A stretch of DNA of 64,000 nt from Radicibacter daui (lineage in GTDB: Bacteria; Pseudomonadota; Alphaproteobacteria; Radicibacterales; Radicibacteraceae): the NCBI GenBank assembly GCA_030657355.1, contig CP131056.1, positions 3,492,501 through 3,556,500 of the forward strand, written 5' to 3'. The stretch's first letter is position 1. Each line of letters opens with the position of its first letter. The position numbers were made by a program, and so were the translations under genes. The notes beneath the pieces are model-generated. The model did not search any database. It saw nothing but the letters and a program-made list of their open reading frames with translations, and was not told the DNA's origin. This document shows positions 1 through 64,000 of the stretch, one piece after another.

Positions 1-1
1 T

Positions 2-2371
2 GCCGTTATTACGACCCGCCTCGGCCAGGATGAAGAAGGCCGCCCCATCAAATGGACTACCCACGCCTGGGTCAGTCCTGATCTGGAAGGGCAGGTGAAG
101 CGGGCTGACCTGTTCGAACGGGTGGACCTCAGCCCGGACTGGCTGCGCCAGATATCTCCCTTCCTCGACCAGGGCGAGGTGGTGGAAGTGGACCCGACGG
201 CCTTGAATGGCCAGATGCGCGAGTGGATGCAAAGGCTGGGGGCCGCAACACTGCTGCTGGTTCCCATCTTTGTTGGCAAGGTTCGCTGGGGCTCGCTGGC
301 GGTGCTGCAGACCGGGCACGGCCGACGCTGGCAGCCGCGCGAGATAGAGGCGATCAAGGCCGCCACCGCCATGATCGGCAGCGCCATCGGCCGCGACGAA
401 CTGGATGCCGCCATGCGCAGCGCGCGCGAGGAAGCGGAGGCCGCCAACGCCGCCAAATCCGAGTTCCTCGCCATGATGAGCCATGAGCTGCGCACGCCGA
501 TGAACGGCCTGCTCGGCATGGTCAAGCTGCTGCAGGACAGCGGGCTCGACAGCGAGCAGGCGCATTTTGCCGAAGTGGCGGTCGATAGCGGCGAGGCGCT
601 GCTTACCGTCATCAACGATATTCTGGACTTCTCGCGCCTTGAGGCCGGGCGGCTGGAACTGGTGCAAACCGGCGTCAACCTGCGCGGCCTCGTGGAAAGC
701 GTGCTCGACCTCATGGCGGTCTCCGCCGCCGAACGTGGACTGGAGGTCGTCGGCACCATTGCACCGGATATCCCGCCCCGCATCCTTGGCGATAGCGGGC
801 GGCTGCGGCAGATCCTGCTCAACCTCATCGGCAATGCCGTCAAATTTACCGAGGCAGGCGGCTTTGCCGTGCGCGTGCACCGGCTGGGACCCGGCGGCAA
901 TACCGTCGAAATCATGGTCGAGGACAGCGGCGTCGGCATCAGCGAGACGGTGCAGCCCCACCTCTTCAACGCCTTCATGCAAGGCGAAAGCACCATTGTG
1001 CGCCGTTTCGGCGGCACCGGTCTTGGCCTTGCCATCTGCAAGCGCCTGACCGACCTGATGGGCGGCAACATCCGGGTGGAGAGCCGTTCGGGCGAAGGCA
1101 GCCGGTTCTACGTCACCCTGCCACTACGCCTGCCGGCGCGCGCGGCCGCGGAGCCGCTTGAGGTGCCGCACGCTCTTGCCGGCCGCCGTGTCGCGCTTTT
1201 CCTGCAGGAGCGGTTGACCCGCAGCGCGCTGGAAGCCGGGCTGATCAGCCATGGCGCCAGCATCGTGCAGATTTCCACCCCGCAGGAGGCCGTAGCCGCC
1301 ATGGCCGGCGATGCTTCCCTGCTGCTCGTCATCGATGGCGGCCTGTGGCCGGCCGGCGGTATTGCCGGCGCCGAAGCCTGGCTCAGCCGTATCGTCACCC
1401 TGACCGGCATGCTGACCGCCACCGATCATCCGGGCCTGCCCCAGGGCATGACGCTGGTGCCGCGCCCGCTCACCGACCGCCGCATTATCGACGCGCTGGA
1501 GGGCCGCGCCCGCCGCCAGGCCAGCGCCCCGGTGGCCGACAGCCAGCGCGAGCGCCTTTCTTCGGTGCGCGTTCTGCTGGCAGAGGACAGCCGCACCAAC
1601 CAGCTGGTGGTCAGCGCCATGCTGGAAGGAGTGGCCAGCACGGTAGAAGTGGTGGCGAGTGGCGAAGCGGCGCTGGAAAAGCTGGCCGAAGGCGGCATCG
1701 ATGTCGTCCTCATGGATATGCTGATGCCGGGCATGGATGGCGCCGCCACCGCCCGCGCCATTCGCAGCCTGCCCGATCCGCTCGGTCAGGTGCCGATCAT
1801 CGGTCTTACCGGCAACCTGCTGTCCAGCGATGGCGAGCGGGCGATAGAGGCTGGCATGAACGCCTACCTCTCCAAACCGGTCGAGCGCGATCTGCTGCTG
1901 CAAACCATCCTCGACCATATCGATGGCAGCGAGGCGGCACCCCGTGTCGCCCGCCGCATCAGCCGCACGCTGGAGCTGGGCGGGCGCGATCTGCCGCTGG
2001 TCGATGCCCGCCTCTTCGACGAACTCGCCGGCCAGGTGGAGCGCGAGGCCTTCCCCGCGCTGGTGCGCTCCTTCATCAACGAGATCCGCACCCGCGGCGA
2101 CGGCCTTGCCGAAGCCGCCGGGCTCGGCGATATCGACCGCACCGATATCGAGGCCCATACGCTACGCTCCAGCGCCCGCACCTTCGGCGCCGTGGCGCTG
2201 GCGGAACTGGCAACCGAGATCGAGACGGCTGTGGCGGAAGAAAAAATGGCCATCGCGCTGAAGCTCGCCAAACGCGCACCGGAGATCGCCGCCCTCACCA
2301 TCGAGGCCATGCACCTGCTGCCCTCGATGCCTCGCCTCGGCGGCGCGGTCTCCTCGGCCCAACCTTCCTGA
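2..2371 (+). CDS. Hybrid sensor histidine kinase / response regulator with C-terminal Hpt domain (5' end outside window)
   Basis: The reading frame is open back to the first base of the window, so the true start lies upstream; a GTG at 95 is the first internal candidate and is used for numbering here. The N-terminal part (about residues 1-110) looks like a GAF-type sensory domain. Next comes a HisKA domain with the H-box SHELRTPMNG (H130), then a HATPase_c domain with N box LIGNAVKFTE, G1 box EDSGVGIS and G2 box GGTGLGLAI. A receiver domain follows, with the acidic pocket AEDS and phospho-acceptor D541 in LMDMLMPGMDG. Near the C terminus, EAHTLRSSARTFGA (H688) has the shape of an Hpt phosphotransfer site. 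All pieces of a His-Asp-His relay are therefore present in one protein. The signal sensed and the partner regulator cannot be told from the window. pdxY follows 61 bp downstream. Confidence 0.9.
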   Translation, partial: AVITTRLGQDEEGRPIKWTTHAWVSPDLEGQVKRADLFERVDLSPDWLRQISPFLDQGEVVEVDPTALNGQMREWMQRLGAATLLLVPIFVGKVRWGSLAVLQTGHGRRWQPREIEAIKAATAMIGSAIGRDELDAAMRSAREEAEAANAAKSEFLAMMSHELRTPMNGLLGMVKLLQDSGLDSEQAHFAEVAVDSGEALLTVINDILDFSRLEAGRLELVQTGVNLRGLVESVLDLMAVSAAERGLEVVGTIAPDIPPRILGDSGRLRQILLNLIGNAVKFTEAGGFAVRVHRLGPGGNTVEIMVEDSGVGISETVQPHLFNAFMQGESTIVRRFGGTGLGLAICKRLTDLMGGNIRVESRSGEGSRFYVTLPLRLPARAAAEPLEVPHALAGRRVALFLQERLTRSALEAGLISHGASIVQISTPQEAVAAMAGDASLLLVIDGGLWPAGGIAGAEAWLSRIVTLTGMLTATDHPGLPQGMTLVPRPLTDRRIIDALEGRARRQASAPVADSQRERLSSVRVLLAEDSRTNQLVVSAMLEGVASTVEVVASGEAALEKLAEGGIDVVLMDMLMPGMDGAATARAIRSLPDPLGQVPIIGLTGNLLSSDGERAIEAGMNAYLSKPVERDLLLQTILDHIDGSEAAPRVARRISRTLELGGRDLPLVDARLFDELAGQVEREAFPALVRSFINEIRTRGDGLAEAAGLGDIDRTDIEAHTLRSSARTFGAVALAELATEIETAVAEEKMAIALKLAKRAPEIAALTIEAMHLLPSMPRLGGAVSSAQPS

Positions 2372-2432
2372 CCGCGCGCGCCTTCTCCACCGGCTCTCCC
2401 CACTCTCTTTTCGTTACACGAAGCCTTTAGCG

Positions 2433-3281
2433 ATGAAGCACATCCTTTCCATCCAGTCCCATGTCGTCTTCGGCCATGTCGGCAACGCCTCGGCAGTCTT
2501 GCCGCTGCAAAGGCTGGGACATGAAGTGTGGCCCATCCACACGGTGCAATTCTCCAACCATACCGGCTATGGCGAGTGGACCGGCATGGTGCTGCCGCCG
2601 GACCATGTGCTCTCGCTGATGGAGGGGCTGAAGGCGCGCGGGGCGCTTGGGCGCTGCGATGCGCTGCTCACCGGTTATCTCGGCTCGGCCGCGCTTGCCG
2701 ATGCCGCGCTTACTGCCCTTGCCGGCATCCGCGCCGAACGGCCGGGCGCGCTTTATTGCTGCGACCCGGTGATGGGGGATGACGGACGCGACCTTTTCCT
2801 GCCGCAGCCGGTGGCCGAACTGCTGCGCGACCGCGCCGTACCCGCCGCCGATATCCTGACCCCCAATCGCTTCGAGCTTTCCTGGCTCACCGGCTTGCCC
2901 GCCACCACGCTGGAAGAGGTGAAGCAGGCAGCCGCCGCCCTCATCGCTCGCGGCCCGCGCCTCATCCTCGTCACCAGCCTGCCGCTGACGGATGGAGAGA
3001 TCGGCATGCTGCTGGCAAGCCGTGAGGGCTGCTGGATGATCGCCACCCCCATGCTGCCGCTGGCGCGCCCGCTGAACGGCGCCGGGGACCTGACGGCCGC
3101 GCTCTTCCTTGGTACCCTGCTTGCCGGCGAGGCCCCGCCCGAGGCGCTGGCCCACACCGCCAATGCCGTCTTCAGCGTCATCGAAGCAACGCACAAGAGC
3201 GGGGAGCGTGAGCTTGCCCTTGTTGCGGCGCAGGATGTTCTCGCCGCACCGCCCGGCCGGTTCCGCCCGGAAAACGTCTGA
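2433..3281 (+). CDS. pdxY: Pyridoxal kinase PdxY
   Basis: Phosphorylates pyridoxal (and related B6 vitamers) with ATP to give pyridoxal 5'-phosphate in the salvage pathway; cytoplasmic. The 282-residue protein has the usual PdxY length. The N terminus ILSIQSHVVFGHVGN is the typical substrate-binding start, followed by QFSNHTGYG, DPVMGD at 111-116 and TPNRFE. The ribokinase-superfamily anion hole and catalytic Asp are in NGAGD (215-219). No strong ribosome binding site precedes the ATG. A short inverted repeat, TTCGT-TAC-ACGAA, at 2410-2422 lies just upstream and could be an operator, but nothing else supports that. Co-transcription with the upstream kinase gene is possible (61 bp gap). Confidence 0.93.
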   Translation: MKHILSIQSHVVFGHVGNASAVLPLQRLGHEVWPIHTVQFSNHTGYGEWTGMVLPPDHVLSLMEGLKARGALGRCDALLTGYLGSAALADAALTALAGIRAERPGALYCCDPVMGDDGRDLFLPQPVAELLRDRAVPAADILTPNRFELSWLTGLPATTLEEVKQAAAALIARGPRLILVTSLPLTDGEIGMLLASREGCWMIATPMLPLARPLNGAGDLTAALFLGTLLAGEAPPEALAHTANAVFSVIEATHKSGERELALVAAQDVLAAPPGRFRPENV

Positions 3282-3500
3282 ACTTCTTCTGCTGGTTCGC
3301 CCGTGGCGGAAGCCGCCGCCCCCCCAAGCCGCCGGAGCCGCCAGAGGCGCCACTGTGAAGTGCCCCACGAAAAGCGGGGCGCTGTCACGCAAACTCACTT
3401 CCCGCTTCATCCTTCTGACCCATTTGTGCGTTAGAGATGCGCCCAACGCTTCCCGGGCAGGAGCTGCCTCTAAAAAGCCTCTTGCGGCAGGGAGTTAGTT

Positions 3501-3530
3501 TTGAGATTAATTCTCAATATCAATTGTAAC
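3501..3530 (+). promoter_or_regulatory. Fur-box-like palindrome overlapping a candidate promoter
   Basis: TTGAGA-TTAAT-TCTCAA (3501-3517) is an inverted repeat with perfect 6-bp arms. Its inner 15 bp, TGAGATTAATTCTCA, matches the 7-1-7 Fur consensus TGATAAT-N-ATTATCA at 12 of 14 defined positions. TTGAGA (3501) and TGTAAC (3525) are 18 bp apart, so the palindrome would sit on the -35 and spacer of a promoter reading into the small gene at 3574. The regulator (Fur, Irr, RirA or other) is inference. Confidence 0.4.
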
Positions 3531-3573
3531 ATGCCTTTTAAGTGCCCTCCGGGGCCCGGCAGGAGAACGAGCG

Positions 3574-3741
3574 ATGTATGGAGGCGAAGCCCCGCCGCGC
3601 GAACTGACGCTGGATGAAATGCTGGCCGATCCGATCGTGCGGATCATGATGAACCGGGATCGTGTAAGCGAAGAAGATGTGCGGGAAGCCATCCGCGATG
3701 CCTCCCGCCGCAAACCGGCCACCCTGCGCCGGCCGAACTGA
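3574..3741 (+). CDS. Conserved-looking small protein (55 aa) with LDEMLADPIVR motif
   Basis: A short reading frame with a good ribosome binding site (AGGAG at 3561, 8 nt before the ATG). It encodes 55 residues: an N-terminal MYGGEAPPRELTLDEMLADP, then IVRIMMNRDRVSEEDVREAI, then a basic Arg/Lys-rich tail. I recall short alphaproteobacterial proteins with the same LDE-x-L-x-DP-x-VR-x-x-M-x-RD core; none has a function I can name. The predicted fold is two helices with a DP turn, which resembles a small regulator or adaptor more than an enzyme. It stands alone, ahead of a convergent histidine kinase, behind the Fur-box-like palindrome at 3501-3517, so iron- or stress-linked expression is a possibility. 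Confidence 0.7.
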   Translation: MYGGEAPPRELTLDEMLADPIVRIMMNRDRVSEEDVREAIRDASRRKPATLRRPN

Positions 3742-3773
3742 GGGTAGCTGACCAAGGTCAACGGACCGGGGGG

Positions 3774-5060
3774 CTAACTCTGGCCGCCGACGCGCGGCGT
3801 CCCTTCTGCCGTAGAGGCCTGCACCACCGGCAACTCCACCCAGAACGCCACTTCCCCGTCTTCCTCGCTGTATCCCACGCCGCCACCGGCCTCTTCGGCC
3901 AGCGTACGAACGATGGAAAGCCCAAGCCCGAAGCCGATTGACCCATCCTTGCGTGTTGCCGGCAGCGGTACGGTGGAGAACAGCCGCCCCTCCATCAGGG
4001 CGGGTAACTGGCCGGGATTGCTGACACAGAAACGGGCCTTGTCGCCCTCCTTCCTGAGCGTCAGCTTCACGATGGCGCCGGACGGCGCATGGCGCAGCGC
4101 ATTATCGACAAGATTCATCACCATCTGCCGCAGCCGTGCCTCGTCGTAATCGATGAGGGCACTGCCCAGCGAGGCCGAGACGGTAACGTTGCGCATGCGC
4201 GCCAGCGGCCGCAGCATTGTCATGCAATTGCCAATGACGGTATCGAGCGCTACCGGCCCATGGCCTTGCAGCCGCGCTTCCGGATGCGCAATTTCGGTGC
4301 CGAGCGCTGTCAGGGCCATGCCGGCAATATCGACGATGGAGCGGGCCGCCTGGCGGATATGGCCGGAAAATTCCCGCACCTGCCCGGCATCGATCTCGCC
4401 CTCCTCCGCCAGCATGTCGAGCAGCTGGCTGAAGCCGATGGCAGCATGGGAGGGGGAGCGCACATCATGGGCCAGCATGCGCAGCTGCCCGGCCAGCGCC
4501 TCGCTATATTGCTCCAGCGCCTTGCGGGAGCGCAAAATCTCGCCCAGCACCAGCCTCAATTCCAGCTCGCGCTCCACGGTAGAGGCGAAATGGGTCAGCA
4601 GCTCGCGCTCGGTGGCGCCCATCGGCGCCCGCGCCTCGCGGTCGAACACGCACAGCGTGCCTACCGGCTCGCCATCGGGCGCGCGGATCGGAATGCCGGC
4701 ATAATATCGAAGCGCCATCTCGCCGGTGACAAACGGATTATCGGCAAAACGCGGATCGGCGCTGAGGTCGGGTATCTCCAGGATCTCGCTTTGCAGGAGC
4801 GTCCACGAGCAGAAGGAAAACCGTGGGTCGAGGGAAGCGATGTCAAAGCCGATGCGGGCCTTGAACCACTGGCGCTCGCTGTCGATGAAGGAAACACCGC
4901 CCATTTGCGCCTTGAGCAGTGCGGCGGTCAGGCGGGCGGCTTCGTCAAAGGCAGGTTCGGGGCTGGTATCGAGAATATTGAGGGCACGCAGGGCCGCAAG
5001 GCGGGTTGCTTCGCCGGAGCTGGTCGGGCTTGTGTCGGCCTTGGCCGGTAGCTCTGCCAT
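3774..5060 (-). CDS. GAF-domain sensor histidine kinase
   Basis: A 428-residue soluble histidine kinase. Residues about 20-170 form a GAF domain of the type that begins LAALRALNILDTSPEPAFDE and contains FCSWTLL and AGIPIRAPDG. Such domains are common in cytoplasmic sensor kinases and cyclases; the ligand is unknown. A HisKA domain follows with LAHDVRSP (H198), then a HATPase_c domain with LVDNALRHAP and GFGLGLSIVR. The G1 box reads VSNPGQ with Asn where Asp is usual, a substitution also known from other kinases. There are no membrane segments. No response regulator gene is adjacent. The ATG has a free upstream region of about 240 bp. Confidence 0.88.
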   Translation of the reverse strand: MAELPAKADTSPTSSGEATRLAALRALNILDTSPEPAFDEAARLTAALLKAQMGGVSFIDSERQWFKARIGFDIASLDPRFSFCSWTLLQSEILEIPDLSADPRFADNPFVTGEMALRYYAGIPIRAPDGEPVGTLCVFDREARAPMGATERELLTHFASTVERELELRLVLGEILRSRKALEQYSEALAGQLRMLAHDVRSPSHAAIGFSQLLDMLAEEGEIDAGQVREFSGHIRQAARSIVDIAGMALTALGTEIAHPEARLQGHGPVALDTVIGNCMTMLRPLARMRNVTVSASLGSALIDYDEARLRQMVMNLVDNALRHAPSGAIVKLTLRKEGDKARFCVSNPGQLPALMEGRLFSTVPLPATRKDGSIGFGLGLSIVRTLAEEAGGGVGYSEEDGEVAFWVELPVVQASTAEGTPRVGGQS

Positions 5061-5242
5061 CCGTTCCCCACTTTCACGGGCTTCCTGCCACCGCGCTGTA
5101 GGCCGGCAAGTCTCATGCCCGCCGGCAGCGCCCTAGCATGATAGGCTGCGCGTGGAGGAGAACACAATCTCGACTTCCACTAATATTGCTTGCGTTCCTG
5201 GGCCAGAGGGATGAGGCGGGTTTTCCCGGCGGCCATAAACAA

Positions 5243-5272
5243 ACCGGCCCGCCTTTTAAGGGGCGGGCCGGT
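5243..5272 (-). terminator. Rho-independent terminator downstream of asd
   Basis: Perfect 11-bp arms ACCGGCCCGCC (5243-5253) and GGCGGGCCGGT (5262-5272) with an 8-nt loop. On the minus strand the stem is followed by TTTGTTTATGG. It lies 32 bp beyond the asd stop codon. Confidence 0.85.
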
Positions 5273-5304
5273 CTTCATTCACATCCTGAAAGCCTTGAGG
5301 GCGA

Positions 5305-6336
5305 TCAGGCCGCCTTCTTGGCCAGAGCACCCCGGCGATGCAGCTCTTCTGCGATCTGCACGGCATTGAGCGCCGCGCCCTTGCGCAGATTGTCCGCCAC
5401 CACCCAGATGTTGAGACCGTTTTCGATCGTCGCATCCTCGCGGATACGGGAGATGAACACGGAATCCTCACCGGCGCTTTCCAGCGGCGTCACATAGCCT
5501 TCGTCGGCACGGTGATCGACGACGGAGATGCCCGGTGCCTTGCGAAGGGCATTACGGGCTTCTTCAGCCGTGACCGGGCGCTCGAACTCGATGTTCACAG
5601 CCTCGCTGTGGCCGATGAACACCGGCACGCGCACCGCGGTCGCCGTCACCTTGATGGCCGGGTCGAGAATCTTCTTGGTCTCGACCACCATCTTCCACTC
5701 TTCCTTCGTGTAGCCATCCTCCATGAACACATCGATATGGGGGATGACGTTGAAGGCGATCTGCTTGGTGAACTTGGTACGCTCGACAGCGTCGTTCACA
5801 TAGATGCCGCGCGTCTGGGTAAAGAGCTCATCCATGCCTTCCTTGCCAGCACCGGAAACGGACTGGTAGGTCGACACAACCACGCGCTTGATCCTGGCCA
5901 GATCATGCAGCGGCTTCAGCGCCACCACCATCTGGATGGTCGAGCAGTTCGGGTTGGCGATAATGTTCTTCTTGTGGGCCCAGTCGAGATCCTGCGGGTT
6001 CACCTCCGGCACGACCAGCGGAACATCCGGGTCCATGCGCCAGTAGGAGGTGTTGTCGATGACGATGGCACCGGCAGCGGCGGCCTTCGGGCTGAATTCC
6101 TTCGACACCGAGGCGCCCGGCGACGACAGGACAATGTCGGTGCCGGTGAAATCGAATTTAGTGAGATCCTGGACTTTAAGGGTGGTTTTCTCGCCAAAAG
6201 AAATCGTGCTGCCAGCAGAACGATGCGAAGCGAGCGCTACAACCTCGCGGACGGGGAAGTTGCGCTCGGCGAGAATCTGGAGCATCTCGCGACCGACGTT
6301 ACCCGTCGCGCCGACGACAGCCACCTTGTAGCCCAT
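5305..6336 (-). CDS. asd: Aspartate-semialdehyde dehydrogenase
   Basis: Reduces aspartyl phosphate to aspartate semialdehyde with NADPH, the branch point to lysine/diaminopimelate, threonine and methionine; cytoplasmic. The start is the ATG at 6336, giving 343 residues, because it has the ribosome binding site AGAAGGAAC and begins MGYKVAVVGATGNVG, the NADP-binding Rossmann motif. The longer open frame upstream lacks such support. The catalytic Cys is C131 in NPNCSTIQ. SYQSVSGAGK and RVPVFIGHSE carry the substrate-binding and catalytic Arg/His residues of the family. It is a single gene ending at a strong terminator. Confidence 0.96.
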   Translation of the reverse strand: MGYKVAVVGATGNVGREMLQILAERNFPVREVVALASHRSAGSTISFGEKTTLKVQDLTKFDFTGTDIVLSSPGASVSKEFSPKAAAAGAIVIDNTSYWRMDPDVPLVVPEVNPQDLDWAHKKNIIANPNCSTIQMVVALKPLHDLARIKRVVVSTYQSVSGAGKEGMDELFTQTRGIYVNDAVERTKFTKQIAFNVIPHIDVFMEDGYTKEEWKMVVETKKILDPAIKVTATAVRVPVFIGHSEAVNIEFERPVTAEEARNALRKAPGISVVDHRADEGYVTPLESAGEDSVFISRIREDATIENGLNIWVVADNLRKGAALNAVQIAEELHRRGALAKKAA

Positions 6337-6716
6337 GATCGGGTTCCTTCTCAAAACGAGCCAGTTTGCACCTCGGCCGCCGCAGATGGGCGGCATCAAA
6401 AGGTGCGGGTTTCACCAGTTCCGGGCGCAGGCCACTTTTCTGGCAAACGCCCGGACGGTGTGAGTTAGGCCCCCTTTTTGTCGAACGCAAGCCCCCGATT
6501 GGCTTCCGCACGCGCCGGAACGTCAGAAAATGTCCGCCGCGGCATCAAGGACACGGGCAGGAAGGACGGAAGCACGCCGCTGCACGAAACAAACCGTCCG
6601 CCTGTTTGGATTTGCTATTTTATTAAAATTTTACGAAAATACATTTCTTGTCGGGCAAGATGCCCGCGCCAGCGGCCGCTCCGGCGGGCCGCCCTTTCAG
6701 GTAGAGGATGCCCGTC
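6337..6716. other. Intergenic region between asd and a small gene
   Basis: This 380-bp stretch holds the asd promoter (reading left) and an AT-rich patch at about 6608-6655 that probably contains the promoter of the small gene at 6717. No convincing RNA gene, repeat or terminator was seen. Several frames are open across it but none has a plausible ribosome binding site or protein-like composition. Confidence 0.5.
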
Positions 6717-6956
6717 ATGAAGGACGACACCACCCGCCGATACGCCCTGCCCACGACCCGCAAGCCGTCCCAGCCCGGCCGCGCTGCCGGCCTGCCCTCC
6801 AGCCTTGGCGGCGGCCTTTCCATCGAGCGCAGCCCCGGTGCCCGCCAGCAGGCCACCACCCGCATGGTCGACAGCCTGCGCCGCCAGATCGACCGCCCCG
6901 GCGGGGCGGAAAAGATGGCGATGATGATCCGCGCCATGCTGCAGCAGACGGAATAA
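6717..6956 (+). CDS. Small hypothetical protein (79 aa)
   Basis: Two in-frame ATGs exist, at 6708 and 6717. The ribosome binding site AGGTAGAGG ends directly against the first, so the second is the better start. The protein begins with a basic, Pro- and Arg-rich, probably disordered half and ends with a helical half, MVDSLRRQIDRPGGAEKMAMMIRAMLQQTE. I do not recognise a family. It has no signal peptide, membrane segment or cysteine. It stands alone between asd and the small membrane-protein pair on the other strand. Strong GC bias at third positions supports coding. Confidence 0.5.
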   Translation: MKDDTTRRYALPTTRKPSQPGRAAGLPSSLGGGLSIERSPGARQQATTRMVDSLRRQIDRPGGAEKMAMMIRAMLQQTE

Positions 6957-7020
6957 GCCGCAGCGCAAACTATGTGACAGAGCAGGTCGGCATCAGTGGC
7001 CGGGGGACTGGAGGGCCAGC

Positions 7021-7260
7021 CTAACGGCTGCCGAACGGCATTGCCCCGATGATCGTCGCTAGTGCTACCGGCAAAGACAGCATGAACAACCCGGCGGCGT
7101 CCTTCTCATCGATAATCCCGCGGGAAACGAGGAAGTCAAACAGGCTGCGCAGTATGAAGAAGGCAATGCCCGCCGCCACCGCCAGATAAAGGCATTGGCG
7201 CAGCCGCCCTGCCGGGGCCGGTTCCGATGGTGGTACGATCCGCTTGCGGTGCAACCTCAT
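7021..7260 (-). CDS. Small two-helix membrane protein (79 aa)
   Basis: Two hydrophobic segments (about residues 24-45 and 56-75) flank a short charged loop, RGIIDEKDA, so this is probably an inner-membrane protein. The start ATG overlaps the stop of the preceding gene by an ATGA junction, which suggests translational coupling. I do not recognise the family, and no conserved catalytic pattern is visible. Together with the next gene it could form a two-subunit membrane unit, and both run divergently from a LysR regulator. Confidence 0.55.
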   Translation of the reverse strand: MRLHRKRIVPPSEPAPAGRLRQCLYLAVAAGIAFFILRSLFDFLVSRGIIDEKDAAGLFMLSLPVALATIIGAMPFGSR

Positions 7261-7541
7261 TGCCGGTTCCCCCGCCTGCCAAAGCGGCGCCGCAAGCCTC
7301 CCCAGTCAAGGCTTAGCAGCCCGAAAGTCACCACCGGCGCCGCAATGACGATGCCGACGAAGAAATGCTGTTCGTCGACAAGATCACCGGCAGCAACCAG
7401 AAGATAGAAGGCAAATCCGACCGCGAGCAAAAGAACGGTCACGATCAGGGCGAACCCCTGCCAGCGTGGTCTGGCCGGCGCCTTTCGGAAAAGCTGCGGA
7501 CGGAAAGCGGCATCCTGCGGGGGTGGCGTGAGCGGTTTCAT
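7257..7541 (-). CDS. Small two-helix membrane protein (94 aa)
   Basis: The ATG at 7541 has the ribosome binding site GGGAGGAAA. A much longer open frame upstream runs antisense to the LysR gene and is rejected. After a Pro-rich cytoplasmic-looking N terminus come two hydrophobic segments (about 29-50 and 58-77) and an Arg-rich tail, GGLRRRFGRRGNRQ. The layout (helix, acidic loop, helix) mirrors the downstream overlapping gene. Family unknown. The gene starts 150 bp from the divergent LysR gene and may be its target. Confidence 0.6.
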   Translation of the reverse strand: MKPLTPPPQDAAFRPQLFRKAPARPRWQGFALIVTVLLLAVGFAFYLLVAAGDLVDEQHFFVGIVIAAPVVTFGLLSLDWGGLRRRFGRRGNRQ

Positions 7542-7667
7542 TCCCGTTTCCTCCCGGAACTTGCACCATCTGGAACAGCAGCGCCCGGATGGGGCGAAGG
7601 GTACGTGCCTCCTTGCCGACGGATCTTGCCGCCTGTAATATAAATCAATCAAACGAATATAATTTCG

Positions 7668-7680
7668 CTTTAATATAAAG
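7668..7680. promoter_or_regulatory. AT-rich inverted repeat before the LysR gene
   Basis: CTTTA-ATA-TAAAG is a perfect 5-3-5 inverted repeat ending 11 bp before the LysR start, inside a notably AT-rich divergent promoter region. It could be an autoregulatory site, but the position overlaps the expected ribosome binding site. Confidence 0.3.
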
Positions 7681-7691
7681 AATATTGCTCG

Positions 7692-8540
7692 ATGGATATC
7701 GACGTCGCCCGTACCTTCCTGGAGATCGTCAAGACTGGCAGCTTCGTGGCAGCCGCAGCCAATCTCAACCTGACACAGACCGCCGTCAGCGCCCGCATCC
7801 GGACCCTGGAAAGCCGCCTCGACCGACCCGTCTTCATCCGCAACAAGGCGGGCGCGAAACTCACCCCGGCGGGCGAACAGTTCCTGCGTTTTGCGACCAC
7901 GCTGGTGCAGGTGTGGGACCGGGCGCGTCAGTCGGTCGCCCTGCCGCCCGGCCGGGAGACAGTGGTTACCATCGGTGCCGAGCTCAGCCTGTGGAATCCG
8001 CTGCTGCGACACTGGCTGCTCTGGATGCGGCGGGAATGTCCGCAAATCGCCATCGACACCCGGATCGACAGCTCCGAGCGGCTGATGGAACGCGTGCAGG
8101 ATGGCTCGCTCGACGTCGCCGTGCTTTACGCCTCCCCCCGCCGACCCGGAATAATCGCCGAACTGCTGTTCGAGGAAAAACTCGTCCACGCCCGCACCCC
8201 GCCTACCGATGAACCGCTTGCCGCGGAAGATCATGTACAGATCGATTGGGGGGATGAGTTCGCCGCCAGCTATCAGGCCGCCTTTCCCGACCAGCCGCCA
8301 GCCGTGGTTTCCGTCAGCTACGGCCCGCTGGCTCTCGATTACATCCTGGCTGCGGGCGGGAGCGGCTATTTTCGCAAGGGCTTTATCCGTTCTCATCTTG
8401 AGGAGGGACGGCTGGTGCTGGTGCCGGAAAGTCCTGAATTTTCCTATTCCGCCCATGTCGTCCACTCCACCAAGGCCGACCCTGGGCTGATGGCGCGCAT
8501 CCGCAGCGGGCTGCGCGCCGCCGCGGCCATTGCACTGTGA
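7692..8540 (+). CDS. LysR-family transcriptional regulator
   Basis: A 282-residue LysR-type regulator. The N-terminal winged helix-turn-helix (residues 1-60) has the usual pattern: ARTFLEIVKTGSFVAAAANL, then TQTAVSARIRTLE and the wing RLDRPVFIRNKAG. The remaining part is the periplasmic-binding-protein-like effector domain. Effector and targets are unknown. It is divergent from two overlapping small membrane-protein genes and its stop overlaps the start of the next gene (GTGA), so that gene is probably co-expressed. Confidence 0.88.
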   Translation: MDIDVARTFLEIVKTGSFVAAAANLNLTQTAVSARIRTLESRLDRPVFIRNKAGAKLTPAGEQFLRFATTLVQVWDRARQSVALPPGRETVVTIGAELSLWNPLLRHWLLWMRRECPQIAIDTRIDSSERLMERVQDGSLDVAVLYASPRRPGIIAELLFEEKLVHARTPPTDEPLAAEDHVQIDWGDEFAASYQAAFPDQPPAVVSVSYGPLALDYILAAGGSGYFRKGFIRSHLEEGRLVLVPESPEFSYSAHVVHSTKADPGLMARIRSGLRAAAAIAL

Positions 8541-8989
8541 GTGAAAAGCCCGCCTCTCCCGTCTGTTACCTTGCCGAAGCCGGCGACCTTTATGCCGGCT
8601 TTGCCGGCAGGAACGAGCTCATCGCCGCACTCATCCGCACCGCCGCAGACCTCGCCGCCATTTCCCGCGCGGCTCACGGGCTGATTGCGCAGACAGCCGA
8701 TCCGGCGCTGAAAGCCCGCGCCCGGCAGGTGCGTGATACCGGGCTGCGCCAGCGCCTGCCCCTGCGGCGGATATTGCGGCAGCTCGGTGCCGTCCTGCCC
8801 CCTGCCGGGCAGGGCGGCTTGCCCGCTGAGGACTCCGCCCCCGGGCCGGCCGCCGCGCGCCTCACCAAACTGGACCAGGCGCAGGCAGCGCAAGCCGCCG
8901 GGCTGGCGCAGCTTGCCGCGCGCATCCGCGACGACACGCTCTGCCGTACCGTGCTTGCTGTCGCCCGGCATCTGGCGGCGGCCCGCTGA
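8537..8989 (+). CDS. Hypothetical protein translationally coupled to LysR gene (150 aa)
   Basis: The GTG start overlaps the LysR stop codon (GTGA), a tight coupling that fixes the start. The protein is Ala- and Arg-rich and almost wholly helical in appearance, with one Cys near the N terminus (PVCYLAEAG) and one near the C terminus. There is no signal peptide or membrane segment. I do not recognise a family. The context suggests a partner or accessory of the LysR regulator or of its target pathway. Confidence 0.6.
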   Translation: MSEKPASPVCYLAEAGDLYAGFAGRNELIAALIRTAADLAAISRAAHGLIAQTADPALKARARQVRDTGLRQRLPLRRILRQLGAVLPPAGQGGLPAEDSAPGPAAARLTKLDQAQAAQAAGLAQLAARIRDDTLCRTVLAVARHLAAAR

Positions 8990-9132
8990 TCGCCAGGTTT
9001 CAAAGCAATATTTTTTCTGCCAATGCACAATAATATGCATTTGTCTTGCCTTCCGGGAACGCCCAATTTCGCGCGGCATCGGGCAGCGCGCCGCCTTGCC
9101 CCCCGCTCTGCCGACCAACCGGAACTGTCCCC

Positions 9133-10905
9133 ATGACCCGTAAAGCCGCCAACAGCGCCGAAGGCCACCAGCTCGGCGACCATACTGCCGACCTGCGCAT
9201 GGTCATGCTGGCCGCAATGGCGCTTGTGGTCGGCGCCGGCGGCACCCTCGGCGCCTGGGCGCTGCTGAAGCTGATTGCCCTTGCCACAAATCTCTTCTGG
9301 TATGGGCGCCTGTCAGCCCAAGCGGCGGAAATTTCCGGTGCGCCGGCCGTCGTCCTCATACTGCTCGTGCCGCTGATTGGCAGCCTCACCGTCGGGCTCA
9401 TGGCACGTTATGGTTCGGAGAAAATCCGCGGCCACGGCATTCCGGAAGCCATCGAAACCATTCTCTTCGGCGAAAGCCGGCTCTCGCTGAAGGTCGCCAT
9501 TCTCAAACCCGTTTCTTCCGCTATTTCCATCGGCAGCGGCGGCCCCTTCGGGGCGGAAGGGCCGATCATCATGACCGGGGGCGCCATCGGCTCCCTCTTC
9601 GCACAGTGTTTCCGGCTGAGCGCAGCTGAACGCAAGGCGCTGCTCGTCTCCGGCGCCGGCGCCGGCATGACCGCCATCTTCGGCACCCCGCTGGCAGCCA
9701 TCCTGCTGGCCGTCGAGGTGCTGCTATTTGAGTGGAAACCCCGCAGTTTCGTGCCGGTGGTGGTCGCGGTGCTGGTCGCCCATGTGCTGCGGCCGACCCT
9801 CATTGATGCCGGGCCAATGTTTGCCGTGGATTTCACGGTTCCGGGCGGCGCGCTTCCTGTGCTGCTGGCCGCCGGTCTCGGGCTGGTGATGGGCCTTGAA
9901 TCGGCCGTGCTGTCCGGTGCGCTTTATCGACTGGAAGACCTTTTCCACCGCCTGCCGCTGCACTGGATGTGGTGGCCGCTGATCGGCTCGGTGGCGGTGG
10001 CTCTAGGCGGGCTGGTCGATATCCATGCCCTCGGCCCGGGTTATGCCAGCATCCGCGACATGCTGAGTGGCAGCATGGGCTGGCATGCCGTTCTGCTGTT
10101 GCTGGTGGTCAAGGCCGTCATCTGGCTGGTGGCGCTGAGTTCGGGTACCAGCGGCGGCGTGCTTGCGCCGCTGCTGATCCTTGGCGGTGCGCTCGGTGCC
10201 GTGGCCGGCCACTTCCTCCCCGGGCCGGCCGGCATGTGGGCCATGATCGGCATGGCCGGCATCATGAGCGGCGGCATGCGCGCGCCCATCACCGGCGCAC
10301 TCTTTGCCGCCGAGCTTACAGGCCATTTCGAAGCGCTGCCGCTGACCGTTGCCGCGGCCGCCGGTGCCTACGGGGTGAGCGTGCTGCTGATGCGGCGCTC
10401 CATTCTCACCGAAAAGATCGCCCGTCGCGGCCGCCATATCCTGCAGGAGTACAGCGTGGACATGCTGGAGTTCCTGCAGGCCCGCCAGTTGATGACGCCC
10501 GCTCCCGACACCCTGCCCGGCTCGATGCGGATCGGCGAGGCGCTTGATTTTTTTGCCGGCGAGGCAACACATCGCAGCTATCCGGTGGTAACGGCCGAGG
10601 GCCAGCTGCTCGGCCTCCTCTCCCGCAGCGATGCGCTGCGCTGGCAGGTCGAGGGGGCATCGCCGGAGGTCGCGCTTGCCGAAACCCTGTCGGACGCTTC
10701 CCAGCCCGTCGCCTATCCCGACAGCCCCAGCGCCTTCGTCGCCGATCTGATGGTCAAGTCCGGCATCGGCCGCATCCCCATCATCGAACGTGACAGCCGC
10801 AAGGTCGTCGGCATCCTCTCGCGCCATGACCTGCTGAAGGCGCGTCGCACCTTGCAACAGGGAGAAACCAGCCGCTCCCGTTTCGTAAACTGGCTCGCAC
10901 GCTAG
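9133..10905 (+). CDS. ClC-family chloride channel/antiporter with tandem CBS domains
   Basis: Integral inner-membrane anion transporter of the ClC family. ATG 9133 is chosen over an upstream TTG because it lies directly before the first amphipathic/hydrophobic stretch. The 590-residue protein shows the three anion-path motifs: GHGIP (100-104), GAEGP (140-144, gating Glu E142) and SGTSGGVLAP. After about residue 450 there are two CBS domains, including SRSDAL and SRHDLL, which in this family bind adenosine nucleotides. At the position equivalent to the internal proton glutamate of E. coli ClC the sequence reads AVEV, that is Val instead of Glu (V196). This is typical of channel-like members, but transport mode cannot be settled from sequence. 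Confidence 0.9.
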   Translation: MTRKAANSAEGHQLGDHTADLRMVMLAAMALVVGAGGTLGAWALLKLIALATNLFWYGRLSAQAAEISGAPAVVLILLVPLIGSLTVGLMARYGSEKIRGHGIPEAIETILFGESRLSLKVAILKPVSSAISIGSGGPFGAEGPIIMTGGAIGSLFAQCFRLSAAERKALLVSGAGAGMTAIFGTPLAAILLAVEVLLFEWKPRSFVPVVVAVLVAHVLRPTLIDAGPMFAVDFTVPGGALPVLLAAGLGLVMGLESAVLSGALYRLEDLFHRLPLHWMWWPLIGSVAVALGGLVDIHALGPGYASIRDMLSGSMGWHAVLLLLVVKAVIWLVALSSGTSGGVLAPLLILGGALGAVAGHFLPGPAGMWAMIGMAGIMSGGMRAPITGALFAAELTGHFEALPLTVAAAAGAYGVSVLLMRRSILTEKIARRGRHILQEYSVDMLEFLQARQLMTPAPDTLPGSMRIGEALDFFAGEATHRSYPVVTAEGQLLGLLSRSDALRWQVEGASPEVALAETLSDASQPVAYPDSPSAFVADLMVKSGIGRIPIIERDSRKVVGILSRHDLLKARRTLQQGETSRSRFVNWLAR

Positions 10906-11043
10906 GCAGACACTCTGGCGACGAGTCCACGCTGTCCAGCTTTTGTGGCATTGTTCCGCGCCCCGCGCGCACCAAATCGCAAGATCGGTCGAGCATGTCC
11001 TGCCGGCCCGGGTTTAGCTGATGCCGCCACGAAGGATGGAACG

Positions 11044-11925
11044 ATGAACGCGGCGCTTCGGAACTATCAGGCACGGATGCAGCGGGCGCTGGATCATATC
11101 GACCGGCATCTGGACGGCGAACTGGATCTGGAAACGGTGAGCACTGTCGCTGCCTTCTCCAGATTTCACTTCCACCGCCAGTTCACGGCAACCTTCGGGC
11201 TGTCCGTGCACCGCTATATCCAGCTTGCCCGGATGAAGCGCGCCTCATACCGGCTCGCGTACCGGCAGGAGGAGCGCGTGACCGACATCGCCTTCGATGC
11301 CGGTTACGACGCACCGGATGCCTTTGCCCGCGCCTTCCGGCAACGGTTCGGGCAATCGCCCTCCGCGTTCCGCAAAGCTCCCGACTGGGAGCCGTGGCTT
11401 GCGGCCTTCGGGCCTCTCGATACTGCGAGGAGCAAGCTCATGCAGAAGCTGTTTACCCCCGGTGACGTGATGATCCGCGAGGTGCCGGCCACAAGGGTCG
11501 CGATCATGGAGCATCGCGGCGTCCCGGCAACACTCGGCGCCACCATCCAGCGTTTCATCGCCTGGCGCCGGGCCGCCGGCCTTCACCCCCGGACCAGTGC
11601 CACCTTCAATGTCTGGCGTTCGGAGCCGCGGCCGGCTTCCCCGGCGGATTACAGCGTCGACCTTTGCGCCGGCACCGACCGGCCGGTCGAGACCTTCGGC
11701 GAAGATGTCAGGGCCGGTGAAATTCCGGGCGGGCGCTGCGCGGTCCTGCGCGTTGTCGGCAATACCGACAATCTTGAGCCCGCCGCCCTCTTTCTTTACC
11801 GCGACTGGCTGCCGGCAAGTGGCGATGAGACCCGGGACTTCCCGCTCTATTGCCAGCGCCTCAGCTTCTTTCCGGAAGTGCCCGAGCATGAGGCCGTCGC
11901 CGAGCTGTATTTGCCGCTGAAATAA
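11044..11925 (+). CDS. AraC-family regulator with GyrI-like effector domain
   Basis: A 293-residue protein. The N-terminal part (about 5-110) is an AraC/XylS double helix-turn-helix: LDLETVSTVAAFSRFHFHRQ and ERVTDIAFDAGYDAPDAFAR, ending RQRFGQSPSAFRK. The C-terminal part (about 125-290) is a GyrI-like (Rob/SbmC) small-molecule-binding domain, beginning DVMIREVPATRVAIMEHRG. This architecture is typical of regulators that respond to amphipathic or toxic compounds. The ATG at 11044 follows AAGGATGGA. It stands alone; targets are unknown. Confidence 0.88.
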   Translation: MNAALRNYQARMQRALDHIDRHLDGELDLETVSTVAAFSRFHFHRQFTATFGLSVHRYIQLARMKRASYRLAYRQEERVTDIAFDAGYDAPDAFARAFRQRFGQSPSAFRKAPDWEPWLAAFGPLDTARSKLMQKLFTPGDVMIREVPATRVAIMEHRGVPATLGATIQRFIAWRRAAGLHPRTSATFNVWRSEPRPASPADYSVDLCAGTDRPVETFGEDVRAGEIPGGRCAVLRVVGNTDNLEPAALFLYRDWLPASGDETRDFPLYCQRLSFFPEVPEHEAVAELYLPLK

Positions 11926-12008
11926 CAGCCTCCGATAGGCCTTGGGGGCCAATCGGCCTTGCGATAGGGTGTCGCCTCCTTTTGCGCCAACCTGCGGGTC
12001 TTTCCCCC

Positions 12009-13040
12009 ATGGACATCATCTTCAGCCCCGACCAGCTTGCCCATCATGCCGCTGCGGAGTTCAACCGCGGCAAGCTCGGGCCCAGCTTCGAGCATCCCGG
12101 CCGCGCCGAAACTATCCTTGCCGCGGTGGCGGCCAGCGAAGGGGGGAATGTCAGCCCGCCGGAAGATTTCGGCATCGGCCCCATCCTCGCCGTGCATGAT
12201 CGCGACTATGTCGAGTTTCTGAGAGGAGTGTGGGACCGCTGGCAGGCTGCGGGGCGTCCGGGCGATGCCATGCCGCTCGCCTGGCCGCAGCCGGAACTCA
12301 TGCGTGTGCGCCCGCGCAGCATCGATGGTGAGCTGGGGCTTTATTGCGCCGATATCGGCACCCCCATCACTGCCGGCACCTGGCGCGCCGCCTATGCCTC
12401 CGCTCAGGTCGCCCTTACTGCCGCGCGGCGCGTGCATGAAGGCGCACGTTACTGCTTCGGCCTCTGCCGCCCGCCGGGACACCATGCCGGCAAGCAGATG
12501 TATATGGGCTACAGCTTCCTCAACAACGCAGCCATCGCCGCCGAGTGGCTGATTGCCAGCGGCCATCGCCGGATCACCGTGCTGGATGTCGATTATCATC
12601 ACGGCAACGGCACCCAGGCCATCTTCTATGACCGTGCGGATGTGCAGTACGTCTCCCTGCATGCCGACCCGGAAGATGCCTTCCCGTTCTTCCTCGGCCG
12701 CGCGGACGAAACCGGCACCGGCGCCGGGGCGGACACCAACCTCAACCTGCCGCTGCCCGAAGGCACCGACTGGCAAGCCTATTCCGCGGCGCTGGACACG
12801 GCGCTCGATGCTATCCGCGCCTTCGGGCCGAGCGTCGTCGTGCTCTCTCTCGGGGTCGATACTTTCGAAGAGGATCCCATCAGCCGCTTCCGCTTCAAGG
12901 CGCAGGATTTTGTCACCCTGGGCCGCCAGCTGGCCAGCCTCGACCTGCCGATGCCGGTGATCATGGAAGGCGGGTATGCGGTGGCTGCCCTCGGGGCAAA
13001 TGTCGCCTCTGTTCTCAAGGGGCTGCAGCAGGGCGCTTAA
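12009..13040 (+). CDS. aphA: Acetylpolyamine amidohydrolase (class II HDAC-like)
   Basis: Zinc hydrolase of the arginase/deacetylase superfamily that removes acetyl groups from acetylated polyamines. From the ATG at 12009 (MDIIFSPDQ) it has 343 residues, close to the characterised Mycoplana ramosa enzyme. The key residues fall at the same numbers as I recall for that enzyme: tandem His H158-H159 in RPPGHHAG, zinc ligands D195, H197 (DVDYHHGNG) and D284 (LGVDTFEEDP), and the transition-state Tyr Y323 in GGY. The protein is cytoplasmic. No polyamine transporter is adjacent. The upstream AraC gene is 83 bp away but need not be related. Confidence 0.92.
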   Translation: MDIIFSPDQLAHHAAAEFNRGKLGPSFEHPGRAETILAAVAASEGGNVSPPEDFGIGPILAVHDRDYVEFLRGVWDRWQAAGRPGDAMPLAWPQPELMRVRPRSIDGELGLYCADIGTPITAGTWRAAYASAQVALTAARRVHEGARYCFGLCRPPGHHAGKQMYMGYSFLNNAAIAAEWLIASGHRRITVLDVDYHHGNGTQAIFYDRADVQYVSLHADPEDAFPFFLGRADETGTGAGADTNLNLPLPEGTDWQAYSAALDTALDAIRAFGPSVVVLSLGVDTFEEDPISRFRFKAQDFVTLGRQLASLDLPMPVIMEGGYAVAALGANVASVLKGLQQGA

Positions 13041-13297
13041 GCCTGCAACACCCGGGCTGAAAAATCCGTTTAGTCCGGGAGATGTTCCGGAAAAGGGTGG
13101 GCGGCGGCTGTCCTGCGCCTGTATGCTCTTGTGACTATGCTTCCGGCCAGCTTAACGGCGCACCGGAGAGGTGGTCTATTAGTCCTGCGGGCAGGGTACG
13201 GCTCATGTCGCATCACCCCGGGGGAACAGGACGAACCCCCTCCCCGGTTTGCCCGGCAGCTATTGTTGAACCTTTTGTTTTCAAGGCGGGCCACATC

Positions 13298-14440
13298 ATG
13301 CGCTGGTGCTTTACGGATCGGGGGGTCCGTCTGGCAGGGGTTATCGCCGTGGCGACAGTTGTCGCCATCGGGGCCGGGGTTGCGGGAGCGCAGCAGACCG
13401 GCAATGCGAACGCGGGCAACGAGCCGCTTGGCCTGCGAATCGGCACGGGAACCACCAGCGGCACCTACTTTCCTCTCGGAAGCCTGATCGCCAATGCATT
13501 GTCGCGCCCGCCTGGCGCGCGGCCGTGTGACCGTGGCGGCAGCTGCGGTGTCGATAATCTTCTGGCGGTTGCGCAGGCAACCGACGGCTCCGTCGAGAAT
13601 GTCGACCGCCTGCAGAAGGGCGACCTTGATGCCGCGCTGGCGCAGGCCAATGTGGCCTACTGGGCCCGTACCTCCTCCGGCCCCTATGGCGGCAAACCGC
13701 CGGCCGATCAGTTGAGCCTGATTGCCAGCCTCTATACCGAAACCGTGCATGTCGTGGTGCGCGAGGACAGCCCGCTGAAATCGGTCAGCGAGCTCAAGGG
13801 CAAACGCGTCTCGCTGGGGCCGGATGGTTCCGGCACACTTACCGATGCCCGCAACGTGCTGGCCGCCTACGGGCTCGGCGAAAAGTCACTGAAGCCGGTT
13901 TATGAGCGCCCGGCCCGGTCCGGTGACATGCTGGCCGATGGCGAGATCGATGCCATGTTCGTAACCGGCGGCGACCCGATGCCGGTACTGGTAGACCTTG
14001 CCCGTGCCCTCGACATCCGCTTCCTGCCGCTGAACGGCACGCCGGCCGAGGATATGGTCGAACGCCAGCCCTTCCTGACCCATGCGGAAATTCCCGCCGA
14101 TATCTATCCCGGCGTCGATGAAGGAACCTCGACCGTGGGCATGGGCGCCCTGCTGCTCATCCGCAAGGACGAGCCGGAGGATCTGGTGTTCGAGATCACC
14201 CGGGCGCTGTGGAACCCGGCCACCCTTGCCGTGCTGGCCGACCCGCGCCGGCCGACCCCGATCACGCTTGACCCCACGAACACGCTGACGACGCTCGCCG
14301 TGCCGCTGCACCCGGGCGCCCGGCGCTATTACGAGGAAGCCCACCTGCTGGAAGGCGCCCAGCCGGAACTGGCAGCCCCGCCAGCTGCCGGCGGCGCCCC
14401 CGGCGCAGCTCCGGTTCCAGCCCCGGCGCCGCGTTCCTGA
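13298..14440 (+). CDS. TAXI-family TRAP transporter solute-binding protein (orphan)
   Basis: Periplasmic substrate-binding protein of the TAXI class of TRAP transporters. ATG 13298 begins a 380-residue precursor with a clear signal peptide (basic MRWCFTDRGVRLAG, hydrophobic core, likely cleavage after AGVAGA). Mature-protein signatures are GTGTTSGTYFPLGSLIANAL, the paired Cys region CDRGGSCGV, and AQANVAYWA. The C terminus is a low-complexity Ala/Pro/Gly tail. No DctM/DctQ-type membrane subunit is present in the window, so it must work with a distant permease or alone. The ligand is unknown; related proteins bind dicarboxylates or glutamate. Confidence 0.88.
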   Translation: MRWCFTDRGVRLAGVIAVATVVAIGAGVAGAQQTGNANAGNEPLGLRIGTGTTSGTYFPLGSLIANALSRPPGARPCDRGGSCGVDNLLAVAQATDGSVENVDRLQKGDLDAALAQANVAYWARTSSGPYGGKPPADQLSLIASLYTETVHVVVREDSPLKSVSELKGKRVSLGPDGSGTLTDARNVLAAYGLGEKSLKPVYERPARSGDMLADGEIDAMFVTGGDPMPVLVDLARALDIRFLPLNGTPAEDMVERQPFLTHAEIPADIYPGVDEGTSTVGMGALLLIRKDEPEDLVFEITRALWNPATLAVLADPRRPTPITLDPTNTLTTLAVPLHPGARRYYEEAHLLEGAQPELAAPPAAGGAPGAAPVPAPAPRS

Positions 14441-14471
14441 CCGCCCGCTGTCCGGCGGCGCTCCAGAAACA

Positions 14472-14499
14472 AAACCCCCGGCGCAAAGACCGGGGGTTT
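14472..14499. terminator. Bidirectional rho-independent terminator
   Basis: Arms AAACCCCCGG (14472-14481) and CCGGGGGTTT (14490-14499) with an 8-nt loop, lying between the convergent TAXI and GST genes. T-rich sequence follows on both strands. Confidence 0.85.
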
Positions 14500-14528
14500 C
14501 CTTTTGGGGCGTCAGGTTGCCGGCGATA

Positions 14529-15170
14529 TCAGGGCGCAGCCGCTTCTGCCTTGCCCGCCGCATCCCAGGCTTGCATGCCCGGATGGGCGAGCATCGCCGC
14601 CATATAATCCTCAACCACCTTCGGCAGGCCGCGCACATAGGAGCGGAAACGGAAGATCACCGGGGCAAACATGCAGTCTGCAATGCTGAAGCTGCCGAAG
14701 AGATAAGGCCCCCCGGCACCATAGGTCCCGCGCAGCTCGCTCCACAGCGCTACGATCCGGTCGATATCGGCCCGGCATTCCGGCGTCTCGCCCTCACCCG
14801 GCGCAATTGCAGCCACATCCATCGACATGTTGGAGCGCAACGCCTGGTAGCCGCTGTGCATCTCTGCCGCGGCGGAACGCGCAACCGCGCGCGCAACAGG
14901 GTCGGCCGGCCACAGCGCGGCGGCGGGATAGGCCTCTGCCACCCATTCACAGACGGCAAGGCTGTCCCAGACCAGCGCGCCGCCCTCAAGGCGCAGCGCC
15001 GGGATCTTGCCGCTGGGAGAAACCTTCAGCACTTCCTCGCGGGTATTGGGCTGCCGCAGCTTGATCGCCACTTCGGTGAACTCGGCACCGGCATGCACCA
15101 GCGCCAGCCACGGCCGCAGCGACCAGCTGGAAAAACGCTTGTCGCCGATGATGAGTTGAAGCCCGCTCAT
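14529..15170 (-). CDS. Glutathione S-transferase family protein
   Basis: A 213-residue cytosolic GST. The thioredoxin-like N-terminal domain carries the SSWSLRPWLAL motif, where the first Ser residues occupy the glutathione-activating position. SGKIPAL gives the cis-Pro and DSLAVCEW the glutathione-contact Asp-Ser. The helical C-terminal domain ends with the usual SIADCMFAPVI N-capping segment. Similar proteins are annotated as GST of the maleylacetoacetate-isomerase-like or YfcF-like groups; substrate unknown. It ends at the shared terminator with the TAXI gene. Confidence 0.85.
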   Translation of the reverse strand: MSGLQLIIGDKRFSSWSLRPWLALVHAGAEFTEVAIKLRQPNTREEVLKVSPSGKIPALRLEGGALVWDSLAVCEWVAEAYPAAALWPADPVARAVARSAAAEMHSGYQALRSNMSMDVAAIAPGEGETPECRADIDRIVALWSELRGTYGAGGPYLFGSFSIADCMFAPVIFRFRSYVRGLPKVVEDYMAAMLAHPGMQAWDAAGKAEAAAP

Positions 15171-15375
15171 GAGAATTTCCTTCCGGAATAAATAGGGGTC
15201 AGAGGCTGACGCGAGCGACGTTGGCCGAGCGCAGGGGCCCGGTCAACAGCGGCAAGGGCCGGCGGGCAAACGTGCCCGCGAATTGCCGCTTGGCCTGCCG
15301 GTGCCGGCTGAGGCAGTCTTGGCGCTGGTTAGCCCGTGCCGGCGCCTTCCGGGGCGCGCCGGGTTTCCCTGCCAA

Positions 15376-15420
15376 ATTCTCCTTGGCCGGATTCTCCTTG
15401 GCCAGAGTCTCCCTGAACGA
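15376..15420. repeat. Three 15-bp imperfect tandem repeats in the pepA-type gene leader
   Basis: Two copies of ATTCTCCTTGGCC (15376 and 15391) spaced exactly 15 bp apart, followed by a decayed third unit AGTCTCCCTGAACGA. They lie just before the GTG start of the aminopeptidase gene. Confidence 0.6.
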
Positions 15421-15444
15421 CATTCAAGAAAGATTGCGTCTCCC

Positions 15445-16848
15445 GTGTCCACGCTCCTTTCCTCCGGCTCTGCCGAGGCTGCCTCCGCCCTCTCCCTGAC
15501 CCTCATCCTGGCGAGCGAGGTTGATGCCTGGCGCGCGGGCCAAAGCCCGGCGACGCTCGACTGGCTCGCCTCCAGCGGTTTCACCGGCAAGGCCGGCAGC
15601 CTCGCGCTCCTGCCCGGAGAGACCGGCGGCAAGGCAGCAGCCGTTTATGTCGCCGCCTCGCTGGAAGATCCCTTCGCCCTTGCCGACCTGCCCAAGCGGC
15701 TACCGGCCAGCCTGTGGAAGGCCGCCGGGCCGGGTGGCGCTCTCTCCGCGACGGCTGCCAATGCCCTCGCGCTCGGCTGGGGCCTCGGTTCCTATGCCTT
15801 TGACCTCTACAAGGCAGAAAAGGCGCCGGCGACCGCCCGCCTCGTCTGGCCGGAAGCGGCCAACGAGACACGCACCGGCGCGGTCATCAGCTCCGTCCTG
15901 CTCTGCCGCGATCTCGTCAACACCCCCGCAAACCATCTGGGCCCGATGGAACTCGCGGCAGCGGCAAAGGCCGTGGCCGAGGAGTTCGGTGCTTCCTATG
16001 CCGAGATCGTCGGCGATGATCTGCTGGCGCAAAACTACCCGGCCATCCATGCCGTCGGTCGGGGCAGCGACCGCGCGCCGCGCCTTGTCGATCTGCGCTG
16101 GGGCAAGGAAGACGCACCGCGTGTCACCCTGGTGGGCAAGGGCGTGGTGTTCGACACCGGCGGCTATGACCTCAAGCCTTCCAGCGGCATGCTCCTGATG
16201 AAGAAGGATATGGGCGGCGCCGCCCATGCACTGGGTGTCGCCCGCATCGTCATGGCGCTCGGCCTGCCGGTGCGCCTGCGTGTGCTGCTGCCGATTGTCG
16301 AGAACAGCGTCTCCGGTAACGCCTTCCGTCCGCTCGATGTGCTGGCCTCGCGCAAGGGCCTTACCATCGAGGTTGGCAATACCGATGCCGAAGGCCGCGT
16401 CATCCTGTCCGACGCGCTGGCCGAAGCGTCCAGCGAAAAACCGGAATTGCTGGTAGACTTCGCCACGCTCACCGGCGCTGCCCGTGTCGCGCTCGGCCCG
16501 GACCTGCCGGCCCTGTTCGCCCGCGAAGATGCTACCGCTGAAGCCTTGCTTGCCGCCGGCAAGGGCGCGGCCGATCCGATGTGGCGCCTGCCGCTCTGGG
16601 ACGGCTACCGTAAATCGATTCGTGGCAAGGTCGGCGACATCAACAACTCCGGCGACATGCCGATGGCCGGCGCCATCACGGCGGCGCTTTTCCTTGATGC
16701 CTTCGTCGATGCCGGCATCGACTGGGTGCATATCGACACCTTTGCCTGGAACAGCGGCAATCGCCCCGGCCGCCCGGAAGGCGGGGAGGCTCTGGGCCTG
16801 CGCGCCGTCGCCGCGTTCATCGAAAAGCGTTTCGGCGTCAAGGCCTAA
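15445..16848 (+). CDS. M17-family leucyl aminopeptidase
   Basis: Cytosolic dimetal exopeptidase that removes N-terminal residues from peptides. GTG 15445 is chosen, giving 467 residues, the usual size of the shorter alphaproteobacterial M17 enzymes; the open frame upstream crosses the tandem repeats and looks non-coding. Metal/catalytic motifs: GKGVVFDTGGYDLKP (231-245, metal Lys and Asp plus catalytic Lys), NTDAEGRVILSDAL (312-325, the family signature with metal Asp/Glu and catalytic Arg). The NlpC/P60 gene follows after a MarR gene. A link between aminopeptidase and cell-wall peptide turnover is plausible because this pairing recurs in alphaproteobacteria. Confidence 0.92.
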   Translation: MSTLLSSGSAEAASALSLTLILASEVDAWRAGQSPATLDWLASSGFTGKAGSLALLPGETGGKAAAVYVAASLEDPFALADLPKRLPASLWKAAGPGGALSATAANALALGWGLGSYAFDLYKAEKAPATARLVWPEAANETRTGAVISSVLLCRDLVNTPANHLGPMELAAAAKAVAEEFGASYAEIVGDDLLAQNYPAIHAVGRGSDRAPRLVDLRWGKEDAPRVTLVGKGVVFDTGGYDLKPSSGMLLMKKDMGGAAHALGVARIVMALGLPVRLRVLLPIVENSVSGNAFRPLDVLASRKGLTIEVGNTDAEGRVILSDALAEASSEKPELLVDFATLTGAARVALGPDLPALFAREDATAEALLAAGKGAADPMWRLPLWDGYRKSIRGKVGDINNSGDMPMAGAITAALFLDAFVDAGIDWVHIDTFAWNSGNRPGRPEGGEALGLRAVAAFIEKRFGVKA

Positions 16849-17015
16849 GCAGGGGGCATAAGGCTAGCCGGCCTTTTCCAAAAAAACTGCCCGAGGGGGA
16901 GGTTTCACGGCCTTCCCCTCATTGCGCTGCCGAAACAGCCCTGTATGATGCCTTTCAGCAAGAGGCTTCCGTCCCGCCAGCCGGGCAGGAGGCACACGGG
17001 AGCCAAAGGTGATCA

Positions 17016-17390
17016 ATGGCGCGGGACTTAAAGCCCCTTGAAGTGTGGTGCGGTGCGCTGACGGAATCGGTGCGCCGGGATACGCCGGACCTTTCCGCCA
17101 GACAGTTCGCCGTCATGCTCATCGTCTATATCGAGCCGCCGCCCCATACGGTGCGCGGTCTCGCGGCGAAGCTCAACGTCTCCAAACCCGCCATCACCCG
17201 CGCGCTCGACCGTCTGAGCCAGCTAGGTTTCCTCAAGCGCAAGCGCGATGAGGAAGACCGCCGCAACGTCCTCGTCCAGCGCACCGTCAAGGGCTCGGTC
17301 TATCTCAGTGATTTCGCCGACATGGTGGTGAAGGCCGAGCTTGACCTCGCTGCCCGCAAGGCCGAGATGGGTACGCAGGCGGCCCAGTAA
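17016..17390 (+). CDS. MarR-type winged-helix regulator (124 aa)
   Basis: A compact MarR-like winged helix-turn-helix protein. LTESVRRDTPDLSARQFAVM is the dimerisation/early helix part, HTVRGLAAKLNVSKPAITRA the recognition helix-turn-helix, and KRKRDEEDRRNVLVQRT the wing with the DRR motif of MarR proteins. Ligand and operator unknown. It lies between the aminopeptidase and the NlpC/P60 gene on the same strand (36 bp before the latter) and may control them. Confidence 0.82.
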   Translation: MARDLKPLEVWCGALTESVRRDTPDLSARQFAVMLIVYIEPPPHTVRGLAAKLNVSKPAITRALDRLSQLGFLKRKRDEEDRRNVLVQRTVKGSVYLSDFADMVVKAELDLAARKAEMGTQAAQ

Positions 17391-17426
17391 GGCCGCTCCC
17401 TCTCTTATCCATCGGGTTTGCCCAGC

Positions 17427-18293
17427 ATGTCCGCACTTGCCGCTTCTCCCGCTGCCGCCCTGCCGGATGCGCGCTGCAATCCTTACCGCGCCGACCTGGC
17501 CGCTGACTATCTGCGCGGCACCGTTGAGGCCGCGCGCTATGTGGTGCCGGAGCGTGCCCATGTCAGCGCCCTTTCCGCCCCCCTGCTGGTGCGCCCGGAT
17601 GCCGCCGCCCCCACTGGCAGCGAACTGCTGCTGAACGAGCGCGTCGACATTCTGGAGACGAAGGACGGTTTTGCCTGGGTGCAGAGCATGGTCGACGGTT
17701 ATGTCGGTTATGTGCGCGCCGATGCGCTTGCCGCTGGCGAGCCGCCGGTTGCCACCCACCGCATCGCCGTTTGCCGCTCGCTGGTTTTCGCCGGCCCCAG
17801 CGTCAAGACCGCCGTTCTCGGCACCCTCGGCCTGTCGCTCGGCGTAACGGTGCTGGAAGAAGAGGGCAAATATGCCCGCCTTGCCGGCGCCGGCTGGGTC
17901 TACCGCCCGCACCTCATCGGCGCAGCGGAAAACATGGACGATCTGGTCAGTGTCGCCGAACTCTTCCTCGGTGTGCCCTATCTCTGGGGCGGCCGTTCCG
18001 GCGTCGGGCTCGATTGTTCCGGCCTTGCCCAGATCTGCCTTGCCGCCATCGGCCGCACCGCACCGCGCGATGCCGACATGCAGCAGGCCGTGGTCGGCAC
18101 CCTCATCGGGACCGGGTGGGAGAAGGTCGAGGCAAAGCGCGGCGATCTTCTGTTCTTCCCCGGCCATGTCGGCATCGCCATTGATGCCACCACCATGATC
18201 CATGCCAACCAGCACCGGATGATGGTCACCATCGACCCCATCGTCGATGTCATCGGCCGCTCCGGCGGCTTCAACGCCCTGCGCCGGCTTTAG
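17427..18293 (+). CDS. NlpC/P60-family (C40) peptidase with SH3 domains
   Basis: Predicted gamma-D-glutamyl-diamino acid endopeptidase acting on peptidoglycan peptides. The 288-residue protein has SH3-like regions at about 45-105 and 110-165 (KDGFAWVQSMVDGYVGYV, GKYARLAGAGWVYR). An NlpC/P60 domain follows with catalytic Cys C197 (LDCSGLAQ), His H247 (GHVGIAID) and third residue H259. No signal peptide is evident, so it may process imported muropeptides in the cytoplasm, which would fit the neighbouring leucyl aminopeptidase. ATG 17427 is used; an upstream TTG is less likely. Confidence 0.9.
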   Translation: MSALAASPAAALPDARCNPYRADLAADYLRGTVEAARYVVPERAHVSALSAPLLVRPDAAAPTGSELLLNERVDILETKDGFAWVQSMVDGYVGYVRADALAAGEPPVATHRIAVCRSLVFAGPSVKTAVLGTLGLSLGVTVLEEEGKYARLAGAGWVYRPHLIGAAENMDDLVSVAELFLGVPYLWGGRSGVGLDCSGLAQICLAAIGRTAPRDADMQQAVVGTLIGTGWEKVEAKRGDLLFFPGHVGIAIDATTMIHANQHRMMVTIDPIVDVIGRSGGFNALRRL

Positions 18294-18353
18294 ATTTCAA
18301 TTTGCCGCGAATAGGCTAGCCTCCCGGAAAAGACCATTCCGGGAGACGCCCTC

Positions 18354-18782
18354 ATGTCCGCTGCCGATCCGCTGCCCGAACAGGGCGCCCGCTGTCGCTG
18401 CGGCGCCGTATCGCTGGAGATTACCGCCGCCCCGGTCCAGGTGAATGCCTGCGCCTGCGACAGCTGCCGCCGGGCAACCGGCAGTGCCTTCAGCTACACC
18501 GCTTTTTATCCCGAGGCCGGCGTACGCAAGCTCGGCGGTGAATTGCGGGTCAAGGCCCTGCCGCGGCCGGAGGGCCGGCGGGAATTCGCCCATGTCTGCA
18601 CGGCCTGTGACTGCACAATCTATGTCGTGCTCGACGCCATGCCGGGCAGCATCGGGGTGATGGGCGGCTGCCTCACCAACCCCGATATCGCACCGCCCGA
18701 TACCTTCTACTTCACCAGCACCAAACCCAAATGGGTGGAGCTGACCGAAGGCATTCGCCTGCGCCGCGAGCTGATGGAATAA
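18354..18782 (+). CDS. GFA family protein (glutathione-dependent formaldehyde-activating enzyme-like)
   Basis: A 142-residue zinc protein of the GFA family. Cys positions follow the family: CRCGAV, CDSCRRATGSAFSY and CTACDC. The last part carries the expected GGCLTN and FYFTSTKPKW segments. Members have been linked to formaldehyde or glutathione adduct chemistry, but most have no proven reaction and the name should not be read as activity. The ribosome binding site GGGAGACG precedes the ATG. Convergent with pheA, 8 bp apart. Confidence 0.85.
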   Translation: MSAADPLPEQGARCRCGAVSLEITAAPVQVNACACDSCRRATGSAFSYTAFYPEAGVRKLGGELRVKALPRPEGRREFAHVCTACDCTIYVVLDAMPGSIGVMGGCLTNPDIAPPDTFYFTSTKPKWVELTEGIRLRRELME

Positions 18783-18790
18783 GGCGCGGC

Positions 18791-19657
18791 TTACTTGCCC
18801 TTGGCGGTGCGGAAGGGCGCCGCCGGGAAGCAGCCCATGACCTTGATCGATTCCGCGAAGAACTCGAGCTCTTCCATGGCGATCTTCATCGCCGGATCGT
18901 CGATATGCCCTTCGACCTCGGCATAGAAACGCGCCTGCGAGAAATGCTCGTCCACATAGGATTCGAGCTTGGTCATGTTGATGCCGGTGGTGGCAAAACC
19001 GCCCAGCGCCTTGAAGAGCGCGGCCGGCACCTGCCGCACCTGGAAAATGAAGGAGGTCATCGCCGTGCCGCTGCCCAGTTTCGGCACCTGCGGCTCGCGC
19101 GACAGGATGATGAAGCGCGTGGTGTTGTGCGCCGTATCCTCAATGCCCTCGCGCAGCACGTCGAGCCCGTAGATCTCGGCGGCAAGGCGGTTGGCGATCG
19201 CCGCCTTGGAGCGATCCCCCCACTGGGCGATGTCCCGCGCCGCGCCGGCGGTGTCGGCAGCAACCATGGGCTTCAGGCCGAGGGCGCGGATGCCTGCACG
19301 GCACTGGCCGAGCGCCTGCACATGGCTGTGCACCTCGGCAAGGTCGTCCAGCTTGGTACCCGGCAGGGCGAGCAGGCTGTGCACCACACGGTGGAAATAT
19401 TCCCCGATGATGTGCAGCCCGCCTTCCGGCAGCAGGTGATGGATGTCCGCCACGCGGCCGGCGATGGAATTTTCCACCGGGATCATGGCAAGCCGGGCCC
19501 GGCCTTCATGCACCGCCGCAAACGCGCCCTCAAAATCCTCGCACGGCAGTGTATCCATCTCGGGAAACACCACGCGGCACGCCATATCCGAATTGGCGCC
19601 CGGGGCACCCTGGAAGGAGATGGTGTTGGCGGGATTGGACTGCTGGGTAGCGGACAT
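18791..19657 (-). CDS. pheA: Prephenate dehydratase
   Basis: Converts prephenate to phenylpyruvate in phenylalanine synthesis; cytoplasmic. The 288-residue monofunctional form has a catalytic PDT domain (about 10-190), with FQGAPGANSD at the start, ENSIAG and the catalytic TTRF motif (179-182). A regulatory ACT domain follows (about 200-280), with GINMTKLESYV at the phenylalanine-binding site. The ATG at 19657 is preferred to a TTG nine bases upstream because GGAG would lie too close to the TTG. It is the second gene of a kdsB-pheA unit, 59 bp after kdsB. Confidence 0.94.
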   Translation of the reverse strand: MSATQQSNPANTISFQGAPGANSDMACRVVFPEMDTLPCEDFEGAFAAVHEGRARLAMIPVENSIAGRVADIHHLLPEGGLHIIGEYFHRVVHSLLALPGTKLDDLAEVHSHVQALGQCRAGIRALGLKPMVAADTAGAARDIAQWGDRSKAAIANRLAAEIYGLDVLREGIEDTAHNTTRFIILSREPQVPKLGSGTAMTSFIFQVRQVPAALFKALGGFATTGINMTKLESYVDEHFSQARFYAEVEGHIDDPAMKIAMEELEFFAESIKVMGCFPAAPFRTAKGK

Positions 19658-19716
19658 GGTCGGCAAAAGCTCCGGTGTCGCGGTTGAAGTGAAGGTTAAT
19701 GGTTGAGGGGAAAGGT

Positions 19717-20457
19717 TCAGCGCACCGCCAGCAAGGTACGGGCGCGGATAAGATCCGCCGGCGTGTCGACGCCAAAGGGCACGCCCTCGACAACGGCCGC
19801 ATCGATGCGCATGCCATCGGCCAGCGCGCGCAGCTGCTCAAGACTCTCGCGCTTCTCGATGGTGGCCGGCTCCAGCGAGACGAAGCGGCGAAGGGCCGCG
19901 CGGCGGAAGCCGTAAAGGCCGATATGGTGCCACATCGGCCCCTCGCCATGCGGGGCGGGGTTGCGGGTGAAATAGAGTGCGCGGCCCACCTTCTGGCCCG
20001 GCGCGATATTCAGCACGGCCTTTACCACGCTCGGATTGGCGCGCTCGGCCGGGTCATCGATCACGGTGGCGAGGGTGGCGATATCCACTGCCGGATTGGC
20101 CATCGGCTCAAACACGGCACGGATCAGCGCCGGGTCGATCGTCGGCAGATCGCCCTGCACATTGATGACAACATCGAACCGGCCTTCCGGGTCGAAGCGC
20201 TCGGCTGCCTGATACACACGGTCAGAGCCCGACGGCAGTGCCGGGTCGGTCAGCACCGCTTCGCCGCCGGCCGCAATCACCGCATCGGCAATTTCCTTTT
20301 CGGCCGCCGCCACCAGCACAGGGCCGATACCGGCTTCCATCGCCCGGCGCCATACCTGCACAATCATCGGCACGCCGTGAATATCGGCGAGCGGCTTGCC
20401 CGGCAGGCGGGTGGAGGCCATGCGGGCGGGGATGACGATAAGGGCTTCCTGGTTCAT
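19717..20457 (-). CDS. kdsB: 3-deoxy-manno-octulosonate cytidylyltransferase
   Basis: Activates Kdo with CTP to CMP-Kdo for lipid A-core lipopolysaccharide; cytoplasmic. The 246-residue protein has the CTP-binding N terminus VIPARMASTRLPGKPL and the VVINVQGDLPTIDP segment with the metal-binding Asp of the family. HIGLYGFRRAAL and GVDTPADL are also characteristic. Its presence shows a Gram-negative with Kdo-containing LPS. It starts a kdsB-pheA transcript divergent from a cytochrome c gene. Confidence 0.95.
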   Translation of the reverse strand: MNQEALIVIPARMASTRLPGKPLADIHGVPMIVQVWRRAMEAGIGPVLVAAAEKEIADAVIAAGGEAVLTDPALPSGSDRVYQAAERFDPEGRFDVVINVQGDLPTIDPALIRAVFEPMANPAVDIATLATVIDDPAERANPSVVKAVLNIAPGQKVGRALYFTRNPAPHGEGPMWHHIGLYGFRRAALRRFVSLEPATIEKRESLEQLRALADGMRIDAAVVEGVPFGVDTPADLIRARTLLAVR

Positions 20458-20792
20458 GACGGCACCGGTGGCTGCTTTATGGTTATGGCACCCTCGTTAC
20501 AGGGGGCGGAGTGCCCTGAGCCGGATGCGACAGTTACCGTCAGGGGTCAAGTGCGAAAGCGATGCGGCGGCGCATCACATCCTGCCGCTCATGCTGCTTT
20601 CCGGGCTTTCAGGACAGGTGGCAAAGCCGGGCTCGCTTGCAACCGCTCCGGCCTTGTGGTTTACCTGTAAGCAGCCGCCGCCATTATAGAAAAGACCAAG
20701 GTCGAGGAAACAAAGGGCGGCAATAATAACGAGACGACTTGCTGGACGGGTGGGCCGACTGACGCCCCCGCAAGCATGAAAGGCGCAGGCTT
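20458..20792. other. Divergent promoter region between kdsB and cytochrome c gene
   Basis: A 335-bp gap holding both divergent promoters. GATGCGGCGGCGCATC (around 20559) is a short inverted repeat. I see no gene, RNA or terminator in it. Confidence 0.4.
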
Positions 20793-21338
20793 ATGGGGAA
20801 TCTGGAATTTAACAAGATTTTTGCGGCCCTGCTGGTAGCCGGGCTGATTGCGATGGTCGCGGGCATCCTCGCCCGGGCGCTGGTGCATCCCGAGCACCTG
20901 GCCGAGAACGTCATCAAGGTCGATACCTCGGTGCTCGGCAATGCCTCGGCCGCCGCGCCGGAAGAAGACGCACCGCTGCCACCCATCGCGCCGCTGCTGG
21001 CCAGCGCCGATCCGGCCGCCGGCGAGGCCGTCTCCAAGAAATGCGCTGCCTGCCACAACTTCGCGGAAGGTGCCGGCACCAAGGTCGGCCCCGATCTCTA
21101 CAACGTCATCGGCCGCGAGCGCGCCAGCATGGACTTCGCCTATTCCGACGCGATGGCCGCGCACAAGGGCGAGAAGTGGGATTACGAGACGCTGAACGCC
21201 TTCCTGCATAATCCCAAGAAGGTGATCCCCGGCACCAAGATGAATTTCGCCGGCCTCGCCAAGGATACCGACCGCGCCAACCTGCTGGCCTGGCTGCGTC
21301 AGCAGTCGCCGAACCCGGTGCCGCTGCCGACGCCCTGA
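20793..21338 (+). CDS. Membrane-anchored class I cytochrome c (CycM-like)
   Basis: An electron carrier with an uncleaved N-terminal anchor (hydrophobic residues 9-29), a Pro/Ala-rich linker and a periplasmic class I cytochrome c domain. Haem binds at CAACH (C84, C87, H88) and the distal ligand is M149 in GTKMNFAGL. This is the layout of cytochrome c552/CycM proteins that deliver electrons to cytochrome oxidase in alphaproteobacteria. Divergent orientation to kdsB-pheA is a frequent arrangement in this class of bacteria. It ends at a strong terminator. Confidence 0.92.
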   Translation: MGNLEFNKIFAALLVAGLIAMVAGILARALVHPEHLAENVIKVDTSVLGNASAAAPEEDAPLPPIAPLLASADPAAGEAVSKKCAACHNFAEGAGTKVGPDLYNVIGRERASMDFAYSDAMAAHKGEKWDYETLNAFLHNPKKVIPGTKMNFAGLAKDTDRANLLAWLRQQSPNPVPLPTP

Positions 21339-21366
21339 GGGCCGGCTGCCACCTGAAGAACCCGAG

Positions 21367-21400
21367 ACCCCCGCCGCTTGCCCGGCGGGGGTTTTGTTTT
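21367..21400 (+). terminator. Rho-independent terminator of the cytochrome c gene
   Basis: Arms ACCCCCGCCG (21367-21376) and CGGCGGGGGT (21383-21392), 6-nt loop, followed by TTTGTTTT. Confidence 0.88.
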
Positions 21401-21436
21401 GCCTTTCAGGCAAGGGCGTTTTCGGGCATCAACTCA

Positions 21437-21533
21437 TTACCCCCATCCGCCGCTGCGCGGCACCTTCCCCTGAATGGGGAAGGAGAAACCGCCCCCTTAG
21501 CGGGGAGATGGCCCGGAGGGCCGGTGGGGGTAA
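21437..21533. repeat. Palindromic intergenic repeat, copy A
   Basis: A 97-bp block with terminal inverted repeats TTACCCCCA (21437-21445) and TGGGGGTAA (21525-21533). Internal units CATCCGCCGCTGCGCGGCACC, a CCTTCCCC/GGGGAAGG hairpin and GGCCCGGAGGGCCGGTGGGGG recur in copies at 40.7 and 42.7 kb. Confidence 0.75.
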
Positions 21534-21572
21534 CGACTGAATTGTCCCGCGCCAGCCCCAAAAGGTGCCCTC

Positions 21573-22367
21573 ATGACCTCCGCCCCGCTTGCTGCCGTTC
21601 CGGCCGATCTCATCGCCCTCGCCCACAAGCTGGCCGATGCCTCCGGCGAGGTCATCCGCCCCTTTTTCCGCAGCGGCGTGGAGATTACCGACAAGGATGA
21701 CGCCAGCCCCGTGACCGTCGCGGATCGCGGCGCGGAAGAGAAAATCCGCGAGCTGCTGAACAAGGTGGTGCCGGACCACGGCATCATCGGCGAGGAATTT
21801 GGCCGCGAGCGCACCGACGCGGAACTCGTCTGGGTCATCGATCCCATCGACGGCACCAAGTCCTTCATCACCGGCCGACCTACCTTCGCCACGCTGATCG
21901 CCCTGCTCCACAACGGCGTGCCGGTCATGGGTGTCATCAACCAGCCGATCAGCGGCGAGCGCTGGGTTGGTGCCACTGGCCAGCAGACCACGCATAACGG
22001 CAAGCCGGTCAAGGTCATGCCGGCCTCCACCCTATCCCGCGCCCGCCTTGGCACCACCGGCCCGCAATATTTCAGCGCTACTGGCAAGGCGCATTTCGAT
22101 GCGCTCGCCACCTCGGTGCTCTTCACCCTTTATGGCGGTGATTGTTACTCCTACGGCCAGCTCGCCCTCGGCGGGCTCGACCTCGTCGTGGAGATGGGCC
22201 TCAAGGTTTATGATTATGCCGCTCTCGTGCCCGTCGTCACCGGCGCCGGCGGCATCATGACCGACTGGACGGGCGCCCAGCTCAATGTCGGCAGCGAAGG
22301 CAAGGTGGTGGCCGCCGCCTCCCCGGCCCTGCACCGGGCCGCCCTGCAGAAGCTCGCGGGCGGCTGA
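21573..22367 (+). CDS. hisN: Inositol monophosphatase-family phosphatase, likely histidinol-phosphatase
   Basis: Metal-dependent phosphatase of the inositol monophosphatase superfamily, 264 residues. Motif GEE (73-75) and DPIDGTKSF (90-98) carry the metal ligands, and KVYDYAALVPVVTGAGG the third conserved Asp. DPIDGTKSFITGRPTFATLI, with GTKSF in place of the GTxNF of inositol phosphatases, is typical of the HisN group, which performs the phosphatase step of histidine synthesis. The specific role is an inference from this motif, since no other his genes are nearby. Copy A of the intergenic repeat lies directly upstream. Confidence 0.82.
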   Translation: MTSAPLAAVPADLIALAHKLADASGEVIRPFFRSGVEITDKDDASPVTVADRGAEEKIRELLNKVVPDHGIIGEEFGRERTDAELVWVIDPIDGTKSFITGRPTFATLIALLHNGVPVMGVINQPISGERWVGATGQQTTHNGKPVKVMPASTLSRARLGTTGPQYFSATGKAHFDALATSVLFTLYGGDCYSYGQLALGGLDLVVEMGLKVYDYAALVPVVTGAGGIMTDWTGAQLNVGSEGKVVAAASPALHRAALQKLAGG

Positions 22368-22394
22368 ACTTCCGACAGAAGCCGGCTCCCCATG

Positions 22395-22425
22395 AAACCT
22401 GCTTCAGAATAGCGGGTTTCCTTTC
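22395..22425 (+). terminator. Candidate terminator after hisN
   Basis: AAACCTGC (22395-22402) pairs with GCGGGTTT (22412-22419) with one G-T pair and a 9-nt loop, followed by CCTTTCC. Weak T-tract. Confidence 0.45.
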
Positions 22426-22480
22426 CAGGGCCGGGCTTTAAGCTGGGGCCTGACGACGTCCCCCCGCAACGGAGGTTTCC

Positions 22481-24334
22481 TTGCCAAGAGCCGCGCTCGC
22501 CTTTTCCCGGACCATGATCGGCGCCCTGGGCTTCGCCGGTACGCTAGCGATGGGAGCGGTGCCGGCGGCCCAAGCGGTGGAGATGCACAAGGCGACGGCG
22601 CTCGCCGAATATGGCGAGCCGCTTTACGGCCCGGACATCAAGCACTTCCCCTATGCCAATCCCGATGCGCCCAAGGGCGGCGACCTGACGCTGCGCGGCC
22701 TTGGCACCTTCGATACGCTGAATTACTGGATCCTGCAGGGCGACTATCCCCGTGATATCGCCCTGACGCAGGGCGCGCTGATGGTGAATTCGGAAGACGA
22801 GCTCTCCAGTGCCTATCCCCAGATCGCCGAAAGCGTGGAGGTGGCCGATGACCTGTCGGAGGCCGTTTTCCACCTGAACGCCAAAGCGGTCTATTCCGAC
22901 GGTCACCCGATCACGGCCGGCGATTTTGTCTTCATGCTGGAGACGATCAAGACGGTAGGGCACCCGTTCCTGCGCTCGGTCTATCAGGATGTCGCTTCCG
23001 CCGAAGCCATCGATGACCACACGCTGAAGGTTACGCTTGGCGCCCATACCCGCAAGGCGCTGATCACCGCAGCCGGCCTCTCCCCCCTGCCGCGGTACTG
23101 GTGGGATGGCAGCCAGGGCAAGGACCCGGCGCACAGCACGCTGACCCCCTATCCGAGTTCCGGCCCCTACAAGATCAAATCCGTCGATCCCGGCCGCTCC
23201 ATCACCTATGAGCGGGTGAAGGACTGGTGGGCCGCAGACCTGCCGACCGCCGTCGGCCAGAACAACTTCGACACCATCAAGGACATCTTCTTCCAGGACC
23301 TCGATGTGAGTTTCGAAGCCTTCAAGGGCGGCTCCTACGACTATATCGACGTCAACAGCTCGCGCGACTGGGCCACCGGCTTTGATGTGCCGGCCGTCAA
23401 GGATGGCCGCATCCAGAAGGTGGAGTTTCCCAACCATGTGCCGGGCGGCATGCAGGGTTTCTATCTCAACACCCGCCGTCCGCCGCTGAACGATATCCAT
23501 GTGCGCCAGGCACTCTCGATGCTGTTCGACTTCGAGTGGATCAACAAGAACCTGATGTACGGTTTGTACACCCGTACGGACAGCTTCTTCCGCAACAGCG
23601 ACTTCGCCGCCCGTGGCCTGCCGGAAGGTGATGAAAAGGCGCTGCTGGAGAAGTACAAAGACCAGCTGCCGCCTGATCTCTTCACCCAACCTGTGCCGGT
23701 CAGCAAGACCGATGGCAGCGGCAACGTCCGCGGCGACATGCGCAAGGCGCTCGACCTCTTGAAGGAGGCCGGCTGGACACTGAAGGACGGCAAACTCATC
23801 AACGCTGCCGGCGACCCGCTGCGCTTTACCGTGATGATCGACAGCCCGGCGATGGAACGTGTTACCCAGCCCTGGGTGCAGAACCTGCGCCGCATCGGCA
23901 TCGAGGCGAACATCCAGTCCATACCGGACAGTGCCACCTATCAGCGCCGGATGGACAAGTTCGATTTTGACGCAACCGTCGTCAACGCCACCTTCTTCCC
24001 CCCGCCGGGACCGGAACTCGTCTCCCGCTTCAAGAGCAGCGAAGCGACCGTGGACGGCACCGGCAACTGGTCCGGCATCCAGAGCCCGGTGGTCGATGCC
24101 CTGCTCGATGAGGTGCTGAAGGCACAGGGTGATCTGCCGCGCCTCACCACCGCCACGCGGGCACTTGATCGTGTGCTGATGTGGGGCTTCTACGTTGTGC
24201 CGCACTGGTACAATTCGAAGATCCGTGTCGCCTACTGGAACCGCTTTGCCCACCCGGACCAGCTGCCAACCTATGGCGACGGTTTCCCGGAGCTCTGGTG
24301 GCAGACGGCCCCGCAGGCAAAGCCGGCCCCGTAA
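22481..24334 (+). CDS. YejA-like ABC transporter substrate-binding protein (first copy)
   Basis: Periplasmic family-5 solute-binding protein of the Yej oligopeptide/microcin C type, 617 residues. The start is a TTG at 22481, fixed by the strong ribosome binding site GGAGG at 22471. A signal peptide follows with likely cleavage after AAQA (about residue 32). The mature N terminus has YGEPLYGPDIKHFPYANPDA and PKGGDLTLRGLGTFD, typical of YejA. Ligand is probably a peptide or peptide-like molecule. It heads a five-gene run that includes a second YejA-like gene and the permease and ATPase genes. Confidence 0.9.
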   Translation: MPRAALAFSRTMIGALGFAGTLAMGAVPAAQAVEMHKATALAEYGEPLYGPDIKHFPYANPDAPKGGDLTLRGLGTFDTLNYWILQGDYPRDIALTQGALMVNSEDELSSAYPQIAESVEVADDLSEAVFHLNAKAVYSDGHPITAGDFVFMLETIKTVGHPFLRSVYQDVASAEAIDDHTLKVTLGAHTRKALITAAGLSPLPRYWWDGSQGKDPAHSTLTPYPSSGPYKIKSVDPGRSITYERVKDWWAADLPTAVGQNNFDTIKDIFFQDLDVSFEAFKGGSYDYIDVNSSRDWATGFDVPAVKDGRIQKVEFPNHVPGGMQGFYLNTRRPPLNDIHVRQALSMLFDFEWINKNLMYGLYTRTDSFFRNSDFAARGLPEGDEKALLEKYKDQLPPDLFTQPVPVSKTDGSGNVRGDMRKALDLLKEAGWTLKDGKLINAAGDPLRFTVMIDSPAMERVTQPWVQNLRRIGIEANIQSIPDSATYQRRMDKFDFDATVVNATFFPPPGPELVSRFKSSEATVDGTGNWSGIQSPVVDALLDEVLKAQGDLPRLTTATRALDRVLMWGFYVVPHWYNSKIRVAYWNRFAHPDQLPTYGDGFPELWWQTAPQAKPAP

Positions 24335-24371
24335 AGCTTCAGCCACCGCCCTGAATTTGAGGAGAGCGACG

Positions 24372-26222
24372 ATGACCGATGCCCGCCGCCCCCCACTCCG
24401 CTGGCGCGCCCTTCCTGGTGCGCTTCTCGCAGCCTGCCTTCTTGCCGTCCCGACGCTGGCGCAGGACCTGCCCACGGGCCCGCAGGCGGCCATCTCTACC
24501 TATGGCGAAGCGCCGAAATATGCGCCCGGCTTCACACATTATGACTATGTGAACCCGGATGCACCGAAGGGCGGCACACTGCGCCTTTCGGCCTTCGGCA
24601 CCTTCGACAGCCTTAATGACATGATCGTCAAGGGCAACCCGGCCGTGGGGCTGGGGCTCCTATATGACAGCCTGCTGTCCGGCAATTCCGACGAGCTCAC
24701 CACCTATTACTGCGTGGTGTGCGAAACCATCGAGGTCGCGCCCGACCGCTCCTGGTCACTGTTCAAAATGCGACGCGACGCGAAATTCCACGATGGCGTG
24801 CCCATCACCGCGCATGACGTGGTCTTTACCTTCAATGCCCTGATGGAAAAGGGCGCCCCGCGTTTTCGCGCCCGCTTCGGCAGCATCACCAAGGCCGAGG
24901 CGCTTGATGATTATACGGTGAAGTTCACCATCGCCCCGGACAACACTGTGCCGGAGATGCCCATCCTCGCCGGCATCTTCCCCATCCTGCCGGAGCATTA
25001 CTGGAAGACCCGCGACTTCACCGCCATCACCCTGGAGCCGCCGCTCGGCTCCAGCGCCTACCGGGTCAAGAGCATCGATGCCGGCCGCTCCATCACCTAT
25101 GAGCGGGTGCCGGATTTCTGGGGCAAGGACCTGCCCTTTTACAGCGGCCTGCAGAACTGGGGCGAAATCCGCTACGACTATTACCGCGATCCGTCGGTGA
25201 TGCAGGAAGCGCTGAAGGGTGGCCTGATCGACTATCAGCAGATCACCAGCTCGGCCGACTGGTCGAGCGGCTTTGACATTCCCGCGGTACGCGATGGCCG
25301 GCTGAAGCTGGAGGCGATCCCCAACAAGGACCCGGCCGGGTTTGTGGGTTTCTGGATGAATACCCGCCACAAGCCGTTTGACGATGTGCGGGTACGCGAG
25401 GGGCTGACCCAGCTTTATGATTTCGAGACCGCGCGCAAGACCATCCACTACAATCTCTACCAGCGCATCACCTCCTACTTCCCCAATTCCGACTGGGCCG
25501 CGACCGGCCTGCCGGAGGGCAAGGAGCTTGAGCTGTTGGAACCCTTCAAGGACCGGCTGCCGCCAGAAGTCTTCACCAAACCCTTCACGCTGCCGGTAAC
25601 CAGGGGCGACGGAAACATCCGCACCAATCTGCGGCGCGCGCTTGATCTGTTTGCCGAGGCCGGCTGGCAGGTGAAGGATGGCAAGCTGGTGAGTAGCGCC
25701 GGCGAGCAGATGCATTTCGAGATCATGTTCGTGTCGCCGAACCTCGAGAAGGTCATCAACGCCTTTGCCGTCAACCTGAAGCGCGCCGGCATTGATGCGA
25801 CCGTACGGCTCATGGATACGCCGGGTTATGTGCGCCGCATGGATGCCCATGACTATGACATGGTCTATCTCGGCATCCGCTCGATGGTGCCGGCCGGCGT
25901 GCCGATGCTGAGCCTCTGGAGTTCGGCCACCGCCGACACCGAGGGCGAAGAGAATTTCGTCGGCTCGAAAAACCCGGTCATCGACGCCCTGCTGGAAGAT
26001 GCCGTCGGCGCAAGGACACTTGAAGACAACCAGGCCGCGGCAAAGGCGCTCGACCGCGTTCTGCTCTACAGTTACTTCGTCATTCCGACATATTTTGACG
26101 ACACTTATCGGATCGCTTACTGGAACAGGCTGGGCCGACCGGCCACCCCGCCCCGTTATGGCCTGCCCGTGATGGATACCTGGTGGGTGGACCCGGCGCT
26201 CGACGCCGCCCTCAAACGCTGA
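24372..26222 (+). CDS. YejA-like ABC transporter substrate-binding protein (second copy)
   Basis: A second 616-residue family-5 binding protein, 37 bp after the first and clearly paralogous: [36 protein letters not shown] and [20 protein letters not shown] align with the first copy. ATG 24372 follows GGAGAG; the signal peptide ends near PTLAQ. Divergence between copies is large over the ligand-binding lobes, so the two probably bind different peptides or sizes while feeding the same permease. Confidence 0.9.
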
Positions 26223-26238
26223 CGGAACCCGCCGCCTT

Positions 26239-27357
26239 ATGCTCGCCTATATCGTCCGGCGCCTTCTGCTCATCATCCCGACCCTGTTCGGCATCATGGC
26301 GCTCAACTTCCTGATCGTGCAGCTCGCCCCCGGCGGGCCTATCGAGCAGGTGATCGCCAAGGTTCAGGGCATGGGGGCGGACCCCACCTCCCGCATCGGC
26401 GGCGGGGGCGGCGATTTCCAGTCGGCGCAGGACGCGACGGCCGCCCAGGGCGAGCTTAACGGTGTCGGCTCCAGCCGCTATCCCGGTGCCCGCGGCCTCC
26501 CGCCGGAATTCATCAAGGAGCTGGAAAAGCAGTTCGGCTTCGACAAGCCGCTGCATGAGCGCTTCTTCCTGATGATCCGGGATTATCTGCACCTCGATTT
26601 CGGCAAGAGCTTCTTCCGCGATACCAGCGTTATCGACCTCATCATCTCCAAGATGCCGGTCTCCATCTCGCTGGGTCTGTGGACCACGCTCATCTCCTAT
26701 CTCGTCTCCATCCCGCTTGGCATTCGCAAGGCGGTAAGGGACGGCTCACGCTTCGATATGTGGACGAGCGGGGTGATCGTGGTGGGTTATGCCATCCCGA
26801 GTTTTCTTTTCGCCGTGCTGCTGATCGTCATCTTTGCCGGCGGGCGTTATCTCGACTGGTTCCCGCTGCGCGGACTTCTCTCCGACAACTGGCGCGAGCT
26901 CTCCTGGCCAGCACTGATAGGCGATTATTTCTGGCACCTTGCCCTGCCGCTCACCGCCCTCATCGTCTCCAGCTTCGCCACGCTGACGATGCTGACCAAG
27001 AATTCCTTCCTCGACGAGATCAGCAAGCAGTACGTCATCACCGCACGCGCCAAGGGCCTTACCGAAAGCCGCGTGCTGTATGGCCATGTCTTCCGCAATG
27101 CCATGCTCATCGTGATTGCCGGCATGCCGGGGGCGCTCATCAGCATCCTCTTCACCGGCGCCATGCTGATCGAGGTCATCTTCTCGCTCGACGGGCTGGG
27201 ACTGCTGGGCTACGAGGCGGCTCTGACGCGGGATTATCCCGTCATCTTCGGCACGCTTTTCATCTTCACCTTCCTCGGCCTGATCCTGAACCTCATCGGC
27301 GACCTCACCTATGTGCTGGTCGACCCGCGCATCGATTTTGAGGCGCGCACAGTATGA
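26239..27357 (+). CDS. yejB: Oligopeptide ABC transporter permease YejB
   Basis: Inner-membrane permease, 372 residues, with the DppB-type N terminus [19 protein letters not shown], a large periplasmic loop that includes a Gly-rich stretch (IGGGGGDF), and about five further membrane segments. The ATPase-contact loop is [20 protein letters not shown], followed by FRNAML. YejB proteins are longer than DppB because of the extended first periplasmic loop, as here. Its stop overlaps the next start (ATGA). Confidence 0.92.
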
Positions 27358-28465
27358 AGCTCCTTTCCTCCCTCTCCCCGATGAACCAGCGCCGCTGGGC
27401 CCAGTTCAAGGCCAACCGCCGCGGATATTGGTCGCTCTGGATCTTCCTGGTCCTGTTCCTCGTCAGCCTGTGCGCGGAATTCGTCGCCAACGACAAGCCG
27501 CTGCTGATCCGCTTTGACGGGCAGTTCTATACCCCCATCTTCCATGCCTATCCGGAGACGGATTTCGGCGGCGAGTTCGCGACCGAGGCGGATTACCGCG
27601 ACCCCTATGTTGCCGACCTCATCAAGGAAAAGGGCTGGATGGTGTGGCCGCTCATCCCCTTCTCCTACCGCACCATCAATTACGACCTGCCGGTGCCCGC
27701 CCCCGCACCGCCCTCAGCGGTCAACTGGCTGGGCACGGATGATCAGGGGCGCGATGTCGTCGCCCGCCTGCTCTATGGCTTCCGCATTTCTGTCCTTTTC
27801 GGCCTGGTGCTCACCGCAGCTTCCTCCGTCATCGGCGTGCTGGCCGGGGCGGTGCAGGGATTCTTCGGCGGCTGGGTTGATCTTGCCTTCCAGCGTTTCA
27901 TCGAAATCTGGTCGGGCATGCCCACGCTCTACCTCATCATCATCATGTCCAGCTTCATCCAGCCCAACTTCCTGTGGCTGTTGCTCCTGATGTTGCTGTT
28001 TTCCTGGATGTCGCTGGTGGGCGTGGTGCGCGCCGAGTTCCTGCGCGCCCGTAACCTTGATTATGTGCGGGCGGCCCGCGCGCTTGGCGTCTCCAACGCC
28101 AAGATCATGTTCCGCCACATGCTGCCCAACGCCATGGTGGCAACGCTCACCTTCCTGCCCTTCATCCTCAATGGTTCGATCACCACGCTCACCTCGCTGG
28201 ATTTTCTCGGCTTCGGCCTGCCGCCCGGCTCGCCCTCGCTGGGGGAGTTGCTGGCGCAGGGCAAATCCAACCTGCAGGCGCCATGGCTCGGCATCACTGC
28301 TTTCATGAGCCTTGCGATCATGCTCTCGCTGCTCATCTTCGTCGGCGAGGCGGTGCGCGATGCCTTCGATCCGCGCAAGACCACCGGCGGCCCCGCCCCT
28401 GGCACCATCGCGCCGGTTACGAGCGAAGCCGCGACCGCCCTTCCCCCGGCAGGAGGGTCCGGCCA

Positions 28466-28469
<4 letters not shown>
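27354..28469 (+). CDS. yejE: Oligopeptide ABC transporter permease YejE
   Basis: Partner inner-membrane permease, 371 residues. The long periplasmic insert after the first membrane helix ([17 protein letters not shown], then [19 protein letters not shown]) is the hallmark of Yej[18 protein letters not shown] begins the DppC-like core and [20 protein letters not shown] is the ATPase-contact loop. Start overlaps the yejB stop; the stop overlaps the GTG start of the ATPase gene, so all three are translationally coupled. Confidence 0.92.
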
Positions 28470-30112
<1,643 letters not shown>

Positions 30113-30122
30113 GAAGGCCGGT

Positions 30123-30147
30123 CGCGGCCTGCCGCGATGTGTCTTTT
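30123..30147 (+). terminator. Weak candidate terminator after yejF
   Basis: CGCGGC-CT-GCCGCG (30123-30136) followed six bases later by CTTTTTC. The loop is short, so the effective stem is about four pairs. Confidence 0.4.
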
Positions 30148-30312
30148 TCAGCGGAGTTGTGAGTGTTCGCTGCTGCAAACAAAGTGAGCGGCAACGAAAT
30201 TTCCTAAAATCTGCATAAAAATCCTTACACTTTTGTTCAGCTTTTCGTCACCATTTGGCGTCATATCTTTTCTCGAGACCCAGGCAGGGTCACCTTGGCA
30301 AGGGAAGGGGCG

Positions 30313-30864
30313 ATGGCAGCCCGCGGGGATGTGCGCGATTTCGTGAAGGCTCTGGAGCAGCAGTCACTCGACTGTCTTCAGGCCATTCAGACCCGGCGCG
30401 ACGATCTGACCGGCGGCTTCCCCTATGCCGAGTACCGACACATCAAGACACGTATCCAGAATTTCTCGGCCCTTTATGACCGCATGGACGAGAAGCTGAT
30501 CGACGTGGCGCCGGATCGACGCCTGCGCCTGCGCGAACGTTTCCAGAAGCTCGATGCCCGCATCACCGCGCTCTTCGTCGATCAGGCGGTGCGCTTTCTC
30601 TGCTCCCTCACCACAAGGCCGGATCTGCCGCTTGGCATCTACGAAACCTGCCAGCGGGAGCTGAACCTCATGCATCACTATATCCAGCGCCTGCGCCTTC
30701 TGGAGGCAGACCGCTATCTGGAGCGGTCGGACCCGCTTTTCCTCGACGCGCTCGATGACATCGTGCGTGAGATCGGCCAACGGGTGCCGCCGCTGGAAGA
30801 TTTCAAGGATGCCCCGCCCATGCCGGCGCGTGAACGCCCCGCCCCCGACTGGCGGCTGGGATAA
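30313..30864 (+). CDS. Hypothetical all-helical protein (183 aa)
   Basis: ATG 30313 follows GGGAAGGGG; a TTG at 30295 is less likely. The protein looks entirely helical with heptad-like charged helices, for example RRLRLRERFQKLDARITALF and LNLMHHYIQRLRLLEADRYL, and a Pro-rich acidic tail. It has no signal peptide or membrane segment. No family recognised. An AT-rich promoter-like region (30190-30260) precedes it. It sits immediately upstream of the SRP RNA gene on the same strand. Confidence 0.6.
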   Translation: MAARGDVRDFVKALEQQSLDCLQAIQTRRDDLTGGFPYAEYRHIKTRIQNFSALYDRMDEKLIDVAPDRRLRLRERFQKLDARITALFVDQAVRFLCSLTTRPDLPLGIYETCQRELNLMHHYIQRLRLLEADRYLERSDPLFLDALDDIVREIGQRVPPLEDFKDAPPMPARERPAPDWRLG

Positions 30865-30890
30865 AAAAGGCGAGCCATTCTGCGGCTCGC
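30861..30890 (-). terminator. Terminator-shaped hairpin oriented to the minus strand
   Basis: GCGAGCC (30870-30876) and GGCTCGC (30884-30890), loop 7 nt. The A-run AAAAAA on the left side gives a T-tract only for minus-strand transcripts, yet the surrounding genes all read plus. Confidence 0.5.
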
Positions 30891-30956
30891 GCACCCCTTG
30901 CCGCATTTCTCCAAAATCGGGGCTTGCCCCTACCACCCCCCGTTCTGATATATGGA

Positions 30957-31057
30957 CGCGGGAGGTTGGCTTTGGGCGGATCCCTCGCCAACCCGGTCAG
31001 GTCCGGAAGGAAGCAGCCGTAACGAGTTTCGATTCGGGTCGATGTCCAGCCTCCCAC
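30957..31057 (+). ncRNA. ffs: Signal recognition particle RNA, small bacterial form (4.5S-type)
   Basis: The conserved apical domain GGTCAGGTCCGGAAGGAAGC followed by AGCC (about 30994-31018) is the universal bacterial SRP RNA signature that binds Ffh. The ends pair: GGGAGG (30960-30965) with CCTCCC (31050-31055), closing a long hairpin, with GGTTGGC and further internal pairs between. It directs co-translational targeting of membrane proteins with Ffh/FtsY. Position just before dnaX is the usual one in alphaproteobacteria. Exact ends are estimated from the terminal stem. Confidence 0.95.
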
Positions 31058-31145
31058 TTCTGTTTTGCCAGCGCGCATGCCGCCGCAGCAGGGCAGAAGA
31101 CAAGGGAAAGCAGCACTGACTTGTCGAGGCGATTGGGGGCGCTAG

Positions 31146-33077
31146 GTGACGGACGCAGCATCTCAATCCACGCCTGCTGACGTGAGTGCCGGCACGCCCT
31201 ACCGGGTTCTGGCCCGCAAGTACCGCCCCCGCACCTTCAAGGACATGATCGGTCAGGAAGCGCTCGTGCGCACGCTGACCAACGCCATCCGCTCCGGCCG
31301 GCTTGCCCATGCCTTCATGCTGACGGGCGTGCGCGGCATCGGCAAGACGACCTCCGCCCGCATCATTGCCCGCGCGCTCAACTGCGTCGGCCCCGATGGC
31401 ACTGGCGGCCCGACGCCCGAGCCCTGCGGCGAGTGCGTACATTGCCGCTCCATCCTTGAAGACCGGCATGTCGATGTCATCGAGATGGACGCCGCCTCCC
31501 ATACCGGCGTGGACGATATCCGCGAGATCATCGATGCCGTGCGCTACCCGCCGGCAATGGCACGCTTCAAGATCTACATCATCGACGAAGTCCACATGCT
31601 GTCGAAGAACGCGTTCAACGCGCTTCTGAAGACGCTCGAAGAGCCGCCCGAGCATGTGAAGTTCCTCTTCGCCACCACCGAAATCCGCAAGGTGCCGGTC
31701 ACGGTGCTGTCGCGCTGCCAGCGCTTTGACCTGCGCCGCATCGATGCCGCCACCCTTGCCGCTTATTTCACCCAGCTGGTGGAGCGCGAGGGCGTAAAGG
31801 CCGAACCTTCCGCCATCGCCCTCATCTCCCGCGCGGCCGACGGCTCGGCGCGTGACGGCCTCTCCCTGCTCGATCAGGCGATCGCCCTTTCCGACGGCAC
31901 GGTGCTGACGGAAACAGTGCGCGACATGCTCGGCCTTGCCGACCGCACGCGCGTCGTCACGCTGTTTGAAACCCTGATGCAGGGCAAGGCCACCGACGTT
32001 CTGGACCAGCTGGCCGAGCTGCACGCCGCCGGCGCCGATCCGGAAGTGGTGCTGCAGGACCTGCTGGAGGTCGCGCACACCGTCACCCGCATCAAGGTAA
32101 GCCCGGCCACCGCCCTCGCCCCCTCCCTGCCGGAGGCGGAGCGCGAGGTGGGAACGCGCCTCGCCAGGAGCCTTTCCATGCCGGTGCTGACGCGCGCCTG
32201 GCAGATGCTGCTGAAGGGCCTTGAAGAGGTGCAGCGCGCCCCGCTGCCGCAGCAGGCCGCCGAAATGGCGCTTATCCGCCTGTGTTTTGCCGCCGAGCTG
32301 CCGCCGCCGGGCGACCTTGCCAAGGCATTTCTCGCGGCCCGAGACCAGCAGGGCGGCCCCGGCCAGGGCGCCCCGCAGGGCGGTGGCGGCGCGCCGGGCG
32401 GCGGTGGCCCGCACGCCCAGCTGCGCCCTGCCCTCAGCCTTGTTCACGGCAACGCCGCTCTCGCCATGCCGACGCCGGTCGATGCGGTGCCGATGGAAGC
32501 TGCCGTCGCTTTCGAGCGGTTTGAGGCAGCGGACGCCGAGCCGCCCTCCTGGAGCGTCGAGGTCATCGATGGCGGTGAGGCTGCCGGCCTTGCCGCGCTG
32601 GAAGAGGCGGATGCCGGCGGCCTGCCGGCCAGCGATTTTGCCCCGACCGGCGAGATGGAGCTGGACGGCGCCGAAGCCGGCGAAGGCATGCTGCACCCGA
32701 TGCCGGCGGATTTTCCTGCCATGGTGCGGCTGTTCGAGACCGGGCGCGAGCGCCTGCTGGCTGCGCAAATCCGCAATACCGGCCACCTCATCTCCTATGA
32801 TTCCGGCCGCGTGGTGCTGCGCCCTGCCGCCACCGCCCCCAAGGACATGCTGCGCCGCATGGGCCAGCTTCTCGAAAAATGGACCGGCGAGCCCTGGGCC
32901 ATCGAACCTTCGTCCGAACAGGGCGAACCCACGCTCTATGAACAGGAACAGGCTGCCTTCAAGGCCGCGCTTGATGCCGCGGCAGCCAATCCTGTAGTCA
33001 AGGCAGCGCTGGCCGCCTTTCCCGGCGCGACCATTCAGAAACTGATCGAAAAGACCTCGGAGACTCCCGAGCCATGA
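31146..33077 (+). CDS. dnaX: DNA polymerase III subunit gamma/tau
   Basis: Clamp-loader ATPase of the replicative polymerase. GTG 31146 starts a 643-residue protein; KYRPRTFKDMIGQEALVRTL is the typical N terminus. Walker A is GVRGIGKTT, the zinc site is formed by the Cys of LNC and CGECVHC, and IIDEVHMLSKNAFNALLKTL plus EEPPEHVKFLFATTE give Walker B and sensor regions. The central Gly/Pro-rich linker (about 395-440) leads to the tau C-terminal part. I see no A-run resembling a programmed frameshift site, so only the long form is predicted. The stop overlaps the next gene (ATGA). Confidence 0.95.
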   Translation: MTDAASQSTPADVSAGTPYRVLARKYRPRTFKDMIGQEALVRTLTNAIRSGRLAHAFMLTGVRGIGKTTSARIIARALNCVGPDGTGGPTPEPCGECVHCRSILEDRHVDVIEMDAASHTGVDDIREIIDAVRYPPAMARFKIYIIDEVHMLSKNAFNALLKTLEEPPEHVKFLFATTEIRKVPVTVLSRCQRFDLRRIDAATLAAYFTQLVEREGVKAEPSAIALISRAADGSARDGLSLLDQAIALSDGTVLTETVRDMLGLADRTRVVTLFETLMQGKATDVLDQLAELHAAGADPEVVLQDLLEVAHTVTRIKVSPATALAPSLPEAEREVGTRLARSLSMPVLTRAWQMLLKGLEEVQRAPLPQQAAEMALIRLCFAAELPPPGDLAKAFLAARDQQGGPGQGAPQGGGGAPGGGGPHAQLRPALSLVHGNAALAMPTPVDAVPMEAAVAFERFEAADAEPPSWSVEVIDGGEAAGLAALEEADAGGLPASDFAPTGEMELDGAEAGEGMLHPMPADFPAMVRLFETGRERLLAAQIRNTGHLISYDSGRVVLRPAATAPKDMLRRMGQLLEKWTGEPWAIEPSSEQGEPTLYEQEQAAFKAALDAAAANPVVKAALAAFPGATIQKLIEKTSETPEP

Positions 33078-33400
33078 TGAAAAATCTCGGCAACATGATG
33101 AAGCAGGCCCAGCAGATGCAGGCCCGCATGGAAGAGATGCAGGCGAGCCTCGCCAACATCGAGGTCAGCGGCCAGTCCGGTGCCGGCATGGTCAGCGTTA
33201 CGCTCACCGGCAAGGGCGATGTGCGCTCGGTGAAGCTCGACCCGAAGGTGGTCGACCCGAGCGACACCGAAATGCTGGAAGACCTGCTGGTTGCCGCGTT
33301 CAACGATGCGCGCGGCAAGGTGGATGCCGCCGTGCAGGCGGAAACACAGAAGATCATGGGCGGTCTCGGCCTGCCGCCGGGCTTCAAGCTGCCCTTCTGA
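33074..33400 (+). CDS. ebfC: YbaB/EbfC family nucleoid-associated protein
   Basis: Small dimeric DNA-binding protein, 108 residues. MMKNLGNMMKQAQQMQARME, AGMVSVTLTGKGDVRSVKLD and the acidic EMLEDLLVAAFNDA are diagnostic of the family. It sits between dnaX and recR as in most bacteria, overlapping dnaX by ATGA and lying 27 bp before recR, so the three form one operon. Confidence 0.95.
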   Translation: MMKNLGNMMKQAQQMQARMEEMQASLANIEVSGQSGAGMVSVTLTGKGDVRSVKLDPKVVDPSDTEMLEDLLVAAFNDARGKVDAAVQAETQKIMGGLGLPPGFKLPF

Positions 33401-33427
33401 TCCGCAACCTTTCCACCCGGCCAATCG

Positions 33428-34021
33428 ATGAGCGCGCCCGAAATTGATCGCATGATGCAGCTTCTGGCGCGCCTGCCGGGGCTTGGCCCCCGTTCGGCCC
33501 GCCGGGCGGCGCTGCATCTCATGAAGCGGCGCGACGCGCTGCTGCGCCCGCTGGCCGAAGCCCTTGGCGAAGCGGCCGAAAAGGTCGCCACCTGCTCCGT
33601 CTGCGGCAATCTTGATGCGCAGGACCCTTGCGCCATCTGCCGTGACCCGAAGCGCGAGGCGACAAGCCTCTGCGTGGTTGAGGATGTGGGCGACCTCTGG
33701 GCGCTGGAGCGTACCGGCGCCTTTGCCGGCAAATATCATGTGCTGGGCGGCACGCTCTCGGCCATGGACGGGGTGACGCCGGAAGATCTCGGCCTCGACC
33801 GCCTGGCGGACCGTGTGCGCCGTGATGGCATCACCGAAGTCATCATAGCGCTCAATGCCACCGTCGAGGGCCAGACCACCGCCCATTTCATCGCCGACCA
33901 ACTGACCGGCAGCGGTGCCCGCATTACCCGCCTTGCCCATGGCGTGCCGGTGGGGGGCGATCTCGATTATCTCGATGACGGCACACTCACGGCCGCGCTG
34001 CGCGCCCGCCGCGACGTCTGA
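33428..34021 (+). CDS. recR: Recombination mediator protein RecR
   Basis: Works with RecF/RecO to load RecA at gaps. The 197-residue protein has the N-terminal helix-hairpin-helix ([19 protein letters not shown]), the four-Cys zinc finger CSVCGN with CAIC, and the Toprim domain ([37 protein letters not shown]). Third gene of the dnaX-ebfC-recR operon. A short hairpin lies just after the stop but lacks a T-tract. Confidence 0.96.
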
Positions 34022-34096
34022 GATTTTTTGCTAGGCTCAGGTCTTCATGCATGAGACCCGCCCCTAAAAATATCGGTCACTGGTGAAGGTTCGCCT

Positions 34097-34513
34097 TCAG
34101 GCGAAATACGGGTCGTCGGCGTTTTTCAGCTCACAAACATTGCCGTCGGGATCGACGAAGCTTCCCGTCACACCCCAGCTATGTTGCTCGATATCGACAA
34201 CAATACCCTGCGCTTCCAGACTGCGGGCCGCCTCGGGCACATTGGCGACATTGAAGCGCAGGATAGTTGGATTCTCTGCGGGCGTTTTCCGGGCAGCCTT
34301 GCCGACGCCTTCCCGCTCGATCATCAGATAGCCGGCGCCAAAACGAAGGCAGCAAAGCCCTTCTTTTTCATACCAGAAGGGCAGACCGAGCCTGTTCCGA
34401 TAGAACTCGACGCACGCGTCATAGCGCTCGGTCAGCAATATCACGCCATAACAGGCGACATGTGCCGAGAGCTTTGCAGCAGAATAAGCCGGCTCCTGCT
34501 TCTCATCCGTCAT
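34097..34513 (-). CDS. VOC (glyoxalase/bleomycin-resistance) superfamily protein
   Basis: A 138-residue single-domain VOC protein. YGVILLTERYDACVEFYRNR and LGLPFWYEKEG form the first beta-alpha-beta-beta-beta unit, and NVPEAARSLEAQGIVV with SFVDPDGNVCELK the second, including the terminal metal-type Glu. Substrate unknown; members range from dioxygenases to resistance proteins. The start MTDEKQ (34513) is used; the upstream open extension looks non-coding. Convergent with recR. Confidence 0.82.
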   Translation of the reverse strand: MTDEKQEPAYSAAKLSAHVACYGVILLTERYDACVEFYRNRLGLPFWYEKEGLCCLRFGAGYLMIEREGVGKAARKTPAENPTILRFNVANVPEAARSLEAQGIVVDIEQHSWGVTGSFVDPDGNVCELKNADDPYFA

Positions 34514-34616
34514 TGAAGCAATTCCCGATTGCCGCGAAAACGGCCCCGGCCAGTTCGCTTCCGGTCGCACAGGGCCAACACAGCGGGGCGGATGTCCGTT
34601 ATTCCGGCAGCCGCCG

Positions 34617-35003
34617 TTACCGCGGCCGGGTCATCGGCTTGACCGCAGCCGGCTTCGGCGCCACGCGGCGCGTGCGCAGCACATCGCCCGGCACCTGCGG
34701 CGGCGGGGTCATCACGCGCTGCGGACGGGCCGCGTTTTCTTCGGCGCGGCTGGTGGCCGCCAGCTTGCGGTCCACACGCTCCACCACATCGCGCGCCTTC
34801 ACCTCGGCCTGATGGCCAACCTGCCGGCGCAGCTTGGGAGAAAGCCGGGCAAATTCGCGCTGCGCCTCGGTAAGATCGGTGCCGTCAGTGGTAAACATGG
34901 CGCGGCGTGTTGCCCGCTCGACTGCGGAAAACGGCCCGAGCACCTTGCCAATGGCATCCAGAAAAATACCGAGCACTGCAAAATTATCCGGCTGCCCGCG
35001 CAT
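34617..35003 (-). CDS. Hypothetical protein (128 aa), basic and Pro-rich C terminus
   Basis: ATG 35003 has an AGGAG about ten bases upstream. The N-terminal half is hydrophobic/amphipathic (FAVLGIFLDAIGKVLGPFSA) and the C-terminal half is strongly basic with Pro repeats and no hydrophobic core, so partly disordered. No recognised domain, signal peptide or cysteine. It is divergent from a secreted-protein gene. Confidence 0.5.
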   Translation of the reverse strand: MRGQPDNFAVLGIFLDAIGKVLGPFSAVERATRRAMFTTDGTDLTEAQREFARLSPKLRRQVGHQAEVKARDVVERVDRKLAATSRAEENAARPQRVMTPPPQVPGDVLRTRRVAPKPAAVKPMTRPR

Positions 35004-35115
35004 GAATGGCCAACTCCTGCCGATCTCTGTCGCTACCGGCTAACAATAGGCGGGTGCTTGCGAATTTGCGAGTCCACGCGCAGTCTGGCCTGAAGAGCAA
35101 AGGGAGTAGACGACC

Positions 35116-35589
35116 ATGGCAGGACGCTTGGCCGGAATATCGGATGCGGAAAACGGGGCCGCAAAGGCTGCCTTCCTGCGGCGCAGCACGGTTACCCTTG
35201 CGCTGCTTGCGGGGGGAGCCGCCCTTGTGGCTACCGCCCTGTTCACCCCCGGCGCCGAGGCTCAAACCACCCCGTTGACCGCGCCGATGGCCAATCCTCT
35301 TGAAGGCCGGGCCGGCGCACGCTGCTTCCAGATTCGCAACCATGCCCCCTATACCGTCTACGGCCATGCTGCGACGGCAGACGATCACCGCGCCAATTTC
35401 CACCTCAAGACCGGCGAGGGGGTCGAGGTGTGTGTCACCGGCCCTTATTACCCCGGCGGCAAAATCGAGGTGACTACCAAGACACTCATTCCCACCTTTT
35501 CATGCCTCACCGTGCCGGAAGGCGTGGTGACAATTGACGGGCAATTCGTAGAAGGTGGCGGAACAAAGACACGCGTTAATTGCCATTGA
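35116..35589 (+). CDS. Secreted hypothetical protein with four cysteines (157 aa)
   Basis: An N-terminal signal peptide is evident: FLRRSTVTLALLAGGAALVA followed by a likely cleavage after GAEA (about residue 49). An extended hydrophilic N-region precedes it. The mature part of about 108 residues is beta-rich and contains four Cys (ARCFQ, EVCVT, FSCLT, RVNCH), enough for two disulfides, which supports a periplasmic location. AGGGAGTAG before the ATG is a good ribosome binding site. Function unknown. It precedes a response regulator gene by 133 bp. Confidence 0.7.
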   Translation: MAGRLAGISDAENGAAKAAFLRRSTVTLALLAGGAALVATALFTPGAEAQTTPLTAPMANPLEGRAGARCFQIRNHAPYTVYGHAATADDHRANFHLKTGEGVEVCVTGPYYPGGKIEVTTKTLIPTFSCLTVPEGVVTIDGQFVEGGGTKTRVNCH

Positions 35590-35722
35590 CCCAAGATGGC
35601 AACCTGTTGCGTGGTCCAGCACTAAAAAGTTGAAATATATACATTCGCTGTCTAACCTGTATGCTGAGTGACAATCAATTAAGGCGCGGCCTTCCTTCAG
35701 TGCCGGTAGAGAGCCCAAGCCC

Positions 35723-36325
35723 ATGCATCTGCTGATTCTTGACGATCACGCCCTGTTCCGCGCCGGTGTCCGACTTCTGCTCGGAAAATGGCGTCAGGAC
35801 ATCGTAATTGATGAAGCGGATACACTTTCCGCCGCCATAGATCTCATCAAGACGGGACGCACTCCCGACCTCGTGCTGGTCGATCTGATGCTCGGGGCCG
35901 AACCCGACATGGATGTGATCACCAAGGTGCGCGAGGCAGCACCCGGCGCTACCGTCGTCGTCGTTTCCATGGCCGACGAACGCAACTTCGTGCGTCAGGC
36001 GCTGGAGCGCGGGGCCCGCGGCTTCATCAGCAAGGCGCAGAGCGGCGACAAACTGCTGGCGGCGCTCGATACCGTGCTTTCCGGCGGCCTGCCGCTGCCC
36101 ACCTCCGCCTGGCGACAGGATGAGGAAGACAATCTGGGCCTCAGCCCGCGCCAGCGCGAGGTCCTGCGCCTTGTTGCCAGCGGCCTTTCCAACCGCGAGA
36201 TCTCGCTGCGCCTCGACATCGCCGAGCCGACGGTCAAGGTGCATGTGCACAAGATCCTGAAGCTGCTGAACGTCACGAGCCGGGCCAAGGCCATGGTCAT
36301 CGCCCGCGAAAACGGTTTGCTGTAA
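35723..36325 (+). CDS. NarL/FixJ-type response regulator
   Basis: A 200-residue response regulator. The receiver domain starts LLILDDHALFRAGV (acidic pair D7-D8) with phospho-acceptor D54 in LVLVDLMLG, and conserved VVSMAD and FISKAQ (Lys) segments. The C-terminal LuxR-type helix-turn-helix is LSPRQREVLRLVASGLSNRE with TVKVHVHKILKLLNV. No cognate kinase gene is next to it; the three orphan kinases in the window are possible partners. Upstream 35636-35680 is AT-rich and promoter-like. Confidence 0.9.
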   Translation: MHLLILDDHALFRAGVRLLLGKWRQDIVIDEADTLSAAIDLIKTGRTPDLVLVDLMLGAEPDMDVITKVREAAPGATVVVVSMADERNFVRQALERGARGFISKAQSGDKLLAALDTVLSGGLPLPTSAWRQDEEDNLGLSPRQREVLRLVASGLSNREISLRLDIAEPTVKVHVHKILKLLNVTSRAKAMVIARENGLL

Positions 36326-36353
36326 CCGGTCTCCCGAACCTCTGCCGGGACTG

Positions 36354-36384
36354 AAACGCCGCCCCTCACCCGGGTGGCGTTTTG
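36354..36384 (+). terminator. Rho-independent terminator after the response regulator
   Basis: AACGCCGCCC pairs with GGGTGGCGTT (one mismatch) and is followed by TTGTTTTCC. It overlaps the 3' end of the convergent LysR gene. Confidence 0.7.
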
Positions 36385-37256
36385 TTTTCCAGTGATCGTT
36401 GCAGCCAGCGTCCGAAGGCCTCGATGCCCCCGTCGAGCCGGCTGTGCTGGGGCGAGCGCAGATAATAATAGGCGCCCGGCGCCGGCACCTCGATATCGAA
36501 CAGCCGGACCAGCCGGCCCACCGCGATTGCATCCTCCACCAGCACACTGCGCGCCAGCGCCACCCCGTCCCCCGCCACCGCCGCATCCAGCACATGGCCG
36601 GCATCGTCCCAGGCCGGGGCGGCCATCGGCTCACCCATATCCAGCCCTGCCGCCCGTAGCCACAACGACCACGGCACCCAGCTGTGGCGCAGCAACTGGC
36701 AGCGTTTCAGATCGTCCGGCACCCGGATGTCGAGCCGGCGCTGATAGTCGGGCGCACAAACGGGATAAAGCACCTCCGATACCAGCCGTTCGGCGCTCAC
36801 CCCCGGCCACTCGCCCTGGCCGAAACGGATAGCCGCATCAACGCCGCCCCTGCCCACCGTCACCAGCTCCAGCCGTGCATCGAGGGTGATGGCGATGTTG
36901 GGCTGTTCCTCGCGGAAAAACTTGAGGCGCGGGATCAGCCAGTAGGCCGCGAAGGATGGCAGCACCCCGATCTTGAGCGTAATGCGCTCGCGCGGCCCCT
37001 GATCCGGAAACAGGCTCTCCAGCAGATCGAAGGCCTGCCGGAGGGCCGGCAGCATGCGCCGGGCAGCATTGGTCGGCAGCATGTTGTTGCCGGAACGCTC
37101 GAACAGTACTTCCCCCGTGCGCGCTTCCAGCTCGCGGATACGGTGGCTGATGGCGCCGTGGGTCAGGCCCAGTTCATCCGCTGCGCGCGAATAACTCTGA
37201 TGGCGCACGGCCGCTTCGAAGGCACGCAGGGTTTGCAGGGAGGGAAGATGGGCCAT
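36366..37256 (-). CDS. LysR-family regulator, GcvA-like
   Basis: A 296-residue LysR-type regulator from ATG 37256. The N-terminal MAHLPSLQTLRAFEAAVRHQ and GLTHGAISHRIRELEARTGE match the GcvA/AmpR group of LysR proteins. The effector domain has the group's GVLPSFAAYWLIPRL and DAAIRFGQGEWPG segments. Divergent from a PLP-dependent decarboxylase-like gene (117 bp), which is its most likely target, as GcvA-type regulators often control amino-acid metabolism. Confidence 0.87.
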   Translation of the reverse strand: MAHLPSLQTLRAFEAAVRHQSYSRAADELGLTHGAISHRIRELEARTGEVLFERSGNNMLPTNAARRMLPALRQAFDLLESLFPDQGPRERITLKIGVLPSFAAYWLIPRLKFFREEQPNIAITLDARLELVTVGRGGVDAAIRFGQGEWPGVSAERLVSEVLYPVCAPDYQRRLDIRVPDDLKRCQLLRHSWVPWSLWLRAAGLDMGEPMAAPAWDDAGHVLDAAVAGDGVALARSVLVEDAIAVGRLVRLFDIEVPAPGAYYYLRSPQHSRLDGGIEAFGRWLQRSLENKTPPG

Positions 37257-37372
37257 GATGACCCAGATGTTACTTCTGCTCACATCCCTGAACAAGAATG
37301 CTCGTTGGCCAGTCCGCCGCCCCCGCGCTTACCGTGGCGCCCGGTTGAAGCTGAGGATCAAGGAGACGGGTG

Positions 37373-38725
37373 ATGGACGAACTTTCCCTGCTGCGGGATG
37401 CCGATACGCGCGCCGGACGCTATCTGGCATCCGTTACCACCCGCCGTGTCTTTCCCGATCCCGCCGCGCTTGCCGACCTCGCGATGTTCGACGAGCCGCT
37501 GCCGGATGAAGGCACACCGGCCGGGGAGGTGCTGGACCGGCTCGACCGTTACGGCTCTCCCGCCACCGTCACCACCAACGGCCCCCACTATTTCGGCTTC
37601 GTCGTCGGCGCGGCGCTGCCAGCCGCCAGTGCCGCCGAACGGCTGATGGTCAGCTGGGACCAGTGCGCTTCCTCCTTCGACAACTCCCCCGTCGCCGCCA
37701 CGCTGGAGCGCATCGCCGGCAACTGGATCCTGGAAGCGCTCGATCTGCCACGCGAAAGCGCTGTCGGTTTCGGCACCTCGGCCACGGCCTGCGGCCTTGC
37801 CTGCCTTGCCGCCGCCCGCCGCGTGCTGCTGGCCCGCGCCGGCTGGGATTTTGACGCCGATGGCCTCATCGGCGCCCCGGAAATCCGCGTTATCGTCTCT
37901 GCCACCGCTCACATCACCCTGCGCAAGGCGCTGCGCGTGCTGGGATTCGGCCTGAACCGGCTGATCATCGCCCCGGTCGACGATCACGGACGCATCGATC
38001 CGGCCCAACTGCCGGCGCTTGATGACCGCACCATTCTCTGCCTGCAGGCGGGGGAGGTGAACACCGGGGAGAGCGACCCCTTCCTTGATATCATCCCCCG
38101 GGCCCGCACTGCCGGCGCCTGGGTGCATGTCGATGGCGCCTTCGGCCTCTGGGCCCGCGCCTCGCGCACGGCGTCAGCGATGGTGGACGGGGTGGAGCTT
38201 GCCGACAGCTGGACCACCGATGGCCACAAATGGCTCAACACCCCCTATGATGGCGCCATGGCCATCTGCCGCGACCGGGAGGCGCTGGCTGCCGCGATGA
38301 ACAGCGATGCCGCCTACTCCACCGCTTCGGCCGATGCGCAGAAGAACCTGACGCTGGAATTCTCCCGCCGTGCCCGCGGCGTGCCGGTATGGGCGGCCTT
38401 GCGCTCGCTCGGCCGCCAGGGCGTGGAAGCGATGATCGACCGCCACCGCCGCCAGGCCCGCCGCCTTGCAGATCTGCTGGCAGCAGCCGGCATCACCGTG
38501 CTCAACCGCGTGCCGCTCAACCAGGTACTGATCCGTCTTAGCAGCGATGCGGAAACGCTGGCGCTGCAAAAGGCGGCCGCCGCCACCGGCAAGGCCTGGT
38601 TCGGCACCACGTTGTGGCAGGGCAAACCCGCCCTGCGCCTCAGCGTCTCATCCTGGCGCACGCGTGATGAAGATATCGATGCGGTCGCCGCCCTGATTGC
38701 CGGTTGCCTCAAGGTTGCCGCCTGA
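37373..38725 (+). CDS. PLP-dependent aminotransferase/decarboxylase (group II decarboxylase fold)
   Basis: A fold-type I PLP enzyme of 450 residues, related to aromatic-L-amino-acid and glutamate decarboxylases. ATG 37373 lies 7 nt from AGGAG; a GTG one codon earlier is the alternative. GFGTSATACGLACLAAARR is the phosphate-binding region, WVHVDGAFGLWA carries the PLP-ring Asp, and TTDGHKWLNTPYD the Schiff-base Lys. YFGFVVGAALPAA and the overall organisation resemble L-2,4-diaminobutyrate/tyrosine decarboxylase relatives. Substrate cannot be assigned. A cupin gene follows 36 bp downstream and a GcvA-like regulator is divergent. Confidence 0.85.
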   Translation: MDELSLLRDADTRAGRYLASVTTRRVFPDPAALADLAMFDEPLPDEGTPAGEVLDRLDRYGSPATVTTNGPHYFGFVVGAALPAASAAERLMVSWDQCASSFDNSPVAATLERIAGNWILEALDLPRESAVGFGTSATACGLACLAAARRVLLARAGWDFDADGLIGAPEIRVIVSATAHITLRKALRVLGFGLNRLIIAPVDDHGRIDPAQLPALDDRTILCLQAGEVNTGESDPFLDIIPRARTAGAWVHVDGAFGLWARASRTASAMVDGVELADSWTTDGHKWLNTPYDGAMAICRDREALAAAMNSDAAYSTASADAQKNLTLEFSRRARGVPVWAALRSLGRQGVEAMIDRHRRQARRLADLLAAAGITVLNRVPLNQVLIRLSSDAETLALQKAAAATGKAWFGTTLWQGKPALRLSVSSWRTRDEDIDAVAALIAGCLKVAA

Positions 38726-38761
38726 CCCTTGGTCCCGTTCTGCCCCGGAAGGAGACAGCCC

Positions 38762-39133
38762 ATGTTGCCCGCCACCCCGCTCAATCTCGCCGCCGCCTTC
38801 GACCGGGTCGGAGAATATTTCTCCCCCAAGGTTGTCGGGCAGGTGAATGACCAGCTGCTGAAGGTCGCCAAGCTCAAGGGCGAGTTCGTCTGGCACGCCC
38901 ATGATGGCGAGGACGAGCTGTTCTACATCGTGAAGGGCAAGCTGGAGATCGCCTTCGAGGCTGGCACCGTCATCCTCGGCGAAGGGGATTTCATGACCGT
39001 GCCGCGCGGCGTGCGCCACAAGCCGCATGCCGCCGAGGAATGCTGGGTATTGCTGATCGAACCGGCCTCGACAAAACATACGGGCGATGAAGTCACCCCG
39101 ATGACCCGCAGCCTTGAAGAGCAGATGTCTTAA
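38762..39133 (+). CDS. Cupin-domain protein (123 aa)
   Basis: A single-domain cupin. ATG 38762 follows GGAAGGAGA. Metal-binding cupin motif 1 is FVWHAHDGEDELFYIVKG with two His and Glu, and motif 2 is GDFMTVPRGVRHKPHA with the last His. Such proteins are often isomerases or small-molecule-binding proteins; reaction unknown. Likely co-transcribed with the upstream PLP enzyme (36 bp gap). Confidence 0.85.
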   Translation: MLPATPLNLAAAFDRVGEYFSPKVVGQVNDQLLKVAKLKGEFVWHAHDGEDELFYIVKGKLEIAFEAGTVILGEGDFMTVPRGVRHKPHAAEECWVLLIEPASTKHTGDEVTPMTRSLEEQMS

Positions 39134-39143
39134 GTAAGGTCTC

Positions 39144-39791
39144 TCACGCGCTCCCGTCGCCACCGGGCCGGCGGGAGCGCAGCGTGAAGCGCAAATGACG
39201 CCCTGACCGGCTGCGCTGGTCGAGCCGCAGGCAGAGCCCGGCTTCCGGCGCGGCTGCAACCAGCTCTGCGGCCCACAATGCCCAGGGCCGGGCTGCAGGG
39301 CGCTCCGCCCCCGCCACCATCAGCACAAAACGGCCATCCGCCGCCGCTGCCAGCCCGGCGCGGCTCGGGGTAATCGCAGCAAAGGCGATCTGCAGCGCCG
39401 CTTCCAGCGCACCGGCATCCACCCCGGCCAGCTCGCCAACCTCCTCCGGCACGGCAAGGCGGGACAGCCAGCCGCCATTGGCCTCCACCAGCGTCACCAC
39501 ATCGGCCAGCGCCATGGCAGCCGGCTCGGGCCGCGACAGGTGGCTGGCAAGGCGCGACAGGCGGCTTACCTGGTCGAAACCGGTGGTCATTTCCTCCAGC
39601 GCCGCCGCCAGCGTTCTGCCGGCAAGCTCGGGATCGGCGCCGATGATGCCGCTGTCGCTCACAAGACCCAGCGCCTGCACCGGCTGGCGCATGCGGTGAT
39701 GCAACTGGGAGAGATGGCCGGCGAGGGCACGCAGCTCCAGCGCCGGTTCGGCGGCTGCGGCAGGCACGGTGCCCGGGGGAAGTTTGCTCAT
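39144..39791 (-). CDS. Degenerate histidine-kinase-like protein (DHp domain without ATP-binding boxes)
   Basis: ATG 39791 follows AAAGGA and gives 215 residues. Residues 16-46 resemble a HisKA dimerisation helix: LAGHLSQLHHRMRQPVQALG corresponds to the HDLRQPLQALGL motif of hybrid kinases, with H32 at the phospho-His place. The rest follows the length and spacing of a HATPase domain (EAALQIAFAAI at the N-box place), but the Asn of the N box and the G1 and G2 glycine boxes are missing. The C terminus has the final strand pattern (GRHLRFTLRSRR). The architecture recalls phosphotransferases such as ChpT that evolved from kinases. The role is inference; no family was recognised with certainty. 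Confidence 0.55.
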   Translation of the reverse strand: MSKLPPGTVPAAAAEPALELRALAGHLSQLHHRMRQPVQALGLVSDSGIIGADPELAGRTLAAALEEMTTGFDQVSRLSRLASHLSRPEPAAMALADVVTLVEANGGWLSRLAVPEEVGELAGVDAGALEAALQIAFAAITPSRAGLAAAADGRFVLMVAGAERPAARPWALWAAELVAAAPEAGLCLRLDQRSRSGRHLRFTLRSRRPGGDGSA

Positions 39792-39983
39792 GGTCGGTCC
39801 TTTCGGTTCCTGCCTGCAAGGCTTCCACGAAGATTGCTTGCACTTGCGCCCCACACCGGCCAATTGTGGCAGCGAGGCAGCGACCTTGCCATCAACTTTC
39901 CACGAGCAGCTCATAAGCCTGTCTGCAACCGGGCCCGTGTTCGGCACGTTCCCTTATGCGTAAAACAACCGGAGTATAGCGTC

Positions 39984-40688
39984 ATGACCCGTAGCGATAC
40001 CGCGCCGAAGCTTGGCCGCCGTTCGCTGATTGCCGGCGCTGCCGCCGCGGCCACGCTGCTGCCCGGCATTCGCCCGGCCTTCGCCAGCCGCGAAGGCGCG
40101 CAGGACACCGTCAATTCCGCCGTCACCATGGTGGAACGCATGACCCGCGGTGGCCGCGGCAAGGCCATCAAGGGCATCCTCAGCCGTTCGGCCGGCGTCA
40201 TGCTGTTCCCCAGCCTCATCAAGGCCGGCCTCATCGTCGGCGGCGAAGGCGGCACCGGCGTTATCCTTGGCCGCAGCGACAATGGCGTGTGGAGCGCCCC
40301 GGCTTTCTACACCGCCGGCTCCGGCAGCTTCGGCTTCCAGATCGGCGCGCAGGAAACCCAGCTCATGCTCATCGTCATGCGCGACACCGTGCTGAAGAAG
40401 TTCGTGGATGGCGGCGGCAAGATCGGCATCGACGCCAGCGCGGCAGCCATCGATGACGGCATCGATGCCGAGATTTCCACCAACAACCTGCAGGACATCT
40501 ATTTCTTCGCCAACACCGTGCAGGGCCTTTATGCCGGCGTCAGCGTCGAAGGCACCGGCATCGCGCCGCGCACCGGCCTTAACAAGGATCTCTATGGTCG
40601 CAACTATTCCGGCCGCCAGATCATTCTCGAAGGCCTCGCCACCCCGACGCCGGAAGGCCAGAGGCTCATCGGCGCCCTGATGGCGTAA
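39984..40688 (+). CDS. SYLF (YSC84-like) lipid-binding domain protein, Tat-type signal
   Basis: A 234-residue exported protein. The N-terminal signal contains twin Arg (GRRSLIAGAAAAATLL) and an Ala-rich cleavage region near PAFAS, suggesting Tat export. The mature part is a SYLF domain: GVMLFPSLIKAGLIVGGEGG, then GSFGFQIGAQETQLMLIVM and DIYFFANTVQGLYAGVSVEG. This domain binds phosphoinositides in eukaryotes; bacterial relatives are periplasmic or outer-membrane associated with no clear role. GGAG lies nine bases before the ATG. The gene ends at intergenic repeat copy B. Confidence 0.9.
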   Translation: MTRSDTAPKLGRRSLIAGAAAAATLLPGIRPAFASREGAQDTVNSAVTMVERMTRGGRGKAIKGILSRSAGVMLFPSLIKAGLIVGGEGGTGVILGRSDNGVWSAPAFYTAGSGSFGFQIGAQETQLMLIVMRDTVLKKFVDGGGKIGIDASAAAIDDGIDAEISTNNLQDIYFFANTVQGLYAGVSVEGTGIAPRTGLNKDLYGRNYSGRQIILEGLATPTPEGQRLIGALMA

Positions 40689-40728
40689 CAAAGGTCAGGG
40701 GCGCCGGCGCAAACCGCACCTCATTACC

Positions 40729-40860
40729 CCCCTCCACCCCGCTCTCGCGGGGTACCTCCCCCGTCCAGAAACGGGGGAGGATGGGGTATGGCATTGATAT
40801 ACCGTTAAAATCAGCCTCCCCTCCCGGGGAGGCGGCCCGAAGGCGGTGGGGGTAATGAGG
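40729..40860. repeat. Palindromic intergenic repeat, copy B (best preserved ends)
   Basis: A 132-bp element with perfect 13-bp terminal inverted repeats CCTCATTACCCCC (40729-40741) and GGGGGTAATGAGG (40848-40860). Inside are three smaller hairpins: CCCCGC/GCGGGG, CCTCCCCCGT/ACGGGGGAGG and CCTCCCC/GGGGAGG. Shares GGGGAGGCGGCCCG and GGTGGGGGT with copies A and C. Confidence 0.8.
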
Positions 40861-40883
40861 CAGCCTCAAGGCGCCAGCCTCCC

Positions 40884-41792
40884 CTACTCCGCCGCTTCAC
40901 GCCGCCTTGCATAGGCTGTCGGCGGCTCGCCGGTGTGGCGGGTGAAAGCGACGCTGAAGCTGCTGGCGGAGCCATAGCCCACCCGTTCGGCAACTTCCGC
41001 CAGCCCGCAGGCCCGGCGGCGCAGCAGATCCCTGGCCAGCGCCATGCGCCAGTGCAGCAGATATTCCATCGGCGCCAGCCCCACCTCGCGGCGAAAGCGT
41101 TCGAAGAACACGGTGCGGGAGAGCGCCGCCCGACCGGCGAGTTCCGCGACCGTCCAGGCCCGGGCCGGCTCGCCATGCATCAGCCGCAGCGCCTGCGCCA
41201 GCCGCTCGTCGGCAAGGCCGCGCAGCAGGCCCGGCGAGGCCGCCGCCCCGCCCGTTGCCCGCAGCGCCTCGATGAACATAACCTCGATGAGCCGCTCCAG
41301 AATGACCTCGCGCGCCGGCCGGGCCGCCCGCGCCTCGTCGGCCACCAGTTGCAGCAGGGTGGTGAGCCGCTCCTGCCCGCGCACATGCACGATCTGCGGC
41401 AGCAACGAAACCAGCAGCGCCGCATCCGGCGAGCCGAAATTGCAGTGCCCGATCAGCAGTCGCACTTCCGCATCCCCCTCCGGATCGCCGAGGCGAACCC
41501 GGCCGGGGCTGAATTCCATGCGCGTTGCGTCATGGGTGGTGCCCGGCGGCAGGCGCAAGCTGGAATTGGTGTAGTCAAAGGCGGCAGGGATCAGCACAAA
41601 ATCCCCGGCCCGCAACAGGATCGGCTCCTGTCCGCGCACGCTCAGCCGGCAGCCGCCCTCCAGCACCGCCCCGTAGAACGGCCGGCCGGTCTCGCTGCGC
41701 CTGACGGACCAGAGCCCCGCTGCCTCCACCAGTTTGGAGACCGAGGGCGTCAATTGCAGCAGCCGCACCATCTCGGCCAGTGGATCGGCCAT
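40884..41792 (-). CDS. AraC-family regulator with cupin-type effector domain
   Basis: A 302-residue regulator. The N-terminal cupin-like sensing domain (about 10-185) contains GCRLSVRGQEPILLRAGDFV and LPPGTTHDATRMEF. The C-terminal AraC helix-turn-helix pair is RAWTVAELAGRAALSRTVFF and GLAEVAERVGYGSASSFSVA, ending FTRHTGEPPTAYARR. Divergent from a short-chain dehydrogenase gene (119 bp), the usual arrangement in which this AraC group controls the adjacent SDR. Confidence 0.88.
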   Translation of the reverse strand: MADPLAEMVRLLQLTPSVSKLVEAAGLWSVRRSETGRPFYGAVLEGGCRLSVRGQEPILLRAGDFVLIPAAFDYTNSSLRLPPGTTHDATRMEFSPGRVRLGDPEGDAEVRLLIGHCNFGSPDAALLVSLLPQIVHVRGQERLTTLLQLVADEARAARPAREVILERLIEVMFIEALRATGGAAASPGLLRGLADERLAQALRLMHGEPARAWTVAELAGRAALSRTVFFERFRREVGLAPMEYLLHWRMALARDLLRRRACGLAEVAERVGYGSASSFSVAFTRHTGEPPTAYARRREAAE

Positions 41793-41823
41793 TTCCGGAC
41801 TCTTGCTGATGAAAACAGGATTT

Positions 41824-41833
41824 CTACCGGTAG
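41824..41833. promoter_or_regulatory. 10-bp palindrome in the AraC/SDR divergent promoter
   Basis: CTACCGGTAG is a perfect palindrome 32 bp before the AraC start and 79 bp before the SDR start, in the only region where a shared operator could lie. Confidence 0.35.
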
Positions 41834-41911
41834 CACGTCCGGAAGGCGGCGCCTAGCCTTGGCTCCTGAGCCCCGTTCCCCGTGACGCTCCCCTAAAAGG
41901 AAATCCCCCAA

Positions 41912-42655
41912 GTGAAGACCATTCTCATCACCGGCTGCTCGTCCGGCTTTGGCCTTGAAGCCGCCCGTTATTTCCTGAAGCAGGGCTGGCGGGTGGTTGC
42001 CACCATGCGTACGCCCGATGCCGATATCCTGCCGGCTTCGCCAAACCTTTCCGTGCTGCAGCTGGATGTGACCGATGCGGCCAGCATCGAAGCCGCCATT
42101 GCAGCGGCCGGGCCCATCGATGTTCTGGTCAACAATGCCGGTATCGGCCTGCTCAACGCACTGGAAGGCGTTTCGATGGCCAATGTGCGCGAGACCTTCG
42201 AGACCAATACCTTCGGCACCATGGCGATGACGCAGGCGGTGCTGCCGCAGATGCGCGAGCGCCGCTCCGGCACCATCATCAACGTCACCTCCTCGGTCAC
42301 GCTCAAGCCCCTGCATCTGCTCTCGGTCTATACCGCCAGCAAGGCGGCGGTGAATGCCTTCTCCAGCTCGCTTGCGCTGGAACTTGCGCCCTTCAACATC
42401 AAGGTGCGCGTTATCGCCCCCGGCCGCGCCCCAACGACAAAGTTCGGCGAAAACGCGCGCGCCCGTGTCGGCTTCAACATCCCGGACGCCTATACCGCCA
42501 TAGCGGGGGAGGTTTTTGCGAACTGGCAGCAGGATACGCTGGTGACACAGTCGGACGAAATTGCCGAAGCCCTGTGGCGTGCCGCCACCGACCCGGAATG
42601 CCCGGACTTCCTGCCTGCCGGCGCGGACGCAGTGGCGTTGGCAGCACAAATTTAA
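41912..42655 (+). CDS. Short-chain dehydrogenase/reductase
   Basis: A 247-residue classical SDR starting at a GTG (41912) preceded by AAAAGGAAA. The cofactor motif is TGCSSGFGLEAARYF (TGxxxGxG), NNAGIG follows, and the catalytic triad is Ser in VTSSVTL plus Tyr and Lys in YTASKAAVNAF. The substrate is unknown; this SDR type, paired with a divergent AraC regulator, is frequently annotated only as SDR oxidoreductase. A copy of the intergenic repeat follows the gene. Confidence 0.9.
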   Translation: MKTILITGCSSGFGLEAARYFLKQGWRVVATMRTPDADILPASPNLSVLQLDVTDAASIEAAIAAAGPIDVLVNNAGIGLLNALEGVSMANVRETFETNTFGTMAMTQAVLPQMRERRSGTIINVTSSVTLKPLHLLSVYTASKAAVNAFSSSLALELAPFNIKVRVIAPGRAPTTKFGENARARVGFNIPDAYTAIAGEVFANWQQDTLVTQSDEIAEALWRAATDPECPDFLPAGADAVALAAQI

Positions 42656-42690
42656 CCGGGCTTAAAAATATAATACCCGGTCTAAATTAG

Positions 42691-42828
42691 CCTCCCCATG
42701 AAAGGGGAGGCGGCCCGGAGGGTGGTGGGGGTGTGGGCCTGCCGTTCTTCGCCGACAGCGGCAAGCGGCTGCGCCAACAGCCTCATCCGGCGCTTCGCGC
42801 CACCTTCCCCACTTTCGTGGCGAAGGGA
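42691..42828. repeat. Palindromic intergenic repeat, copy C (halves in swapped order)
   Basis: CCTCCCC-ATGAAA-GGGGAGG, then CGGCCCGGAGGGTGGTGGGGGT (42691-42732), matches the right half of copy B. After 48 bp, CCTCATCCGGCGCTTCGCGCC then ACCTTCCCCAC (42781-42812) matches the left half of copy A. Confidence 0.7.
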
Positions 42829-42939
42829 AGCTCTCGGGCCCATCACAACCGCTTATGCCCAGCATCAAAACAATCGATTTGCCGTAAAGGCTCGCCACTG
42901 CAACCTTCCCCGTCCGCGATAAAAAGGGGAACAGAAGCC

Positions 42940-43527
42940 ATGCGCCTTTACGGATATAACCTCTCCGGCAACTGCCTGAAGATCTGGTGGACCGCCCGGC
43001 ATCTGGGCAAGCCGGTGGAATGGATCGAAACCGATCTGCTGAAGGGCGAACATCGCACCCCTGAATTCCTCGCCAGGAACCCCGCCGGCCAGGTGCCGCT
43101 GGTAGAGTTTGACGATGGCCGGATGCTCTCGCAGTCCAATGCCGTCTGCCTTTATCTGGCGGAAGGCAGCGCGCTGATCCCGGCGGATGCGTTCGAGCGG
43201 GCGCAGATGATGCAGTGGCTGTTCTGGGAACAGTACAGCCACGAGCCGGCGCTGGCGGTTGCCCGGGGCAACATCATCCTGCGCGGCGCCACGATCGAAA
43301 CGCTCGATCCGGCCCTGATCCAGCGCTGCAACGGCGTGCTTGACCTGATGGAGCACGAGCTTTCCAGCCGGCCGTTCTTTGTCGGCAATACCCCCACCCT
43401 CGCCGACCTTTCCATCGTCGCCTACACCCGGCTTTGCCCGGATGCCGGTTTCCGGCTGGAAAACTGGCCGGCGGTCAGCCGCTGGATCGCGCGGGTGGAG
43501 GACAGCTTCGATCTTTCTGGCCCTTGA
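42940..43527 (+). CDS. Glutathione S-transferase family protein
   Basis: A 195-residue GST from ATG 42940, which follows AAGGGGAACAG. The N-terminal thioredoxin-like domain has LYGYNLSGNCLKIWW (Ser/Asn/Cys at the activating site), NPAGQVPLVEF (cis-Pro) and LSQSNAVCLYLAEG. The C-terminal domain has TPTLADLSIVAYTRL. Substrate unknown. The annotated open frame runs further upstream through repeat copy C; that extension is repeat sequence, not protein. Ends at a clear terminator. Confidence 0.88.
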   Translation: MRLYGYNLSGNCLKIWWTARHLGKPVEWIETDLLKGEHRTPEFLARNPAGQVPLVEFDDGRMLSQSNAVCLYLAEGSALIPADAFERAQMMQWLFWEQYSHEPALAVARGNIILRGATIETLDPALIQRCNGVLDLMEHELSSRPFFVGNTPTLADLSIVAYTRLCPDAGFRLENWPAVSRWIARVEDSFDLSGP

Positions 43528-43568
43528 AGGGTGCCCGCATCGGCGGCGATCCGCTCAAGACAGAAAAA

Positions 43569-43606
43569 GGGCAGCGCCCGGCTAAAGGCGCTGCCCCCTT
43601 TATTTC
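43569..43606 (+). terminator. Rho-independent terminator of the GST gene
   Basis: GGGCAGCGCC (43569-43578) and GGCGCTGCCC (43587-43596), 8-nt loop, followed by CCTTTATTT. Confidence 0.88.
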
Positions 43607-43636
43607 ACCGTTCGTCAGCCCGCGAACGGGCAGCCT

Positions 43637-44035
43637 TCAGCTCTGGCTACCGAGGGCCGTAACGCATCCGCTGGCGCCAGCGCTGTTGGGGGTGGTTTCA
43701 CCAGGCATGGTCGCCCAGCCACCGGCCTCGACGAACTGACGCTGTGCGTAACCGCTGGAAATCGCCTTGAATTCCATGAGTTTTGCCGCGGCATCCGGTG
43801 CAGCGTTGAACCTTTCAACACAAATCGCCGATGCCAGCTGCCCGCGGGCCGTCTCGCCTGCCGCGATGACCGCAGCACGGCTGCTGCCGCCGGTGACCCA
43901 GCCCCCCCAGCTGAAGCCAACGACAATGGTGGCAATGGCCACCACGACGCAGGACCAGAACAAGACGGTTTTCGACGGTTGATAGCCCTCGATACGCCGG
44001 GAGAGTGTCGGTTTTGCTGCAACCTGGTCTGACAT
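43637..44035 (-). CDS. Conserved hypothetical membrane-anchored protein (132 aa)
   Basis: ATG 44035 follows GGAAAGGATTG. One membrane helix (about residues 21-41, VLFWSCVVVAIATIVVGFSW) is followed by GGWVTGGSSRAAVIAAGETA and a periplasmic-looking part with CVERFNAAPDAAAKLMEFKA and RQFVEAGGWATMPG. Two Cys occur in the outer part (ICVERF, SGCVTAL). I recall similar short membrane proteins with a WGGW-VTGG motif in other alphaproteobacteria, but no function. A single gene, read toward the GST terminator. Confidence 0.7.
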   Translation of the reverse strand: MSDQVAAKPTLSRRIEGYQPSKTVLFWSCVVVAIATIVVGFSWGGWVTGGSSRAAVIAAGETARGQLASAICVERFNAAPDAAAKLMEFKAISSGYAQRQFVEAGGWATMPGETTPNSAGASGCVTALGSQS

Positions 44036-44284
44036 GATTTCAATCCTTTCCGGTCGATGATCCGATTGCCCGTTCTGCGCGGAAAGGCAGGACGCCTGCC
44101 GATGGCTCTGCAGGGACATCCCCCGGGCCAGAACCAACGTGTCACGTGCCGGACCGATATCGTGCGGGGGGCGCTTTCAGGGCCGCAACGCCCAGGCTGG
44201 CACTGGTTTCAGCGCGCATGACCCGGACAATCTCGCGGGGCGGGGTCGGACTTTTCCCGTCGAAAAGCAATTCACCCCACCTTC

Positions 44285-44490
44285 GAAAAATTATGATACC
44301 AAAGAATCAGAAATTATCCCTTTAAATATTAATAATTCGTTCCATTTTTAAAAAATTTATTTACGTTATGGTGATGTTTTTAAAATTATAATGTTTAATA
44401 TCAGCGCCTTAAGTATAATTATTACGTTAGAAATTCAGCACTGAAAGTCATAAATAAAATTCGTCTACTTGCTTTTTTCTTTTCACCTGC
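44285..44490. other. AT-rich island in the 693-bp gap 44036-44728
   Basis: About 200 bp of strongly AT-rich sequence with A- and T-tracts (TTTTTAAAAAATTTATT, TTTTTAAAATTATAATG), unlike everything around it. TTACGTTA occurs twice (44361 and 44422). No gene, tRNA or IS end was found. The remainder of the gap, 44491-44728, is GC-rich, contains the C13 run and leads into the next gene. Confidence 0.6.
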
Positions 44491-44621
44491 CAGATAATCA
44501 GTTTCGGTGATTTGATCAGGAGCGCCGCCCTCCCGCAGCCATCCCCTTGCCGGAGTGGACAAACAGGCGCCCGAGCTTCGACCGCACCTTATCCATCGCC
44601 TGCCGCGACACCGGGGGACCG

Positions 44622-44634
44622 CCCCCCCCCCCCC
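44622..44634. repeat. Homopolymer run of 13 C
   Basis: An uninterrupted C13 tract about 95 bp before the start of the gene at 44729. Length could be affected by sequencing error; such tracts can also be hypervariable in vivo. Confidence 0.7.
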
Positions 44635-44728
44635 GCAAAGCGGCACCCCGCAGGAGAGCCGCGCAATAACCGGCGCAGGGCCCGCCCGGCGGCGATCATT
44701 TCCACCCGCACGAGGAAGGAAACTCCCC

Positions 44729-45067
44729 ATGTCATCCCCGAAGACGACCAGAAAAACCGCGCCCGGAACGGCTAAGGCCAAAGGCCGCGCCGCTCCCGGG
44801 GATCCGTTCCGGCATCTCTACGCCATCGGCCAGACCGTGCGGCTCAGATATGATTTTCGCCACCCGGCCAGCTACGCCGAGGTCTACCGCATCACCGCGA
44901 CGCTTCCGCCCGAAGGCGGCGCGCCGCAATACCGGCTGCGCAATGAGGACGAGAACTTCGAGCGTGTGGCCCGGCAGGATGTGCTGGAGCCGATGCGTCC
45001 GACGGCGGCCGACAGGCAGGATGCCCTTATCGCCCGCACTTTCGGCAGCGGCCCGCAGGCCCGATAG
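44729..45067 (+). CDS. Conserved hypothetical protein (112 aa), basic N terminus
   Basis: ATG 44729 follows AGGAAGGAAAC. A Lys/Arg/Pro/Ala-rich N terminus (about 35 residues, probably disordered) precedes a compact beta domain: FRHLYAIGQTVRLRYDFRHP, then YRITATLPPEGGAPQYRLRN, then ENFERVARQDVLEP. I recall short alphaproteobacterial proteins with the same order of GQ-x-VRL, YRI-x-x-LP and ERV-x-R-x-x-L segments; their function is unknown to me. It precedes the transglutaminase-like gene by 55 bp and may share its transcript. Confidence 0.72.
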   Translation: MSSPKTTRKTAPGTAKAKGRAAPGDPFRHLYAIGQTVRLRYDFRHPASYAEVYRITATLPPEGGAPQYRLRNEDENFERVARQDVLEPMRPTAADRQDALIARTFGSGPQAR

Positions 45068-45122
45068 GCCGCCTTCCATAGTCTTGCTTGCCCAACCATC
45101 TGGCAGAGGTAACCCGGCGACG

Positions 45123-45962
45123 ATGCTGATCCGCTACGGCTATGAAATCACCCTTACTTTCCCCCAGCCGACAGCGCTGGTCTGCCTGCTGTCGGTTCAC
45201 GAACAGCACGCGCCCGGCATCCGGATACCGGAGACCACCTTCACCAACCCGCCTGTGCCGACATCGACCTATATCGATCTTTTCGGCAATCTGTGCCGGC
45301 GTTTTGCCGTTCCGGCCGGGGATGTAACGATCTGGGGCGATGCCACCATCGAGGATGACGGCCTGCCGGACCCGGTCTGCCCGCAGGCCCGAGAACTACC
45401 GGTTCCGGAACTGCCGGATGATTGCCTCGCCTACCTCGTGGGCAGCCGCTATTGCGAGACGGACCATCTGAGTCAGACCGCCTGGGATCTCTTCGGCAAC
45501 ATTCCGCCCGGCTGGGGACGCGTGCAGGCCATCTGCGACTTCGTCCATAACCACATCCATTTCGACTATATGCAGGCGCGCGCTACCCGCACCGCGCTGG
45601 AGGCCTACCGGGAAGGCGTGGGTGTGTGCCGGGATTTCGCCCATCTGGCCGTCACCTTCTGCCGCTGCCTCAACATTCCGGCGCGCTACGTCAACGGCCA
45701 TCTCGGCGACTTCGGCGTGCCCGTCGCGGGCCCGATGGATTTTGCTGCCTGGATCGAGGTTTTCCTCGATGGCGTCTGGCACACCTTCGATCCGCGCAAC
45801 AATGTGCCGCGTATCGGCCGCATCGTCGTTGCCCGGGGCCGCGACGCCGCGGATATCCCGCTCATCAACTCCTTCGGCCCGCATGTGCTGAAGGAGTTCC
45901 GGGTGTGGACCTATGAAGTGGACGCCCTGCCGCAAGTGGCGCCTGCCCCCTCGTCAGCCTGA
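45123..45962 (+). CDS. Transglutaminase-like (cysteine protease fold) family protein
   Basis: A 279-residue protein from ATG 45123. The N-terminal beta domain (about 1-125) is the transglutaminase-associated region often seen in bacteria. The core has the catalytic Cys in GVGVCRDFAHLAV, the His and the Asp region in WHTFDPRNNVPRIGRI, and NIPARYVNGHLG between. No signal peptide is visible. Members are amidases or proteases of unknown substrate; some are linked to circularly permuted ATP-grasp/alpha-E operons, which are not present here. Convergent with ppdK. Confidence 0.88.
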   Translation: MLIRYGYEITLTFPQPTALVCLLSVHEQHAPGIRIPETTFTNPPVPTSTYIDLFGNLCRRFAVPAGDVTIWGDATIEDDGLPDPVCPQARELPVPELPDDCLAYLVGSRYCETDHLSQTAWDLFGNIPPGWGRVQAICDFVHNHIHFDYMQARATRTALEAYREGVGVCRDFAHLAVTFCRCLNIPARYVNGHLGDFGVPVAGPMDFAAWIEVFLDGVWHTFDPRNNVPRIGRIVVARGRDAADIPLINSFGPHVLKEFRVWTYEVDALPQVAPAPSSA

Positions 45963-45967
45963 CCCCC

Positions 45968-46032
45968 AAAAAAAGACCCCCGCCCGGCGACGCTTCCAAG
46001 ATGAGTTCAGGAAGCGGCGCCGAAGGCGGGGG
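45968..46032 (-). terminator. Terminator of ppdK (large double-stem hairpin)
   Basis: CCCCCGCC (45977-45984) pairs with GGCGGGGG (46025-46032), and CGCTTCC (45991-45997) pairs with GGAAGCG (46010-46016). The seven A at 45968-45974 form a T-tract in minus-strand transcripts. Confidence 0.8.
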
Positions 46033-46131
46033 CAAGGGGGCCTGTTATCGGGGTCGGCAGTGCCTCGTCAGCAGTGCCGCCCCAGGTTTGTTACGGGCGT
46101 TTCCTCCGGTTTCTTCTTGCTTTTGAACCTG

Positions 46132-48843
46132 TTATTCGGCAGCCGCGGCCAGCACCGTCCGCGGGGCCTTGAGGCTTGCCTGCGCTGCCGCAAGGCGGGC
46201 CACCGGCACGCGGTAGGGCGAGCATGAGACATAATCGAGCCCGGCGCCGTGGCAGAAGGCGATCGAGGCCGGATCGCCGCCATGCTCACCGCAGATGCCG
46301 GTCTTGAGACCCGCGCGTTTCGCCCGGCCACGGGCAACGCCGATGGCCACCAGATCGCCCACACCATCGGTATCGAGGCTGGCGAAGGGGTCGTGGGCCA
46401 GGAGGCCGCGCTCGCGGTAGGCCGGCACGAACTTGCCGGCATCATCCCGGCTGAAGCCGAAGGTGAACTGCGTCAGGTCGTTGGTGCCGAAGCTGAAGAA
46501 CTCGGCGCTGGCCGCAATCTCCCCGGCCCGCAGGCAGGCCCGCGGCAGCTCGATCATCGTGCCCACCTTGATGGCGAGGGTGTGGCCGGTCTCGGCTTCC
46601 ACCTTTGCCGCCTCGTCGCGCACCACGTCGGCCAGGGCATTGAACTCGCCCTCAAGGCCAACCAGCGGCACCATCACCTCGACAGCCGTCTCGACGCCTT
46701 CCGCGGCCAGCTGCGAGGCTGCCTCGGTGATGGCACGGGCCTGCATGCGGGCAATTTCCGGATAGGTGATCATCAGGCGGCAGCCGCGATGGCCCATCAT
46801 CGGGTTGGCTTCATGCAGGGCATGCAGCCGGTCCTTGAGGCGCTCGACCGGAACCTTGAGGTCACCGGCAAGTTCCGCAATCGCCCCCTCGCCCTGCGGC
46901 AGGAACTCATGCAGCGGCGGGTCGAGCAGGCGGATGGTGACGGGCAGGCCCGCCATTTCCTTGAGGATGCCGGCGAAATCGGCCCGCTGGTAGGGCAGCA
47001 GCCGGTCCAGCGCAGCGATGCGGCCGGCCTCATCCTCGGCCAGGATCATCTCCCGCATGGCGCGGATGCGCTCCGGGGCGAAGAACATGTGCTCGGTGCG
47101 GCAAAGGCCGATGCCTTCGGCGCCGAAATCGCGGGCACGGGCGGCATCTTCCGGCGTGTCGGCATTGGCGCGCACCTTCATCTCGCGCACCGCGTCCGCC
47201 CAGGCCAGCAGCTGGCGCACATCCTCGCCCAGTTCCGGCAGCACGGTTTCCACCGCGCCCAGCATCACTTCGCCGGTGCCGCCATCAAGGGTGATGAGAT
47301 CGCCCGCCTTCACCACCGTGCCGTCCGGCGCGGTGATGGTTTCGGCCGCTTCGTTGATGATCAGCGTGCCCGCACCGGTCACGCAGCACTTGCCCATGCC
47401 GCGAGCCACCACGGCGGCGTGGCTGGTCATGCCGCCGGTCGCCGTCAGCACGCCTTGTGCGGCATGCATGCCGTGCACATCCTCCGGGCTCGTCTCGCGA
47501 CGCACCAGGATGACCTTGTCGCCGCGCGCCGCCGCAGCCTCGGCCGCATCGGCACAGAACACGACGGCGCCTGCCGCCGCGCCGGGGCTTGCCGGCAGGC
47601 CGCGGGCCAGCACGGTGCGTTTGGCATCCGGTGCAATGGTCGGGTGCAGCAACTGGTCAAGGCTCATGGCATCGACCCGCAGCAGCGCCTCTTCCCGCGT
47701 CAGCACACCCTCGGCCACCAGATCGGTGGCGATACGCACCGCCGCCCGGGCACTGCGCTTGCCGCCCCGCGTCTGCAGGAGGAAGAGCTTGCCCTGCTCG
47801 ATGGTGAACTCGATGTCCTGCATGTCGCGGTAGTGGGCTTCCAGCTTGTCCGACAGCGCGGTCAGCTCGTCATAGAGGCCCGGCATACGCTCCTTCAGCA
47901 CGGCCACCGGCTCCGGCGTGCGGATGCCGGCCACGACATCTTCACCCTGCGCGTTGGCCAGGAACTCGCCATAAAGTTCGCGCTCGCCCGTTACCGGATT
48001 GCGCGAGAAGACGACGCCGGTGCCGCTTTCGCCGGCCCGGTTGCCGAACACCATCGCCTGGATGGTAACAGCCGTGCCGGCAAGGCCGGTAATGCCCTCG
48101 ATGCGGCGATAGGTGCGGGCGCGCTGGCTCTCCCAGCTCATGAACACGGCGCGGATGGCCTTCATGAGCTGCACTTCCGGCTCCTGCGGGAACTCGGCGC
48201 CCGTCGCCTGCCGGACAATCAGCTTGTAGCGGTCAACAAGGCGGGTGAGATCGACCGGGGTCAGCCCGGTATCTTCCGCAACGCCGCGCTCGGCGCGCGC
48301 CTCAGCCAAAGCTTCTTCGAACAGCGCATGGTCGATGCCCAGCACCACATCGCCGAACATCTGGATGAAACGGCGGTAGGCATCCCAGGCGAAGCGCACA
48401 TCGCCGCTCTTGCGGGCAAGGCCGGCAACCGCCCGGTCATTGAGGCCAAGGTTCAGCACCGTGTCCATCATGCCCGGCATCGAGATGGCAGCGCCCGAGC
48501 GGACCGATACCAGCAGCGGGTCCTCGGCATCGCCCAGCTTGCGGCCGCTCTGCGCTTCCAGCGCGGCAAGCGCCTTGTCGACCTGCAGCTGAAGGTCGGC
48601 GGGAAACCGCTGGCCGAGCGTGTTGAAGTCGCGGCAGGTCTCGGTGGTGATGACGAAGCCCGGTGGCACCGGAATGCCGAGGCGGGCCATTTCGGCCACA
48701 TTGGCACCCTTGCCACCCAGGAGTTCGCGCATCTCGGCGCGGCCCTCGCTGAAGGCATAGACGCGCTTGCCGGCCACCGGGGCGGGCGTGCTCAGGCAAA
48801 GATCGGGCGTTACCGCCACCGGCGGTTTCGTCTGCTTGACCAT
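46132..48843 (-). CDS. ppdK: Pyruvate, phosphate dikinase
   Basis: Interconverts pyruvate + ATP + Pi and phosphoenolpyruvate + AMP + PPi; cytoplasmic. The start at 48843 gives 903 residues, the normal length; the open extension upstream is not protein-like. The N-terminal ATP-grasp domain has YAFSEGRAEMRELLGGKGAN. The central phospho-His domain has GGMTSHAAVVARGMGKCCV with the catalytic His. The C-terminal PEP/pyruvate barrel has GLCRTEHMFF, MMGHRGCRL and FFSFGTNDLTQFTFGFSRDD, and GICGEHGGDP with the catalytic Cys. It lets the cell make PEP from pyruvate. The long leader carries repeated TTTCGAAA palindromes. Confidence 0.96.
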   Translation of the reverse strand: MVKQTKPPVAVTPDLCLSTPAPVAGKRVYAFSEGRAEMRELLGGKGANVAEMARLGIPVPPGFVITTETCRDFNTLGQRFPADLQLQVDKALAALEAQSGRKLGDAEDPLLVSVRSGAAISMPGMMDTVLNLGLNDRAVAGLARKSGDVRFAWDAYRRFIQMFGDVVLGIDHALFEEALAEARAERGVAEDTGLTPVDLTRLVDRYKLIVRQATGAEFPQEPEVQLMKAIRAVFMSWESQRARTYRRIEGITGLAGTAVTIQAMVFGNRAGESGTGVVFSRNPVTGERELYGEFLANAQGEDVVAGIRTPEPVAVLKERMPGLYDELTALSDKLEAHYRDMQDIEFTIEQGKLFLLQTRGGKRSARAAVRIATDLVAEGVLTREEALLRVDAMSLDQLLHPTIAPDAKRTVLARGLPASPGAAAGAVVFCADAAEAAAARGDKVILVRRETSPEDVHGMHAAQGVLTATGGMTSHAAVVARGMGKCCVTGAGTLIINEAAETITAPDGTVVKAGDLITLDGGTGEVMLGAVETVLPELGEDVRQLLAWADAVREMKVRANADTPEDAARARDFGAEGIGLCRTEHMFFAPERIRAMREMILAEDEAGRIAALDRLLPYQRADFAGILKEMAGLPVTIRLLDPPLHEFLPQGEGAIAELAGDLKVPVERLKDRLHALHEANPMMGHRGCRLMITYPEIARMQARAITEAASQLAAEGVETAVEVMVPLVGLEGEFNALADVVRDEAAKVEAETGHTLAIKVGTMIELPRACLRAGEIAASAEFFSFGTNDLTQFTFGFSRDDAGKFVPAYRERGLLAHDPFASLDTDGVGDLVAIGVARGRAKRAGLKTGICGEHGGDPASIAFCHGAGLDYVSCSPYRVPVARLAAAQASLKAPRTVLAAAAE

Positions 48844-49418
48844 TTTCCATGTCTCCGTCGAGGCCTGCGTCAGAGCCGGTGGCTTGTTTTGGTGCCTGCC
48901 GTTTCCGTGCCGCAGATGTTGCTCACCAGGGCGTTTGCGTTCCTTGATGAAACGAAACTGACGCAGGCTGGTTTCACTGCGCAAGGGACTATTTTGTGAC
49001 CGGAGCTTCCAGGCTCAAAAGCGCAGTTTCCGTGTCGACAAGCCTCTGAAAGCGTCTAAAAACGGTCAATTTTTCTGCTAAACCGGTTAAGCGAAAATTT
49101 TGCTTTCGAAATTTCCGACAGAACAAAAAGCCATCGAAAGATATTTACGATCCCCGGATTTCTGCTTTCGAAAATGCAAAGCCGCACTTTCGAAATGCGG
49201 TGCGGCATTTTTCTTCTGCCGGCACCCCATCTGTCACAAAATGGCAACAGGACGAAACCGCTTTCAGCCGGTTTCCGGGCCAATTTCGCCGGTTTTGGCC
49301 ATGCCGCGCCGCAGCAGCGTTCGCCGACTCATTCACGGATAACCGCCCCGGCGACTTACGCTTCGCCCTCGCCCGCAAACAGCGGCGCCAAAGCGGCCTC
49401 AATCGAAAGCGGATGGGC
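48844..49418. other. 575-bp ppdK upstream region
   Basis: A gene-free stretch between the motB stop and the ppdK start, and so the regulatory region of ppdK. It is AT-richer than its surroundings at 49040-49220 and contains three TTTCGAAA palindromes. No small RNA or gene was recognised. Confidence 0.6.
49104..49195. promoter_or_regulatory. Three TTTCGAAA palindromes upstream of ppdK
   Basis: Perfect TTTCGAAA at 49104-49111, 49166-49173 and 49188-49195. Spacing is 62 and 22 bp, close to whole helical turns. Two copies are preceded by TGC (TGCTTTCGAAA) and two are followed by ATGC, so the site may extend beyond 8 bp. Distance to the ppdK start is about 260-350 bp. Confidence 0.5.
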
Positions 49419-50501
49419 TTATTTCAAAAGTTCCGGCGCGGCATTGGGGTCGTAACCCGAGGTACTGGGCAGGTCGGTCAGCAGCACCATGGTAATGCGC
49501 CGGTTGCGCGGATTGGTGGGGTCGGCCGGCAGGGCCGGGTCGGTGCTGGCAAGGCCAACCACCTGGGCAATGCGGTCTTCGGGAATGCCTGCCTGCATCA
49601 GCACCTGCCGCGCCGCATTGGCGCGGTCCACCGACAGGTCCCAGTTGCCATAGCCATTCACCCCGTTGAAGGGCACGCTGTCGGTATGCCCCTCGATCTT
49701 GATGCGGTTGGGCAGAACGGAAATCACCCTGGCCACCGCCTGCAGGATAGCGCGTGTCTGGTCATAAAGCGCGTTGCTGCCGGTCGGGAACATCGAGAAA
49801 CGGTCCTGGTCCAGGAGCTGGATGCGCAGCCCCTCCGGCGTGCGGTCAATCTTGAGGCTGTCTTTCAGGGCGTTCAGCAGCGGGTTCTGCTGGATGGCGG
49901 CGTTCAGCCGGCGCTCGGCGGTCTCGAAGCGCTGTTCCTCGCGTTTGGCGAGTTCCTTGCGCATGTCCTCCGGGCTCAGCTTGTCCACCTCCGGCGCGTT
50001 GGGGTCGGTGGTGCCGTCCTTGTTCTCCATTTTGGGGTCGGCAATCTTGGGCGGCTTCACCGTCGCGCCGGTCGGCGCATTGCCGGCAACGTCATCGGGG
50101 CTGGTTGCCATGGTGTCGCCCTCGATGGGCTTCTTCGTCTGGATCAGCCCTTCATCCTCGCCGCCGAATTCATCGTCCCCCGGCGGGTCCACTTCCACCG
50201 GCAGCGGCGTCGCGATGATGGAAGGTGCCGGGGCATTGATGCCGCCCTTGGTCAGCGCATCGCCGCCGAAGATACCGGCGGAGCCCGAGGTGGAGCGCGT
50301 GGCGCTCACCGGGGCAAAATAGTCGGCAACACCTTCGATCTTGGGATGTTCAACGGCATTCAGCAGCCAGAGCAGCAGGAAGAAGGCCATCATCGCGGTC
50401 ACAAAGTCGGCATAGGCCACCTTCCAGGCGCCGCCATGCGCGGCCCCGCCGACTTTCTTGATCCTGACGATCACCGGTTGTTTCAGGCCGTCATCAGCCA
50501 T
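49419..50501 (-). CDS. motB: Flagellar motor stator protein MotB
   Basis: Inner-membrane stator component that, with MotA, couples ion flow to flagellar rotation and binds peptidoglycan. The 360-residue protein has a short cytoplasmic N terminus with a KVGGAAHGGAWKVAYADF motif. The proton-binding Asp is D32 at the start of the single membrane helix (TAMMAFFLLLWLLNAV), the same number as in E. coli. A long acidic Pro-rich linker follows (about 60-200), then an OmpA-like peptidoglycan-binding domain (about 225-345) with IKIEGHTDSVPF and LSVDRANAARQVL. No motA gene is adjacent on either side. Confidence 0.93.
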   Translation of the reverse strand: MADDGLKQPVIVRIKKVGGAAHGGAWKVAYADFVTAMMAFFLLLWLLNAVEHPKIEGVADYFAPVSATRSTSGSAGIFGGDALTKGGINAPAPSIIATPLPVEVDPPGDDEFGGEDEGLIQTKKPIEGDTMATSPDDVAGNAPTGATVKPPKIADPKMENKDGTTDPNAPEVDKLSPEDMRKELAKREEQRFETAERRLNAAIQQNPLLNALKDSLKIDRTPEGLRIQLLDQDRFSMFPTGSNALYDQTRAILQAVARVISVLPNRIKIEGHTDSVPFNGVNGYGNWDLSVDRANAARQVLMQAGIPEDRIAQVVGLASTDPALPADPTNPRNRRITMVLLTDLPSTSGYDPNAAPELLK

Positions 50502-50675
50502 AGCCCGGGCTCGGTTCCATCCTGTTGCACCGCCGCAAGCACTGCCATCTACCTGAAATAGCTGCCCTGCCTGTTCAGCTTAGCAGCTTTGCAAAGCGGG
50601 GGAACTGTGGCAAGACCAAGCAGGAATAAGGATCAGACCGCCAGTTGCAGGATGCATGCTGGCAGGGGTTACAAC

Positions 50676-50951
50676 ATGCGCTCAGTTACCGCTCACGAAC
50701 CGCCCTTCAAGCGTGAAGAAGATCTGGAGCGCATCATCGAAATCTGCAGCCGCGGCAACGCCTATATTCTCGTCATCAATATGGGCGAGATGGCCGGCTG
50801 CGGGCAGATTTTCGTCAAGAACGGTGTCGGTAACGACTTTACCTCCGCCGGCATCATTGCCCTTGAGCTGATGCGCAGCATCGTGCGCCACCCGCGTTTT
50901 TACCGCGACGGCGCCAATGCCATGCGCTGGCGCCTGAGCCCGCCCGGCTGA
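50676..50951 (+). CDS. Hypothetical protein (91 aa) coupled to a di-heme oxidoreductase gene
   Basis: ATG 50676 lies 7-8 nt from AGGGG; upstream ATGs in frame lack this. The sequence MRSVTAHEPPFKREEDLERI, IEICSRGNAYILVINMGEMA and GCGQIFVKNGVGNDFTSAGI looks like a small alpha/beta domain with two Cys. No signal peptide. No family recognised. The stop overlaps the next ATG (TGATG), so translation of the di-heme gene is probably coupled to it. Confidence 0.6.
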   Translation: MRSVTAHEPPFKREEDLERIIEICSRGNAYILVINMGEMAGCGQIFVKNGVGNDFTSAGIIALELMRSIVRHPRFYRDGANAMRWRLSPPG

Positions 50952-52375
50952 TGGCTGCGGGGCGACGGGCCACCGGCCGGCTCCTGCCGGCAATGGCGGC
51001 CCTTGCCGGCCTCTTGCTGCTGGCCGCCTGCGGGCCAACGGATCAGCCTGCCCCGGCTCAAGCCAGCATTGCCTCCCCGGCCGCACTGACTTCGCCACTG
51101 CCGGCGCCCCCGGTAACCCTGGGCGGCGCCACCGGCCGCGCTTTTGCCGGGGAGCCTGCCTTTGGCCTGCCGGCCGCCAATCTCGCTCCCGGCGATCTGC
51201 GCGACTTTGTGGCCGGCAACCGCATCTTCAATACCGACTGGCGGCCCCTCGATCCGGCACGGCCCGAAGCGCCCTTCAGCGGCCTTGGCCCCTATTTTGA
51301 AGAAAGCTCCTGCACCGCCTGCCATCATCGCGACGGGCGCGGTGACCGGGAAACGCTACTGCTGCATCTCTCCATCGCCGGCTCCCCGGCTGAAGCGCCG
51401 CACCCGCTTTTCGGCACCCAGCTCCAGCGCAAGGTCCTGCCCGGCCTTGAGCCGCTGCCCTATCCTGCCCTCGTCTGGCAGCAAAGCCGTGCCTCCCTTG
51501 CCGGCGGCGAAACGGTAACACTGGAAAAACCCGTCTGGCGCTGGGCCGGGCCGCCGCCGGAAATGGCCGTCAGCGCCCGCCTCGCCCCCCCGATGATCGG
51601 CCTTGGCCTGCTGGCCGCCGTGCCGGAAAATGAAATCGCCGCCCTGGCCGACGCGGACGATAAGGATGGCGATGGCATCAGTGGCCGCATGAACCGGGTG
51701 ACGGACAGCGTAACCGGCAAGGAAAGTCTCGGCCGCTTCGGCTGGAAGGCCAGCGTGGCAAGCCTGCTGGAGCAGGTGATGATTGCGACCCACCGGGATT
51801 TCGGCCTCACCTCCGCCGCCTTCCCCGCCCCGGATTGCCCGGGCGGCGAACGTCAGGCTGCCTGCCGCGCCGCCGCCGGCAGCAACCCTACCGAACTGCC
51901 CGCCCGTTTTGCCGATCAGCTGACCGTCTATAGCCACCTGCTGTCGGTGCCGGAGCGGCGCGGCGGCGGTGACCCGCAAATCGCCCGCGGCTTTGCCCTC
52001 TTCCGCTCGCTCGGCTGCGCCGCCTGTCACCAGGAGACGCTGACGACCGGCAGCAGCCCCTTTGCCGAACTGGCAAACCAGACCATCCACCCCTTCACCG
52101 ACCTGCTTCTGCACGATATGGGCGACGGGCTTGCCGATGGCGTGCCGCAGGGCGGGGCCACCGGCACCGAATGGCGCACCGCCCCGCTCTGGGGCCTTGG
52201 CCTTGCCGAAACCGTCGCCAGCAAACCGCCCGTCTATCTGCATGACGGCCGCGCCCGCACCCTTACCGAAGCCATTCTCTGGCATGGCGGGGAAGCGCAA
52301 AAGGCGCGGGACGGTTTTGCGCAATTGGGCGCGGACGAGCGGGCTGCGGTTCTGACGTTCCTCGCGGCGCTTTAG
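50951..52375 (+). CDS. Di-heme oxidoreductase (DHOR) family lipoprotein
   Basis: A 474-residue secreted c-type cytochrome-like protein. The N terminus is a lipoprotein signal with lipobox LAAC (lipidated Cys C27). Two haem-binding motifs, CTACH (about 118-122) and CAACH (about 357-361), and WRTAPLWGLGLAE and YLHDGRARTLTEAILWHGGE match the DHOR family (formerly called thiol oxidoreductase). Such proteins occur with iron-uptake or imelysin genes elsewhere; none is adjacent here. The electron donor and acceptor are unknown. Starts at a TGATG overlap with the preceding small gene. Confidence 0.88.
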   Translation: MAAGRRATGRLLPAMAALAGLLLLAACGPTDQPAPAQASIASPAALTSPLPAPPVTLGGATGRAFAGEPAFGLPAANLAPGDLRDFVAGNRIFNTDWRPLDPARPEAPFSGLGPYFEESSCTACHHRDGRGDRETLLLHLSIAGSPAEAPHPLFGTQLQRKVLPGLEPLPYPALVWQQSRASLAGGETVTLEKPVWRWAGPPPEMAVSARLAPPMIGLGLLAAVPENEIAALADADDKDGDGISGRMNRVTDSVTGKESLGRFGWKASVASLLEQVMIATHRDFGLTSAAFPAPDCPGGERQAACRAAAGSNPTELPARFADQLTVYSHLLSVPERRGGGDPQIARGFALFRSLGCAACHQETLTTGSSPFAELANQTIHPFTDLLLHDMGDGLADGVPQGGATGTEWRTAPLWGLGLAETVASKPPVYLHDGRARTLTEAILWHGGEAQKARDGFAQLGADERAAVLTFLAAL

Positions 52376-53883
52376 GTGAGATCTGCCGGCAGAAGGCTTG
52401 CCGGCACATTCTGATAACTGACAGGCCGCAGAAACCGCCGGATGGCCAGCGTCCCTACCGAAGTCGCGCCAAAATTGGTCGAGGCCGGATAGGGGCCGCC
52501 ATGGACCATGGCACTGCAAACCTCAACTCCGGTCGGGAAGCCATTCACCAGCACGCGACCGGCCTTGCGCTCCAGCACGGGGAGCAGTTGCGCAGCCAGC
52601 GGATGGTCACCCTCATCCATATGCAAGGTGGCCGTAAGCTGGCCTTCAAGGCTGCGGGCAACGGCCATCATTTCCGCCTCGTCCGCGACCACGACGGCGA
52701 TCCCCACCGGCCCGAAGACTTCGTGTGCCAATTCAGGGTTCGCCATCCAGACCTTGCCGCTGGTCCGGAGCAGGCACGGCGCACCGTAACGGCCTTCGGC
52801 CTCCACCTTCAGGACTGTTTCCACTCCAGCAACAGCCTGCAGCCGGTCAGCACCCTGCCGGCAAGCTCCGGCAATCCCGTCTGTCAGCATTAGCTGCGGC
52901 GCCGGCTCCGCAAGTGCGGTTCGGGTGGCCGCAACCAGCGGCCCCGCCTGCCCCGCCGGCAGGATGGCGACACCAGGATTGGTACAAAACTGGCCGGCCC
53001 CCATAGCCAACGACCCGGCCCAACCGCGTCCGATCGCCTCACTGCGGGCCGCGAGTGCCGCCGGCAGCAGGAACATCGGATTGATCGAGCCCAGCTCCCC
53101 AAAGAACGGAATGGGTTGCGGCCGCGCGGCGCAAAGATCGAATAACGCCCGGCCGGCCGCAAGCGACCCGGTAAAACCAACCGCCCCAATCAACGGATGC
53201 CGGACGAGCGCGTGCCCCACCGCAGCCGTGTTGCCCTGGACAAGGCTGAATGTGCCCGCTGGCACGCCGGTGGCGTCTATTGCGGCCAGGATAGCTTCGG
53301 CTACCAGCTCGCTGGTGCCGGGATGGGCCGGATGACCCTTTACCACCACCGGGCATCCCGCCGCCAGCGCCGAGGCGGTATCTCCTCCGGCAACCGAAAA
53401 GGCGAGCGGAAAATTGGAGGCGCCGAACACAGCCACCGGCCCGATCGGCCGCTGCATCATCCTGATATCCGGGCGCGGCAGCGGCTGACGCTCCGGCAGC
53501 GCACCATCGTGCCGCCGGTCAAGATAATCCCCGGCGCGAATATGGGCGGCAAACAGCCTGAGCTGTCCCGCCGTGCGCCCCCGCTCGCCCTCAAGGCGAG
53601 CCGGCGGCAGTCCGCTCTCCCGGCAGGCGATCTCCGTTATCTGCTCGCCCCGGGCCTCGATCTCACCGGCAATTGCCTCCAGAAAGGTTGCCCGCTGCTC
53701 GCGCGGCAGCCAGCCATAAACGCCAAATGCCTCTTCCGCCGCCCGTACTGCCCGGTCGATCTGATCGGCACTGGCAACGCCGAAACTCTCGACCGTACCG
53801 CGCACCGGGGCCGAAAAGAACCGCTCTTCGCTCGCCACCCAGTCACCGGCGATCAGATGCTTGCCCTGGGGTTTGAAAGTCAC
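52372..53883 (-). CDS. Aldehyde dehydrogenase, 2-oxoglutarate-semialdehyde dehydrogenase type
   Basis: NAD(P)-dependent aldehyde dehydrogenase, 503 residues from GTG 53883, which has GGAG 6 nt upstream and lies one base after the preceding stop. FGASNFPLAFSVAGGDTASA and VVKGHPAHPGTSE form the cofactor site. FTGSLAAGRALFD follows, then the catalytic Glu in FFGELGSINPMF and the catalytic Cys in GAGQFCTNPG. The sequence type matches the 2-oxoglutarate-semialdehyde dehydrogenases of aldarate and pentose degradation, and the nearby KdgD-type gene supplies exactly that aldehyde. The stop overlaps the convergent di-heme gene by 4 bp. Confidence 0.88.
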   Translation of the reverse strand: MTFKPQGKHLIAGDWVASEERFFSAPVRGTVESFGVASADQIDRAVRAAEEAFGVYGWLPREQRATFLEAIAGEIEARGEQITEIACRESGLPPARLEGERGRTAGQLRLFAAHIRAGDYLDRRHDGALPERQPLPRPDIRMMQRPIGPVAVFGASNFPLAFSVAGGDTASALAAGCPVVVKGHPAHPGTSELVAEAILAAIDATGVPAGTFSLVQGNTAAVGHALVRHPLIGAVGFTGSLAAGRALFDLCAARPQPIPFFGELGSINPMFLLPAALAARSEAIGRGWAGSLAMGAGQFCTNPGVAILPAGQAGPLVAATRTALAEPAPQLMLTDGIAGACRQGADRLQAVAGVETVLKVEAEGRYGAPCLLRTSGKVWMANPELAHEVFGPVGIAVVVADEAEMMAVARSLEGQLTATLHMDEGDHPLAAQLLPVLERKAGRVLVNGFPTGVEVCSAMVHGGPYPASTNFGATSVGTLAIRRFLRPVSYQNVPASLLPADLT

Positions 53884-53884
53884 G

Positions 53885-54853
53885 TCAAGCTCCGACAGCC
53901 TGCAGGGCCGCTGCGATATAGCCGTATGAAAAAGCGAAGGCAGCCCCTTCCGGGTCCCGTGCATCAATCGCGGGAACATGATCGGGCATGACCATGTACT
54001 GATAGCCAACCTCTTTCAGCACACGCAGGGCGGCGATCATGTCCACGTCGCCCTCATCCAGGAACACCTCGGTAAAACCGAGTTTGCGGCCCTTGATGTT
54101 GCGGAAATGGATATTGTGCAGTTTGCCCCGTGTGCCGAACCAGCGGATCACGTCATCCATTTCACGCGCCGGATCTTCCAGATTTTCCGCGACGGTGCCG
54201 ATGCAGAAGTTAAGCCCGTGGAACGGGCTGTCATGCAGGCCGACAAACTGCTTCATCCCTTCGACCGTGCCCAGGATACGGGTTACGCCGCGATAACCCG
54301 GCGGGGTCCAGGGATCGTGCGGATGGCAGGCAAGCCGCACACCGGCCTGTTCCGCTACCGGCACCACGCGGGCGAGGAAATAATCGGCCCGTGACCATAT
54401 CTCGTCTTCACTCAGCGGCGAGCAGGGCGGCGCAGCGTCAGGATCCATCTTTTCCCAGCGAAAGGATGAATTGCGGGAGCCACCACGGCCGATCTCGTCT
54501 TCGCTGCGCGGAATGCCAATATAGTTGAAGTTATATTTTGCCGCCGGGATGCCGGCGGCGCCGCAGTCCTCGATCAGCTTGCATACCGCCGCAATCTGCG
54601 CATCGCGCTCCGGACCGCCCAGCAAGATGTCGGCGCAAGGCGCCCTGTCGACCGGCACTGACGGTAACGGCAACTGGATCATGTCCAGCACAAGCCCGCG
54701 CCGCTCCACGTCTGCCCGATGCGCCTTTAGCGCATCCAGCGACCAGCCCCTCCAGTTGCCGGGCGGATCAAGGCAGATATGTCGGATGCCAAACTGCGCC
54801 AGCATGGCAAAATCGGCGTCGTCCCGCGGCTCTTTCTGGGTCCCGATATACAT
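53885..54853 (-). CDS. UxuA-like sugar-acid dehydratase (mannonate dehydratase family)
   Basis: A 322-residue TIM-barrel protein of the UxuA family, which removes water from D-mannonate to give 2-keto-3-deoxygluconate. Metal-site motifs are visible: RLACHPHDPW, LNFCIGTV, LHNIHFRNIKG and MPDHVPAI. It is shorter than the E. coli enzyme (about 390 residues), as in many non-enteric relatives. It is the first gene of a two-gene unit with the aldehyde dehydrogenase (1 bp gap). The pathway context with a KdgD-type enzyme makes an aldarate-like substrate possible instead of mannonate; see findings. Confidence 0.82.
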   Translation of the reverse strand: MYIGTQKEPRDDADFAMLAQFGIRHICLDPPGNWRGWSLDALKAHRADVERRGLVLDMIQLPLPSVPVDRAPCADILLGGPERDAQIAAVCKLIEDCGAAGIPAAKYNFNYIGIPRSEDEIGRGGSRNSSFRWEKMDPDAAPPCSPLSEDEIWSRADYFLARVVPVAEQAGVRLACHPHDPWTPPGYRGVTRILGTVEGMKQFVGLHDSPFHGLNFCIGTVAENLEDPAREMDDVIRWFGTRGKLHNIHFRNIKGRKLGFTEVFLDEGDVDMIAALRVLKEVGYQYMVMPDHVPAIDARDPEGAAFAFSYGYIAAALQAVGA

Positions 54854-54865
54854 TCATTCCCTCCA

Positions 54866-54896
54866 GTCATACGTATTGACCTATGTCATAGTATGA
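54866..54896. promoter_or_regulatory. Candidate GntR operators upstream of the uxuA-like gene
   Basis: TCATA-G-TATGA (54886-54896) is a perfect odd palindrome, and GTCATACGTATTGAC (54866-54880) is a related inverted repeat ending six bases before it. Both lie 13-43 bp upstream of the uxuA-like start, where a repressor would cover the promoter. Confidence 0.55.
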
Positions 54897-54932
54897 TTCT
54901 TGAAGGATGCAAGCCCCTCCCTGCCGACGGCG

Positions 54933-55688
54933 TCACTCCGGCGCCGCGGCGGACGCCACCATTGGCCCGGCATGAACGGCCAGCGCCACCGCCCTGTAGC
55001 GTTTTTGCGAATTCTCCAGATGCGTGCGCATGGCACTGCGGGCGGCCTCGACATCCTGCCGCGATATGGCGTCGGCAATCGCCCCATGCTCGGCAAGAAT
55101 TGTCTGCAGATAATCGGCCGATTGCACCTCGGTCAGGCTGGGCAGGGTACTGCGTGGAATCGCAGACGGTCCGAACCGTGACAGTGCGTCGACGAAGAAT
55201 GCGTTGTTGGAGGCGCGGGCGATGGCCATGTGAAATTCGAAATCGGCTTCAGCCGTCCCGCGCGCCGCCAGCGCCACCTGCCGCATCTCAAAGTTTTTCT
55301 CAGATATTTCATAATCTTGAGCACTTGATCGTCGGGCAGCAGCCAGGCCAGCAGCTTCCACCTCGATGCCACAGCGAAACTCCAGCATCTCTATCGTGCG
55401 CGGGATGGATCGCTTCTCGTCTGCTGACAGCATGCTTGATGCCGGCGGCAACCGTTCCGCGACGAAAACGCCTTTTCCCTGGGCCGGATATACCAGCCCC
55501 GCAGCGCGCAATTCGGCAAATGCTTCACGGATAACCGTCCGGCTGACGCCAAAGCGCTCCATCAGAACCGGCTCGGTCGGCAACTGCGATCCGGGTGCGA
55601 GTACACCTTGCGTCACCTCGGCACGGATCGCCTCAACAACACCGTCGGCAAGCCTCGCCTTTCCTTTTGTGGACGCTGGCGCGTTCAT
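54933..55688 (-). CDS. GntR-family regulator, FCD (FadR-like) subfamily
   Basis: A 251-residue repressor-type protein. The N-terminal winged helix has RLADGVVEAIRAEVTQGVLA, then GSQLPTEPVLMERFGVSRTV and IREAFAELRAAGLVYPAQGKG. The C-terminal FCD domain has MLEFRCGIEVEAAGLAAARR and ADFEFHMAIARASNN, with the metal-type Asp/His. FCD regulators commonly respond to sugar acids. It sits between the uxuA-like/dehydrogenase arm and the kdgD/transport arm, and related palindromes flank both, so it is the probable pathway regulator. Confidence 0.9.
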   Translation of the reverse strand: MNAPASTKGKARLADGVVEAIRAEVTQGVLAPGSQLPTEPVLMERFGVSRTVIREAFAELRAAGLVYPAQGKGVFVAERLPPASSMLSADEKRSIPRTIEMLEFRCGIEVEAAGLAAARRSSAQDYEISEKNFEMRQVALAARGTAEADFEFHMAIARASNNAFFVDALSRFGPSAIPRSTLPSLTEVQSADYLQTILAEHGAIADAISRQDVEAARSAMRTHLENSQKRYRAVALAVHAGPMVASAAAPE

Positions 55689-55715
55689 CGATCCACCATT
55701 GCCTTTCCGATTATG

Positions 55716-55740
55716 TCGTACTATGAGTCGTCATATGTCA
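55716..55740. promoter_or_regulatory. Candidate GntR operators in the gntR-kdgD divergent promoter
   Basis: TCGTACTATGA (55716-55726) differs by one base from TCATACTATGA, the reverse complement of the perfect site before the uxuA-like gene. GTCGTCATATGTCAT (55727-55741) contains a second half-site pair. Confidence 0.55.
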
Positions 55741-55770
55741 TCTGCCAATACATGCTGTGACAGCGTATGA

Positions 55771-56742
<972 letters not shown>

Positions 56743-56756
56743 CTTCGTCATTCCAA

Positions 56757-56782
56757 ACCCGGGGGCACGGCTCCCCGGGGGT
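56757..56782 (+). promoter_or_regulatory. Strong intercistronic hairpin between kdgD and the binding-protein gene
   Basis: ACCCGGGGG (56757-56765) and CCCCGGGGGT (56773-56782) form a GC-rich stem with a 7-nt loop. No T-tract follows on the plus strand, so a role in mRNA protection or partial attenuation is more likely than termination. Confidence 0.45.
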
Positions 56783-56811
56783 AAAATAAAAAAACTCCAA
56801 GGAGGAAACAG

Positions 56812-58428
56812 ATGGCCACCCGGACCGCGAAATCCGCGTTTGTACGCAACTGCCTGGCGACAACCGTTCTGGCAACCATGGCAGCTCTTGCGGCGGCCAG
56901 CCCGGCTGCGGCAAAGACCCCGGCAGATACGCTCGTCTACGGCACCTCGCTGGCACAGGTCATTTCGCTCGACCCTCATCAGGGGCAGGAATCGACCGCC
57001 CTCGAAGTCATGGCCAACCTCTATGACCGGCTGGTGTCATCCGACGCTTCCGGCAAGCTGAGCCCACAGCTCGCCGAAAAATGGGATATCGACGACAAGG
57101 GCATCACCTTTCACCTGAAGGATGCGACCTTCAACGGCTCCGGCAATCCGGTGACAGCCGAGGATATGGTCTGGTCGATCCGCCGGGTCATCAAGCTCAG
57201 CCAGGCTCCGGCTGCCAAGCTCGGCTCTGTTGGCTACAACGCCGGCAACATCGACAGCCTGACCAGGGCCATCGACGACAAGACCTTCTGGATAGGTCTA
57301 ACCGGCAAGGTCGCGGCCGACTTTCTCCTTTATCGCCTGTCCGAGGTTGCCGCTTCAGTTATCGACAGCAAGACGGTCATGGCCCACGCAAAGGACAGTG
57401 ATTTCGGCAATGACTGGCTTCGCACCCACTCCGCCGGGTCGGGACCGTTCGACCTGCAGCGCTGGGCGCCCAACGACATCATCATCCTGTCAGCAGCGAA
57501 GAACTACTGGGGTCCGGCCGCCAGGATGAAGCGGGTGGTGATGCGCCACGTTCCGGAAAGCCAGGCCGAACGCCTGATGCTGGAACAGGGTGACATCGAC
57601 ATCGCCGGCTCGCTCTCGCCGGCCGACATCGCCTATTTCGCCGACAAGAAGGAGGTGAAGGTCGAGAAGGTGCCCACGGGCGGCTTCTACGTCATGGCTA
57701 TGAACGTCACCGCCGAACCGCTCTCCAAACCAAAGGTTCGCGAAGCAATCCTCCACGCCATCGATTTCGATGGCATCCAGAAGAGCATCATGGGGCCCTA
57801 TGGCGTAAAACGGCTGGTGCCGGTGCCGGCCGATTATGAGGGCGCCATCCCGGACCCGGACGTGAAATACGACCCCGCGCTCGCCCGCAAGCTGCTGGCC
57901 GAGGCAGGTTATCCCGACGGTTTTTCGACCACCATCAAGACGATCGCCCAGACCCCGCGCGTTGAGCTGGCAACAGCAATCCAGGCTTCCCTCGCCGATA
58001 TCGGCATTCAGGCCCAGGTCCTGCAGGGCAGTGGGGCCGATATCGTCGGCGATCACCGGGCCCGCAAATTCGATATCCTGATCCCTCAGACAGGCGCCTA
58101 CATGCCCAATGCCATGGGAGCGATGGAACAGTTCACCTCGAACCCCGACAATTCTCTGGCAGCCAACAATGCCGGGAACTTCGTCTGGCGATCCGGCTGG
58201 GACATCCCGGAACTGACGGCGCTTACGGCAAAGATCATGACGGAAAATGACGCATCGAAGCGTGTCGGCATGTATGAGCAGTTGCAGCACATGTTTGTGG
58301 ACGCCGTGCCTGCGGTCCAGCCGATGTTCGAGCGCTACCTGCCGATTGCCATCGCCGCGGATGTGCACGGCTACAAAGGCCACCCCCAGCAGGTGACCCG
58401 CGTCGATCAGGTGACGAAGTCGGAGTAA
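56812..58428 (+). CDS. ABC transporter substrate-binding protein, family 5 (DppA/OppA type)
   Basis: Periplasmic binding protein, 538 residues, with a very strong ribosome binding site (AAGGAGGAAACAG). The signal peptide has the hydrophobic segment CLATTVLATMAALAAASPAA and probable cleavage after AAA (about residue 34). LVYGTSLAQVISLDPHQGQE and FHLKDATFNGSGNPVTAEDM, then VREAILHAIDFDGIQ, are family-5 signatures. The family is best known for peptides and nickel, but members also carry sugars, opines and glycosides. Here it lies directly behind kdgD, so a sugar-acid or conjugate ligand is likely. Confidence 0.88.
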   Translation: MATRTAKSAFVRNCLATTVLATMAALAAASPAAAKTPADTLVYGTSLAQVISLDPHQGQESTALEVMANLYDRLVSSDASGKLSPQLAEKWDIDDKGITFHLKDATFNGSGNPVTAEDMVWSIRRVIKLSQAPAAKLGSVGYNAGNIDSLTRAIDDKTFWIGLTGKVAADFLLYRLSEVAASVIDSKTVMAHAKDSDFGNDWLRTHSAGSGPFDLQRWAPNDIIILSAAKNYWGPAARMKRVVMRHVPESQAERLMLEQGDIDIAGSLSPADIAYFADKKEVKVEKVPTGGFYVMAMNVTAEPLSKPKVREAILHAIDFDGIQKSIMGPYGVKRLVPVPADYEGAIPDPDVKYDPALARKLLAEAGYPDGFSTTIKTIAQTPRVELATAIQASLADIGIQAQVLQGSGADIVGDHRARKFDILIPQTGAYMPNAMGAMEQFTSNPDNSLAANNAGNFVWRSGWDIPELTALTAKIMTENDASKRVGMYEQLQHMFVDAVPAVQPMFERYLPIAIAADVHGYKGHPQQVTRVDQVTKSE

Positions 58429-58431
58429 ACC

Positions 58432-59472
58432 ATGGCTCAGCCGATCATGAAGCAGCTTGCAGCCATGAGGCTGGACAAGCGCCTTGTGCAACTTGTCCTC
58501 AGTCTGTTGGCGCTGGTCGCGATCACCTTCGTGATCGGCCGGATGCTTCCCACCGACCCGGTGGGAAGCATCGTCGGAGAGCTGGCGGACCCCAGGGCCT
58601 ATGCCGCAATGCGCGAACGCCTGGGACTGGACAAGCCGGTCGCGGAACAGTTCCTCCTTTATTTCTGGCACCTGCTGCAGGGCGATCTCGGTGTCGCGGC
58701 GCTGACCGGCAACTCCGTGTCGGACGATCTTTGGCACGCCTTTCCCGCCACACTGGAGCTAGCCACTCTGGCGATTGTTCTCTCTGTGATAGTCGGGGTT
58801 CCGCTGGGGCTGCTGGCCGCCCTTAAACGGGATAGCTGGGTCGACCAGCTTATCCGCGTAATCTCCTTGGTCGGCCACTCTGTGCCCGTCTTCTGGCTCG
58901 GCATGATCGGGTTGCTCGTCTTCTATGCCGGACTACAGCTGGTCGGCGGTCCGGGGCGGATCGACGTCTTCTACGAAGGGCTGGTCCCGCCGGTCACCGG
59001 CATGATCCTGATCGACAGCTTGCTGGCCGGGGATATGGAGATCTTCCAGAACGCCCTTACCCACATCATCCTGCCGGCCTCCATGCTGGCCTATTCGGCC
59101 ATGGCCTACATCACGCGCATGACACGCAGCTTCACGCTCGAGCAACTGTCGCAGGACTATGTCACCGCTGCCCGAGCCAAGGGCGTCAGCCCGGCCGGCA
59201 CGCTTTATCGCCATGTCCTGCCCAACATTGCCGTCCAGCTCATCACGGTCATCGCCATCTCCTATGGCGGACTGCTGGAAGGCGCCGTGGTCACGGAGAT
59301 CGTGTTCTCCTGGCCCGGTATCGGCCAGTACATGACCAGTGCCCTGCTGATCGGCGACATCAATGCCGTGGTGGCAGCGACGATCGTCATCGGCATCGCC
59401 TTCATGCTGCTGAATTTCCTGTCGGACATCGCCTACCAGCTTCTCGACCCCCGGACCCGGGAGGCCAACTGA
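58432..59472 (+). CDS. ABC transporter permease, DppB type
   Basis: Inner-membrane permease of 346 residues with the DppB-like N terminus (RLVQLVLSLLALVAITFVIG, RMLPTDPVGSIVG), ERLGLDKPVAEQFLLYFWHL, about six membrane segments, and the ATPase-contact loop YVTAARAKGVSPAGTLYRHV. It starts 3 bp after the binding-protein stop, with GGAG in the end of that gene, so the two are co-translated. Confidence 0.9.
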   Translation: MAQPIMKQLAAMRLDKRLVQLVLSLLALVAITFVIGRMLPTDPVGSIVGELADPRAYAAMRERLGLDKPVAEQFLLYFWHLLQGDLGVAALTGNSVSDDLWHAFPATLELATLAIVLSVIVGVPLGLLAALKRDSWVDQLIRVISLVGHSVPVFWLGMIGLLVFYAGLQLVGGPGRIDVFYEGLVPPVTGMILIDSLLAGDMEIFQNALTHIILPASMLAYSAMAYITRMTRSFTLEQLSQDYVTAARAKGVSPAGTLYRHVLPNIAVQLITVIAISYGGLLEGAVVTEIVFSWPGIGQYMTSALLIGDINAVVAATIVIGIAFMLLNFLSDIAYQLLDPRTREAN

Positions 59473-59473
59473 G

Positions 59474-60370
59474 ATGGACATGACAAAAGCTGATCTGACC
59501 GGCGCTCGGCGGCCTTCGTTGCTGCATCGCTTCCTGACACTTCCCTTCTGGTCCGCGCTGCGGCGCGAGCCTCTGGGCTTTGCCGGGGTTATCGTCCTGG
59601 CGTTGTTGGTGCTTGTTGCCCTCAGCGCTCCGCTGCTTGCCCCCTATGATCCGAACCGGCAGGTACTGGACAGCTCCCTCCTGTCGCCTTCATCCTCACA
59701 CTGGGCCGGAACGGACGAATTCGGTCGCGACATCTTCAGCCGGCTGGTCTGGGGAGCCAGGCTTACATTGCGCACCGTCTTTTCGGTCTCCGCCATCGTC
59801 GGCCCCATCGGCCTCATTATCGGTGTTGTCGCCGGCTATTTCGGCGGCCGGGTCGATGCGGTGCTGATGCGTCTCACCGACATTGTGCTCTCTTTCCCTT
59901 CTCTGGTGCTGGCGCTTGCTTTTGCCGCGGCGATCGGCCCCGGCCTCAACACCGCCATTGTCGCCATCTCGCTCACCTCATGGCCGCCCATCGCCCGCCT
60001 CGCCCGGGCCGAGGCTCTTGTCGTGCGAAACTCCGACTATGTGTCAGCCGCACGGATGTATGACGCCTCGAACCTGCGCCTGCTCACGCTCTACATCGCC
60101 CCGATGTGCATTCCCTCGGTCGTGGTTCGTCTTACACTCAATATGGCAACCATCACTCTGACGGCAGCATCGCTGGGTTTCCTGGGTCTCGGCGCCCAGC
60201 CGCCGGCCCCCGAATGGGGCGCAATGATCTCGGCAGGCCGCAAATACATGATCGACTACTGGTGGGTCGCGGTGATGCCGGGCCTCGCCATCCTGCTCAC
60301 CAGCCTTGCCTTTAACGTCGTCGGCGACACCCTTCGCGATATCCTGGATCCTCGCCATGAACGCGGCTGA
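59474..60370 (+). CDS. ABC transporter permease, DppC type
   Basis: Partner permease, 298 residues. FAGVIVLALLVLVALSAPLL is the first membrane helix, HWAGTDEFGRDIFSRLVWGA the conserved DppC segment, and DYVSAARMYDASNLRLLTLY the ATPase-contact loop (with MYDAS where RALGAS is usual). It begins one base after the DppB-type gene, and its end overlaps the next gene by 14 bp. Confidence 0.9.
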   Translation: MDMTKADLTGARRPSLLHRFLTLPFWSALRREPLGFAGVIVLALLVLVALSAPLLAPYDPNRQVLDSSLLSPSSSHWAGTDEFGRDIFSRLVWGARLTLRTVFSVSAIVGPIGLIIGVVAGYFGGRVDAVLMRLTDIVLSFPSLVLALAFAAAIGPGLNTAIVAISLTSWPPIARLARAEALVVRNSDYVSAARMYDASNLRLLTLYIAPMCIPSVVVRLTLNMATITLTAASLGFLGLGAQPPAPEWGAMISAGRKYMIDYWWVAVMPGLAILLTSLAFNVVGDTLRDILDPRHERG

Positions 60371-61199
60371 ACCCACACTCGATATCCGAAACCTGCGCGT
60401 CACCTACGCCCGCGGCATCGTCGCGGCCGTTGACGGCATCGACCTGCAACTGGCGGGCGGGCGGCTGGGCATTGTCGGCGAAAGTGGCTCCGGCAAATCC
60501 ACGGTCGGCCGCGCCATCATGCGGCTGCTCTCCAGTTCAGCCCGGGTCGAGGCCGATCGCATGATGTTTGCCGGAATGGACCTGGCCCGGCTGGGCGAAC
60601 GGGCACTCCGGCAACTGCGCGGCAAACAGATGGCGCTCATCATGCAGGACCCGCGTTATTCGCTGAACCCGGTCCTGACTATTGGCGCCCAGGTGGCAGA
60701 GGCCGCACATCTGCATCTGGGGCTCCGGGGCAAGGCGGCACAGCAAGCCGGTGCCGAAATGCTCGCCCGGGTGCGCATCCAGAATGTCGCCCGGGTGACG
60801 GGCCTTTACCCGCACCAGATTTCCGGGGGGATGGGCCAGCGGGTGATGATCGCCATGATGCTGATCGCCCGCCCCCGCCTGGTGATCGCTGACGAGCCGA
60901 CATCGGCGCTTGACGTCAGCGTACGGGCGGAGGTGCTGGAGCTTCTTGACAGCCTGGTGCGCGAACAGGGCTCCAGTCTCATCCTCATCAGCCACGATAT
61001 CCGCATGGTCGCCGCCTTTTGCGACGAGGTTGCCGTCATGTATCGCGGGCGCGTGGTGGAGAAGCTGGCTCAACTCGAAAATGCCGCCCACCCCTATACC
61101 CGTGGGCTGCTCGCGGCACTGCCGGATCCCAAACATCCCGTGGCACGGCTGGCAACACTCGATCGTGCCCTGCTGTCGCAACTGGAGACCAGCCGATGA
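60357..61199 (+). CDS. ABC transporter ATP-binding protein, DppD type
   Basis: Cytoplasmic ATPase, 280 residues from ATG 60357, inside the end of the permease gene. Walker A is GESGSGKST, the signature is ISGGMGQRV, Walker B LVIADEPTSALD and the switch His is in LILISHDIRM. YTRGLLAALPDPKHP near the end belongs to the oligopeptide ATPase C-terminal region. The usual Fe-S-type Cys cluster of DppD is absent, since the protein ends shortly after this point. Overlaps the next gene by ATGA. Confidence 0.9.
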   Translation: MNAAEPTLDIRNLRVTYARGIVAAVDGIDLQLAGGRLGIVGESGSGKSTVGRAIMRLLSSSARVEADRMMFAGMDLARLGERALRQLRGKQMALIMQDPRYSLNPVLTIGAQVAEAAHLHLGLRGKAAQQAGAEMLARVRIQNVARVTGLYPHQISGGMGQRVMIAMMLIARPRLVIADEPTSALDVSVRAEVLELLDSLVREQGSSLILISHDIRMVAAFCDEVAVMYRGRVVEKLAQLENAAHPYTRGLLAALPDPKHPVARLATLDRALLSQLETSR

Positions 61200-61939
61200 A
61201 CGTGATCGAAGTGCGTGGCCTCGACGTCAGCTATGGCAAGAACGAGAGCACCAATCATGTCGTGCGCTCGCTTGATTTTGACGTGAGAGCGGGGGAAACC
61301 CTCGGCATCGTCGGCGAAAGTGGCTGCGGCAAGTCTACCGTCCTGCGCTGCCTTGCCGGGCTGGAATCAGGTTGGGGCGGCTCGATCCATGTTGATGGAA
61401 AGCCTGTCTCCTGGCGCCGGACGCGGGACGAACTGCGCCGGATGCAGCTGGTATTCCAGGACCCGTTCGGCTCGTTGCACCCGCGCCACCGCATCGGGCG
61501 CACCATTGCGGAGCCGCTACGCTGCATGGGTCAGGAAGCCAGTGACCAGACAGTGCGTGCCGCCCTCATCCAGGTTGGCCTGCCGGCGGAGTTTGCCCAT
61601 CGTTTCCCGCATGAGCTTTCCGGCGGGCAGCGCCAGCGCGTGGCCATCGCGCGCGCGCTCATCCTCGCACCGGAAATCCTGCTGCTCGACGAACCGACAT
61701 CTGCGCTCGACGTCTCGGTCCAGGCCGAGGTCCTCAACCTGCTGGCGGACAAGAAAGCCGAGGAAAAGCTGACTTATGTTCTGGTCAGCCACGACCTTTC
61801 GGTCATCTCCCATATGTGCGACCGCATTCTGGTCATGAAGGACGGCATTTTCGTCGACGAGTTTGCACCAGGCGTCATTGCAACCGGCGCTGCCCATCAC
61901 AACTATGCCCGGCATTTGATAGAGGCGAGTTTCTTTTAG
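61196..61939 (+). CDS. ABC transporter ATP-binding protein, DppF type
   Basis: Second cytoplasmic ATPase, 247 residues, starting at an ATGA overlap. Walker A GESGCGKST, LVFQDPFGSLHPRHRIGRTI, signature LSGGQRQRV, Walker B ILLLDEPTSALD and switch YVLVSHDLSV are complete. It is slightly short for a DppF because the C-terminal oligopeptide domain is trimmed. Last gene of the kdgD-transporter operon. Confidence 0.9.
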   Translation: MNVIEVRGLDVSYGKNESTNHVVRSLDFDVRAGETLGIVGESGCGKSTVLRCLAGLESGWGGSIHVDGKPVSWRRTRDELRRMQLVFQDPFGSLHPRHRIGRTIAEPLRCMGQEASDQTVRAALIQVGLPAEFAHRFPHELSGGQRQRVAIARALILAPEILLLDEPTSALDVSVQAEVLNLLADKKAEEKLTYVLVSHDLSVISHMCDRILVMKDGIFVDEFAPGVIATGAAHHNYARHLIEASFF

Positions 61940-61990
61940 CCTCGGGGCACGAAAGAGACGACCAGCACGTCTCGAGGCCCGCCGGACCGC

Positions 61991-63229
<1,239 letters not shown>

Positions 63230-63266
63230 GGGCAGGGCCGCCTTTCCTGGCGCCGGGACATATCCA

Positions 63267-63290
63267 CCCGGTAGCGGATAGATTACCGGG
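63267..63290. promoter_or_regulatory. Inverted repeat upstream of the GAF kinase gene
   Basis: CCCGGTA (63267-63273) and TACCGGG (63284-63290) are perfect 7-bp arms 10 bp apart, 38-61 bp before the start codon. Operator or leader hairpin; no further evidence. The rest of the 247-bp gap 63230-63476 shows nothing recognisable. Confidence 0.35.
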
Positions 63291-63476
63291 ATAATTCGAT
63301 AACCTTGCCGCCGGGCAGAGCAAGGCGTTTGCGCAACCCTCTGGCAAGCGCTTCTTTCAATTCACTTTATACGTAAGCAGCACTCCCGCTCGTGCGCCCT
63401 CCGCACACAGCCACAGGCTGAAAAACATGCGACTCGACTTTACCCGAGGTACTGAAACCCGCAGCCAAGCCGATTT

Positions 63477-64000
63477 TCAGATCTCGATGATCGCCTTGAT
63501 GAGCCCGCTCTTGGTCTCCGCCCAGCGTGGCAAATCCTCCACCGCGCCTTCCAGCGTGGTGCGGTGGGTGGCGAGCAGGTCAAGCGGCACGAGGCCGGCG
63601 GCGATACTCGCCGTTACATGCCCGAAATCCACCTTCGTGGCATTGCGGCTGCCGATCAGCATCATCTCGCGCTTGTGGAATTCGGGATCGGCAAAGCTGA
63701 TCTCATCCTTCACCACACTGATCAGCACATAGGCCCCGCCATGGGCCACGAACCGGAAGCCGTTCATGATCGCCCCGGCATTGCCGGTGGCATCGAACAC
63801 CACCTCATAACCCTCGCCGCCCGTGCGGCGCATCAGCTCCTCATTGCTGCCGGCGCCGAGTTCCACCGACTGGCCAAAGCCCAATTTGTCTGCCGCAAAC
63901 TCCAGCCGCTCGGCGCTGGCATCCAGCAGCGTCACCTCAAACCCGGCGATGCGGGCAAAAAGTGCGGCGCCAAGGCCGATGGGGCCGATGCCCACCACCA
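63477..64000 (-). CDS. Zinc-type alcohol dehydrogenase family protein, C-terminal part (truncated by window end)
   Basis: The frame is open to the last base, so the N-terminal half, including the catalytic zinc site, lies outside the window. The visible part begins in the Rossmann fold (VVGIGPIGLGAALFARIAGF) and continues with LLDASAERLEFAADKLG, YEVVFDATGNAGAI and FHKREMMLIGSRNATKVDFG. The GSRNAT segment resembles dehydrogenases acting on sugar acids, such as the L-galactonate/L-gulonate 5-dehydrogenase group. That would fit the neighbouring sugar-acid island, but the assignment is tentative. Stop codon at 63477. Confidence 0.8.
   Translation of the reverse strand, partial: VVGIGPIGLGAALFARIAGFEVTLLDASAERLEFAADKLGFGQSVELGAGSNEELMRRTGGEGYEVVFDATGNAGAIMNGFRFVAHGGAYVLISVVKDEISFADPEFHKREMMLIGSRNATKVDFGHVTASIAAGLVPLDLLATHRTTLEGAVEDLPRWAETKSGLIKAIIEI

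Follow-up and report, generated by a model that had tools for sequence, protein, structure and literature searches.

Introduction

FadR-subfamily regulators of the GntR family are described in PMC4494728 as recognising the consensus TKGT-N3-ACMA, for which exceptions are given there, and as being encoded in a divergon with their sites, with further, weaker half-boxes at a distance of 7-12 nt from the centre of the site. LutR of Bacillus subtilis, also a GntR-family dimer, governs lactate use through the operator TCATC-N1-GATGA (PMC11734750). GguR, likewise of the GntR family, controls genes for the oxidation of aldarates and hexuronates and heads regulons for glucarate and galactarate use in Halomonas that include TctABC uptake (PMC5507952).

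Here we analyse a 64,000-nucleotide stretch of DNA, hereafter the window, in which the gene of an FCD (FadR-subfamily) regulator, gntR, lies between two short palindromes. Judging from sequence and from the retention of the sites in related bacteria, these are very probably the operators through which the local regulator switches a cluster for sugar-acid uptake and breakdown, an ordinary kind of gene switch. The T..T-N3-A..A frame of the FadR subfamily is also found at the window sites and the divergon arrangement is the same; the spacing matches but the bases differ, the sites having TC(A/G)T where the consensus has TKGT and departing from the GT/AC core. With LutR the sites have the TCAT-N3-ATGA frame in common; however, the LutR operator has C and G beside the centre whereas the window sites have A and T at both, and the neighbouring genes are kdgD, a UxuA-like gene and Opp genes. 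The likeness to GguR is one of description, and an Opp-type ABC system is found here where the GguR regulons have TctABC.

Among the matches listed in our literature search, covering titles and abstract openings, there was no account of this motif for such a regulator and no earlier description of a LutR-like operator for aldarate regulators; in this sense the operator motif had not previously been worked out for this group. TCATATGATGA in PMC11869524, a paper on a lut operator, is a cloning primer. With a concrete operator that is conserved for FCD regulators of several alphaproteobacterial families, the controlled genes would become findable from sequence, an uncharacterised UxuA-like enzyme placed together with KdgD under one regulator would narrow the substrate search, and a comparison of motif-bearing homologues with motif-free paralogues could show how DNA specificity changes among FadR-type regulators.

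The gene cluster

On the minus strand, gntR (54933-55688, 251 aa) is followed by a gene for a UxuA-like TIM-barrel protein, a putative sugar-acid dehydratase (53885-54853, minus; Pfam UxuA, 130.5 bits, exceeding the cut-off), and by an aldehyde dehydrogenase gene, aldH (52372-53883, minus; Pfam Aldedh, best solved relative 3v4c with 704 bits). The GTG start of the latter lies one base past the UxuA-like stop, and the two are therefore predicted to form one operon. The UxuA-like protein remains under both NCBIfam cut-offs for mannonate dehydratase (69.5 vs 199.55 bits for TIGR00695, 107.5 vs 191 bits for NF003027), and as a near full-length, stronger UxuA match of 379 bits is encoded elsewhere in the genome (G000:C1:3363370-3364542), the window gene is probably not the mannonate dehydratase. 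In an alignment with 3ban, the H, C, H and D-H positions are kept, which we take to be metal ligands and catalytic residues.

In the opposite direction, kdgD (55828-56742, plus) encodes a 5-dehydro-4-deoxyglucarate dehydratase (TIGR03249, 395.4 bits, cut-off 373.95) and has no second copy in the genome at E 1e-30. At this threshold, 4ur7 (487 bits), a keto-deoxy-galactarate dehydratase presumably from Agrobacterium, is the one solved structure that matches it; the two belong to the same enzyme family, the window kdgD differing in that it adjoins a divergent UxuA-like gene. The neighbouring kdgD alone would make aldH a candidate 2-oxoglutarate semialdehyde dehydrogenase, the protein being below the NF042993 cut-off for that activity (96.1 vs 770 bits). 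Five Opp-type ABC genes come after kdgD in the same direction, for a family 5 solute-binding protein (56812-58428, plus), OppB/DppB- and OppC/DppC-type permeases (58432-59472 and 59474-60370, plus), an OppD-type ATPase (60306-61199, plus, as the open reading frame is listed, with a true start probably further in) and an OppF/DppF-type ATPase (61196-61939, plus).

Two palindromes flanking gntR

Candidate operator 1 (54886-54896, minus) reads TCATAGTATGA on the plus strand and TCATACTATGA when followed in the direction in which the UxuA-like gene is read, with its centre 38 nt ahead of the ATG of that gene. Candidate operator 2 (55716-55726, plus) reads TCGTACTATGA, and its centre is located 33 nt ahead of the gntR ATG and 107 nt ahead of the kdgD GTG. 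When TCATACTATGA is compared with TCGTACTATGA, 10 of 11 bases are the same and one differs, and the two sites occupy the two intergenic regions that flank gntR. The initial annotation had described near-identical palindromes on opposite strands ahead of the UxuA-like gene and of kdgD/gntR, with the regulator gene in between, and these coordinates agree with both points. It had also described a second related inverted repeat within 20 bp of each. Such repeats, CTATGTCATAG (54881-54891) and TATGAGTCGTCATA (55722-55735; both unstranded), are present, but overlap operators 1 and 2, respectively, and on reading are extra half-boxes, TCATA in the latter case, and not full second operators. At about 7 and 12 nt from the centres of the operators, they fit the extra boxes at 7-12 nt in PMC4494728.

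A promoter-like element for gntR, TTGGCA-N17-CATAGT (55720-55748, minus), is a weak match (one found vs 0.6 expected in shuffles), and its -10-like CATAGT falls inside operator 2. The same search ahead of the UxuA-like gene and of kdgD found no promoter.

Conservation of the motif among relatives

A scan of genome contigs with GntR yielded 40 loci, and the full comparison set comprised 72 homologous loci, in which the motif was taken as TCRT-N3-AYGA located no more than 400 bp ahead of the aligned start. Among the genomes searched, the family and order of the window are represented by its own genome only; in the class, 2 of 385 genomes (own included) match GntR at E 1e-48, and in the order of genome G266 a match at E 1e-45 is found in 30 of 317, 29 of them from one genus. 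Among GntR proteins at least 41% identical and with LPTEP, the window included, the motif is found upstream in 34 of 37 loci. Without the window's own locus, the count is 33 of 36 close LPTEP-type relatives, so that conservation upstream of orthologous clusters, which the initial annotation had set as a test, is borne out.

The two intergenic regions of the window have a G+C content of 49% compared to 65% for the window as a whole, and the strict form of the motif is about as frequent in the genome as its control (4 vs 3, see below), both as expected for chance palindromes in AT-rich intergenic DNA. We nevertheless regard chance as extremely improbable, as 200 composition-keeping shuffles of the 37 loci gave a mean of 0.79 and a maximum of 5, and as the position of the site ahead of kdgD is conserved in one genus. 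TCRT-N3-AYGA has no match in the 26,148 coding bases of these 37 genes. As 29 of the 37 loci are from one genus, that of G266 (27 of these with the motif), the rows cannot be counted as independent. Of the eight loci from other genera, seven have the motif upstream (the window, L005-L009 and L017), whereas in L010 it is present only behind gntR, just ahead of kdgD. L076 and L079 have it on neither side of gntR. For the remaining 32 homologues, mostly more distant, the upstream count is zero, a contrast that is partly one of distance, only four of them reaching at least 41% (L080, L048, L049 and a partial match in L027). One of the 32, L080 (44%), has the motif downstream of gntR, ahead of kdgD.

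The consensus TCRTA-N-TATGA, as proposed initially, is too narrow for these relatives. The spacer is ACT, AGT or ATT in the window, L005-L008 and L017, and ATG or CAT, which are reverse readings of each other, in most other loci, most relatives having TCAT-ATG-ATGA; on sequence grounds, the shared core is TCRT-N3-AYGA. In a promoter alignment of one genus (28 rows from 27 distinct loci, as L050 and L051 are one), the block AAA-TCRT-A-NN-ATGA-CTT is constant except at three places, in contrast to most of the columns around it. Since the rows were picked by the pattern, which fixes the pattern letters by construction, the weight of this alignment is on the preceding AAA, the A at position 5 and the following CTT, which are not forced by the pattern and are invariant in 28 of 28 rows.

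Larger stretches were available for 16 loci, of which 13 contain kdgD. In all 13, the roughly 200 bp upstream of kdgD contain a site that differs from one of three forms by no more than one mismatch, a count made without a shuffle control and with 12 of the 13 from one genus, and in 10 of the 13 the site is 63-67 bp from the aligned kdgD start. In 12 of the 16 stretches (L051, L081-L095), which surround orthologues from the order of G266, we observed a second GntR gene, 35-38% identical, between kdgD and gntR (e.g. L081:5095-5754), and nine of these 12 have an exact or one-mismatch motif just past the 3' end of this second gene.

L005-L008, from Rhizobium, Sinorhizobium and Ensifer, carry Opp genes divergent from gntR and a UxuA-like gene after gntR; within the stretches examined, kdgD is found in L005 only and an aldehyde dehydrogenase in none of the four. 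All four have a strict TCRTANTATGA between gntR and the solute-binding gene, and all four have TCATATTATGT (one mismatch), running into CATATGA, ahead of the UxuA-like gene. In L017, gntR is surrounded by both kinds of site as well, and none of the cluster's enzymes was found in the stretch; the motif hence goes with the regulator. Conversely, the UxuA-like gene (63%) and kdgD (61%) of L027 are accompanied by another GntR (34%), and TCRT-N3-AYGA is absent from the whole 12.5 kb. The proposal of a GntR regulon at both arms is thereby supported at the sequence level, with the motif in 33 of 36 relatives, on both arms in L005-L008 and absent in L027. As a side observation, a beta-propeller, by reading lactonase-like, open reading frame comes after kdgD in L005 (8745-9914) and after the second operator in L017 (6913-8031).

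In a 45-row tree, the window GntR groups with five Rhizobiaceae rows (100/98). The motif label, assigned to 26 rows, requires 3 changes compared to a shuffle average of 14.7, in a tree with long branches and near-copies flagged and with a single motif origin in 0% of bootstrap trees.

The GntR protein and its paralogues

GntR consists of an N-terminal winged HTH (PF00392, 65.8 bits, cut-off 27) and a C-terminal FCD domain (PF07729, 83.3 bits, cut-off 24.3), in which D149, H153, H201 and H223 presumably form the FCD metal site. The protein is under the NCBIfam cut-offs for the equivalogs LldR, GlcC, UxuR, PdhR and ExuR and for the NanR subfamily model, the best score being 96.7 vs 311 bits (LldR). 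Two paralogues in the same genome, L048 (G000:C2:412736-413416) and L049 (G000:C1:2587832-2588509), are 47 and 44% identical at E 1e-40 and are placed, without the motif, inside the same larger clade of the tree.

These paralogues bear on the question of which protein would bind the palindromes. That they belong to a different regulator, with gntR merely adjoining, appears very unlikely to us: in its favour, two such close paralogues could bind similar DNA. The motif, however, follows the GntR clade across differing gene content, including the enzyme-free L017, and is missing where the same enzymes stand beside another GntR in L027. Moreover, TCRT-N3-AYGA is absent within 400 bp upstream of L048 and L049, and TCRTANTAYGA with at most one mismatch was not found within 7 kb of either; two looser TCRT-N3-AYGA matches in L049 (4281 and 8274) are outside the 400 bp upstream of the gene.

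HTH position 28, which by our alignment corresponds to FadR Arg35, is Pro in the motif-bearing clade, Asn in L048 and Ala in L049. Pro at this position is found in 40 of the 72 loci, 34 of which have the motif upstream, and three of the six without it (L029, L033 and L043) are distant and loosely aligned (28-33% identical). The 32 rows counted as having another residue include two (L027 and L038) in which the residue is unread. L080 has Leu here, yet the motif ahead of kdgD, and a Bacillus homologue (L026, 31% identical), which we guess to be LutR, has Gln in place of the clade's Pro. Pro at position 28 is not claimed as the cause of the motif. In PMC4494728, position 28 correlates with the K of TKGT, and not with the G that changes here.

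Proposed mechanism

Based on these comparisons, we consider it likely that the palindromes are the operators of a local, autoregulated GntR repressor of kdgD-opp and uxuA-like-aldH, predicted to operate as follows. A GntR dimer would bind TCRT-N3-AYGA, at operator 1 covering the region where the UxuA-like and aldehyde dehydrogenase genes start, and at operator 2 covering its own promoter together with the region ahead of kdgD and the ABC uptake genes. In so doing, GntR would most likely repress both arms and itself, and repression would be lifted when the FCD domain binds either a sugar acid or one of the keto-deoxy intermediates of the pathway. The last steps, yielding 2-oxoglutarate, would be those of KdgD and the aldehyde dehydrogenase. 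Autorepression fits, weakly, with the -10-like CATAGT of gntR being contained in operator 2.

Some FCD regulators activate, and GntR may instead bind the same sites as an activator, or repress one arm and activate the other. The distance of 107 nt between operator 2 and the kdgD start, ahead of which no promoter was found, would be compatible with this; however, the gntR -10-like element held by operator 2, albeit a weak match, and the location of operator 1 only 38 nt ahead of the UxuA-like start suit repression, and we judge activation to be unlikely. Repression of both arms is hence kept as the preferred reading. More tentatively, and with rather less confidence than we would attach to an even chance, the operator pair could link a divergent UxuA-family enzyme to the only KdgD of the genome, the former being a dehydratase of an aldaric (or other uronate-derived) acid that forms 5-keto-4-deoxyglucarate, for which unrelated dehydratases are usually responsible, with the regulator sensing the pathway via a LutR-like operator.

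Occurrence of the motif elsewhere in the genome

At zero mismatches, TCRTANTATGA is found in the 64-kb window at operators 1 and 2 only. With at most two mismatches, there are 13 matches in the window vs 20.7 expected, i.e. no enrichment. Genome-wide (5.06 Mb), the strict pattern TCRTANTAYGA occurs at four places, compared to three for the reversed pattern used as control, and genome-wide enrichment was consequently dropped as evidence. Two of the four places are the window pair, 830 bp apart, where about 0.002 such close pairs are expected from four random places. The case for the operators rests on placement and conservation, not on counting.

The other two strict places are located within a sugar-transferase-like open reading frame (L001) and between SDR- and LysR-like genes (L004), all named from their translations; because they sit there, the scan of the strict and TCAT-N3-ATGA forms lends no support to a wider regulon in the own genome. 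At L004:1501-1511 (G000:C1:4207207-4207217), a longer palindrome, CTTTCATAATATGAAAG, is located between the SDR-like and LysR-like genes, perhaps the LysR-like regulator's own site. Separately, TCATNNNATGA is found at 23 places genome-wide vs 2 for the reversed control, an excess that is perhaps due to ATGA start/stop overlaps.
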